Source: a virus
Strand: one strand, 5' to 3'
IMG/VR virus record: IMGVR_UViG_3300049491_000311
Span: 1-35,306 of that record
DNA length: 35,306 nt
Made by a program: the position numbers and the translations under genes. Below, one piece after another: positions 1 to 35,306 of the stretch (its first letter is position 1; each line of letters begins with the position of its first letter). Under the pieces are notes generated by a model. It did not search any database, was not told the DNA's origin, and saw only the letters and a program-made list of their open reading frames with translations.

Positions 1-167
1 GTATTAATGTAAGCTACGTCGCCAATATGCACGCCTGCACTATAAGTCCTAACAAGGCATCGCCTGCCGAGCATTGGATGATGCGTATTATTGGAAATTT
101 TTTTTTCGCCGACAAACAACCTTTGTATCTCTTTGATCTGGCCATAAGTCAATTCGTCAATATTCAT
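1..167 (-). CDS. DUF6948-like phage protein, N-terminal part (cut by window edge)
   Basis: The start ATG is at 167-165, 4 bases after a GGAG Shine-Dalgarno, and the frame stays open to base 1 (55 codons seen). It begins MNIDELTYGQIKEIQRLF and contains PMLGRRCLVRTYSAGVHIG. I recognise this as the start of the phage DUF6948 family (conserved VRTYSAGVH-like strand); its function is unknown. Its ATG overlaps the stop of the 40-residue gene upstream (ATGA). The missing C-terminal half is probably the fragment at the right edge (35161-35306), because family members continue with the kind of sequence found there. If so, the gene crosses the ends of a circular map. Confidence 0.75.
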   Translation of the reverse strand, partial: MNIDELTYGQIKEIQRLFVGEKKISNNTHHPMLGRRCLVRTYSAGVHIGDVAYIN

Positions 168-286
168 TTCATCTCCTGTTTAAAATTACGGGCAAAAAAA
201 AAGCCCTTTTGATGGAAACCCCGGGGCGAGCCGGTTGTCCGCAGACGGAATTGCTTGGCTAACTTAATATCCTCAAGTGCTTTCAT
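164..286 (-). CDS. 40-residue basic micro-protein
   Basis: This short frame was found by reading the gap between two better genes. It starts at ATG 286-284, overlapping the TGA of the DUF551 gene as ATGA, and ends at TGA 166-164, overlapping the ATG of the DUF6948-like gene in the same way. The product is basic, begins MKALEDIKLAKQFRLRTTG and has a GFFFARNFKQ stretch read from a T9 run. Overlap at both ends argues for a translated, coupled gene. I know no family for it. The embedded GGGC-A9-GCCC palindrome could instead be the only functional element here. Confidence 0.5.
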   Translation of the reverse strand: MKALEDIKLAKQFRLRTTGSPRGFHQKGFFFARNFKQEMK

Positions 287-588
287 TTAGGCAGCTCTAT
301 CCAATGCGTTGCATTTGGATAATTCCTAAAGCAACCATTACGAACATCATACGAATCCACACCAATTGATTCGTATGGAAGAGACAACAAGCGTGAACTA
401 TACTTGACAACAAGATAACCAGAACCTTCACCCGGCAAACTTTCATCAACATTAATCCACCTAGGCTCGGATTGCTCTGTTGCTGCTTCGTTTGCGGCAT
501 CCCATCCAATTCGGTATTTTTCCTCATCCTCCAATGTGCCGCAAGTGTATAATTCTGTGTTCATAAACCAATCATCAAATGATTTCAT
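283..588 (-). CDS. DUF551-domain protein
   Basis: 101 residues from ATG 588 (a GTG at 591 is also in frame). The ATG is preferred because a GAGG lies 7 bases upstream. The C-terminal two thirds match the DUF551 pattern: a WINVDESLP opening strand, a central GYLVV strand and a closing ATHWIELPK. DUF551 proteins are common small accessory proteins in phage early regions and have no established function. It sits in an overlapping chain between two micro-genes. The family call is firm; nothing can be said on role. Confidence 0.8.
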   Translation of the reverse strand: MKSFDDWFMNTELYTCGTLEDEEKYRIGWDAANEAATEQSEPRWINVDESLPGEGSGYLVVKYSSRLLSLPYESIGVDSYDVRNGCFRNYPNATHWIELPK

Positions 589-662
589 CACCGCACCTCA
601 ATATGGATTTCTATATCTAAATCAATTGTATGGCGCTCAAGCACTTCATCAATCTGTTTCAT
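588..662 (-). CDS. 24-residue micro-protein
   Basis: ATG 662-660 overlaps the TGA of the NinB-like gene (ATGA), and TGA 590-588 overlaps the next ATG (TGATG). The product starts MKQIDEVLERHTIDLD and is acidic. It fills exactly the gap between two recognisable genes with stop/start overlaps on both sides, which is the main reason to think it is translated. It has no family that I recognise. It could act only as a coupling peptide that delivers ribosomes to the DUF551 gene. Confidence 0.45.
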   Translation of the reverse strand: MKQIDEVLERHTIDLDIEIHIEVR

Positions 663-1066
663 TTATCCCCCATTGCTAAAGAATATAATCCGCTATCAGT
701 GCGTAGCATTATCCCACGATCATGGCAATACTTTTCAATCTTTCCCAAATATTCGCTGAACTGCCCAACGCTGCATTTCGTTGTCGATGTCAGGTTAATA
801 ATCCCATCACGTAATTCAAGGTAGCCGTCCAAGTCTTTAACATCGTGCAGCACTTTTATCATCTCTGAATAGCCTATGTCGTCACGGATAAAAATAGGGC
901 AAAGTAATCGGTGCTTAAGGTCTCTATGCCAATCTTCCGTTGTACGCCCCATATATTCGTTTACAGACGTTTTTTCCATGTCGCTGTACCATGACCATAA
1001 AAGACTATTTTGCGCCGCAGAACGCGAAATTTTGGCTTCTTTGCCGCATTTAGGACATTTATCCAT
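659..1066 (-). CDS. NinB/Orf-like recombination protein with N-terminal zinc knuckle
   Basis: 135 residues. The start is ATG 1066 because the previous gene ends at 1069 and GGAAG lies just upstream; an ATG at 1093 is in frame but lies inside the previous gene. After a CPKCGK knuckle (residues 4-9) comes RSAAQNSLLWSWYSDM, then LRDGIINLTSTTKCSVGQFS and EYLGKIEKYCHDRG. The order AQN-LW, then ST-K with a short helix, resembles the NinB (lambda Orf/YbcN) family, which binds SSB-coated DNA and helps load annealing proteins. The zinc knuckle is not typical of lambda NinB. An SSB and an ERF annealase are encoded in the rightward arm, which fits this role. Confidence 0.7.
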   Translation of the reverse strand: MDKCPKCGKEAKISRSAAQNSLLWSWYSDMEKTSVNEYMGRTTEDWHRDLKHRLLCPIFIRDDIGYSEMIKVLHDVKDLDGYLELRDGIINLTSTTKCSVGQFSEYLGKIEKYCHDRGIMLRTDSGLYSLAMGDK

Positions 1067-1068
1067 TT

Positions 1069-1284
1069 TTATCTTCCAGTAAAATTCCAACAAAATACTG
1101 CAATTATTTTTTTTGCGATTGAAACGCGCTTACTTTTTTGTTTTTTAATCTTTTCGTGCATATCAGGTATGCAAGCGTCAAGGCTTGTATTTTCTAACAC
1201 AGCGGCTAAATCTCGGATAGAGATCTCGCTTCTTAGCATTAAGTCCAATATTTCATTAATTATTTGTTGTTTATCTTGCGTCAT
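1069..1284 (-). CDS. Small helical protein of unknown function
   Basis: 71 residues from ATG 1284 with no clear Shine-Dalgarno (the upstream bases read CCGGACGAC). The product starts MTQDKQQIINEILDLMLR, is charged and predicted helical, and has a Lys-rich middle (KIKKQKSKR) and a hydrophobic C-terminus. It ends 3 bases before the NinB-like ATG, so the pair is likely co-translated. I recognise no family. The first 30 residues (LRSEISIRDLAAVLE) could be a small helical DNA- or protein-binding motif, but that is only a guess. Confidence 0.6.
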   Translation of the reverse strand: MTQDKQQIINEILDLMLRSEISIRDLAAVLENTSLDACIPDMHEKIKKQKSKRVSIAKKIIAVFCWNFTGR

Positions 1285-1321
1285 ATTTGTCGTCCGGTTA
1301 CGCTTAGGTACTTAAGAGCGG

Positions 1322-2005
1322 CTACCGCCTATTAAAATGCTCACCGCAATAAAAATTACCGTTCCCCGTCGTAGCGTTCGACATTGTTCCAGGCTTTCTG
1401 CACCATCCAACGTGGCACTCGTGGCTTGGTATTGGAATAATGTCTTTACCACGCATGGGAAATGATTCGTTTAGCAATTCCTCATGTTCAAGTCTTTTTT
1501 GTTCAAGCCTTATCAGCCGTTCTTTTTTTTGCTGTTCCGTTTCGTGTTCATCCATCCGGTCAAATGCAGTGCCTAACTTTTTTTTAATCTTGTCCATGTT
1601 TTTCCGCGCCACTGATTCGGATATTTCCTTCTTTGGTGGCATTAAAGCAATGCGATCTGCTTCGGCCTGGTTTTTTTCTTGGTTGACCCTTATTTTTAGG
1701 AAAACTAAAGTTGCAGCCACGATTTCAGGTATTTCAGGCAATCGCCCTGGTTTAGTGTCAACTATGCTTTCGTAGCCATCCAGCATATCTTGTGGATGCA
1801 ACCCTTTGGCTTTTGTCCATAGCCTATTTTTCCAGTCCTTCAATTCCTGGTCATTTGTAAACCTGCTTGAATACAACCTTCCAAAATCAGTTTTTAGTTG
1901 TTTTGCTAGTGTTTCAATTGCGTACACCATACTCTGCTTGTAATCCATCTGCCCAGGATGTGTCGTCCCAGTTGAGATTTCCGGTTGTTCGATTAAGTTC
2001 TGCAT
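1322..2005 (-). CDS. Replication protein P-like putative helicase loader
   Basis: 227 residues. ATG 2005 has AGGA 7 bases upstream, but this puts the first 92 bases inside the end of the initiator gene; in-frame Met codons at 1948 and 1930 are shorter options. Residues ~28-105 (LAKQLKTDFGRLY, then KDWKNRLWTKA, then PGRLPEIPEIV) look like the N-terminal domain of phage P-type replication proteins. A Lys/Glu-rich coiled coil follows (~130-180), then a Cys/His cluster, CHVGWC-x14-CGEH, near the C-terminus that probably binds zinc. Its place directly after the O-like gene matches the lambda O-P order. Recruiting the host DnaB helicase is an inference from that position. Confidence 0.65.
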   Translation of the reverse strand: MQNLIEQPEISTGTTHPGQMDYKQSMVYAIETLAKQLKTDFGRLYSSRFTNDQELKDWKNRLWTKAKGLHPQDMLDGYESIVDTKPGRLPEIPEIVAATLVFLKIRVNQEKNQAEADRIALMPPKKEISESVARKNMDKIKKKLGTAFDRMDEHETEQQKKERLIRLEQKRLEHEELLNESFPMRGKDIIPIPSHECHVGWCRKPGTMSNATTGNGNFYCGEHFNRR

Positions 2006-2747
2006 CTGTCATTCCTGCCATTTTTATAAATTTGTCTATGTTTTCCGGTTTTAGGGTGTACTCGATACCGTCAAACCCGTTTTCCTTGTGCCACTTCGAT
2101 TTTTTATGCCCATCAATTGCCAGCTTTGCTTGTATTGGCGTATAACCGCTATCCAGTATTTTTTGTATTAACCTTTTTCTTTTGTCTAGCATTTGCGATT
2201 GAGGATGACCCATCACTGACTTCCAATGCTCAAATATATTTTTGCAGTCAATTCCGTTAAATTCTGATTTTGTTTTTTTGGGCTTACACGTATCTGCGTT
2301 AGCAGATATATATGTTTCTTTACCTTCTTTTAGTTCTTTATCTTCTTTTATCTGGTTGCTCTGTGGTTGCTCTGTGGTTGCTCTGTGGTTGATTAGTGGT
2401 TGATTAGTGGTTGACGTGTCCTGATATTTACTGTAATTACATATAGTTAGTATGGTTATTTTGTGGTTAGATTTTTGTGCGAAATCGCGCGAAATCATTT
2501 CATCTTTTTCTAAGTGATTTAAAAAAGTCCTGAGCGTTTGCCTAGAAATATTCCATTTTTCGGATATGTTTTGTTGCGATAAAATCATCTGGCCTTTTTT
2601 TATAACTACAATATTGCCTCCGACCAATACTTTTGAGTCTTCAAAATTAGCCATCATTAGCAAACGCAACCATCGCTTGAACACTTCGGAATCTTTAAAA
2701 ATCCAATGGTCTTCAATGTCACGGTGTACCTTAATCCAACCTGACAC
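1914..2747 (-). CDS. O-like replication initiation protein (phage replisome organiser type)
   Basis: 277 residues from GTG 2747, with GGAAGG 8 bases upstream; no ATG is available near the N-terminus. The N-terminal ~100 residues (WIKVHRDIEDHWIF, KRWLRLLMMANF, SEKWNISRQTLRTFLNHL, ITILTICNYSKYQ) form the winged-helix domain seen in phage replisome organiser/DnaD-like initiators. A Thr/Gln-rich linker (~110-132) is encoded by the tandem 11-bp repeats. The C-terminal part (KNIFEHWKSVMG onward) resembles the second domain of such proteins. In lambda-type initiators the origin iterons lie inside the gene, and the same design appears here. It precedes the P-like gene and shares an overlap with it. 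Confidence 0.8.
   Translation of the reverse strand: MSGWIKVHRDIEDHWIFKDSEVFKRWLRLLMMANFEDSKVLVGGNIVVIKKGQMILSQQNISEKWNISRQTLRTFLNHLEKDEMISRDFAQKSNHKITILTICNYSKYQDTSTTNQPLINHRATTEQPQSNQIKEDKELKEGKETYISANADTCKPKKTKSEFNGIDCKNIFEHWKSVMGHPQSQMLDKRKRLIQKILDSGYTPIQAKLAIDGHKKSKWHKENGFDGIEYTLKPENIDKFIKMAGMTDAELNRTTGNLNWDDTSWADGLQAEYGVRN
2353..2418. repeat. Six tandem 11-bp iterons, candidate replication origin
   Basis: On the plus strand the unit TGGTTGNNNNN repeats six times without interruption: TGGTTGCTCTG three times, TGGTTGATTAG twice, then TGGTTGACGTG. The array lies in the linker-coding middle of the O-like gene and is flanked by AT-rich DNA (about 2281-2352 on one side, 2419-2480 on the other). 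An 11-bp period is close to one helical turn, so bound proteins would line up on one face. Its position matches lambda-type origins, where the initiator binds iterons inside its own gene. Confidence 0.7.
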
Positions 2748-2750
2748 TAA

Positions 2751-2927
2751 CTAGCCTTCCGACAATATTTCATTGGCGTATTTTTTGCACGCTTGCTTGA
2801 TAAAGCTAGTGCGTGTCCGGTTATCAACGACCCTGGCTTTTTCAACCAAGTCGTTTAGTTTTTTATCAACCCTGGCGCTCAATGCGTAGTCGGATGGCTG
2901 ATCTTGTGTTTTATGTGATGTATTCAT
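2751..2927 (-). CDS. Ribbon-helix-helix DNA-binding protein
   Basis: 58 residues, ATG 2927 to TAG 2753-2751, ending 4 bases before the GTG start of the initiator gene. The pattern ALSARVDKKLNDLVEKARVV, then TRTSFIKQACKKYA, is the short strand plus two helices of an Arc/MetJ-type ribbon-helix-helix dimer. No Shine-Dalgarno is visible upstream (AT-rich: TTTATTAAAAT). A role as a regulator of the replication operon, or as an accessory factor at the iterons, is possible from position only. Confidence 0.75.
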   Translation of the reverse strand: MNTSHKTQDQPSDYALSARVDKKLNDLVEKARVVDNRTRTSFIKQACKKYANEILSEG

Positions 2928-2971
2928 ATTTTAATAAAAGTTTAAGTGTTTTGCATACATTACCACCGAAA

Positions 2972-3178
2972 TTAACCCCTAGTAAAATAACACTTACATA
3001 TAAACAAACGTGTCTTTATGCGCTTATCGTATATAGAAAGGCAAAAAAAAGCTCCTGGATCGGGGCAAGGGTGGGGGTAATTTGTCGTATTTGTCGGTAT
3101 TTTAAATGTTATCTGTCTTTTTTGTCGTTTCATCAGACCGTTTCCTAATGGCGAAAGCGCATTCAAGTGCGGTGTCAT
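2972..3178 (-). CDS. Doubtful 68-residue basic protein
   Basis: ATG 3178 opens a 68-codon frame (MTPHLNALSPLGNGLMKRQ at the start, a PHPCPDPGAFFCLSIYDKR core and a Cys-containing C-terminus). The Shine-Dalgarno is weak (GGCGAG). The GAFFC stretch is read from a T8 run, so part of the hydrophobic look could be chance. It would fill an otherwise empty 400-base gap in the leftward operon, which is the best argument for it. No family is recognised. It may not be a gene. Confidence 0.3.
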   Translation of the reverse strand: MTPHLNALSPLGNGLMKRQKRQITFKIPTNTTNYPHPCPDPGAFFCLSIYDKRIKTRLFICKCYFTRG

Positions 3179-3246
3179 GCTCGCCGTGTTCGTGTTCTCC
3201 CGTTATGCGCCAATTTAAGGCTTGTTGTTCGCAAACTACGGCGCAA

Positions 3247-3277
3247 TTGTCGCTTTTCTGACTGCAAAAAACGACAA
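3247..3277. repeat. Imperfect inverted repeat in the leftward leader
   Basis: TTGTCGCTTTT (3247-3257) and AAAACGACAA (3268-3277) pair over 10 bp with one bulged base and a 10-base loop. It lies in the gene-poor stretch 3179-3341 between the HTH/micro-gene block and the next leftward frame. No U-tract follows, so it is not a standard terminator. It could be an RNA hairpin or a protein-binding site. Nothing else is seen in 3179-3341. Confidence 0.4.
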
Positions 3278-3341
3278 CTACCCCTTTGTAAACAAGCTAT
3301 TGCATAAAGGAAAGTGTAACCAACTATAGCCTACCCGCAAA

Positions 3342-3446
3342 TCACAACTTGCGGCCAATTCGTTCTGCAAGAGTAGCGCCTAACCCGTCGCCCAAAGGGA
3401 CGCTTTGCCCCAGTGCGGTTTTTAAATTATTTGCTGTATCAGTCAT
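3342..3446 (-). CDS. 34-residue micro-protein, copy A of a duplicated micro-gene
   Basis: ATG 3446 follows a good Shine-Dalgarno (GGAG, 6-base spacing) and runs to TGA 3344-3342. The product starts MTDTANNLKTALGQSVPLGD and ends in a basic helix. Its central 45 bases (15 identical bases TTAAAAACCGCACTG, about 82% identity over the block) recur on the plus strand in another 34-codon frame at 7919-8023. Both peptides share LKTAL-x3-V-x3-DGL-x3-L. Conservation at protein level on opposite strands supports translation. Function unknown. Confidence 0.55.
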   Translation of the reverse strand: MTDTANNLKTALGQSVPLGDGLGATLAERIGRKL

Positions 3447-3520
3447 TTGTCATCTCCGTTGTCGTTGTCGCCGTTTGCCTTATAACCCGGATCATCATTC
3501 AACGCTTCTAATATTTAAAA

Positions 3521-3709
3521 TCATTTCCTCAACTTTGTAATCTGTGCCGACAAAGCCTTTAGCTTATCCCACGCAATATGGTTTGTCGTCGGGGTCATAC
3601 CATTCCTGAGCTTCCAGACCGAGTTGGGCGTAAGCCCTATAACCTCGCTTATTTCCCGGTCTGACATGCCTGATTCACGCAACTCTGTAAGTAGTGTTTT
3701 AATGTCCAT
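3521..3709 (-). CDS. Cro-like helix-turn-helix regulator
   Basis: 62 residues from ATG 3709. The helix-turn-helix is at about residues 15-36 (SDREISEVIGLTPNSVWKLR). The size and single-domain make-up are those of a Cro protein or a minimal Xre-type repressor; there is no dimerisation/autocleavage domain as in CI. There is no Shine-Dalgarno, and a TTGACA-N16-TAATAT promoter would place the transcript start at or next to the ATG, so the mRNA may be leaderless. It is the first gene of the leftward arm and probably binds the palindrome at 3740-3757. No separate full-length repressor gene is seen. Confidence 0.75.
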   Translation of the reverse strand: MDIKTLLTELRESGMSDREISEVIGLTPNSVWKLRNGMTPTTNHIAWDKLKALSAQITKLRK

Positions 3710-3715
3710 GATAAG

Positions 3716-3743
3716 ATATTAAATTAATATTGGGTATTGTCAA
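3716..3743 (-). promoter_or_regulatory. Leftward early promoter (for the HTH gene)
   Basis: Reading the minus strand: TTGACA at 3743-3738, a 16-base spacer and TAATAT at 3721-3716. The -35 is a perfect sigma70 match. The expected start of RNA falls at about 3709, the first base of the HTH ATG. The -35 overlaps the left arm of the palindrome at 3740-3757. Confidence 0.6.
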
Positions 3744-3757
3744 ATATGCGTATTTGA
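3740..3757. promoter_or_regulatory. Operator-like 18-bp palindrome between divergent promoters
   Basis: TCAAATA-TGCG-TATTTGA has two perfect 7-bp arms around a 4-base centre. It overlaps the -35 of the leftward promoter and ends 11 bases before the -35 of the rightward promoter, so one bound dimer could control both. The neighbouring Cro-like protein is the obvious candidate ligand (inference). Confidence 0.6.
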
Positions 3758-3767
3758 TAATATTTTA

Positions 3768-3795
3768 TTGACTTTGCTTTATTTTCGTTTAATAT
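3768..3795 (+). promoter_or_regulatory. Rightward early promoter
   Basis: TTGACT at 3768-3773, a 16-base spacer and TAATAT at 3790-3795. This is the same spacing and -10 as the divergent leftward promoter. It would give a leader of about 26 bases before the ATG at 3828 and drive the recombination arm. Confidence 0.6.
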
Positions 3796-3827
3796 TTTAT
3801 CGTAATTTAACAAATTTGGAAAATAAA

Positions 3828-4139
3828 ATGAAAAAACCGACACCGACACCGACACAAACACACGACACTGTCATCTGGATAAACGACAAGGAATACGCCG
3901 CCACCGTCCTGTACGCGGACGACGGCAGCTACGTGTTCAAGCCCTACCCTGACGTGACCATTACGGGCTGCATTTTCAAGGCCAACAAGTGGACTGAGGT
4001 TGACCTGTGCGACGAGGCCTATAGCTGGCTTATGACGGACGAACATAAGCACTCGCTGAAAGACGAGATCAATGAAAAATTGACAAACGAATTCTGGGAG
4101 CGCGATGCCGAGGCCAAGCACGACAGGAGGGTAGAGTGA
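3828..4139 (+). CDS. First gene of rightward early arm, unknown function
   Basis: 103 residues from ATG 3828 (TTGGA 7 bases upstream). A low-complexity start (KKPTPTPTQTH) leads into WINDKEYAATVLYADDGSY and IFKANKWTEVDLCDEAYSW, and the product ends in an acidic/charged helix. The product is probably a small soluble beta-plus-helix protein with a net negative charge. No family is recognised. As the first gene after an early promoter its place is like that of early regulators or host-takeover proteins, but nothing in the sequence shows this directly. Confidence 0.7.
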   Translation: MKKPTPTPTQTHDTVIWINDKEYAATVLYADDGSYVFKPYPDVTITGCIFKANKWTEVDLCDEAYSWLMTDEHKHSLKDEINEKLTNEFWERDAEAKHDRRVE

Positions 4140-4172
4140 AAAACAACTTCAACGCAAACTTAGGGGGCAACA

Positions 4173-4271
4173 ATGGACACTGATTTGAAAAACGTAATCA
4201 TTAGCGTTGTCGGTATGATAGTGCTTTGGGCTGCAATCATAGTTATGGTCGGCAAAGACGCAATCCAATAA
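4173..4271 (+). CDS. 32-residue single-span membrane peptide
   Basis: ATG 4173 follows AGGGGG at 5-base spacing, a strong ribosome site. The product has a short charged start (MDTDLKN), one continuous hydrophobic span (IISVVGMIVLWAAIIVMV) and a short tail (GKDAIQ). It ends directly before the GC-rich structured segment. Small membrane peptides like this are common in phage early regions; whether it protects against superinfection, affects the membrane or does something else cannot be read from the sequence. Confidence 0.65.
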   Translation: MDTDLKNVIISVVGMIVLWAAIIVMVGKDAIQ

Positions 4272-4278
4272 TCTTGGC

Positions 4279-4371
4279 ACCTGCCGGGGGTGGCGTTCGC
4301 GCATATCCCGGCTTGGGGCAACCGTGCGGCTCCCCAATCATGCGAAAAGCCCACGGGGTCGTGGGGCAGGT
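4279..4371 (+). ncRNA. Candidate branched structured RNA between early genes
   Basis: This GC-rich 93-base segment can fold into a closed multi-branch structure: P1 ACCTGCC/GGCAGGT (4279-4285 with 4365-4371), P2 CGCAT/ATGCG (4300-4304 with 4340-4344), P3 TTGGGG/CCCCAA (4313-4318 with 4332-4337, closing a CC-GTGC-GG tip) and P4 CCCACG/CGTGGG (4350-4355 with 4360-4365). P4 competes with P1 for base 4365 only. It lies in the 5' leader of erf. It has no tRNA features (no T-arm or CCA). It could be a leader element, a small RNA or a site for a DNA/RNA-binding protein. Minus-strand frames also cross it. Confidence 0.45.
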
Positions 4372-4435
4372 CTAACCGCTATATTGCGCTCCTCCCTGCT
4401 GCCACGGCATTTTAATTAAATAATTAGGTAAAAAA

Positions 4436-5029
4436 ATGAATGAATCACCCAACATTTACCAGCGTATCAACAAAGTGATGCAATCGGTAAAGTACGTCCA
4501 AAAAGACGCAACGGTGCAAGGTTATCGAGCCGTATCACATGACCAAGTGGTGTCTATAGCACGCCATGCGTTGGTGGACAATGGTATTGTAATCTACCCT
4601 GAGCAAGTCGGCGAAAGCCAAGTGTGCGCCATTTTTAAGCCGACGGGCGAAGCCACCAACATTATTCGGTTTGCCGCCAATTACTGTATCAACTTTGTAA
4701 ACATCGACAAGCCTGATGACCGTATTCAGGTGGCTCTTGAAGCCCATGCCAACGACAACGGCGACAAAGCACCGGGAAAGGCTGTCACTTATGCCACCAA
4801 AACCGCGATACTTAAGGTGCTGTGCCTGGAAACTGGCGAAAACGACGAGTCCCGAACTGAGGCTGACAATATCGAAGACGAACTCGAATTGATAGCGAAT
4901 TGCGGATCGCTTGAGGAATTAAAAATAGTATTTTCCAAGTCATTTGAAAAGCACAGGGCAAACACGAAGCTAATGGCACAATTGTCAAAAGCCAAGGACG
5001 ATGCAAAACACAGGATGTCTGTTGGTTAA
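4436..5029 (+). CDS. erf: ERF-family single-strand annealing recombinase
   Basis: 197 residues from ATG 4436. The ERF core is clear: MQSVKYVQKDA near the N-terminus, YRAVSHDQVVSIARHAL (30-46) and the family signature GDKAPGKAVTYATKTAILK (109-127) followed by LETGENDE. ERF proteins form rings that anneal complementary single strands, and in P22 they circularise or recombine phage DNA. The C-terminal 60 residues are a charged helical tail. It is paired in the same arm with an exonuclease and an SSB, giving a complete annealing-recombination set. The stretch 4372-4435 before it holds no gene, and the mRNA leader carries the structured RNA. Confidence 0.9.
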   Translation: MNESPNIYQRINKVMQSVKYVQKDATVQGYRAVSHDQVVSIARHALVDNGIVIYPEQVGESQVCAIFKPTGEATNIIRFAANYCINFVNIDKPDDRIQVALEAHANDNGDKAPGKAVTYATKTAILKVLCLETGENDESRTEADNIEDELELIANCGSLEELKIVFSKSFEKHRANTKLMAQLSKAKDDAKHRMSVG

Positions 5030-5033
5030 ATAT

Positions 5034-5061
5034 TTGTTATGTTAACCAATTACTGTATAAT
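5034..5061 (+). promoter_or_regulatory. Promoter for the Rha-like gene
   Basis: TTGTTA at 5034-5039, a 16-base spacer and a perfect TATAAT at 5056-5061, preceded by TG one base upstream of the usual extended -10 place. The start of RNA would be near 5068, inside the loop of the inverted repeat 5048-5081. Confidence 0.5.
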
Positions 5062-5081
5062 TGTTATTTTTTACAGTAATT
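5048..5081. promoter_or_regulatory. Operator-like 10-bp inverted repeat at the Rha-like promoter
   Basis: AATTACTGTA (5048-5057) and TACAGTAATT (5072-5081) are perfect reverse complements separated by 14 bases. They span the -10 box, the predicted start of RNA and the whole short leader, up to 5 bases before the ATG. A bound regulator would block this internal promoter. The CTG/CAG spacing (18 bases) is not that of a LexA box (10). Confidence 0.5.
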
Positions 5082-5085
5082 ATTT

Positions 5086-5841
5086 ATGAGCGGATTGGTT
5101 GAATTATATAAAGGCAAAGAGCCAATGGTTAAGACATTGGATTTATGGGAACGGTTTGGCTATAAAGAACATCGTGTCTTAAAGCTGGTCATAACAAAAA
5201 ATATGGCTGAATTTGCAGAGCGTGGCGAAATAATAAGTGCAACTACAGTTGCAGGTATTCGCCGGGTAGGGCAACCAGACAAAAGCTATTTATTGAACGA
5301 AAGGCAGTTTAACCTTCTTGTCATGCTGGTAAAAAATACGCCAGAATCAGTAGTGTTCAAGTCGCAGCTCGAAAGGGACTTCCATAGGACAAGGACGGCT
5401 CTGGCAAAAATGCTGTCAATGCGGAAAACAGAAGACTGGCAAGATACCAGAGAGTCAGGAAAAGAAATTTACCATCAAAAAAGCGACATCATAAAGCAGT
5501 TTGTCGATTATGCCACAGCACAAGGCAGCAAGAATGCAATCAGATATTATTCAAATTTAGCCAATATGGAAAACTCGGCATTATTTTTCTTGGAACAAAA
5601 ATTCCCAAATGTAAGGGAATTCCTAAATATCCGCCAATTGATGCAAGTTTCTTTTGCTGACCATGTTATTGATAAGGCCTTGATTGATGGGATGGATAAA
5701 AAACTTGATTACCATGCCATATTTGATCTTGCAAAAGAACGCGTGGTTATCATTTCAAATGCAGTTGGCAAATCGCAAGTAATTTCGCTTCATGAGCAAG
5801 AAGGCTTGATGATCCCAACAAAACTTGAGACTAAAACATGA
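5086..5841 (+). CDS. Rha-like phage regulatory protein
   Basis: 251 residues. The N-terminal ~100 residues (MVKTLDLWERFGYKEHRVL, then KSYLLNERQFNLLVML) have the layout of the Rha/antirepressor N-terminal domain: a short DNA-contacting helix pair followed by a yLLneR-f-lLvm strand. The C-terminal part (KSDIIKQFVDYATAQGSKNA, NMENSALFFLEQ, RQLMQVSFADHVIDKAL) is a second domain often joined to antirepressor modules. Such proteins act in the cytoplasm on phage regulatory circuits. No clear Shine-Dalgarno precedes ATG 5086; Met14 is an alternative start but would remove a conserved first strand. It has its own promoter and palindrome. Confidence 0.7.
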   Translation: MSGLVELYKGKEPMVKTLDLWERFGYKEHRVLKLVITKNMAEFAERGEIISATTVAGIRRVGQPDKSYLLNERQFNLLVMLVKNTPESVVFKSQLERDFHRTRTALAKMLSMRKTEDWQDTRESGKEIYHQKSDIIKQFVDYATAQGSKNAIRYYSNLANMENSALFFLEQKFPNVREFLNIRQLMQVSFADHVIDKALIDGMDKKLDYHAIFDLAKERVVIISNAVGKSQVISLHEQEGLMIPTKLETKT

Positions 5842-6452
5842 TAGAGACCCAAGGAACAGACGCATGGTTTTCAAGCCGATTGGGATGTGTCACGGCTTCC
5901 CGCGTTTCCGACGTAATGGCTAAAACAAAATCCGGCTATTCAGCATCGCGCAATAATTACATGATGCAATTGCTGTGCGAGCGGCTTACCGGAAGGCGCG
6001 AGGAAGTCTTCACCAGCGCGGCAATGCAGCGCGGGATAGACATTGAAACGGTGGCAAGGTCATTGTTTGAGATGAACACTGGGCTTGACGTAAAAGAAGT
6101 GGGCTTTATCCGTCACCATAACGGCTTGGCGGTAGGCGCAAGCCCGGACGGGATAACCTCGGACAACGCCATACTGGAAATTAAATGCCCGAATACAGCA
6201 CAGTACCTGGATTTCTACCTTACCGGGTCTATACCCGTCAATTATGAAATGCAAATGCGGCTGCAAATGGCTTGCGCTGACTTGGACAGGTCTTATTTTG
6301 TCATGTTCGATGACCGCTTGCCGGAAAGGATGCAACTTACTGTTAAAGTTGTTGAGCGCCATTTAGATTTAGAAAAAGAAATGATGGAAGGGATAGTCTT
6401 GTTTCTGGAAGAACTTGACCAATTGTTTATTAAATTACAGGGGAAACAATGA
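5838..6452 (+). CDS. YqaJ/lambda-exonuclease family recombinase nuclease
   Basis: 204 residues, with its ATG overlapping the previous stop (ATGA). It is a PD-(D/E)xK nuclease: an early FSSRLGCVTASRVSDVM segment (substrate-facing helix of YqaJ proteins), GIDIE (66-70), then GASPDG (100-105, metal-binding Asp104) and EIK (Glu114-x-Lys116), followed by YEMQMRLQM. It should degrade 5' ends of double-stranded DNA to leave 3' single strands for the ERF annealase. All expected catalytic residues are present. The next gene (SSB) overlaps by 4 bases, so the nuclease and the single-strand binder are made together. Confidence 0.9.
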   Translation: MIETQGTDAWFSSRLGCVTASRVSDVMAKTKSGYSASRNNYMMQLLCERLTGRREEVFTSAAMQRGIDIETVARSLFEMNTGLDVKEVGFIRHHNGLAVGASPDGITSDNAILEIKCPNTAQYLDFYLTGSIPVNYEMQMRLQMACADLDRSYFVMFDDRLPERMQLTVKVVERHLDLEKEMMEGIVLFLEELDQLFIKLQGKQ

Positions 6453-6817
6453 GCAATGTATTCAGTTTTACTGGGACGGTCGGGCGTGACGCGGAAGTCA
6501 GGTATACGCCATCCGGATTGGCGGTGTTGAGCGTGACGGTCGCCAACAATATCGGCTTTGGCGACAAGCAGCAAACCTTATGGATACGGGTGGCATTGTT
6601 TGGCAAACGCGCCGAAGGCGGCTTGCAAAACTACCTGAAAAAAGGCCAGCATGTGTTTGTATCCGGCGAATTGACCCAAAACGAATACAAAGCCAATGAC
6701 GGCAGTATGAAAACCAGCCTTGAGCTTAACGCCAATGTGGTCGACCTGGTAGGAAAGAAGGCGACGGCAAAACAAAGCGCAGGTAATGACGATATTGACG
6801 ACGACATCCCATTTTGA
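6449..6817 (+). CDS. ssb: Single-stranded DNA-binding protein
   Basis: 122 residues starting MSNVFSFTGTVGRDAEVRYT, followed by the OB-fold strands (SVTVANN, LWIRVALFGKRA, YLKKGQHVFVSGELTQNEY, LELNANVVDLV). It ends in the acidic tip DDIDDDIPF that in bacterial SSBs docks partner proteins. It is shorter than E. coli SSB because the linker is brief. It coats single strands made by the adjacent exonuclease and would be the partner of the NinB-like protein. Its ATG overlaps the exonuclease stop. Confidence 0.95.
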   Translation: MSNVFSFTGTVGRDAEVRYTPSGLAVLSVTVANNIGFGDKQQTLWIRVALFGKRAEGGLQNYLKKGQHVFVSGELTQNEYKANDGSMKTSLELNANVVDLVGKKATAKQSAGNDDIDDDIPF

Positions 6818-6833
6818 TATGGAAGGCATAACA

Positions 6834-7046
6834 GTGCCATACAAAACCAGGGAGGCCAAGTGGCTGGATCAATACCGGGAAACACACTACACCTTGCCGG
6901 ATCTTGCCAGGAAATACGGCATAAGCAAGACAAAGCTGGCAACTATATTGCCAGCACCAGACTTGCGAAGCCCTGGTTATTTAAGGGTTATGATGTGGGA
7001 AAAGGAAGGCATATGCAAGTTGCTCGACAAGGCACAGGCCAATTGA
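6834..7046 (+). CDS. Small helix-turn-helix protein
   Basis: 70 residues from GTG 6834, chosen because GGAAGG lies 7 bases upstream; ATG 6819 (75 residues) and an upstream start inside ssb are possible but have no ribosome site. Residues ~20-37 (TLPDLARKYGISKTKLATI) form a helix-turn-helix of the kind found in small phage DNA-binding proteins. The rest is short and basic (CKLLDKAQAN at the end). It could be a local regulator or a nucleoid-type accessory protein. No close family is recognised. Confidence 0.65.
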   Translation: MPYKTREAKWLDQYRETHYTLPDLARKYGISKTKLATILPAPDLRSPGYLRVMMWEKEGICKLLDKAQAN

Positions 7047-7048
7047 TA

Positions 7049-7270
7049 ATGCCAAGCCTAATCACCCACGACCAGATCATCAAGGCCTTGTTCAAGCCAG
7101 GCGCAAAGCCTTGCCTTGCCACCGTCGAAAAGGCCTTGCGGCGGCGTGGCTTGCCCTTTAAATACGGAGAAGGCGTATTGTTCACCACCGAAGCCGCTTG
7201 GAACGCCAAGATTATGGGGGTAGAATCGGACAAAAAAGACGATGAAACCATTGAATTTTTGAGGGAATGA
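7049..7270 (+). CDS. Small phage protein with winged-helix-like pattern
   Basis: 73 residues from ATG 7049, 2 bases after the previous stop; the Shine-Dalgarno is poor (AGG far upstream), which suggests re-initiation. It reads MPSLITHDQIIKALFKPGAK, then VEKALRRRGLPFKYGEGVLF and TTEAAWNAKIMG. The motif of a basic helix, then GLPF, G-G and TT-AWN recurs in short phage and plasmid proteins that choose or bind DNA sites (DUF4224-like). Function is unproven. The C-terminal tail is acidic. Confidence 0.65.
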   Translation: MPSLITHDQIIKALFKPGAKPCLATVEKALRRRGLPFKYGEGVLFTTEAAWNAKIMGVESDKKDDETIEFLRE

Positions 7271-7479
7271 TGCGCGATTTTCTGATTATCCTAAAAATAA
7301 CCCTGGGTTGCGGAATTTTCGGAAACCACGAGTGGACATGCGCCGCCCGTAAAGGCATCCGCCCAAGCCCAGCCCAACTTGAAAACGGCTGGGACGGCTT
7401 TAAAGACTATACCAAACAATACTGCCAAAAATGCGGCACAGAAAGCAAACTATCAAGGGAGTTCAGGAATGCTAAATGA
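7267..7479 (+). CDS. Small zinc-binding phage protein
   Basis: 70 residues (MMRDF start; the second ATG at 7270 is equally possible, with GAGGGA just upstream). The frame overlaps the previous stop. A hydrophobic start is followed by NHEWTCAARKGIRPSPAQ and YCQKCGTESKLS. One Cys, then a CxxC about 30 residues later together with a His suggests one zinc site. Proteins with this HEWTCAA-P-P-Y-QKCG layout are widespread in phage early regions, without a known role. Confidence 0.75.
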   Translation: MMRDFLIILKITLGCGIFGNHEWTCAARKGIRPSPAQLENGWDGFKDYTKQYCQKCGTESKLSREFRNAK

Positions 7480-7909
7480 TCTACAAAAAATGGCCGCCCA
7501 AGCCGCCATCAAAAAAATGCTGCATGATAGGTATTTCAGTATTCTCCATATAGATACCATCCTTACCATGACCAACGGCAAGCCCAACCGTGACGATTAC
7601 AATATCTTGCGAACCTTGCACTGCGTCGATTATGGCGACATGGCACCGGAACTCTTGCGCGGCCTGCCCGTACTGATTGAACGGGTATTAACCAGCGAAC
7701 CGCTCCAAACCATCAGCCTAGATTTTGCGGACAGCACCAAGAAGTTGATGCATGAGATTTACGGAATTATTAAACAAGAAACATCTGAATATGAAGAAGC
7801 CATCCACAAGCGGTTAACTGATGATGAAAAAGTTGAAGAGCTTAAGGATATAGCGGTTGCTGCGCTTTTTGGTATTGCATCTATCCGTACTGGTGGAGTT
7901 GATTGGTGA
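7469..7909 (+). CDS. Conserved phage early protein, helical
   Basis: 146 residues from ATG 7469, overlapping the previous gene by 11 bases, with GGGAG 7 bases upstream. It is recognisable by MAAQAAIKKMLHDRYFSI, then YNILRTLHCVDYGDMAPEL and LLRGLPVLIERVL. The same LHCVDY-DM-PEL segment occurs in many phage hypothetical proteins. The C-terminal half is a charged helix bundle (QETSEYEEAIHKRLTDDEK). No enzymatic motif or membrane span is present. Confidence 0.8.
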   Translation: MLNDLQKMAAQAAIKKMLHDRYFSILHIDTILTMTNGKPNRDDYNILRTLHCVDYGDMAPELLRGLPVLIERVLTSEPLQTISLDFADSTKKLMHEIYGIIKQETSEYEEAIHKRLTDDEKVEELKDIAVAALFGIASIRTGGVDW

Positions 7910-7915
7910 CTACAA

Positions 7916-8023
7916 ATGATGAATGAAGAACAGGGTTTAAAAACCGCACTGTGGAAAAGAGTCAATTTTAGCGATGGGTTATACAGAGGATTATATGACA
8001 CCACTACAAAAAGCAATTATTGA
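7916..8023 (+). CDS. 34/35-residue micro-protein, copy B of a duplicated micro-gene
   Basis: The start is ATG 7916 or the adjacent ATG 7919, with GGTGA upstream overlapping the preceding stop. It reads MNEEQGLKTALWKRVNFSDG and ends DTTTKSNY. It shares LKTAL-x3-V-x3-DGL-x3-L and a run of 15 identical bases with the minus-strand micro-gene at 3342-3446. Lengths are the same from the second Met (34). Function unknown. Confidence 0.55.
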   Translation: MMNEEQGLKTALWKRVNFSDGLYRGLYDTTTKSNY

Positions 8024-8090
8024 ATTAGTAATCGGGCTTTCTGGATTAAGATGGCATTTTAACATTCTTAAATTTCAGATTGTTAGTTAA
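7995..8090 (+). CDS. 31-residue hydrophobic micro-protein
   Basis: ATG 7995 has AGAGG 6 bases upstream and overlaps the end of the previous micro-gene in another frame. The product (MTPLQKAIIELVIGLSGLR, then WHFNILKFQ) is amphipathic to hydrophobic and too short for a clear span. It ends at TAA 8088-8090, directly before the next ATG. Translation is likely from the ribosome site; the role is unknown. Confidence 0.5.
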   Translation: MTPLQKAIIELVIGLSGLRWHFNILKFQIVS

Positions 8091-8091
8091 A

Positions 8092-8187
8092 ATGTTGGCC
8101 CCACACAAGGCAAACACAACACCAATAAAATCAAGAGATGGCATACCGTTTTACCCTGTTGCAATAAGGTGGAGGGGGAAAGAATGA
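8092..8187 (+). CDS. 31-residue basic micro-protein
   Basis: ATG 8092 begins one base after the previous stop, and TGA 8185-8187 overlaps the next ATG (ATGA). It reads MLAPHKANTTPIKSRDGIPF and ends RWRGKE. It has no Shine-Dalgarno of its own, so it would depend on re-initiation. It resembles nothing that I recognise. Confidence 0.45.
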   Translation: MLAPHKANTTPIKSRDGIPFYPVAIRWRGKE

Positions 8188-8216
8188 ATTTTATTGAAAC
8201 CAGAAAATTTTATTAG
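8184..8216 (+). CDS. 10-codon leader-type reading frame
   Basis: ATG 8184 follows a very strong GGAGGGGG site, yet the frame (MNFIETRKFY) stops after 10 codons. The stop is 10 bases before the next ATG, whose own AAGGG lies in between. It may be a leader peptide or a remnant of a longer gene. It is reported because the ribosome site is stronger than those of its neighbours. Confidence 0.3.
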   Translation: MNFIETRKFY

Positions 8217-8226
8217 AAGGGTTAAT

Positions 8227-8472
8227 ATGAAAGTACAAGATATTGTTTGCCCGTGGTGTGAAGAACACAGCCTAAACGCAGGTTGGGAGGGCAACAAGGT
8301 ATTTTTATATTGCTCGGAGGCAAGTGATTTTAATTGCCCTGATACTACCGGATTGTGCGGGTCAATAGAAGAGGCTATAGGGTATGCAAAAGAATTATGT
8401 GAACCATATGTGAACCAAAAGCCTTGGCAAAAAAATGACATTATTAATGAAAAGGATGATACTTATACCTGA
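8227..8472 (+). CDS. Cys-rich zinc-ribbon protein (Lar-like?)
   Basis: 81 residues from ATG 8227 (AGAAGGG at good spacing). CPWC (9-12) and, after a short loop, LYCSEASDFNC provide four Cys ligands of a zinc ribbon, then SIEEAIGYAKELCEPY forms a helix. This order (CPxC ribbon plus an EEAI helix) recalls restriction-alleviation Lar-type proteins, but the match is loose and could equally be a generic zinc ribbon. It is the last gene of the rightward arm. Its last 29 bases overlap the convergent frame at 8444-8641. Confidence 0.6.
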   Translation: MKVQDIVCPWCEEHSLNAGWEGNKVFLYCSEASDFNCPDTTGLCGSIEEAIGYAKELCEPYVNQKPWQKNDIINEKDDTYT

Positions 8473-8641
8473 CAATATTGCCGCTTATGCGTGCAATAAC
8501 ACACCGCTTAGATGCAAAATTCTGCCCTGCAATATCTGCAATGATGCTTTCTTTTGTTCCTAATTTCGTGCGTTTATGGGCATAGATTTTCTTATCTTGT
8601 GTTGGATTTTGGTCGTCCTGCTGCTTTTTGGCTAATGGCAC
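8444..8641 (-). CDS. 65-residue basic protein, end of leftward late string
   Basis: GTG 8641 overlaps the end of the previous membrane-protein gene. The product (MPLAKKQQDDQNPTQDKKIY, HKRTKLGTKESIIADIAGQN, ending YKYHPFH) is basic and predicted mostly helical with a possible small DNA-binding part. The ribosome site is weak. It runs tail to tail into the rightward early arm, overlapping it by 29 bases, so transcripts of the two arms would be antisense here. No family is recognised, and no terminator is visible between the two arms. Confidence 0.4.
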   Translation of the reverse strand: MPLAKKQQDDQNPTQDKKIYAHKRTKLGTKESIIADIAGQNFASKRCVIARISGNIVRYKYHPFH

Positions 8642-8871
8642 ACTAACTTTTTTTTAGCGTCCTCAAGTTCTTTTTTTGCTTGACGTGCATCTTCAATCGC
8701 ACTGACATACAACTCGTGTATTACCTTATCGCGTTCTGCAAGCCCGGTTGCAAGTAATGAAATTTGCTTTTCTGCTGCTGTTGTCGATGGGCATTTAGGT
8801 GGAGGCATAAACGTCGTGTAGTTCACGGCGGCGACCATCGCTATGACTATGCCAAGGAGAATGTTATTCAT
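8632..8871 (-). CDS. One-span membrane protein with coiled coil
   Basis: 79 residues from ATG 8871 (an in-frame start at 8907 lies well inside the previous gene). An N-terminal span (NNILLGIVIAMVAAVNY) is followed by a short Pro-rich part with one Cys and a long charged helix (AIEDARQAKKELEDAKKKL). The shape, an N-terminal anchor and outer helix, is like an inner-membrane spanin. A bona fide Rz/Rz1 pair already exists at 10755-11228, so this is an extra protein of similar build. It overlaps its upstream neighbour. Confidence 0.6.
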   Translation of the reverse strand: MNNILLGIVIAMVAAVNYTTFMPPPKCPSTTAAEKQISLLATGLAERDKVIHELYVSAIEDARQAKKELEDAKKKLVCH

Positions 8872-9055
8872 TCTTGTTAGCCCACACCAACGCCGCCGCG
8901 TAACCATCCAGGATAATGGTCATTAACTGTTTGTTGACCTCGTCGCTAAGGCCATGACCAAACCCAAGCAACGCCAATGCGCCAATGACAATAATTGTCA
9001 GCAACAACGGGAAAAATAGGGCTTTGAAGCAAGCCGAAAATTCATTGCAGGTCAC
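8864..9055 (-). CDS. Small holin-like membrane protein
   Basis: 63 residues from GTG 9055, which has a perfect AGGTGA 6 bases upstream inside the previous gene. It has one strong span (ALFFPLLLTIIVIGALALL) and a second amphipathic stretch (MTIILDGYAAALVWA). Size and topology would suit a holin or a membrane accessory protein. No catalytic motif is present. It overlaps both neighbours by several bases. Confidence 0.6.
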   Translation of the reverse strand: MTCNEFSACFKALFFPLLLTIIVIGALALLGFGHGLSDEVNKQLMTIILDGYAAALVWANKNE

Positions 9056-9275
9056 AGTCCGTCACCTCATAACTCGCTTTCTTGTCCTTGCGCCACTCCA
9101 TTGCCGCCTTGTCCGAAAAACCTTGAAGAATAATCTTGTCCTTGATGTCCTTAAGCTCCGATTCAACCGCATTCAGCCTATCGGCTATATAAGTGTTCTC
9201 GTGCCTCAGTTCCCATATCACCATCGATGCGTAAACGATACAGATAGCCATTATCGCCAATATAGCCCAGCACAT
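9042..9275 (-). CDS. One-span membrane protein with coiled coil
   Basis: 77 residues. The ATG overlaps the stop of the previous gene (TAATG). The N-terminal span (CWAILAIMAICIVYASMVI) is followed by a heptad-like helix (ADRLNAVESELKDIKDKII), then KAAMEWRKDKKASYE. It has the same overall build as the protein at 8632-8871: anchor, helix, charged tail. Function unknown; position suggests a lysis or envelope role. Confidence 0.65.
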   Translation of the reverse strand: MCWAILAIMAICIVYASMVIWELRHENTYIADRLNAVESELKDIKDKIILQGFSDKAAMEWRKDKKASYEVTDCDLQ

Positions 9276-9469
9276 TATCGACCGTCCCCCCGCCTGTCAG
9301 GCAACTTGCCAGCCTTGTACATTGCCGACTTGAAATCGACTATACGACTATTAATTTTTACTAGTTGCACAATCTGTATCACCAAAAAAACGACCAGCAA
9401 AAACAGGCACAATATCACCAACCCTAAAATGCCCCCGTCTTGGGAAAACTTTTCGATAATTTCATTCAT
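9275..9469 (-). CDS. Small membrane protein
   Basis: 64 residues from ATG 9469, chosen over ATG 9484 because GGAAAAG lies at 7-8 bases. A short amphipathic helix (MNEIIEKFSQDGG) leads into one long span (ILGLVILCLFLLVVFLVIQI), then a helical, basic tail (KINSRIVDFKSAMYKAGKLP). It could be a holin-like or scaffold-like membrane peptide. It overlaps the zinc micro-gene upstream and the next membrane gene downstream. Confidence 0.6.
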   Translation of the reverse strand: MNEIIEKFSQDGGILGLVILCLFLLVVFLVIQIVQLVKINSRIVDFKSAMYKAGKLPDRRGDGR

Positions 9470-9593
9470 AAGACTTTTCCACATAGCGGTTTTTATAAGC
9501 CAAGAAACATATCATCCCGCACCATTTTGAATTTACCCATGTTTTCTTGGCAAACCTGGCTTTTACTGGTTTGCCGCACTCTGCACATGCCAT
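9462..9593 (-). CDS. 43-residue zinc-finger micro-protein
   Basis: ATG 9593 is preceded by AAGG at 8-base spacing; an in-frame ATG at 9611 would add 6 residues. The product is MACAECGKPVKARF, then NSKWCGMICFLAYKNRY. CxxC followed about 20 residues later by CxxxC makes a compact treble-clef-like zinc finger. The stop overlaps the next gene. It sits between a secreted protein and the membrane cassette. I do not recognise a family, but the Cys pattern makes it convincing. Confidence 0.6.
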   Translation of the reverse strand: MACAECGKPVKARFAKKTWVNSKWCGMICFLAYKNRYVEKSYE

Positions 9594-9612
9594 AACCTTC
9601 GCCTTATCCATA

Positions 9613-10758
9613 TCATAGGTTGATGATGCACCCAGTTTGCCTGCCTGCCTTAAGGCACGTCCCGGCTACCTGCATCGCGTCGTTGATGTCCGATACCGCC
9701 ACGACTGAATAGCCAGCCGCCGAGATCTCCGGGAAATCCACGTTAAGGTCAAGCGTCAAGCCTTGGATGCCTACATAATGCCCACCGCCAACGAATATGC
9801 CGTAATTGTTTATGCCGGAAGGGCTGAAACTGGGCGTAAAGCAGCCATCCGCATGGGCGCATACCTGGCTCGATTCAAAGAAATAACGCTGGCCTTGAAT
9901 TCCAATAATCAAGCCTCCGTTGTCATTGATGTCGAACACGTAAGAACGGTCATTGATGTACAGCGTATTGCCTGCTGAGATGTAAGGCGTGACCGCACGG
10001 AAAGGCCATAAGGCTTGCCAGGGCATTAACCAGCCGTCCTGGTCTCTGGGCAATACATCAATGTCGGCTTGCGACAAGAACCAGCCAGTGCCTGCCGTGT
10101 AATGCTCGACATGACCGCCAGACCCGGCACGCTCAAGCAACTGCAAGCCAGCAATAGTGCCATCGTTTCCGATAACCGTAGGCATAGAGCCATCCAATCC
10201 ACCATAAGGCGACGTAAGCCCAGCGAATGGGATAATAGAGCCATCCGAACTATGGATTGTATCGGTGTATACCGTGTACCATCCTCCTCCCGTAGCCGCC
10301 GCTGTCTCGGCGATATAATCGCCACCGTCATTGACCCAGATAACCGACGTTAACGGCAACGTATACGTGCCGTCCGCCTTTAACAAGCCTGCCGTGCTGC
10401 TTATGTCGCCAGCCGAATTTATGTTTCCGGTAATGCCTTGGTAACTTGACGCTTGCGACAGGATGCCGTCATACCGTGCAGGATAAAACTTGATGTTTTT
10501 GCACTTGGGTGCGAATCGGTTGATGCTGCACCGATAGTCCGGCGCAGTGGCTTTCGATGTGCAAGCCGCGATCCCAAGCTCGTTGATGTCGCTGCAACTG
10601 CTGGACATTACCCATAGGGCGTTGCAGGCATAACTGACGCTGCCGTTAAGTGTGGAACACCTGGGCTGCTCAATTGGCGGCGGCAACGTGCCGACATCGG
10701 TTACGGTGACGGCTTCACAAACCAAAGGGAACAATAACGCCAGTATTAGTTTTTTCAT
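9613..10758 (-). CDS. Secreted HAF-like repeat protein
   Basis: 381 residues. ATG 10758 overlaps the Rz stop (ATGA) and has GGGG upstream. A Sec signal peptide is clear (KKLILALLFPLVCEA, likely cut after CEA; the Cys lacks a lipobox context). The N-terminal third has about eight Cys and may be disulphide-linked. The rest has recurrent loops of the type DINDNGGLIIG, GINNYGIFVGG and SDINDAMQVAG, plus looser ones (IGNDGTIAG). The in-G-vvG pattern is that of HAF-type extracellular repeats, which may fold as a beta-propeller. Export means it acts in the periplasm or outside, not in the virion core. A cargo or envelope-modifying role is inference. Confidence 0.65.
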   Translation of the reverse strand: MKKLILALLFPLVCEAVTVTDVGTLPPPIEQPRCSTLNGSVSYACNALWVMSSSCSDINELGIAACTSKATAPDYRCSINRFAPKCKNIKFYPARYDGILSQASSYQGITGNINSAGDISSTAGLLKADGTYTLPLTSVIWVNDGGDYIAETAAATGGGWYTVYTDTIHSSDGSIIPFAGLTSPYGGLDGSMPTVIGNDGTIAGLQLLERAGSGGHVEHYTAGTGWFLSQADIDVLPRDQDGWLMPWQALWPFRAVTPYISAGNTLYINDRSYVFDINDNGGLIIGIQGQRYFFESSQVCAHADGCFTPSFSPSGINNYGIFVGGGHYVGIQGLTLDLNVDFPEISAAGYSVVAVSDINDAMQVAGTCLKAGRQTGCIINL

Positions 10759-11228
10759 TTTACCCCACAATTGTTTTTCACGAATTTGAGCAGCGCATTC
10801 TTGTCTATGGCGGCGTTGTCTGCACGGAAGGCTTCTGACTTGAGAAATCCGTCAAAGCCTTCTGAAAGTTCGGCGTTGTCCCCTGCATCTCCAAGAACTG
10901 CCTTGGAAGGTTGACCTTTTGGCACGGCGTTTCTACAACCTTTAGTGCCTGGGTCGTGCAACCTTGCAGCGGCAAGGTTAGAATGGATAGCGTTGATAGT
11001 AGAAATATCCTGTTCATGAGTTTTCTCCAGCTCAGAATTCAGCTCAGCGGCTTTTGATTCGGATTCTTTTAGTCTATTTATGGACTCTTTCAGGATGTTT
11101 TCGGCTACTGCATTGCCCACCTTAATGGTCGCTTCAAGCCCATCTATTTGATGGACATAAACCGTCCTGGCTACGCCAAAACCCGCTCCAAACGCCACCA
11201 GGGCGACGGCAAGCAAGATATATGGCAT
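10755..11228 (-). CDS. Rz: Inner-membrane spanin Rz
   Basis: 157 residues from ATG 11228, which overlaps the holin-candidate stop (TGATG). An N-terminal anchor (YILLAVALVAFGAGFGVA) is followed by a periplasmic coiled coil (about 35-80, ENILKESINRLKESES, then ELNSELEKTHEQD) and a C-terminal helix ending NNCGVK. This is the standard i-spanin build. A lipoprotein gene is nested in another frame (10805-11017), which makes the identification strong. Together they fuse inner and outer membranes in the last step of lysis. Confidence 0.85.
   Translation of the reverse strand: MPYILLAVALVAFGAGFGVARTVYVHQIDGLEATIKVGNAVAENILKESINRLKESESKAAELNSELEKTHEQDISTINAIHSNLAAARLHDPGTKGCRNAVPKGQPSKAVLGDAGDNAELSEGFDGFLKSEAFRADNAAIDKNALLKFVKNNCGVK
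10805..11017 (-). CDS. Rz1: Outer-membrane spanin lipoprotein Rz1, nested in Rz
   Basis: 70 residues, wholly inside Rz in a different frame, from ATG 11017 with GGAG 8 bases upstream. Signal and lipobox: MNRIFLLSTLSILTLPLQGC, with Cys20 as the lipidation site. The mature part is about 50 residues and Pro/Gln/Thr-rich with a TTPP end, as in o-spanins. It is exported, lipidated and anchored in the outer membrane, where it pairs with the Rz coiled coil. Nested Rz1 is the classic lambda arrangement. Confidence 0.85.
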   Translation of the reverse strand: MNRIFLLSTLSILTLPLQGCTTQALKVVETPCQKVNLPRQFLEMQGTTPNFQKALTDFSSQKPSVQTTPP

Positions 11229-11386
11229 CAATCTTTGGCGGCTATGCCAAGCCCGCCAGAAATTCCGGCGGCGAGCAACAGCAACCCGGTGACATCTTTC
11301 CCCATCCACCAGCCAAAAACGCCAAGCACTGCCGTCACAGTCCATACAAGCCCACGCCTGGTGCTGCCCTGTTTCCAATCTATCAC
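11228..11386 (-). CDS. Holin candidate
   Basis: 52 residues from GTG 11386, with GGAGG exactly 7 bases upstream. Two hydrophobic segments are separated by a short turn: RGLVWTVTAVLGVFGWWM, then GLLLLAAGISGGLGIA, ending AAKD. Size, two-span layout and position directly before Rz/Rz1 are those of a small class II-like holin. The start overlaps the preceding stop (CCGTGA) and the end overlaps the Rz ATG. It would make the membrane holes that release endolysin. The call rests on context and topology. Confidence 0.65.
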   Translation of the reverse strand: MIDWKQGSTRRGLVWTVTAVLGVFGWWMGKDVTGLLLLAAGISGGLGIAAKD

Positions 11387-11508
11387 GGGATAACCTCCAT
11401 AATTGCCTTAAAAAGCCATACGCAAACGCCAAAAAAGGCTACGAAAACGGCAGCCCCTACCGCAAGGCAGAAAACGGCGCGTGTTTCGTAGGTAGCCAAC
11501 GGGCGCAT
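11383..11508 (-). CDS. 41-residue membrane micro-protein beside the holin
   Basis: ATG 11508 to TGA 11385-11383. One span (AVFCLAVGAAVFVAFFGVCVWLF) follows a short soluble start (MRPLATYETR) and is followed by KAIMEVIP. The end overlaps the holin GTG. The Shine-Dalgarno is weak. Its place just ahead of the holin suggests an antiholin or second holin; this is inference from position only. Confidence 0.55.
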   Translation of the reverse strand: MRPLATYETRAVFCLAVGAAVFVAFFGVCVWLFKAIMEVIP

Positions 11509-11513
11509 GGGTG

Positions 11514-11714
11514 TTATGTAGCCATAACCATACCACCGTCGGCAAGCACGTGCGGTGTGCGATTACGCGTCAGGTGGCATGGGTATAACTGCATTAATTT
11601 TGTACGATCAAGGGAAGGCATATTTGCACGCCTCCACGATGGCGAAAGCAAATAAGTTAATCCGCAATACGACAATGCAAAATGCATGCAAAAAATTATA
11701 AGGGCCGCACTCAT
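11514..11714 (-). CDS. 66-residue membrane-anchored protein, unknown function
   Basis: The ATG overlaps the previous stop (TGATG, 11716-11712). A hydrophobic start (ALIIFCMHFALSYCGLTYLL) may be a signal anchor; the rest is basic and polar (WRRANMPSLDRTKLMQLY, then RNRTPHVLADGGM). It ends 5 bases before the 41-residue membrane gene. No family is recognised. It lies in the lysis block and may be exported. Confidence 0.5.
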   Translation of the reverse strand: MSAALIIFCMHFALSYCGLTYLLSPSWRRANMPSLDRTKLMQLYPCHLTRNRTPHVLADGGMVMAT

Positions 11715-11896
11715 CAGTCATTGTCTGCCTCTATTTTGTCCGCCCAATGCCCTGCGACAACCGCTGCTCCAGCCAATTCAAGCGCGTGTTCGCCCCATTC
11801 GGCAAAACTTCCAAAAGTTCCCATGTCAGCCGCCAGTTCGGACATCTCTAATGACAAATTCCTCAGCCTTCCTGCTATGCTTTTCTTATCAGTCAT
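11714..11896 (-). CDS. 60-residue acidic helical protein
   Basis: ATG 11896 has AGGG 8 bases upstream, inside the end of the previous gene. The product reads MTDKKSIAGRLRNLSLEMSE, then GTFGSFAEWGEHALELAGA and ADKIEADND. It is mostly helical with an Ala-rich stretch (LELAGAAVVAGHWA) too short and mixed for a sure membrane span. It overlaps both neighbours. Function unknown; the gene order places it between the endolysin and the holin block. Confidence 0.6.
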   Translation of the reverse strand: MTDKKSIAGRLRNLSLEMSELAADMGTFGSFAEWGEHALELAGAAVVAGHWADKIEADND

Positions 11897-12125
11897 TGTC
11901 GGCAACCCTATAATCTTGGGTGTCATAAGGTTTGATTTTAATGATGGTGTCAACCTGTGACCGCTCGCGCAACTCAGCCGCACGGGCGCGTTCCTTCCAG
12001 TCGTTAAGCTCATCAAGCAACTTGTCTGCGCGTTGTCCGAGGTCGTAATTCTTGCCGCTTAACTTGCAGGCAAATATAGCCATCCATATAAACAACAGTG
12101 TCAAGGATATAATGGTAAATACCAT
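11889..12125 (-). CDS. One-span membrane protein with coiled coil
   Basis: 78 residues, ATG 12125 immediately after the endolysin stop (TAAATG), with AGGC upstream. An N-terminal span (VFTIISLTLLFIWMAIFA) is followed by a charged helix (RADKLLDELNDWKERARAAE) and a short polar tail. It has the same anchor-plus-helix build as the proteins at 8632-8871 and 9042-9275. It may be a spanin-like or endolysin-accessory protein. Confidence 0.6.
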   Translation of the reverse strand: MVFTIISLTLLFIWMAIFACKLSGKNYDLGQRADKLLDELNDWKERARAAELRERSQVDTIIKIKPYDTQDYRVADND

Positions 12126-12683
12126 TTAAATGCCTAGAGCCTTCTTTGCATGTTCGTAATGAGTTATCCGGTCAGCAAGCCCATTATAGCCACCATTGAT
12201 TCGCCTTGTAACCGCCTTAAAGTCGCCTGAGTCCGCCAACTCATTGCAGCCGTGCGTACCCCAGAACCAAGCCGCAGACATCGCCGCATAACGTGCCGAA
12301 GCCAACAGCTCAGGATTGTTTACCGAATCAATTTTCAATGCTTCCCCACACTTTTTGTGGTTGTAAAACCCGGTTATCTGAATCAACCCGTGCCCTCGGA
12401 AAAATTTTCCTGTAGTCGTCCCTTTGGCATGGGCGGCATCCAATGCCTCTTTCTCAAGATTGCCCAAGTCTTTCCTGTTTTCGTAAGCTGACCCGCTCGC
12501 CAGTTCCTCTACATAATGCAGATTGCCGCTTTCATGGGCAATCTGGGCAAGGAACATGGCTTGGCGTTGCTTGGTATTGATGTCAAACTTAGCCATGCCG
12601 TCGTTGATTGACGGCAACATCAATTCCCTGTTCTTATCAGAAGCGTGCGGCATGGCCGCCTTTAATTGTTCCAGTGTAATCAT
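12126..12683 (-). CDS. Endolysin, GH19 chitinase/lysozyme-like
   Basis: 185 residues from ATG 12683 (GGGG upstream). The GH19 fold is recognisable from QAMFLAQIAHESG (Glu51, the expected catalytic acid, with Glu60 a possible second acid) and FRGHGLIQITGFYNH (95-109). The C-terminal NGGYNGLADR matches the conserved substrate-binding loop. There is no signal peptide or SAR sequence, so it must be released by a holin, in agreement with the holin-like genes downstream. It cleaves the glycan strands of peptidoglycan. A single catalytic domain without a cell-wall binding domain is normal for Gram-negative hosts. Confidence 0.92.
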   Translation of the reverse strand: MITLEQLKAAMPHASDKNRELMLPSINDGMAKFDINTKQRQAMFLAQIAHESGNLHYVEELASGSAYENRKDLGNLEKEALDAAHAKGTTTGKFFRGHGLIQITGFYNHKKCGEALKIDSVNNPELLASARYAAMSAAWFWGTHGCNELADSGDFKAVTRRINGGYNGLADRITHYEHAKKALGI

Positions 12684-12684
12684 A

Positions 12685-13014
12685 TTATTGCCCCAACAGT
12701 CTTTTTGAAATCACGCACAACGCAATGGCGAACTTGGAAAGCAAGTCTTTTGCCGTAGCCAAACTGGTTACGTTCGTATTCACGTATCCGGCGCACTCTG
12801 CTGGCGTGTGGGTCATCATGTAAGCGACAACCGCATCAGCCTTGGCAATGTCCTTTTCGCTGATAGCCGTAGCCTCAGCCGCCAATTTAGCCTGCATCAA
12901 TGCATATTCAGGGGACGCAAGATAAGCCGCCTGTGCGTCAAGCTCTGCCTGTGTCAATGGCACTACAACCAATTGACCCGTATTTATGTCTACCGTCACC
13001 CTGTCCATAATCAT
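12685..13014 (-). CDS. Tail-fibre-linked protein, possible assembly chaperone
   Basis: 109 residues; ATG 13014 overlaps the fibre stop (ATGA), and a second Met at 13008 is possible. It has a short beta start (RVTVDINTGQLVVVPLT), then an Ala/Glu-rich helix (QAELDAQAAYLASPEY) and a helical end (DLLSKFAIALCVISKRLL). The place right after the fibre and the PLT-x-AE-x-A helix recall tail-fibre assembly proteins, but the similarity is only in style. No membrane span is certain. Confidence 0.5.
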   Translation of the reverse strand: MIMDRVTVDINTGQLVVVPLTQAELDAQAAYLASPEYALMQAKLAAEATAISEKDIAKADAVVAYMMTHTPAECAGYVNTNVTSLATAKDLLSKFAIALCVISKRLLGQ

Positions 13015-14639
13015 TCGTAACTTACGCTGATTGTGCCCGCGTCAAACGTCGCCGTCCCTGCCGTCGTGGTCATCCTCAATTGCGTAAGCGGCCCCGCGCT
13101 CAATGCTTTTGCCCCGGATATAAGCGACGTGCTGGCGGCGTTTGAATTGCCCAATATGCCGGTGCAAACCCAGGTCGAAGCCGCATAGGATTGTAATTCA
13201 AACACCAGTTTTCCATGCAATATGGGCGTTCCAGATGAAGCATATCCAGTATCGAAGCCAGTATTGTGCAGGGCAGACGAAACCGAGCCTGATATAATTG
13301 AAGCCGCGCCATTGTACCCGGTCGCCTCAATTCCGCCCGAATCCCCTAGCTGTACAATAAATGTCGCCGCCGCACTTAACGAAACGCCATCTAGCATCAA
13401 TGTAACGCGCTTTGCCCAGCTCGGGATTCCGGTTACGTCTATTGACGTGCCGGACGTAGTGGCTACGGTTGCGCCCACTTGTATCTGCCCGACCTTGTTA
13501 AGGTTGCTCAACCCGCCAACGCCCTGAACCGAACTTGGCGCAGTAGCCCACGTTCCAGCCGTCGCTTGCGTGGAATCAACGAAGCCAACAACCCTGAACG
13601 CCACGCCAGTACGGGCAGTTGTCGAGTAGACAGTATTCGCGCTGTCAGCCGCACCCGCCCCACCTTCTGCCGTGGTGGTCAACAACGTGTTTTCGTCCAG
13701 CAAGACTGATCCTGCCGCATTGCACCAGGCAAGCTCGACCGTACCGGCATTGTTGATGGCAAGCACAGCAAGCCTGTTTGGTATGGCGTTGACAGTTCCG
13801 CCCGTCGAACCTGAGCTTATCACCGTCGATATTGCCGCAGTAACTGCGGCGGTCGTTATTGCGCCACTTCCTGCCGTCGTGGAGCGGAAATCAAGTTGCG
13901 TAGGATTGAGCGTAATCGTCATGGCGTTTGCCGCCACCGATGCGGTTATAGGCTGGATTCTGTCTGTTGTAGCCCTGTCCACATAAGCGGTGGTCGCTAC
14001 TTTTGTGCTATTGTCGCTTATGGCTTGTGTGGTTGCGGTGGCGTTTGCGATTGAAGGGGATGCTAACGACGTAATGTCTGTATTTGCCCCCTGCGCCGCA
14101 TAATTAAACTTAAACGGCCTAATTTGGGCAGTAGACGTGCTATCTAGGACAATCTCATAAAACTTTCCGGCTTCTATTTCGCCGCCAACCAATGCCGCAC
14201 TATTGTTTTGTACGGCAATTGCAGACAGCCCGGATATTGCAACCGTTGTGGCCGCGCTGTTAGGGGTCGCCCCAGATTTAAACGCATACGACAATCCGGC
14301 TGCATAAGCCGATATTGCAGTGGATGGAGTTAGTGTCAGCGCATTTGCCGTTCCGCCAGCCGTTCCGCACCAACTAAGCACCGCCGCAATAGTTGACACT
14401 TGCCCAACCGTTGCGGAATCTGTCGATGACACGCCATTGGCAAGCCCGGTAAACTTAAAGCCGGACATAGGAATATTTGCCGTAATGGTCGTTTGGCCGT
14501 CGCGTGCTATACTTTCCGTTAGTGCCGTCGATATGTCGTTTATGACATTGTTATATTTGGCAGACTCGATGAGGGTAGCTGCCACCGCCGGAAAGCTTGC
14601 GCCAGGCGCACTGTACACGCCTGAACCGTTACGACTCAT
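13011..14639 (-). CDS. Tail fibre/tail spike-type protein
   Basis: 542 residues, ATG 14639 with AAGAGG upstream. The first 85 residues (MSRNGSGVYSAPGASFPAV, VINDISTALTESIARDG, MSGFKFTGLANG, STDSATVGQ) are the standard virion-attaching N-terminal domain of many phage fibres. A long Ala/Thr/Ser-rich beta-region follows (about 90-400), then a jelly-roll-like end (about 400-540, SIDVTGIPSWAKRVTLMLDG onward). It is expected to be a trimer that contacts the host surface. Receptor unknown. Low-complexity composition makes the boundaries rough. Confidence 0.8.
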   Translation of the reverse strand: MSRNGSGVYSAPGASFPAVAATLIESAKYNNVINDISTALTESIARDGQTTITANIPMSGFKFTGLANGVSSTDSATVGQVSTIAAVLSWCGTAGGTANALTLTPSTAISAYAAGLSYAFKSGATPNSAATTVAISGLSAIAVQNNSAALVGGEIEAGKFYEIVLDSTSTAQIRPFKFNYAAQGANTDITSLASPSIANATATTQAISDNSTKVATTAYVDRATTDRIQPITASVAANAMTITLNPTQLDFRSTTAGSGAITTAAVTAAISTVISSGSTGGTVNAIPNRLAVLAINNAGTVELAWCNAAGSVLLDENTLLTTTAEGGAGAADSANTVYSTTARTGVAFRVVGFVDSTQATAGTWATAPSSVQGVGGLSNLNKVGQIQVGATVATTSGTSIDVTGIPSWAKRVTLMLDGVSLSAAATFIVQLGDSGGIEATGYNGAASIISGSVSSALHNTGFDTGYASSGTPILHGKLVFELQSYAASTWVCTGILGNSNAASTSLISGAKALSAGPLTQLRMTTTAGTATFDAGTISVSYE

Positions 14640-14710
14640 GATAACCTCTTGATTTTATTAATCATTGTAAATCCATATAAGTATCAAAAAAATTGCTATG
14701 CTTAGGTAAA

Positions 14711-16291
14711 TCATTTGGTATCGGCAAGTGCCTGTACTCCAGCATTACGCATTAACTCGATTATTACCTTTTCACGGGTAATGCCTGGCAATGCTTCTTT
14801 CCCTAAATCAACCAGTCCTTTTGTCAAATACCCGCCTTGTGTACGCATCATTTTACCTGCTAATTTCGGCATTAATACACCGCCTAACAATGCCGCCGTT
14901 CCAGCTTCTGCTGCCATAGTTGGGTCATACATTGCCATTGTTCCAAGCCCACCAAGCCCACCGCCTGTAAGCATTTTCATCATCATGGCACGTTGAGCCG
15001 TACCTGAATCTGCTGTTTTGGAGGATATAAACTGCTTGCCAACTTTAGCAATATCAGTTAATTCCTGGTCTCCTTTTCCATATATTACCCTGTTAGCGTC
15101 CTTATTTTTCATGCTGTTCATTAGTAGATTAGGGCTTAATTGTCCAGTAGTCGGGTCAACCGCTTTTTCAATTGTACGCATTACCGCCCAATCCTTATTA
15201 GCCCCTTTCCATTTTGCCGCATCAACTGGGTTTACCAGACTTCGTTCCATCGCTGAATCTGCCGCATTTTTAATTGACATTAACGCTTCATGCGTAGCAG
15301 GGTCAGTATTTTTAAAAGCCTTTGCTTGTTTGTCAAGCATGGAGCGTATATTTTGATATTGAGAACCATCAATTTGTGCCGCTTGACCTGCTGGGATTGA
15401 CCAAAAATCATTAAGGTAGCTCTTTACAATGCCTTTTTGATTAGTTGGGATCCTGTCCATAAGGTTAGTTTTAACATTAGCAAGGTCAGATATAAACTTG
15501 TCGTCTACGTTTAAATTATTACGAGAGGTAAGGTCTTTATAAACGCCTGAAATTCTGTCTTTCATCCCGCCCATAACGTCTGAACCAACATTATCAGCAG
15601 TTTCACCGCCTTGTTTTAATATTGCTTCTGTCCATTTCTTGCGTTGCAGGTCTTTAAACTCTTGTTGTGCGGCAGACGAACTTGGAATAAAATCCAGTGC
15701 GCTATCAGCATATTGCAAAGACTTATTTCCGGTAGTTTGAGCAGCATTAAGCGGTATTCCTAAATCATCGGCTTTACGTACTAATTGGTTAACTATTTTA
15801 TCTTTAGCTTGACCAAATGGTTTTAGCAAAAAAGATGCCGCATTTCCTACGCCTTCCCCAATTCCAGACCCAAGCGCACCATAAGCAGTTTCTTTTAATC
15901 TATCGACATTACTACCAGTATGTGTAAGCCCTTCCAATCCACCTGACAATAACGCCCTTGCACCTAATCCAGAGCCAAAACCAGCCGGAGCAGTAATGGC
16001 AATATCAGATAGCATAGAGCCAATATCAGCCGCGCCCGGATGTTGTTTAACCCATTCCTTTTCAGATGCAACCTTTTCTTGATCTGCCCAAGGGTTGATA
16101 GCCGCAAAGGCTTCATTTCCCCTAGCAGACGCGCCACGCAATGCTTCAATTATTGGGTTTTCATGCGATATGTCAGGCTCTTTGGCATGGTTTTTCTGGA
16201 TATAAGAAATAGCGTCCTGTTCAGTAGCACCTTCTGGGGCGTCTATTTCGTACTCTTTTCCATCTGGACTGGTTATATGATATTTTGGCAT
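14711..16291 (-). CDS. Putative DNA ejection/internal virion protein
   Basis: 526 residues; the ATG overlaps the previous stop (TAATG). It starts MPKYHITSPDGKEYEIDAPE, the short N-terminal module (GK-YEI-APEGAT) seen on large phage virion and ejection proteins. Then come Gly/Ala-rich amphipathic stretches (AITAPAGFGSGLGARALLSG) and long helical regions, and finally a Gly/Met-rich segment (MLTGGGLGGLGTMAMYD) that could insert in membranes. It is last of a block of four tail-end proteins before the fibre, the position of ejection proteins in podoviruses. No enzyme motif is seen. The 70-base gap after it (14640-14710) holds no gene. Confidence 0.65.
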   Translation of the reverse strand: MPKYHITSPDGKEYEIDAPEGATEQDAISYIQKNHAKEPDISHENPIIEALRGASARGNEAFAAINPWADQEKVASEKEWVKQHPGAADIGSMLSDIAITAPAGFGSGLGARALLSGGLEGLTHTGSNVDRLKETAYGALGSGIGEGVGNAASFLLKPFGQAKDKIVNQLVRKADDLGIPLNAAQTTGNKSLQYADSALDFIPSSSAAQQEFKDLQRKKWTEAILKQGGETADNVGSDVMGGMKDRISGVYKDLTSRNNLNVDDKFISDLANVKTNLMDRIPTNQKGIVKSYLNDFWSIPAGQAAQIDGSQYQNIRSMLDKQAKAFKNTDPATHEALMSIKNAADSAMERSLVNPVDAAKWKGANKDWAVMRTIEKAVDPTTGQLSPNLLMNSMKNKDANRVIYGKGDQELTDIAKVGKQFISSKTADSGTAQRAMMMKMLTGGGLGGLGTMAMYDPTMAAEAGTAALLGGVLMPKLAGKMMRTQGGYLTKGLVDLGKEALPGITREKVIIELMRNAGVQALADTK

Positions 16292-17886
16292 TATTCAATT
16301 ACCTTTACAGACCATCCACCAGTTGATGCTTTAGGATTGCTTGGTGGTGCTGGCACGTCCTCGCCTTTCAATATCTTTTCGTTTCTGTCTTTTAAATACT
16401 TAGCCGCTGACAACCTTGTTTCCCAAGGAACGTTGGAATTTGCCAAATTACCAGCTTGTTGCTGTGCATACTTAAGCTCTATATCAGATTGTGCGCCCGG
16501 AGCCTTTGGAACTTTAGACGTAAGGTCTGCACCTATCGCATCAAGCCTTGCTTTAGCTTTAGCCCTATCTGTTGATACATTCATTGCTTCAAGCGCGTCA
16601 TTCCATTTAGCGTTAAGACCCCCGCTAACAGTATTCGGCAACAAATTAATCGCTTCGTCTATTAATGGAGATGATTGCTCGGCATTGTACTTGATACCTG
16701 CCAGCTTTTCGTTCCTGGCATTCTCAATTTCAAGGTCGTTTTTGGCTTTTGTTACCATCAATTCTTTGTCAACGCCAATATTGGCTTTGGCTTGTTCTTC
16801 TGCGAGTTTAATAGGCAGTTCAGCATTGGCCACCGCCGCCGCTTTCTCGGCTGGACTTTGAGCCTTGCCTGACCTTGGCTTAAATATGTCGTTTTCCTGC
16901 AACATAATGGCAGTTGCCACTGCATGACGCTGCACAGGGTCTGATAAATCAATAGGATGATTTGGTGGTATTCCAAGTCTTTTTGAGGCATTAGCTATCA
17001 ATGCTGATGTTTGATTCTCATTAGGCGGACTCCATCGAGATATAGCCCCGGACAACGTATTTATGCCATGTTTAGAGCCATATATTGCCAGTTGGTTATC
17101 AACCGCTTCAATTCCTTGCTCTGGACTGTCAAATTTCTGGAAACCCTCTGTTGAGCCAACTGGCCGTATATTGCCAACATTGTTAGAACGTCCAGAAACT
17201 AATGGAGCTATAGTTTCTGCAAATGGCTTTTTGCCGCCAACTGTAGAATCTATTTGTGTAGACATTATTTGTTGCCTAGCATCAACAAAATCAGGGTTTA
17301 AGGTATACTTAGGCGCAACTATCGGATGCCCTTCACCATCTGTAGTCGATTCACTTTCCTGCCCTACTCTTGCGGCATTACGGTAAGCAATTGCAGCAGG
17401 GTTCGTCATAGATGCTTGGTAATCTGTCATGGCTGCACGGCTTGGGATTATTGCGCCTTCTTTAGTTTTGTACCCTACAATCCCCGTTTCAGGGTCTTTA
17501 AATGCGGCAGCCCCTGCTGGGATGTACCATTGCCCTGGCGTGCCACCTTGGTTAGCCTTGGCTTGTTGCATACGCAATTGTAATGCTTCGTGTACCATGC
17601 CAGCCTTGGCTAATTGGCTTGCAGCGTCTGGCGCGTTGAAGTCTATACTTGCCAGCGCATCTTGTCTTGCTTGCCGAATTTCCGCATCTTGCTCTGATGC
17701 TTTACGCCCAATATAAGCCCCGCTCAATTGCTGTGCAACCTTTGCCAATCCTTGCAACGGACTAACAGGGACAACATATCCGCCAGCCATTTGATTAGTT
17801 TGCAATGGTTCAGCCCCTTGGCTCATAAGCATTTCAGCTATCTTTTGGCGGCGTTTAACCTCTATCATGTCTGATTCATACCCCAT
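16291..17886 (-). CDS. Virion ejection protein with peptidoglycan-hydrolase domain
   Basis: 531 residues; ATG 17886 overlaps the previous stop (TGATG). Residues about 230-330 form a lytic domain typical of podovirus structural proteins: SNNVGNIRPVGSTEGFQKFD, then AVDNQLAIYGSKHGINTLSG, SRWSPPNENQTSALIANASK and QRHAVATAIMLQEN. N-terminal helices (about 60-130) and a long charged coiled coil (about 340-430) flank it. The domain likely opens the cell wall for DNA entry. Coiled-coil parts would build the periplasmic ejection channel together with the neighbours. Confidence 0.8.
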   Translation of the reverse strand: MGYESDMIEVKRRQKIAEMLMSQGAEPLQTNQMAGGYVVPVSPLQGLAKVAQQLSGAYIGRKASEQDAEIRQARQDALASIDFNAPDAASQLAKAGMVHEALQLRMQQAKANQGGTPGQWYIPAGAAAFKDPETGIVGYKTKEGAIIPSRAAMTDYQASMTNPAAIAYRNAARVGQESESTTDGEGHPIVAPKYTLNPDFVDARQQIMSTQIDSTVGGKKPFAETIAPLVSGRSNNVGNIRPVGSTEGFQKFDSPEQGIEAVDNQLAIYGSKHGINTLSGAISRWSPPNENQTSALIANASKRLGIPPNHPIDLSDPVQRHAVATAIMLQENDIFKPRSGKAQSPAEKAAAVANAELPIKLAEEQAKANIGVDKELMVTKAKNDLEIENARNEKLAGIKYNAEQSSPLIDEAINLLPNTVSGGLNAKWNDALEAMNVSTDRAKAKARLDAIGADLTSKVPKAPGAQSDIELKYAQQQAGNLANSNVPWETRLSAAKYLKDRNEKILKGEDVPAPPSNPKASTGGWSVKVIE

Positions 17887-18713
17887 CAGAACCTCCTCAT
17901 CCTTATCTTGTTGTCGAGTACGCCTGACTGCATGGGGGTCTGCTGGTCATTTATTATGCGTTGCGCCAATTGGTCGCTGAGGGCATTCATCCTGTCACGC
18001 TCATTAGGCTGATTCTGTGCAAATGAGTTTACGTTTTGCGCCATGTCAGTGTAGCGTTTCGCCGTCTTTAACGGCTTTGTGTAAGTCTTGAACGTGTTTA
18101 ATAGGCTGCCCAAATAAGAAGGCGAAGAAGCCGACAATGCGCCGTAAGTGGAAGGTATGGACGAATCCAGAGCGGCCGTGCCAGCCGCGCCAAGAATTCC
18201 ATGCGCACTTGAGGCCGCCGCGCCTTCACCTGCCGCCGTCCCTGCGCTTGCCAATGTCGGCGTTATCGCGCTGGTAGCGGCGGCATCGCCTGCCGCGCCA
18301 AGCGAAGAACCAGAAGCTGCGCCTCCAGCCGAGGAAGCCCCGCCGCCAGCAACCCCAGCACCAAAGAATGATGCTGCTAATATAGCTGCGGTATCGACAG
18401 GCTTATTTTTGACAAAATTCCTCAGCCCTTCGCCAGTGCTTCCCGTCAACTTGTTCACTTGTTTTATTTCAGGGCTTAATGCTTCAAAGATAGGCATCGT
18501 AGCCCCAACAACAGGGCTTGCGACTTGGTTACTATAATCCGCCACCCTTTCGCCAACGTCATGAACTTGCGGTGCGTTTTGACCGCCAACCGCGCTAATC
18601 ATGTAAGATGTCGGGTCTGCCATCCTGCCAAGCCTTGCCACGCCTGATTCATGTGGGTTTTGCCACCCTTCCCTGTAATCTGGCATATTTTGCCAGTCGC
18701 CATAATTAATCAC
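17886..18713 (-). CDS. Ala/Gly-rich internal virion or ejection protein
   Basis: 275 residues from GTG 18713 (GGAGG 6 bases upstream). Its polar start (DWQNMPDYREGWQNPHESG) leads into a long Ala/Gly/Ser tract (about 110-180; AILAASFFGAGVAGGGASSA and similar), and it ends with a basic helical region (KTAKRYTDMAQNVNSFAQNQ). Such Ala/Gly tracts are frequent in ejection proteins that pass through the narrow tail and may insert in membranes. It overlaps the next gene by one base. The assignment is by composition and place. Confidence 0.6.
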   Translation of the reverse strand: MINYGDWQNMPDYREGWQNPHESGVARLGRMADPTSYMISAVGGQNAPQVHDVGERVADYSNQVASPVVGATMPIFEALSPEIKQVNKLTGSTGEGLRNFVKNKPVDTAAILAASFFGAGVAGGGASSAGGAASGSSLGAAGDAAATSAITPTLASAGTAAGEGAAASSAHGILGAAGTAALDSSIPSTYGALSASSPSYLGSLLNTFKTYTKPLKTAKRYTDMAQNVNSFAQNQPNERDRMNALSDQLAQRIINDQQTPMQSGVLDNKIRMRRF

Positions 18714-18747
18714 CGCTGCCCTCCATCATCGTTATAAATAGGCATAT

Positions 18748-19698
18748 TTAACCCGGCCTACTCATCCAAGCACTGCCCAACGACCCCAAAAGCCCGGCTC
18801 CCGCGCTTACGTTGCCGTTATAGGCGGCTTGTTGCTGGTTATAGGCATTTTGCTGCGCCTGGCCTTGCGCCTGTGTGCCTGCAAATGTAGGCGCGGCCTG
18901 TACGTTTGCGCCCCCCTGGAAGCCAAGGCTTCCGGCAAACGGGCTGTTTATCTGGCTTCCTGATTGCAATGCGTTGAACTCGTTAATTGGAGATTGCCGT
19001 GCCGCCATCATCTCGTTAATGCCTTGCTGCCTTGCCTGCGTGTCCATTTGGAAGTCACGGCTTGCTTCTTGCCCGCCAGACAGCGTAGCGGCGTTCCTGG
19101 CGTCGTTGTATTGCCTGCCTATCCTGTCCATTGCCGTTTCGTAAGCCGCAGTACCGGGGCGCAAGCCAGCTGCCACCAGTTCAGAATTGGCATCGTCACG
19201 CTGTAGCTTGGTGTCATTGTTTACCCTGGACATCATTGCCGCAATCACGTCTTCACGCGCCTGCCCTGAGTTTTTAGGTGCGGCCGATATGCCTTCATAG
19301 CTGAATGGCTTAGATAAAGAGCCCGCTATGTTTTTGCTGGAATCAATGGACGTGTCCGCAATGTTATCTTTTGCCGCTATCGACTTGTCATAGATTGATT
19401 TTTGCTCTTTTGATAGGTTCTGGTCTATTGTTGGGATCGCGCTTATAATCGCTCCGGTTTTTTTGTTCTTTTTTATGTCCCAGCTTACTTTTTGCGTCCC
19501 ATAAGGATTGTTGACGTTAGGGTTGTTCGCAAAGGCGGTCTGTATGGCGGCCAGCAAGTTTGACTGGCCTTGGGCTTTCGCCGCGCCCACATAGTCTGGG
19601 GCGGCAGGCGCACTGCCTCCGTTGTAGAATTTATGGCCTTCGACAAGCAGCCAAAGCCATTTTTTCCAGTACCTTAAGACATTCAAATTATCAAGCAT
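18748..19698 (-). CDS. Tail-end/ejection protein
   Basis: 316 residues, ATG 19698 with GGGGGG upstream; it overlaps the GNAT gene by 8 bases. The pattern APAAPDYVGAAKAQGQSN, NVNNPYGTQKVSW and NLSKEQKSIYDKS is found in many podovirus proteins encoded after the nozzle gene. The C-terminal part is Gln/Asn/Ala-rich (AQGQAQQNAYNQQQAAYNG) and ends with a Gly-rich hydrophobic tail (AGAGLLGSLGSAW). Internal virion or ejection role by synteny; no enzymatic motif. Confidence 0.65.
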   Translation of the reverse strand: MLDNLNVLRYWKKWLWLLVEGHKFYNGGSAPAAPDYVGAAKAQGQSNLLAAIQTAFANNPNVNNPYGTQKVSWDIKKNKKTGAIISAIPTIDQNLSKEQKSIYDKSIAAKDNIADTSIDSSKNIAGSLSKPFSYEGISAAPKNSGQAREDVIAAMMSRVNNDTKLQRDDANSELVAAGLRPGTAAYETAMDRIGRQYNDARNAATLSGGQEASRDFQMDTQARQQGINEMMAARQSPINEFNALQSGSQINSPFAGSLGFQGGANVQAAPTFAGTQAQGQAQQNAYNQQQAAYNGNVSAGAGLLGSLGSAWMSRPG

Positions 19699-20113
19699 AA
19701 CGCCCCCCTAAGAACCTGCATCTGTCCCTTGTCATGGTGTATATAACCAGGTCGCCGTTCATGTCGGCATTGTCTATTGTGTAATTGTAAGAATAGCCCA
19801 AATTTTTTGCCAGCCTAATAATTGCAATATTTGTGCTGGAAACAATGGCTATCATCATATTTAGCCCGTTTTGGATGTATGGGTAATAATGCACAAACCA
19901 GACGTAACGCCTGGGCACATACGCCCCTTTTTTTAGGAAATAATGCACATGGCATGATTTCCCGTTAAAGTGGTTATAACCTGTAACTGATACAATCTCT
20001 CCATCCCTTTCAAGCCCTATTGCTGCGGTAAATTCCGTGCCGCATACGCCATATTCATTGGCAACCCAGTCCTGGCATCTTTTGAGGCCATTATCAATAA
20101 TTGCATAACTCAT
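19691..20113 (-). CDS. GNAT-like protein in the tail gene block
   Basis: 140 residues; ATG 20113 overlaps the nozzle stop (ATGA). It has the strand-and-helix order of an N-acetyltransferase: AAIGLERDGEIVSVTGY, HVHYFLKKGAYVPRRYVWFV, GLNMMIAIVSSTNIAIIRL and AKNLGYSYNYTI. The Q/R-x-x-G-x-G/A acetyl-CoA loop is not obvious, so activity is uncertain. Similar small proteins are often found between nozzle and ejection genes in podoviruses; whether they are virion parts or modify one is not known. Confidence 0.7.
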   Translation of the reverse strand: MSYAIIDNGLKRCQDWVANEYGVCGTEFTAAIGLERDGEIVSVTGYNHFNGKSCHVHYFLKKGAYVPRRYVWFVHYYPYIQNGLNMMIAIVSSTNIAIIRLAKNLGYSYNYTIDNADMNGDLVIYTMTRDRCRFLGGRYA

Positions 20114-21672
20114 AATATGCCGCCGCTTTCAAATATATAATCTGATGACATCCATTGCACGGTCAACGTCTTTGTTGATATGCTTATCTTTCCTGATGCC
20201 GAATAGCCCAGCCATTGCCTTGTGCTTGTCCATTGCTTTACTATCTGCATTCCAGCCGCCCAATAGGAGCTGTCCCAAATGCTTGTGTCCCAAACCGCCT
20301 GAGAAACTACCGTGTAGCTTGCCGAACCCGTTATGGGATTGTCTTCAAAATCAATATCAATATCAACCAAAAAGCCAATAGACCCGTTAACCAAAAGGAT
20401 AGGGCGAAACATCTTGAATTGCTTTAGTTGAGACTGCTTGCCAAAATACGAAAAAGCCGATTTAGCGTAGGCAGTTATGTTGCTCCCAAGGTCGCTAACG
20501 CCAGTCCATGCATGGGTCACCGTAGTGCCTTGGCAAAAATACAGGCCACCATTAAATACGGCAAAATCCTCCGCATTCCAGCCGTTGAACTTGCACCATG
20601 ACTTAGAGATGGTGTTCATCACATACTGGATATGCTCGCCATCCTCAACGATAGGGACATTTACTATCAGTGCCGCCTGGTCTGCATAAACGATGGGCTT
20701 CCAGCCAAAGTTAGAGCCATATGCCATGGCCGCTTCGTTAAACAATTTCTCAATCTTTGCAGATACCGCGCTGCTGTAATTGACGCCGCCGCCATTGAAT
20801 ATGCCGGCCAGTGAATATGCGCCCTCTTGCGTCAGGACAATCATGTCCGCGCCAGCCTTGACCGTGCACCGCCTTCCCAATGGCTTTCCTATGGTGTACA
20901 CGCCAACCAAAGCCCATGTGGTGGCGGATGATGGGTTAGTTCCCTGGTAAACGATTAGCTCGCCTTCTGACGTGATAAATACCAGCCTATCGTCAGCACC
21001 AGTGCCTGAATCGACAGTCCATGACGCTATGGCCATCAAATAGCCGCCTTTTTGTGCCACGCCTGACAAATCAAACTTAGTCAATGCGCCGCCAGCAACC
21101 CCTGATGCAAGATACCAAAAAGCAAGGGTGCTGTTTTGAATAAACATAAGCCTGCCTTTGTGTATGGCTACGCCGACAAGCGTAGAGGTAGTCGCCCCTG
21201 TAAGGGCTGGGACAGATACGTTATCTACGGCAGTCCAGGTCGTGCCGTCATAATAAAGCGGCTTGTCAGTGCCGTTGACCATTATTAGCCATTGGCTTGT
21301 GCCGTCACCGAACATTGTCCATTGGTGCTTTCCATTAGTCCTTGCGGCTACGGACGCGCCAACCGCCCCGGCACTCGATATATCATAAACGCCGCTCGTG
21401 GTGGCGCAAAACATCTTATTAGAACCAGTAAGCGAATTATAGACAACCAATGTTTTAGACTGCCCAGCCATCCCTGTAGAATGGCTTGTAGAGCCTCCGC
21501 GTATCTCAAGGTATGACGTGCGCGGAAACCAGTTGTCCAGAACAAGCGCATCGGTTTCCTTCATTGCGGCTATTGAGTCCCTGGCATTTAGCCCGCCAAT
21601 TGGGGCCGGATAATTTACTACGCTGGATATTTGTTGCCTGGCATTGGACTTGGCTCTAGCGGCATGCCTCAT
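20110..21672 (-). CDS. Tail nozzle / DNA stabilisation-type protein
   Basis: 520 residues from ATG 21672, which overlaps the adaptor stop (ATGA); a TTG 12 bases upstream is in frame but unlikely. Characteristic start of the family: NYPAPIGGLNARDSIAAM, then TDALVLDNWFPRTSYLEIRGG. The body is a series of beta blades (SKTLVVYNSLTGSNKMF, GKHQWTMFGDGTSQWLIMV, KGRLMFIQNSTLAFWYL), as in P22 gp10/T7 gp12-type propeller nozzles. It forms the hollow tail tip below the adaptor, holding the packaged DNA. It belongs to the late neck operon. Confidence 0.8.
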   Translation of the reverse strand: MRHAARAKSNARQQISSVVNYPAPIGGLNARDSIAAMKETDALVLDNWFPRTSYLEIRGGSTSHSTGMAGQSKTLVVYNSLTGSNKMFCATTSGVYDISSAGAVGASVAARTNGKHQWTMFGDGTSQWLIMVNGTDKPLYYDGTTWTAVDNVSVPALTGATTSTLVGVAIHKGRLMFIQNSTLAFWYLASGVAGGALTKFDLSGVAQKGGYLMAIASWTVDSGTGADDRLVFITSEGELIVYQGTNPSSATTWALVGVYTIGKPLGRRCTVKAGADMIVLTQEGAYSLAGIFNGGGVNYSSAVSAKIEKLFNEAAMAYGSNFGWKPIVYADQAALIVNVPIVEDGEHIQYVMNTISKSWCKFNGWNAEDFAVFNGGLYFCQGTTVTHAWTGVSDLGSNITAYAKSAFSYFGKQSQLKQFKMFRPILLVNGSIGFLVDIDIDFEDNPITGSASYTVVSQAVWDTSIWDSSYWAAGMQIVKQWTSTRQWLGYSASGKISISTKTLTVQWMSSDYIFESGGIL

Positions 21673-22376
21673 GGCACGACCCAATTGCCGTTAGGCACAT
21701 AGATGCCAGGGTTAACGCTTCTTGAGCTTGATGACAGTATGGGCGCACCGCCATCTCGCCCCATCTCGTCCTTGACTTGCATTTCATAGGCGTTAAAAAG
21801 CTCGGCATAATCTAGCCCTTTTTCGCGCATCCACCGCCATCTTAACCCGGAAAGCAGCAATGACGCCGGGATTAAGAAGGTGTCGCTATCGGACGTGGAG
21901 AACTCTTTTTTCGTAGTGCCGTTTGTGTCAAGAAGCCAATATCTTGAGACATATTCAAATGCCCAGCTGTGCCCAGCGGCAGGTATAGGGCTGACCAATA
22001 AATGGTTTCCCATAATGCGGAACTGATACCGTGGGGACGTTATGCCGCCAGCCTTAATTTCCTGCCATTCAACGCCGCTTGTGCGGCCAACCACTTTTAG
22101 CCTGTCCGTCCTGTCCCATATCGTATTGTTGCGTATATACCTAAACCCAGTTGGCGCGATAGTATCAAGCAAACCCTGGTCTTCAAGCGCAACGGTCGTA
22201 AACGTGGCTTCTACCACCAAGCCCTGCCATTGGTGGCGGCTTGCAAGGTCATTGCCTTCTTCTTCAAGGATAGCCATTGCCTGGTTGATTTGCGCGTCCG
22301 TAGAGCCAACAACAGTGGCTGGCACAGGGATGTTTGTGCGCCGACAAAACGCCTGTATTAGCTCAAGTATTGTCAT
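21669..22376 (-). CDS. Head-tail adaptor (P22 gp4 / T7 gp11 type)
   Basis: 235 residues from ATG 22376 (a TTG two codons earlier is also open, closer to AAGG). It reads LELIQAFCRRTNIPVPATVV, then INQAMAILEEEGNDLASRHQ, the helical part of this adaptor family, followed by the beta part (QFRIMGNHLLVSPIPAAGH, FEYVSRYWLLDTNGT) and the late helix LFNAYEMQVKDEMGRDGG. It forms a dodecamer under the portal that connects to the nozzle. The adaptor-then-nozzle order is kept here with a 4-base overlap. Confidence 0.8.
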   Translation of the reverse strand: MTILELIQAFCRRTNIPVPATVVGSTDAQINQAMAILEEEGNDLASRHQWQGLVVEATFTTVALEDQGLLDTIAPTGFRYIRNNTIWDRTDRLKVVGRTSGVEWQEIKAGGITSPRYQFRIMGNHLLVSPIPAAGHSWAFEYVSRYWLLDTNGTTKKEFSTSDSDTFLIPASLLLSGLRWRWMREKGLDYAELFNAYEMQVKDEMGRDGGAPILSSSSRSVNPGIYVPNGNWVVP

Positions 22377-23004
22377 CTTCAAATAAGCCTGAAGGTGAAA
22401 TAGTTTCGCCTTGTTCCATGGGAACTTGCCTTAGCAGCAATTCTATTTTTTCTGACAAAATTTTGACGCTTAACTTTAGCTGGTCGTTTTCTTTTCGCAT
22501 CTTGGCAAGCTCAAGTGCCGCTCCGCCATTCTTTTGAAGTTGCTTGAGCCAAGACTCGGCTTTTAACTTTAAATCCTGCCCGCCCATCCCTATACGCAAT
22601 ATGCCTTCGGACGTAATCGCCGCAAGCTGCTCAACCGTCAGGATGTGCATTTTGATTAGAGTTTCTTGTTGCGCCGGGCTGATTATCCCCCAGCCACGAA
22701 TTGGTACGCCTTCCAGCGGCAACTCTTGGCCATTTTGCCAAGCAGAGTATGATTTTTTATAACTTTCAAGCCATTCATTTGGAAGCCGTTGGTTTTGTAC
22801 GTCTATAGCCAATTGCTTAAACCAATTGTCTACCTTATGTATCATCACGTCCTTAGAATAAGGCGGCGTAACGAGTGCGTAATCAATGTCTTTTGCGACA
22901 TAATGCCCAGCCGCAAGGGTCGCCATCGGGTCTTCTACTGCCCTGCGTTCATACTTAACATAAGGCATCCGGTCTTGGTTTTCGTTGATTTGCGCTAAAC
23001 TCAT
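22363..23004 (-). CDS. Neck-region protein with helix-hairpin-helix-like segment
   Basis: 213 residues, ATG 23004 with AGGAGA upstream; it is the first gene after the terminator at 23099-23125. Residues ~30-90 have mixed strands and helices (HYVAKDIDYALVTPPYSK, DNWFKQLAIDVQNQRL). About 115-160 reads LIKMHILTVEQLAAITSEG, then GMGGQDLKLKAESWL, resembling a helix-hairpin-helix. A leucine-rich coiled coil follows (ENDQLKLSVKILSEKIELL). Similar proteins sit between capsid and adaptor genes in related phages; function unknown. Confidence 0.7.
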   Translation of the reverse strand: MSLAQINENQDRMPYVKYERRAVEDPMATLAAGHYVAKDIDYALVTPPYSKDVMIHKVDNWFKQLAIDVQNQRLPNEWLESYKKSYSAWQNGQELPLEGVPIRGWGIISPAQQETLIKMHILTVEQLAAITSEGILRIGMGGQDLKLKAESWLKQLQKNGGAALELAKMRKENDQLKLSVKILSEKIELLLRQVPMEQGETISPSGLFEDDNT

Positions 23005-23098
23005 GGGCTCTCCTGTATAAAACCGCTGTTCTCAGACGCTAATTGTAAGCAGTATTTTGGCAATACTCATGGCTTCTATGCTTAATCATTCAACACCT

Positions 23099-23125
23099 AA
23101 AAAATCCCCGCCAAAAGACGGGGAT
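23099..23125 (-). terminator. Rho-independent terminator after the decoration gene
   Basis: On the minus strand ATCCCCG (23125-23119) pairs with CGGGGAT (23110-23104) around an 8-base loop and is followed by U5. It lies 20 bases after the stop of the decoration gene. It should end or reduce transcription of the head operon before the neck genes. Confidence 0.8.
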
Positions 23126-23144
23126 ATATAATAAAAACAATAAC

Positions 23145-23861
23145 TTATGTGATTGCCCCTTGCGCGAACGGGCGCGATATCATCCCTACGCCGTAACCAG
23201 TATAAGTACCCGTCAAGGTGATCGAACCATCTGCAGTAGCCAGCTTGTCACCAACCGTGCCAACGGCAGAACCCATGTAAATGGTCTGCCCGTCAGAATC
23301 AAGTTTAGCCACAACGGTTGACGCTGGTATACCAGTCCCGGTCAATGCAAGCCCAAGCGTAAAGCCATCAAAGCCGTTAGTCTTAAGCACGTATCCGCCG
23401 TTTTTGGTCAAAGCGGTGGCGGTTACTGTAGCTGTGGCGGCCTTTACGTTACGGCAGTTAAGAACCTGCTTGCCTGCGGCGTTAGTGCCCAAGATACCTG
23501 CAGCAGTAATGCCTATAGCTGCATCCGCTGCAACCGTGGCGTTTGTCTTGTAAACCGCCGCGCCACTGATTTGCAGCCATCCATAAGTGCCAGACGCCAT
23601 ATTGTTCATGGCTACGCCGACAGGAAAGCCTTGGTTGGCCGTGTTAGGCACTAAGGTTGCCAGGTAAGTTGGCATCGTTCCGACTACGCACACAGAGCCT
23701 TTAAGGATGGTATCGTTAGACTTAACATAGACAAATTCGCCTTGACCCCAGTAAGCGTCGGTGGCCATAACAGTCATGCCAAGCGTGTTTCGCTGCACGG
23801 TGTCAGGAATAAAGTAATCGTTAAAAGGCTGATGCCCGGCGATGTGATTTGTTGCAAACAT
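23145..23861 (-). CDS. Head decoration/cement-type protein
   Basis: 238 residues, ATG 23861 with AGGAGATATACA upstream, a very strong ribosome site. The N-terminal part (DTVQRNTLGMTVMATDAYWG, then GEFVYVKSNDTILKGSVCVV) and central GVAMNNMASGTYGWLQISGA are typical of beta-rich capsid cement proteins (DUF2190 style). An inserted Thr/Ala-rich domain (about 140-220, IPASTVVAKLDSDGQTIYMG) resembles small Ig-like or beta modules. It directly follows the major capsid gene, and the strong site suits a protein needed in hundreds of copies. Confidence 0.7.
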   Translation of the reverse strand: MFATNHIAGHQPFNDYFIPDTVQRNTLGMTVMATDAYWGQGEFVYVKSNDTILKGSVCVVGTMPTYLATLVPNTANQGFPVGVAMNNMASGTYGWLQISGAAVYKTNATVAADAAIGITAAGILGTNAAGKQVLNCRNVKAATATVTATALTKNGGYVLKTNGFDGFTLGLALTGTGIPASTVVAKLDSDGQTIYMGSAVGTVGDKLATADGSITLTGTYTGYGVGMISRPFAQGAIT

Positions 23862-24001
23862 TGTATATCTCCTATTGCTTAGAACCCTGCCATATTTCTA
23901 TTTAGGGGATTAAACTTACTCAAGCTCTGCGCTTAAATAAGCGTGCCGCTTTGTGTTTCTATTTTGTTCAGTAACCGTAACCTAATGGCAATTGTTAGGC
24001 A

Positions 24002-24964
24002 TCAGGGTATAATTACGCCCTGCTGTGCCCTGTTTGAGCACACCAGATTTCCTTGCCATAGCAGGGGAATAACAACGCCGTCTTGGTTGACAGGACGTTG
24101 TTCTGGTAACTCAGTCAAGTCAGCGTCTTTATGCGTTACCAGCTTCAAGTATTCCGTGTTTAGCATGTACATGTGAGTTGACGGGATGCCTGAGTTGCCA
24201 TCATAAATGACGTCTGCTTTTTTGTATTTCAGCGAACTAAAGCCGCCTGAGACCATGTCTTTATCGGTATAGCGTTTGATAGATACCTGTGAAGCTTCAT
24301 AGAAGCCATACATGATGTTATCAGCCACAATTAAGTCAGGGCAATCATCGGGGCCACGGTCAAGCTGCAACCATAAAGGCAACATCAACGAACCTTCGAT
24401 TGTGGTCGCAGACAAAGTGACTCCGTTCACTGAGATGTCGTATACCTTGTTCTGCCAGAAAGTCCATGCGGACGCGTCAATTCCGCCCACAGTGTTGGTG
24501 TTTACGTCGGCAACAATCGCTTGCAAGCCGTTAACCTGGTTGCTTAAAGAGCCGGAGCTGTACAAATCGCTTGAAAAGTTATTGTTAAAAGTACGTATCG
24601 CATTCTTCATCCTTGCCTTTGCAAGTTCCATAATGCGGGAATCACCGCTATTGATACGCAATTCACGCCCTGATGCCACAATGTTGATGGCAATCTGCCG
24701 CCATTGGTACTCGGCAGACGAGATAACGTCAGAAGCCGAAATATTTAGCGTGTCCCAGTCAGAATAACGCTGGTAAGTGCCGTTTGCTGCATAATCGAGC
24801 GGTGTGACGATAGTAAGGCCGCCATCTTCGGTAATCTTGTTGCCGCGCTCATTTATGTATTTATAAAGTGCATTTCGGTTGGACAAGTTGTCCTTGATTT
24901 CTTTGCGATGTTTTCTAAATGTTGACGTTACCAGTTCGGTAAACGTAGAATTAGGCGAGGCCAT
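24002..24964 (-). CDS. Major capsid protein
   Basis: 320 residues, ATG 24964 with GGAGGA upstream. It begins MASPNSTFTELVTSTFRKHR, then ALYKYINERGNKITEDGG, TIVTPLDYAANGTYQRYSDW and IVASGRELRINSGDSRIMEL, the N-arm and E-loop-like part of a capsid family seen in many podo- and siphoviruses. The end has NTEYLKLVTHKDADLTELPE. It most likely has the HK97 fold (inference, from family). It lies between scaffold and decoration genes with 158- and 140-base gaps (24965-25122, 23862-24001), the largest in the head block; no gene is seen in either. Confidence 0.85.
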   Translation of the reverse strand: MASPNSTFTELVTSTFRKHRKEIKDNLSNRNALYKYINERGNKITEDGGLTIVTPLDYAANGTYQRYSDWDTLNISASDVISSAEYQWRQIAINIVASGRELRINSGDSRIMELAKARMKNAIRTFNNNFSSDLYSSGSLSNQVNGLQAIVADVNTNTVGGIDASAWTFWQNKVYDISVNGVTLSATTIEGSLMLPLWLQLDRGPDDCPDLIVADNIMYGFYEASQVSIKRYTDKDMVSGGFSSLKYKKADVIYDGNSGIPSTHMYMLNTEYLKLVTHKDADLTELPEQRPVNQDGVVIPLLWQGNLVCSNRAQQGVIIP

Positions 24965-25122
24965 GAGCCATCCTCCAAAAGTTGAAATAAAATTAATGCC
25001 TTCCGGCGTTAAATCACTCCACTATCTGCAGTCGGCTGTTAGCTTATCTATGAGACGTGTTTGACCGGGCGTTAGCCCTTGCGCTTTCCCCTGTTGGGGT
25101 ACTTGCGCCTATTAACATTACA

Positions 25123-26076
25123 TTACGCTTTTTGCTTTAGCCTTGCAAGCGTTTCTTGCATGGTGTCGTCCCATGTGCCAACAGGCGAATTAGGCTTACC
25201 TTGTGACATTGAGGGCTTTATGTTTATTGCTGACGATTTTTTGGCTTTTATTGCTTCTTGCTGATGTTTTGCCGTCCTTTCTGCATTTATGCGCTCTATT
25301 TCGGCAGACCTGGTATTTGGGTTTGCCCATTTAGCCTGCTCATAGGCTGATTCTAGCGTATGCCCAATCTTTATAAATTCTGCGATTGAATCAGACAGCT
25401 CGTGAAAGTCGGGCTTATCCTTGGAGAACTGCTCGACATGCAGCAGGGTCTCTTGCCTGACCCTGCTTTCATGCTGTGCCTGCCTTTGCTGTTCTTTTTG
25501 CTTGATTGCATTTATTTCTTGCTGCAGCTGGCTAACCATGGGGTCTACCTTTTGCGCGTTTTCCCTCGGTATCAGCCCTGTCGCTATACCTATGTCGATA
25601 AAGGCTTGCTGCCTTTTTTCCAGAGAACCTTCGGTGATGGCTTTGTGGTGTTCAAAAAGGTTAATGATTGCTGTTGCTTCATCGCCACCAGAGGCCTGTA
25701 TTACTTCTCGATACGGCGATATGGCCTGGTCAATGTATTGTGCGTACTGGAATCCGTCGCGGTACTGCTGAATGCCATCAAGCATTTGTTGTTCGCGCAA
25801 TTCAATATACTCTTTGGCGTCGTCAGGAATCCCGTTCCATGTTTCGTGCTTGTCTTTCGCCCATGATGATGGGGCTGCCTTTACTTTTATTTCATCTATT
25901 GGCTCATTCTCTGGGCTTTCTTCAACGGCTTCTTCTACAGGCTCGCCATCGCCCTCATTGCCTGGAGTTTCAGTTGATTCGGTTGCTTCTATTTCTTCTT
26001 TGTCAGTGCCGCCGCTTAAGCCCATGCTCTCGGCTATATTGGCCACGCCTGCATCTATGTCAAAATCTTCGCTCAT
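25123..26076 (-). CDS. Scaffold protein
   Basis: 317 residues; ATG 26076 overlaps the previous stop (ATGA). The acidic N-terminus (DKEEIEATESTETPGNEGDG) is followed by a region common in phage scaffolds (PSSWAKDKHETWNGIPDDAK, YIELREQQMLDGIQQYRDGF, IDQAISPYREVIQASGG), then a long coiled coil (QQEINAIKQKEQQRQAQHES) and a C-terminal basic capsid-binding-like end (WDDTMQETLARLKQKA). It guides assembly of the procapsid and is then lost. Directly upstream of the capsid gene, as expected. Confidence 0.85.
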   Translation of the reverse strand: MSEDFDIDAGVANIAESMGLSGGTDKEEIEATESTETPGNEGDGEPVEEAVEESPENEPIDEIKVKAAPSSWAKDKHETWNGIPDDAKEYIELREQQMLDGIQQYRDGFQYAQYIDQAISPYREVIQASGGDEATAIINLFEHHKAITEGSLEKRQQAFIDIGIATGLIPRENAQKVDPMVSQLQQEINAIKQKEQQRQAQHESRVRQETLLHVEQFSKDKPDFHELSDSIAEFIKIGHTLESAYEQAKWANPNTRSAEIERINAERTAKHQQEAIKAKKSSAINIKPSMSQGKPNSPVGTWDDTMQETLARLKQKA

Positions 26077-26483
26077 ATTCTCTCAACCTGGGCTGTCAGC
26101 CCATTAGTTAGCTCGCTTTCCAACCGTTCGCGCTTTACTGTCGGCATCAACGCAATCTCACGGTCAACCGTTTCGTCGATCATTTTGTCCAATTCATTGT
26201 TGTGGCTATGGAATCGCCTGTCTGCGTCTTGCCTGATTCCAATCTCATATTCAATGCAATTGTTTCGTGCCATATCTTCCTTGGCCGCTTTTTCTGACGT
26301 TATCAATGTGCCGTCAATCGGCGATTTATAGCGGACATCTTTTGGTATCACCAATGACGGCTTGGTTATTACCTGGAACGCCATACGACTGCATTTACAA
26401 AAGACGTGGTTCTTGTGGGATTTTATGCTTGTTGTGCGCTCAAACACGCCGCATTCTGGGCATTTGTAAACGTAAACAGGCAT
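26073..26483 (-). CDS. Zinc-ribbon protein in the head block
   Basis: 136 residues; the ATG overlaps the previous stop (TAATG). The N-terminus MPVYVYKCPECGVFERTTSI, then VFCKCSRM, forms a FmdB-like zinc ribbon with two Cys pairs. The rest is helical and charged (EDMARNNCIEYEIGIRQDAD, KMIDETVDREIALMPTVKRE). Proteins of this type often precede the scaffold gene in P22-like phages. It could help head assembly or bind a head gene product; no enzyme motif. Confidence 0.75.
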   Translation of the reverse strand: MPVYVYKCPECGVFERTTSIKSHKNHVFCKCSRMAFQVITKPSLVIPKDVRYKSPIDGTLITSEKAAKEDMARNNCIEYEIGIRQDADRRFHSHNNELDKMIDETVDREIALMPTVKRERLESELTNGLTAQVERI

Positions 26484-26803
26484 TAAAGCACCTTATAAAA
26501 CACAGTAATGTCAAACTGGCCTGCAACAAAATCTATTGTCACGCCATTGGGGCACTCAATCCCGTCAGTTCCAAACCATTGCGTTTGTGAAGTGCTTAGT
26601 GCAAGCTTTATGTTCGCCATTACAGCTCCGCCGCCAACAGTCGCGCCGTTCATTATACGCAATGTTGCAAGCGCAGGCACTCCGGCACTTTCCATGACAG
26701 AATAACCCATTAGTTTCAAGCCATTCTGGGCTGCCACCAATGCATTTACATCGGCAGTCACGGCATTGCTGGTTGCGGCTTTCGCCGATGAAAAATCAAT
26801 CAT
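26483..26803 (-). CDS. Small head-region protein, beta-rich
   Basis: 106 residues, ATG 26803 with AGGGGG upstream. It reads AATSNAVTADVNALVAAQNG, LRIMNGATVGGGAVMANIKL and CPNGVTIDFVAGQFDITVFY. Small beta-sandwich proteins with ...NG-TVGGG... and an ending ...TVFYKVL are frequent near phage head genes. It could be a capsid-associated minor protein; no family is known to me by name. It follows the HxVTS repeat gene by 12 bases. Confidence 0.65.
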   Translation of the reverse strand: MIDFSSAKAATSNAVTADVNALVAAQNGLKLMGYSVMESAGVPALATLRIMNGATVGGGAVMANIKLALSTSQTQWFGTDGIECPNGVTIDFVAGQFDITVFYKVL

Positions 26804-26815
26804 AAATAAATCCCC

Positions 26816-27790
26816 CTAAATCATCAATAATAACAATGCAATGTCCTCTTCGTCCTGCTGACCAATAAAGCCTTGATATAGCATCAACAGGGCTTCAACC
26901 GCCGATATATCGGAATTCAGGCTCTCCCAGTCGATAGCTTTGGCCTTTTTGAATGGCTTGACTATTTCCTCGGCTTTTTTCTTTACTACCTTGGTTGTTT
27001 GCGTTAAGGCATGGTACTTATCCTCGATTGTCTTGTCTAGGATTTTGCCAATTTTCTTGCGTTTCTTGCGTGCTGGCTGGTCTTGGTAATAAATGCCGCG
27101 CGGCGCATCGTCACCGCCAACCTTTGTAGATTGGCTGGCTTTTAATGACAATGACGTTAAATCACTGCCAGCACCAACCAATGCCGACACGACATCATGG
27201 ACGACCGCCGCGCCTGCACGTGCGACACTGGCGACAAGCGTAGAGCCCGCGCCTACCAGCCCAGACGTAACCGCATGGACGGCACTATGTACTGACGTTG
27301 CCGTTAGGCTGCTTGCATCGCCCACCAATACAGACGTTACGGCATGTTGCCGTGTCCGGTTTGCGCTGCCCGTAAGCGTCGAGACATCGCCAACCAATAC
27401 AGACGTTACGCCGTGCGTTACCGACCCAGTTGACCTGTCCGCGCTGCCTGACAGGCTTGAGCCGCCACTTAATAGCCCGGACGTTACGCTATGCGGCACA
27501 TTATGGACTGACGTGGCCAACAAGGTAGAGCCGCCGCCAACAAGCCCGGACGTTACGGCATGCGGTACGCTATGCACCGAGCTTGCCGTGACTGTTGCAA
27601 CATTGCCTACAAGTGACGAAGTTACGTTATGTGTGACTGCGCCAGAGCTTGCGGCGAGCATCCAGTCATCAAAAACTGCGCTTCCAGCCTCGCCGGTAGT
27701 GTCTTTTACAAGCGGGTTTATTGCCCTATAAGCTTTCCCTATACGGGAGTATAGGGAAAGTATGGATTTATTTTTGCCTGTTACGGCCAC
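26816..27790 (-). CDS. Virion-region protein with HxVTS tandem repeats
   Basis: 324 residues from GTG 27790 (no ATG nearby; weak Shine-Dalgarno). After 50 residues come seven units built on H-x-VTS-x-LVG-x2-S-x-L-x2-S at His 54, 77, 100, 126, 149, 172 and 198, then a basic stretch (ARKKRKKIGKILD), a helix (KYHALTQTTKVVKKKAEEIV) and an acidic hydrophobic end (QQDEEDIALLLLMI). Similar H-T/V-TS-LVG repeats occur in other phage head-tail proteins. Repeats suggest a beta-solenoid or fibre. The mRNA contains a perfect 12-bp hairpin at codons 11-20. Between the portal and scaffold genes. Confidence 0.7.
   Translation of the reverse strand: MAVTGKNKSILSLYSRIGKAYRAINPLVKDTTGEAGSAVFDDWMLAASSGAVTHNVTSSLVGNVATVTASSVHSVPHAVTSGLVGGGSTLLATSVHNVPHSVTSGLLSGGSSLSGSADRSTGSVTHGVTSVLVGDVSTLTGSANRTRQHAVTSVLVGDASSLTATSVHSAVHAVTSGLVGAGSTLVASVARAGAAVVHDVVSALVGAGSDLTSLSLKASQSTKVGGDDAPRGIYYQDQPARKKRKKIGKILDKTIEDKYHALTQTTKVVKKKAEEIVKPFKKAKAIDWESLNSDISAVEALLMLYQGFIGQQDEEDIALLLLMI
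27137..27631 (-). repeat. Seven HxVTS-LVG units with a 23/23/26 super-period
   Basis: The DNA encodes residues 54-218. Spacing between the unit-starting His residues is 23, 23, 26, 23, 23, 26, so the array is two 72-residue super-units plus a start of a third. The longer units carry an extra three residues before the His. This implies growth by duplication of a three-unit block. Confidence 0.75.
27733..27760. repeat. Perfect 12-bp hairpin inside the start of the repeat-protein gene
   Basis: CTTTCCCTATAC (27733-27744) and GTATAGGGAAAG (27749-27760) are exact reverse complements around GGGA. It occupies nucleotides 31-58 of the coding sequence (LSLYSRIGKA). No U-tract follows on either strand, so it is not a plain terminator. 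It could slow translation, bind a protein or act as a site in DNA. Confidence 0.7.
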
Positions 27791-27793
27791 GCG

Positions 27794-28603
27794 CTAACCT
27801 TGCGCGAACGTCGCTATGCCTGAAAGTACCGTCGTGCTAGTGGCTTGCGGGATAAATATCAAAAAAGGCGTAGTATTGTCATAGCATATTGGCAGGCTTC
27901 CTGATACCGCGTCTATCGCGTTTGGGATGTTTGAAACAGACAATTCAAGTGCCGCCAACACCCTGTATGCCACCAGGCTAACTGACCCGCTGGTCATGCT
28001 GACCGAACTAGTGAATGTTTGAATCGAACGGACTCCATTGTCGCCAGCCGCCAATCCCATCCGGTAGAATGCCCCTATTGCCGAGCTTGCAACGTAAGTG
28101 TCAATGGGTGCGCTTGTCTGGCCTGCCGTGCCTGCGCTGTTGGTGTAGGACATGGACAACACTGACGTGCCCGCACCCGTGGCCGTCACCACCTCAAGCC
28201 CTATATAAACTCCATCGCCGTTTGTAGAGCCGTTCTTGTCCCTTGCTGGCCAGGCCACGCTATTTATTGTCTGCGCCGTTGTCGTGGTCACTACAAATCC
28301 AGAATTATGCCATATCCTGTCGCACAGCAAAAGAGTCCCGGGGCCGCCACTAGATAAGCCAGAGAACCTGTCAAGGTATATAGATTGCCCGCCAACAGCG
28401 GCTGGGAATGGGAGCTGGCCTGCATAGGACGTCAAGGCTGCGCCTGCTATTCCAGGGGCTGGCGCGGCGGCCGCGCCAGGATAACCGCCGACATAAAATG
28501 GGGTATGCGGCCTTCCAATAACTAATGTAGGAGATGCAACCTTAGCATAATAGCTTGGTGGCTTCCTTCCGGCTATGACTCCGTCAAGTGTAGTTATCGC
28601 CAT
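27794..28603 (-). CDS. Putative minor virion protein, beta-rich
   Basis: 269 residues, ATG 28603 with GGAG upstream. It begins AITTLDGVIAGRKPPSYYAK, a start found on several phage structural proteins, then has a short Pro/Gly linker and a long beta-rich body (GGQSIYLDRFSGLSSGG, LLCDRIWHNSGFVVTTTTAQ, YIGLEVVTATGAGTSVLSM). The C-terminus is also beta. It looks like a decoration or adhesion subunit. No enzyme motif. Confidence 0.65.
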   Translation of the reverse strand: MAITTLDGVIAGRKPPSYYAKVASPTLVIGRPHTPFYVGGYPGAAAAPAPGIAGAALTSYAGQLPFPAAVGGQSIYLDRFSGLSSGGPGTLLLCDRIWHNSGFVVTTTTAQTINSVAWPARDKNGSTNGDGVYIGLEVVTATGAGTSVLSMSYTNSAGTAGQTSAPIDTYVASSAIGAFYRMGLAAGDNGVRSIQTFTSSVSMTSGSVSLVAYRVLAALELSVSNIPNAIDAVSGSLPICYDNTTPFLIFIPQATSTTVLSGIATFAQG

Positions 28604-28608
28604 TATGC

Positions 28609-29028
28609 CTAATCTCCATCCGAATTAAAGGCGTTTACAATGTTGGTTATTTTTTTTAAGTAACCAGTGCTTTTCCAGCTATCTTGCAGCTTCCTTGATA
28701 GCTCTATGTTTTCGGCTTTTAGGCGCTTAATCTCAATGCCCAGCCTTAGTATCTCTGCCTTTAAATCAGCCACATTTTCAGGTATGCCATCCAGGTAATA
28801 ATGCGGATTGTTCAATATTTCTGGCGATACAAACGCAGGGTGTATGTTGTAATTGCCTGTTTCGTGCATTCGCATGAATTCCTGGTCGCTTGTCAGGATT
28901 TGCCATTTTAACAAGTCTTTCCGCAATGAGTCGCTGCTTTCATAATCCTTTGATTCTTTGGCATGGCAAAACCAATCAACCAACGCCATGAAACGGTTAC
29001 GGCCATTCTCAGTCGCTACTTTTTGCAT
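28609..29028 (-). CDS. Helical protein of unknown function in the head block
   Basis: 139 residues. ATG 29028 overlaps the previous stop (TAATG); an in-frame start at 29064 is inside the previous gene and less likely. It reads MQKVATENGRNRFMALVDWF, SSDSLRKDLLKWQILTSDQE, and ends in a clear coiled coil (LKAEILRLGIEIKRLKAENI). Soluble and charged. No family is recognised. Position suggests a minor head or assembly protein. Confidence 0.65.
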   Translation of the reverse strand: MQKVATENGRNRFMALVDWFCHAKESKDYESSDSLRKDLLKWQILTSDQEFMRMHETGNYNIHPAFVSPEILNNPHYYLDGIPENVADLKAEILRLGIEIKRLKAENIELSRKLQDSWKSTGYLKKITNIVNAFNSDGD

Positions 29029-29606
29029 TATGCGATTAACGCCGTATAGGTAAGCGACGAACAACTGACAGTGTCCCCAGCGTTCACTGTCAGCCCATTT
29101 GTCATGTTGGCGTCATAGTCAAATGTTCCAGTGCCAGATACCGCTCCGCTGTTCTCGATGCTTAGGTGTATTGTGGTGCCCTGGATGTCTGTAATTCTGG
29201 CATTGGTGGCTATGCCTGTCCCGCTGGCCTTCATGCCGATGGCCAGCCCGGTTGCTGAACCGACGGTAACGGTATCAGTGCTTGCTGACCCTGTTATCGA
29301 GGTGGTTACCTGTGCACCTACATCAAAATGAACAACCAGCGTTCCTGCCGATGTTTGTAGGCTGCCATTAGCCACCGCCGTTGCGTTTCCCGTTGCGTTT
29401 GTGTCGCTGGTAATGGCGTTGGCTGTCGCCGTGCCTGACGCTGATGCGCCAAATGCCGTGGCAGACAGCACAAGGTTGGCGACTATAGTGCCCGGAGCGG
29501 CCACAGTGCCTGCGAGCCTGAACTTTAAATGGCCGCTAGTGCCTATTAAGGCTGTGACGGCATCGGTGGCGGCATTACGAGCCGCTGTTGTGTGGGTTAC
29601 GCTCAT
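29028..29606 (-). CDS. Putative head protein, Ala/Thr-rich beta
   Basis: 192 residues, ATG 29606 with GAGGA upstream, overlapping the preceding 52-residue gene by 32 bases. It starts MSVTHTTAARNAATDAVTAL, then HLKFRLAGTVAAPGTIVANL and LSATAFGASASGTATANAIT. The rest is Thr/Ser/Gly-rich (ARITDIQGTTIHLSIENSG). It belongs to a type of small beta-sandwich virion protein common after portal genes. No known function. Confidence 0.65.
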   Translation of the reverse strand: MSVTHTTAARNAATDAVTALIGTSGHLKFRLAGTVAAPGTIVANLVLSATAFGASASGTATANAITSDTNATGNATAVANGSLQTSAGTLVVHFDVGAQVTTSITGSASTDTVTVGSATGLAIGMKASGTGIATNARITDIQGTTIHLSIENSGAVSGTGTFDYDANMTNGLTVNAGDTVSCSSLTYTALIA

Positions 29607-29733
29607 CTGCTTCCTCTAAATGCTCAATATCTGTTACTTTCCCGATTATATTGTAGGTCTCTACAATTCCGGTATCTTTGCGCTTTATCTCTAACACCAT
29701 GTGTATTTCTGCGGGCTTGCCTGAAATATCCAC
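29575..29733 (-). CDS. 52-residue protein after portal
   Basis: GTG 29733 overlaps the portal TAG and has GGGG 7 bases upstream; an internal ATG 12 codons later lacks a ribosome site. The product reads MDISGKPAEIHMVLEIKRKD, then IVETYNIIGKVTDIEHLEEA. The order GK-x-EI-mvLeIkR-xTG-vETY is found in small proteins encoded directly after portals in many phages, so translation is likely. Role unknown. Confidence 0.65.
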   Translation of the reverse strand: MDISGKPAEIHMVLEIKRKDTGIVETYNIIGKVTDIEHLEEADERNPHNSGS

Positions 29734-32141
29734 TACTGTACCCCAATAACCTTTCCATCCGCACCCCTAATCACCTCTTTAGGGCGGGACATTTGAATGG
29801 CGATTTCATTTAGCCCTTGCTGGTGCGTTGCCGCCATTAACTCAGTTGTCTGTTGGTGTGCAATGGCGATTGCAGCCATGCCCTGATTTATTGCGTTTAC
29901 AAGGTCGGCTATCTTTGGGCTTGGCTTGCTCTTGCCTTCTTCGTCAAGTTCCATCGCACTATCATCCTCAATGGCCTTGTTGACGCTCATTATTGTGGTT
30001 TTCAGGCTTGTGTCTTGTGACATCCTGGCTATCTCAAGCTTGACGCTTGCATCTAACTGGGCTTTATACTCAGCTATTGCCTGGTCTGAGTCTGACTTCA
30101 TTTGCGCCAGGTGCAGCTCGGTGGCGGCCTTGCCTTGTTCTATTTGCAGGTCAGAATTAATCCGCATTTGTTCTATTTGCACATTGCTTTGAACCTTTGC
30201 TTGCTCAAACTGGGATGATAATTGCTCAGATTGTTGTTTAGATTGCAGCTCCATTTGCTTAATCTGCATGGTATTGTCAGGTGGCGCAGGCGGTGGCGCA
30301 GGCGGTGGCTGCATTTTCTTCAACGATTCTTCAAGCTCGCTGCCAAACTGGTAACGCCTAACAATGGAAATCATGAGCTTTTGCGCCACTTCATGCGGCA
30401 TCACGCCCATCTGTATCAAAGGGTTAAGCTCGTTGATAACCTGGCTCATGGCCTGCATTGCTTCTGACATATTCTTCTGGTCTTCAGAAGCTTCTGGCAT
30501 GATGGTGGAATTTGTCTCTATGTCTATGCGGTACGACCTGTCAATATCATCCTTAAGCAAGGCCAGAACCTTAGCCCATTGTGGCTTTCCAAGCACTTCT
30601 TGAGCTTGCTGGTGGATTTGCTGGTATTGCTGCGGTATTTGTGGCGGCTTGCCATCTGGCGAAGGCGGCTGTGAAGATAGGAATGATTGCGCCATTTGCA
30701 TTATTTGCTGGGCTTGCATGACATCCTGTTCATTTGCATAATCCAGTCCCGTCATCCTTCCCCATGTCTGCTCGTTGAAGTTTGTCGCCGCTATTTCGAG
30801 CATGATTCGCATTAGGTCGCGAGCGTATCGCTGCACTTCCATTTGGTTACGCTTAAGGCGCATCGTTCCCCATTGTGACTTAATAGATTGGGCTGTGGCG
30901 GTCTCGCTTGCCACGCTTGAGCCACGGATGACATCGGATATGCCCGTTATTTCATATATTACCTGCTTGCATGATTCCCTGGCTTGGTACAGCTCCCTAA
31001 GCACGACCGTCATCTGCTCTATAGGCATCCACCAAAAGGCATTTGAAAGCCCTTTTTCGGCAGATATTAACGCGCCTTTATCGGCGGGGACAAATATTCC
31101 GTCGGACTCTCGCACTAATGACTCGAGGTCGCCAGACAACTCGGCGTCATACAAGGCTTTGGCCTGTATGTCAGATTCGAGCCTTATGATTCGCCTGGAT
31201 AACACATTAAGCTCTTTTGCCTGTGATTCGTAGACTAGATATGGCGCGGTCACTTGCAGGTCGTTAGCCTTCTCAACAAAGCGCATTGGCATTGGCATTG
31301 GATAAAACCCGCTCAATTCAAGCGGGTCATCGTCTATTCTTAAATAGCCATCTTTGTAATGCTCTGAAACGTATCGAACCTTTCTTCCACCGTCCTTGTC
31401 CCATATCTGGTATATAGTGGCTGTCTTGCGTGTGCCCTGGTCTTTTGCGTCCTGCTTGTCTTCGTCACTGCCTTTTGAGTCGTTATTCCGGGTAAACTTA
31501 ATCTTTCCGGCCATTTCTTTGCCAAAAAGTTTTGTGGCCTCTTCTTTGTCTATATGCTCTTCAAATGCCAACCACGGCATTTGAGACCATTTTTTTGAAT
31601 ACCCAAACAACACGCTGTCCCAAGGGCGCGAATCAATGCAGATTAACTCTGATTCTTTTCGTAGCTTTTCCCCAGTTTCTTGGGTTACGGTGTCGCTTTC
31701 GGATGATTTCTCGCTTTCAGGCTCATATTCCGTAAACTCAGCGTCATATTTAACGCACGTTACGCCGCGTCCAGGCAATAGCGAATCCAAGACAGCACTC
31801 TTCATGCCCTCTGAAAAAGACTCATAGCCGTCGATATTGGTGTCAATCAAGAACTCAAGAATTCTTGTTGCAGCCGTAGCCGCCGCCTTGCCGTCTTGAT
31901 CGTCATCGTTAAACCTACGCCTGACATCAGGGCGCGGCAAGGCCGAATAAAGCGCGGGGATTAGGGTGTCAGTGTTGGAAAAAAGGATATTGAACGGGAC
32001 TTTTGCTTCATCTTGGCAATTATAGATGTCAAGTATGCGCTGGCCGTTCTTTATGAATGATTTGTCGCGCTTCCTGGCCTCTGATATCTCAAGCAACCAT
32101 TGCGCCATTTCGTCTTCTAAGCTTTCAGGCTCTTTTTCCAT
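29733..32141 (-). CDS. Portal protein (P22 gp1-like)
   Basis: 802 residues. N-terminal clip/wing region: FIKNGQRILDIYNCQDEAK, VPFNILFSNTDTLIPALYSA, LPRPDVRRRF. Middle: LISAEKGLSNAFWWMPIEQM, YEITGISDVIRGSSVASETA, the conserved core of P22-type portals. A Pro-rich hinge (PPAPPPAPPDN, about 605) leads to a very long coiled coil (QIKQMELQSKQQSEQLSSQF to about 730), the barrel-like C-terminus. It forms the dodecameric DNA gate. No Shine-Dalgarno stands before ATG 32141, only a TTGACA-AATAA-TTGACA doublet; a Met at residue 12 is an alternative. Confidence 0.88.
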   Translation of the reverse strand: MEKEPESLEDEMAQWLLEISEARKRDKSFIKNGQRILDIYNCQDEAKVPFNILFSNTDTLIPALYSALPRPDVRRRFNDDDQDGKAAATAATRILEFLIDTNIDGYESFSEGMKSAVLDSLLPGRGVTCVKYDAEFTEYEPESEKSSESDTVTQETGEKLRKESELICIDSRPWDSVLFGYSKKWSQMPWLAFEEHIDKEEATKLFGKEMAGKIKFTRNNDSKGSDEDKQDAKDQGTRKTATIYQIWDKDGGRKVRYVSEHYKDGYLRIDDDPLELSGFYPMPMPMRFVEKANDLQVTAPYLVYESQAKELNVLSRRIIRLESDIQAKALYDAELSGDLESLVRESDGIFVPADKGALISAEKGLSNAFWWMPIEQMTVVLRELYQARESCKQVIYEITGISDVIRGSSVASETATAQSIKSQWGTMRLKRNQMEVQRYARDLMRIMLEIAATNFNEQTWGRMTGLDYANEQDVMQAQQIMQMAQSFLSSQPPSPDGKPPQIPQQYQQIHQQAQEVLGKPQWAKVLALLKDDIDRSYRIDIETNSTIMPEASEDQKNMSEAMQAMSQVINELNPLIQMGVMPHEVAQKLMISIVRRYQFGSELEESLKKMQPPPAPPPAPPDNTMQIKQMELQSKQQSEQLSSQFEQAKVQSNVQIEQMRINSDLQIEQGKAATELHLAQMKSDSDQAIAEYKAQLDASVKLEIARMSQDTSLKTTIMSVNKAIEDDSAMELDEEGKSKPSPKIADLVNAINQGMAAIAIAHQQTTELMAATHQQGLNEIAIQMSRPKEVIRGADGKVIGVQ

Positions 32142-32204
32142 GTGTCAATTATTTGTCAAGGGTTCACAGGCACAGGCTATCCACGGGCGAAAACACTCGC
32201 TGCT

Positions 32205-33572
32205 TTAACTTACATCACGCTTTGCTTTTAGCTTCTTAAAGTGCTGTTGCGTTAACGATTTCATAGTTATAGCACCAATTGATTTATTTATCAATTGCTG
32301 GTCAATAGGCAATGTGGCTATGGTATTTATTTTTTCTGCCACAACCTGGCACCCATACGCAAACGCGTCACTGCCGTGGCTTGCCCAATTATGGTTAGGC
32401 TCTCGGCTAAATACGCCTGAATCTTCATTGTAGACAAATTCCCACGCCCTTAAGCTGTCCAATCCGCCCTCGCATTGCGTCGAATTAAATTCACATTTCT
32501 TAATTATAGCCCTGGCTGCCGCAATCTGGTCTTGCTTGCTTGATATTGGGACTATGCCAACCTTGGAATCTGTAAACTTCCGTATGAATTGCTCATGTGA
32601 CGTATGCCTTGACCTGAATGTCTTGGCCTTGGCATCATGCGGCAACCATATCTTATCTATGCGCTTACAACCCATCTCTCCGATGTTTTTCTCTACCCTT
32701 GGAATCCAGTCATCGACATCAAGGCCATGATCGCCATCATACTTAAGCAGGTTAAAGCCGCCCACTAATGGCTGCCAATACCACCATGAGCATGTGTCCC
32801 TAAACCCAATGTCGCTGGATACAATTAGCCCAGACCCCATAGGGTCATATGATACATCAGGATTAATCCTGCCTTCCCTTTCAGCTTCATTGACCCATTT
32901 AGCCAATATCGCGCCCTGGCTTGATCCGTATGCGCCGCCCCAAACGTGCTCTGCCTTGTCCGCGTCCACTTGGTAGTCGTTAAGCATGTCAACATATAGC
33001 TCCGTATCTACAAACCAAGGGTTGTCATTCCAGTTAACTAAAATGCTTGCCGCATTGTTTGGCGGTGATTTCCTAAAGAATATGTCAACAGCATCTGTTT
33101 TGTAGCGAGGATTCCAGCTAAACCAAAGCTCTGAGCCTGATTTCCTAATTGTTGGCCTTAGTAGGTCTAGTGAGTGTTGCGTGAATGTCTGGGCTTCTTC
33201 AACCCATGCTATATCGAATGATTCCAGGGACTTGATGTTGTCTGAGTTGTAAGATTGCATACCCTTGAATATTATTAGCGATCCTGTGCGTCCGCACCTT
33301 ATTTCATTGTCAAGAATTGTATAATCGTCATAATACCCAAGCTTTCTAATCTTATCCTCGATTAATAGCTTTACCGACTCTTTGATGGTTATCTGCACTT
33401 CTCGTATGCAAACAATCCTTAATGATTCATGCCAGGCGCGTATTACTATCTGCTCGGCAAAGAAGTGTGACTTGCCGCTTCCACGGCCACCATACGCGCC
33501 TTTATACCTGAAAGGCTTGGTTAATGGTACGAACTTATATGGCAGCGGTATCGTTGTCTTTTGGGTAAACAA
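32205..33572 (-). CDS. terL: Terminase large subunit
   Basis: 455 residues. The frame opens with TTG 33572 inside the end of the small subunit gene; no ATG or GTG stands before the Walker A motif, so a non-ATG start is needed. ATPase: GGRGSGKS (28-35), then FDIAWVEEAQTF (Walker B about 121-126). The C-terminal nuclease begins GLIVSSDIGFRDT (metal-binding Asp) and continues IDKIWLPHDAKAK and DAFAYGCQVVA. This is the packaging motor that cuts and pumps DNA. The Terminase_3-like layout, with a P22-type portal, fits headful packaging, but this is not proven here. Confidence 0.92.
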   Translation of the reverse strand: MFTQKTTIPLPYKFVPLTKPFRYKGAYGGRGSGKSHFFAEQIVIRAWHESLRIVCIREVQITIKESVKLLIEDKIRKLGYYDDYTILDNEIRCGRTGSLIIFKGMQSYNSDNIKSLESFDIAWVEEAQTFTQHSLDLLRPTIRKSGSELWFSWNPRYKTDAVDIFFRKSPPNNAASILVNWNDNPWFVDTELYVDMLNDYQVDADKAEHVWGGAYGSSQGAILAKWVNEAEREGRINPDVSYDPMGSGLIVSSDIGFRDTCSWWYWQPLVGGFNLLKYDGDHGLDVDDWIPRVEKNIGEMGCKRIDKIWLPHDAKAKTFRSRHTSHEQFIRKFTDSKVGIVPISSKQDQIAAARAIIKKCEFNSTQCEGGLDSLRAWEFVYNEDSGVFSREPNHNWASHGSDAFAYGCQVVAEKINTIATLPIDQQLINKSIGAITMKSLTQQHFKKLKAKRDVS

Positions 33573-33903
33573 CAGTATATTCGACAGAATGTTTTATGGG
33601 GCTTTCCTGGTCGCCAGATATGGTATGGTCAACAGCTTTCAGTTGAGGGCTAACATACTTAGCCACTTCCTTCATGCACTGGAATCTGATTTCTGGCGTT
33701 GTGCCATTATTTATGGTCACGCCGTCTATTGTCCTTTGCAATTCAATTGTATTATGGGCAACCTTGAACATCCATACCACAGGATGCTCATAATCACTGC
33801 CCATGCCGTACTCTTCAAGCTGAGCAATTAAGGTTCTGCTTGTCCGGTTAGGGATTCCTTTGTCCCTTCCGCCAAGTTTATTGTGTCCTTTTACAAATGG
33901 CAT
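33535..33903 (-). CDS. terS: Terminase small subunit
   Basis: 122 residues, ATG 33903 with a poor ribosome site. The N-terminal FVKGHNKLGGRDKGIPNRTS is the basic GGR-x-KG-pNR motif of many small terminases (DNA recognition). The middle is helical (PVVWMFKVAHNTIELQRTID, EIRFQCMKEVAKYVSPQLKA). It overlaps the large subunit by 38 bases, which suggests translational coupling. It picks the packaging site on phage DNA. Confidence 0.8.
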   Translation of the reverse strand: MPFVKGHNKLGGRDKGIPNRTSRTLIAQLEEYGMGSDYEHPVVWMFKVAHNTIELQRTIDGVTINNGTTPEIRFQCMKEVAKYVSPQLKAVDHTISGDQESPIKHSVEYTVVYPKDNDTAAI

Positions 33904-33952
33904 ATACTACTTTTGTTTGCAATTGTTAATAACATTAACATAATGTCAACTA

Positions 33953-34132
33953 TTAGCGCACCAATGTAAATATGTCGAGTGCCAGCCTGCCTGCATCCTT
34001 GGCATAATCAATCGGCTTTGTCTCTTCATGGTACGCGCCGTCGACGGCAAGCATCAAGCCGTCTGCCGCCACAAAACCAGCCGCGCAACCACTCAATGAG
34101 ACCAAAGATACCGCAACAATAAATATTTTCAT
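33953..34132 (-). CDS. Small lipoprotein
   Basis: 59 residues from ATG 34132, with GGGG 6 bases upstream. Signal and lipobox: KIFIVAVSLVSLSGC (Cys16). The short mature part (AAGFVAADGLMLAVDGAYHE) is followed by a helix (YAKDAGRLALDIFTLVR). It should sit in the host membrane, not in the virion. Possible roles are superinfection exclusion or lysis, unproven. It lies just before the packaging genes and follows a small membrane protein, so the two may form a pair. Confidence 0.65.
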   Translation of the reverse strand: MKIFIVAVSLVSLSGCAAGFVAADGLMLAVDGAYHEETKPIDYAKDAGRLALDIFTLVR

Positions 34133-34133
34133 T

Positions 34134-34307
34134 TTATACCCCATACTCGATAAAACCCAAATAACATGCAAACATGACAATCGCCACGACCACATAAGCC
34201 ATCGCTACACCTAGCATCCTTAAGCCACGGTCAACGGCTTCCTGCTCTTGTTGCAACCTTAGGTCGCGTTCCCTGTAAATCCTGTTTGTCGTTTTGTAGT
34301 CTTTCAT
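34134..34307 (-). CDS. 57-residue one-span membrane protein
   Basis: ATG 34307 with GGGGA 5 bases upstream. A charged N-terminal helix (NRIYRERDLRLQQEQEAVDR) precedes one span (MLGVAMAYVVVAIVMFACYL) and a short end (GFIEYGV). It ends one base before the lipoprotein ATG. The N-terminal helix would lie in the cytoplasm. It is the first gene after the strong promoter at 34354-34381. Confidence 0.65.
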   Translation of the reverse strand: MKDYKTTNRIYRERDLRLQQEQEAVDRGLRMLGVAMAYVVVAIVMFACYLGFIEYGV

Positions 34308-34353
34308 TTAATTCCCCAGTTAATGCCAAGACGGGATGCTTCGGCAGGCATCT

Positions 34354-34381
34354 ATTGTAGATAGTAACCGGATATTGTCAA
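34354..34381 (-). promoter_or_regulatory. Strong sigma70-type promoter before the packaging/late genes
   Basis: On the minus strand TTGACA (34381-34376), a 16-base spacer and TACAAT (34359-34354), 11 of 12 consensus bases. RNA would start near 34347, leaving a 40-base leader before the ATG at 34307. Confidence 0.65.
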
Positions 34382-34393
34382 TAGGCACTTAAA

Positions 34394-34549
34394 TTATTTT
34401 TTTATTGAGTCTTCACAAATTATTCTTGCTTGCTCCCTAATCAAGCTATCCAGCCCTTTAGGAATCCAGACCTCGACACGCACAAGGCCAGCATTCTTCT
34501 TGCGTTGCCTGGTCTCAAAGTTCTTTTGTGCCGGTGTTTTTGCTGTCAT
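34394..34549 (-). CDS. 51-residue ribbon-helix-helix-like protein
   Basis: ATG 34549 overlaps the VRR-NUC stop (ATGA). A basic start (TAKTPAQKNFETRQRKKNAG) is followed by LVRVEVWIPKGLDSLIREQA, a strand and helix as in small ribbon-helix-helix regulators, and it ends CEDSIKK. It may bind DNA as a dimer and could act on the promoter 13 bases downstream, since the gene ends right before its -35. Function is inferred. Confidence 0.6.
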   Translation of the reverse strand: MTAKTPAQKNFETRQRKKNAGLVRVEVWIPKGLDSLIREQARIICEDSIKK

Positions 34550-34926
34550 AACCCTAATAAATACTCATTGGTTTTTTGCATTGCCTCAGCCCAGCCACGG
34601 CATACCTCGACCTTGTAACCCTCGGACTCCAGTTGGTCGATGATGCGCTGCTGGTTCATAGACACGCGCCCTGTCTCGGTCTTCATTTCGATAAATAGTC
34701 CGTGCCATTGCCCGTTTGCGCTTGCCACCATGATGTCTGGTATGCCTGCCTTAACCCCTTCTTTTTTCAACAATGCCCCAGTTATGGCTGATCGGTTGCC
34801 TCCATTTGGGATGGCAAACACTAATTTATCCGGGTAAGCGTGCGCCACCCACCTGAAATAATTGGATTGATGCTGGTGTTCCGTTGCTTTCAGCTTTACC
34901 CGGTATTTGGGCTTGGTTTCGGTCAT
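34546..34926 (-). CDS. VRR-NUC domain nuclease
   Basis: 126 residues; ATG 34926 overlaps the previous stop (ATGA). It is a PD-(D/E)xK nuclease of the VRR-NUC type: EHQHQSNYFRWVAHAYP, IPNGGNRSAITGALLKKEG, GIPDIMVA (Asp64), then LFIEMKT (Glu80, Lys82) and a Gln-containing helix (NQQRIIDQLES). All expected active-site residues are present. Stand-alone phage VRR-NUC proteins are thought to act on branched or forked DNA, so it may resolve structures before packaging. Confidence 0.85.
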   Translation of the reverse strand: MTETKPKYRVKLKATEHQHQSNYFRWVAHAYPDKLVFAIPNGGNRSAITGALLKKEGVKAGIPDIMVASANGQWHGLFIEMKTETGRVSMNQQRIIDQLESEGYKVEVCRGWAEAMQKTNEYLLGL

Positions 34927-35183
34927 TTTATTAACAACACTTTTGAACTGCCGCCGCCGTCGCCGTCACCGCCGCCGTCACCGCCGCCTTCGCCTTCGCC
35001 GTCACCGCCGCCTTCGCCTTCGCCGTCGCCGCCGCCTTCGCCTTCGCCGTCGCCGTAGCCGTCGCCGCAGCCGTCGCCGTCACCGCCGCCGTCACCGTCG
35101 CCGTAGCCGTCGCCGCAGCCGTCGCCTTCGCCGTCGCCGTAGCCGTCGCTGCCGTGATGCTTAATCCTCGATAAATTTTTCAT
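34923..35183 (-). CDS. Gly-Asp/Glu repeat protein
   Basis: 86 residues, ATG 35183, with a weak AGAAAG ribosome site. After MKNLSRIKHHGSDGYG comes about 65 residues made almost wholly of Gly with Asp, Glu and a few Tyr/Cys, then SSKVLLIK. It should be a very acidic disordered peptide. Similar GDG/GYG tract proteins starting MK-LSR-K occur in other phages, so the frame is real rather than a shadow. Role unknown (possibly a DNA-mimic-like or solubility element, a guess). It overlaps the VRR-NUC start and the DUF6948-like end. Confidence 0.6.
   Translation of the reverse strand: MKNLSRIKHHGSDGYGDGEGDGCGDGYGDGDGGGDGDGCGDGYGDGEGEGGGDGEGEGGGDGEGEGGGDGGGDGDGGGSSKVLLIK
34953..35150. repeat. CG-rich triplet/hexamer tract
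   Basis: On the plus strand the tract is built from GCC, GTC and TTC triplets in GCCGTC- and GCCTTC-type units with slips. It encodes the Gly-Asp/Glu region of the overlying minus-strand gene. The period of 3 and 6 keeps the frame, and copy number is expected to vary by slippage and to be hard to assemble. Confidence 0.85.
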
Positions 35184-35306
35184 AGCTTTCTTCTGCTTTA
35201 GAAGTCGTCGGTATCATCTCAATAACATTGGTCAAATACACTTCACCCGACCTATTTAACCTGCCATTTACGATTCCATTATTTGCGACCGCCGACAAAC
35301 TTAATC
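35161..35306 (-). CDS. DUF6948-like phage protein, C-terminal part (cut by window edge)
   Basis: A frame open from the right edge to TAA 35163-35161 (47 codons seen). It reads LSLSAVANNGIVNGRLNRSG, then EVYLTNVIEMIPTTSKAEES and YEKFIED. The L-S-vA-nG, then vIEmIPtT order is that of the C-terminal half of DUF6948 proteins, whose N-terminal half lies at 1-167 on the same strand. The two pieces are probably one gene broken by the linearisation of a circular sequence. The end overlaps the start of the Gly-Asp repeat gene by 23 bases. Confidence 0.6.
   Translation of the reverse strand, partial: LSLSAVANNGIVNGRLNRSGEVYLTNVIEMIPTTSKAEESYEKFIED

Follow-up and report, generated by a model that had tools for sequence, protein, structure and literature searches.

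Why would a phage carry six tandem copies of an 11-bp unit inside the coding sequence of its replication initiator, and is this where replication begins? The question arises from a viral DNA of 35,306 nucleotides (IMG/VR record IMGVR_UViG_3300049491_000311), which was analysed over its whole length and is called the window below. A sequence-only reading had proposed that the repeats are a candidate origin within the initiator gene, maintained by selection on the DNA and not on the peptide. Both proposals are strongly supported by a synonymous-codon test and by a survey of the initiator family. The array very probably represents the initiator-binding part of a replication origin, situated inside the initiator's own gene where the linker is encoded.

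The initiator

The initiator gene and the two parts of it that concern DNA binding are as follows.

1914..2747, minus strand: replication initiator, DnaD-like/SPP1 G38P-type replisome organizer (277 aa, GTG start at 2747)
2421..2747, minus strand: N-terminal winged-helix domain, residues 1-109, expected to bind the iterons (AlphaFold model)
2505..2543, minus strand: predicted recognition helix, residues 69-81 (AlphaFold model and covariation)

Judged by its sequence matches, the protein is a winged-helix replisome organizer of the DnaD-like/SPP1 G38P type, with lambda O as a more distant relative. It matches the PHROGs families phrog_2514 (6.4e-35 over residues 1-162) and phrog_186 (1.1e-20), and SPP1 gene 38 is found by tblastn at 5e-15 with 28% identity over 85% of the protein. 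The match to the lambda-type Phage_rep_O family (PF04492) reaches 15 bits and stays below the Pfam cut-off of 28.7, and the O-like PHROG match is distant (2e-13). The protein had been described earlier as an O-like initiator; it is an initiator indeed, but O-like only in this distant sense. Pfam gave no DnaD or DnaB_2 match and only a sub-threshold one to Phg_2220_C, the C-terminal half being of low confidence in the model. No close relative of this phage turned up; searches of viral contigs with single-protein patterns retrieved no relatives of the whole initiator, and the closest winged helices are about 48% identical.

In the AlphaFold model the pLDDT is mostly 89-96 over residues 11-90. 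The helices of the helix-turn-helix comprise residues 58-64 and 69-81 and are followed by a wing at 85-102 (strands 85-89 and 98-102). The linker (127-166) is modelled with low confidence and the helical C-terminal part is poorly determined. The whole initiator has no sequence match among solved structures, and its profile and fold matches to them are generic winged helices. The Foldseek and VIA matches include the chains 4pql and 4pt7, which we take to be RepA_N domains. The RepA_N initiators (pSK41) are similar in that an N-terminal winged helix-turn-helix binds sites in an ori that is central within rep. However, the fold match is weak, at the level of any winged helix, and no sequence relationship is shown. 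Because the profile and fold matches are generic, we do not use this similarity as evidence of kinship.

The iteron array

2353..2418, minus strand: six tandem 11-bp iterons with the core CAACCA (TGGTTG on the plus strand), one per helical turn

Read along the coding strand (minus) from 2418 down to 2353, the iterons are CACGTCAACCA CTAATCAACCA CTAATCAACCA CAGAGCAACCA CAGAGCAACCA CAGAGCAACCA, without gaps. TRF reports a period of 11, 5.5 copies and 94% match for 2353-2413, and the sixth iteron (2408-2418) has kept the TGGTTG core but has a diverged spacer. The lag-11 identity of the array is 91%, whereas in 180 sequences simulated from a Markov model of the whole window no lag between 7 and 23 gave more than 65%, so that the six gapless repeats noticed earlier are confirmed. 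The spacer had been written as a random NNNNN, which needs correction to three types (CACGT, CTAAT, and CAGAG). The units are not palindromic. A degenerate pair of copies at 2453-2469 is unconvincing as additional iterons, given that equally good matches are present elsewhere in the window. A second, oriR-like array was not found in the 35-kb window, in which other TGGTTG-like pairs are scattered.

The iterons provide the codons for residues ~111-132 at the start of the linker. Their starts fall into codon phases 2, 1, 0, 2, 1, and 0, which bears out the claim that the reading frame shifts through all three frames. Thus each copy is translated differently, and the resulting peptide, TTNQPLINHRATTEQPQSNQ, is non-repetitive. 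When the DNA was recoded synonymously with the peptide fixed, none of 20,000 sequences had a lag-11 match as high as that of the array (0.85, compared with a mean of 0.49 and a maximum of 0.74 in the null set). The peptide therefore does not account for the DNA repeat.

The A+T content is 76% in the 29 nucleotides before the array, 52% in the array itself, and 75% in the 55 nucleotides after it, as the AT-rich flanks of the sequence-only reading required; the other main parts of the gene have 60-64%. Cumulative GC skew, which had been suggested as a check of the origin, is uninformative because the skew follows gene orientation; it has a local minimum near 4 kb, just where the genes change direction.

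Genomic setting

2751..2927, minus strand: 58-aa TacA1-like protein, just upstream of the initiator (PF08681 TacA1, 21.6 bits, cut-off 21)
1322..2005, minus strand: 227-aa gene, downstream of and overlapping the initiator gene (named by position only)

The initiator is set in an ordinary phage replication and recombination region. The TacA1-like protein is probably a ribbon-helix-helix protein and a candidate repressor of the operon; in Vibrio phage F89 an annotated Arc-like repressor precedes the initiator homologue at the same position. The product of the overlapping downstream gene is a positional candidate for a helicase loader. It has no detectable homologues in phages, Pfam, NCBIfam, or viral contigs, and its single PHROGs match (13.9 bits, E 0.076) was not taken as meaningful. 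Further downstream there is a NinB/Orf-like gene at 659-1093. On the other side of the initiator, a row of recombination genes at 4436-6817 of the window encodes an Erf-like annealing protein, a Rha-like regulator (weak), a YqaJ exonuclease, and an SSB. Outside this region, the glycoside hydrolase family 19 protein at 12126-12683 is likely the endolysin, and a low-complexity 6/9-bp repeat with 33 copies of a GCCGTC-like unit (34923-35183, near the contig end) encodes a Gly/Asp-rich protein on the minus strand.

Comparison with known origins

Origins embedded in initiator genes are already known from SPP1, Tuc2009, and TP901-1. In SPP1, gp38 binds the direct repeats of oriL within gene 38, beside an AT-rich unwinding element (PMC6316719). 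Both systems combine a homologous winged-helix initiator with tandem 11-bp direct repeats and A+T-rich 9-bp repeats (TRF) in the gene after the winged-helix region. They differ in the unit, which is AGAAACGACAC in SPP1 and has the CAACCA core here, in the second origin, oriR, for which the 35-kb window has no visible counterpart, and in the downstream genes; the initiators share the 28% identity given above. The lactococcal initiators Rep2009 of Tuc2009 and ORF13 of TP901-1 bind direct repeats within their cognate genes, which serve as ori (PMC8965321). The likeness to the initiator repeats of the window is drawn from this published description. ORF20 of phage 80alpha is not complementable in trans, suggesting an embedded ori (PMC5499656).

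In lambdoid phages, iterons such as TCCCTCAAAACGAGGGA and an AT-rich tract occupy the middle of the initiator gene (PMC7466680). This layout is shared by lambda O with ori-lambda and by gene 43 of Sf6, whose record carries a putative rep_origin at the homologous place. However, the lambda iterons are longer and have inverted halves, compared with 11 bp and no palindrome here, and the initiator of the window does not reach the cut-off of Phage_rep_O.

Arrays across the initiator family

A 19-sequence alignment was too diverse for scanning, and sub-family alignments were used instead. About 400 loci were gathered with sub-family profiles of the winged helix, and together with named phage and plasmid loci they were reduced to 170 non-redundant initiators. 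An array was counted as significant if it surpassed shuffles of the linker's own codons at p <= 0.01. A tandem array directly after the winged helix, in the same linker, is present in 151 of the 170 homologues, with about four to eight copies per array. Of these arrays, 85 have their best lag at 11 or 22, 38 at 12 or 24, 9 at 23, and 13 at 9. The short, fully tandem unit, which the sequence-only reading had emphasised as a difference to lambda-type phages, is thus real but no speciality of this phage, since the commonest period of the family is about 11 bp. In two sub-groups (A4 and A5) the spacing of some lineages is 12 bp, or a mixture of 11 and 12 (23 bp), rather than 11. The synonymous-codon null is exceeded by 74 of the 85 11-bp arrays and by 21 of the 38 12-bp arrays; the lower number in the latter is expected because 12 is a multiple of three. 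The unit sequences vary widely by lineage, for example CAACATCAAAA in PVL, ACAACAAATCA in SA345, and AAAAGACACAG in StB27.

The unit sequence tracks the winged helix and not the C-terminal domain. Array similarity, measured as 5-mer cosine, is 0.09 at less than 40% winged-helix identity and 0.68 at more than 80%. Where the winged helices are similar but the C-termini unrelated (149 pairs), the mean is 0.49, compared with 0.107 in random pairs. The reverse situation is found in the Staphylococcus phages PVL and SA345, whose last 100 residues are identical but whose winged helices are only 32% identical and whose iterons differ. Similarly, a copy on a Lactococcus plasmid (L022) shares its C-terminus (97%) with ctekg1 (L016), but not the winged helix and the iterons. 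The plasmid copy has instead the same winged-helix type and the same GAAACGACA iterons as SPP1. These two cases suggest that winged helix and iterons are naturally exchanged as one cassette. Joint exchange of an N-terminal initiator domain and the origin has been described for plasmid pPR9 (PMC5703833).

With overall identity regressed out, residue 70 is the best predictor of array similarity, and residue 74 covaries with the iteron sequence more weakly. After clustering at 70% or 60% identity, residues 58 and 59 join residue 70 as the best correlates. Under the strictest clustering (43 sequences) residues 58 and 59 rank first and second, and position 70 drops to eighth. In the AlphaFold model these three residues are at the starts of the two helices of the helix-turn-helix. 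The recognition-helix block 67-77 as a whole is not associated with the array (Mann-Whitney p 0.33); only residues 70, 74, and 69 are high within it. This phage and Pseudoalteromonas phage HS2 have winged helices of 36% identity, but both have Q70, R73, and T74 and both have the AACCA core. In initiators of the SPP1 type residue 70 is T, and in those of the DKSKV type it is S. Residues 58, 59, and 70 may set the iteron specificity. This is a lead rather than proof, because the correlation includes no full phylogenetic correction and residue 70 leaves the top columns at 43 sequences.

A second motif beside the iterons

2298..2352, minus strand: A+T-rich segment adjoining the iterons, candidate DNA unwinding element (75% A+T)
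2313..2348, minus strand: four 9-bp AAAGAANNN units (TTCTTT on the plus strand; TRF 2316-2348)

In the family the A+T content is 0.70 after the array, 0.53 in the array, and 0.60 in the gene, and in 114 of 130 loci the segment exceeds the mean of its own gene. This segment contains more than A and T. An AAGAAT motif is present 3' of the iterons in all sampled sub-families, which was less expected than the array within the initiator gene. There are 163 copies after the arrays compared with 46 expected from synonymous recoding, and 249 compared with 85 over the whole linkers, an excess of about threefold. Lys-Asn is encoded as AAGAAT in 176 of 231 cases in the linkers, but in only 37 of 180 in the remaining parts of these genes. 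Successive AANAAT motifs are spaced by 9 bp in 118 cases, and by 8 and 10 bp in 19 cases each. Examples of AAGAAT/AACAATGAT tracts are found in the homologue linkers of L004 (1906-1937), L012 (phage SA345; 1621-1663), and L013 (1639-1688). The four AAAGAANNN units of this phage are a weaker version of this tract and, taken alone, are not above the synonymous expectation.

The strand opposite AAGAAT reads ATTCTT and offers TnnT pairs. On single-stranded oriC DNA, Bacillus DnaD needs two TnnT at variable distance, and cytosines help (PMC10201434). The complement of AAGAAT thus seems to resemble the DnaD recognition element. TnnT occurs at 0.280 per base, compared with 0.255 in the synonymous null and 0.119 elsewhere. 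As much of this excess follows from the amino acids, the link to DnaD and any function derived from it are offered only as a hypothesis. A reading of the tract as DnaA-trios stays speculative; 73 of the 249 AAGAAT copies are out of frame and a strict 3-nt register is absent.

It could tentatively be imagined, although we would rather doubt it at present, that the origins consist of two separately evolving parts. These would be the iterons, set by residues 58, 59, and 70 of the winged helix and exchanged with it as a cassette, and the AAGAAT/TTCTT tract, whose TnnT-rich strand a DnaD-like activity would recognise in single-stranded form, in the manner of the DnaD recognition element in Bacillus oriC.

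Function of the array and alternative explanations

If the array acts as the initiator-binding part of the origin, the N-terminal winged helix would bind each CAACCA-centred 11-bp unit, so that the molecules line up on a single face of the DNA, one per turn. Toward the 3' side of the gene, the nucleoprotein complex would strain the adjacent A+T-rich segment and open it, and the helicase loader and the helicase would be brought in by the C-terminal part of the initiator. Since the unit is not a multiple of three, the array would be kept by selection on the DNA and the peptide linker would be tolerant. We infer the binding step from homology and covariation, and the melting and the start of replication by homology to SPP1, Tuc2009, TP901-1, and 80alpha.

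Tandem repeats are prone to slippage and linkers tolerate changes in length, and the identical neighbouring copies (three with CAGAG, two with CTAAT) suggest recent duplication. The array could in principle have arisen from replication slippage that the linker tolerated, and have no function as DNA. However, slippage would not be expected to produce, in 151 of the 170 homologues, arrays that share their position and resemble each other in length and period but differ in their units, nor does it predict that the unit follows the winged helix independently of the C-terminus, and we consider it extremely unlikely. It is just as hard to imagine that selection acts on a repetitive, Thr/Asn/Gln-rich linker peptide instead of the DNA. 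The linkers of relatives are also rich in these residues, and the 12-bp arrays of some lineages keep the frame, with only the 21 of 38 mentioned above exceeding the synonymous null. The 11-bp units, however, shift the frame with every copy, so that the encoded peptide is non-repetitive, and neither the 20,000 recodings without a match nor the 74 of 85 11-bp arrays above the null agree with such selection.

The repeats might also bind the initiator but mainly serve as an autoregulatory or fork-arrest site and not as the start of replication. With initiator bound to the array, transcription through the first replication gene would be blocked as well, and a fork-stalling role has been proposed for oriR, the second gp38-bound site of SPP1. 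However, the 35-kb window has only one array, and the adjoining A+T-rich stretch and the position in the gene fit origins of the oriL type. This explanation is therefore improbable, and the initiator-binding part of an origin is the reading that we prefer.

Implications

The probable replication start of this phage and its initiator are located to the base pair. Although the layout of an origin within the initiator gene is not new, specialists might be interested in the rule of about 11 bp, the apparent cassette of winged helix and iterons, the candidate specificity residues, and the shared second motif, all of them drawn from sequence comparison. The family lends itself to testing how an initiator and its origin remain matched. 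The origin and the DNA-binding domain that it needs are copied together, the unit sequence seems to change with only a few residues of the protein, and the natural domain swaps are ready-made controls. That codon usage favours a shared second motif in the unwinding region is a hint that these origins contain more information than an A+T-rich stretch would. If the two-part reading were true, origin specificity would be predictable from sequence, and phage origins would gain a strand-specific loading signal.
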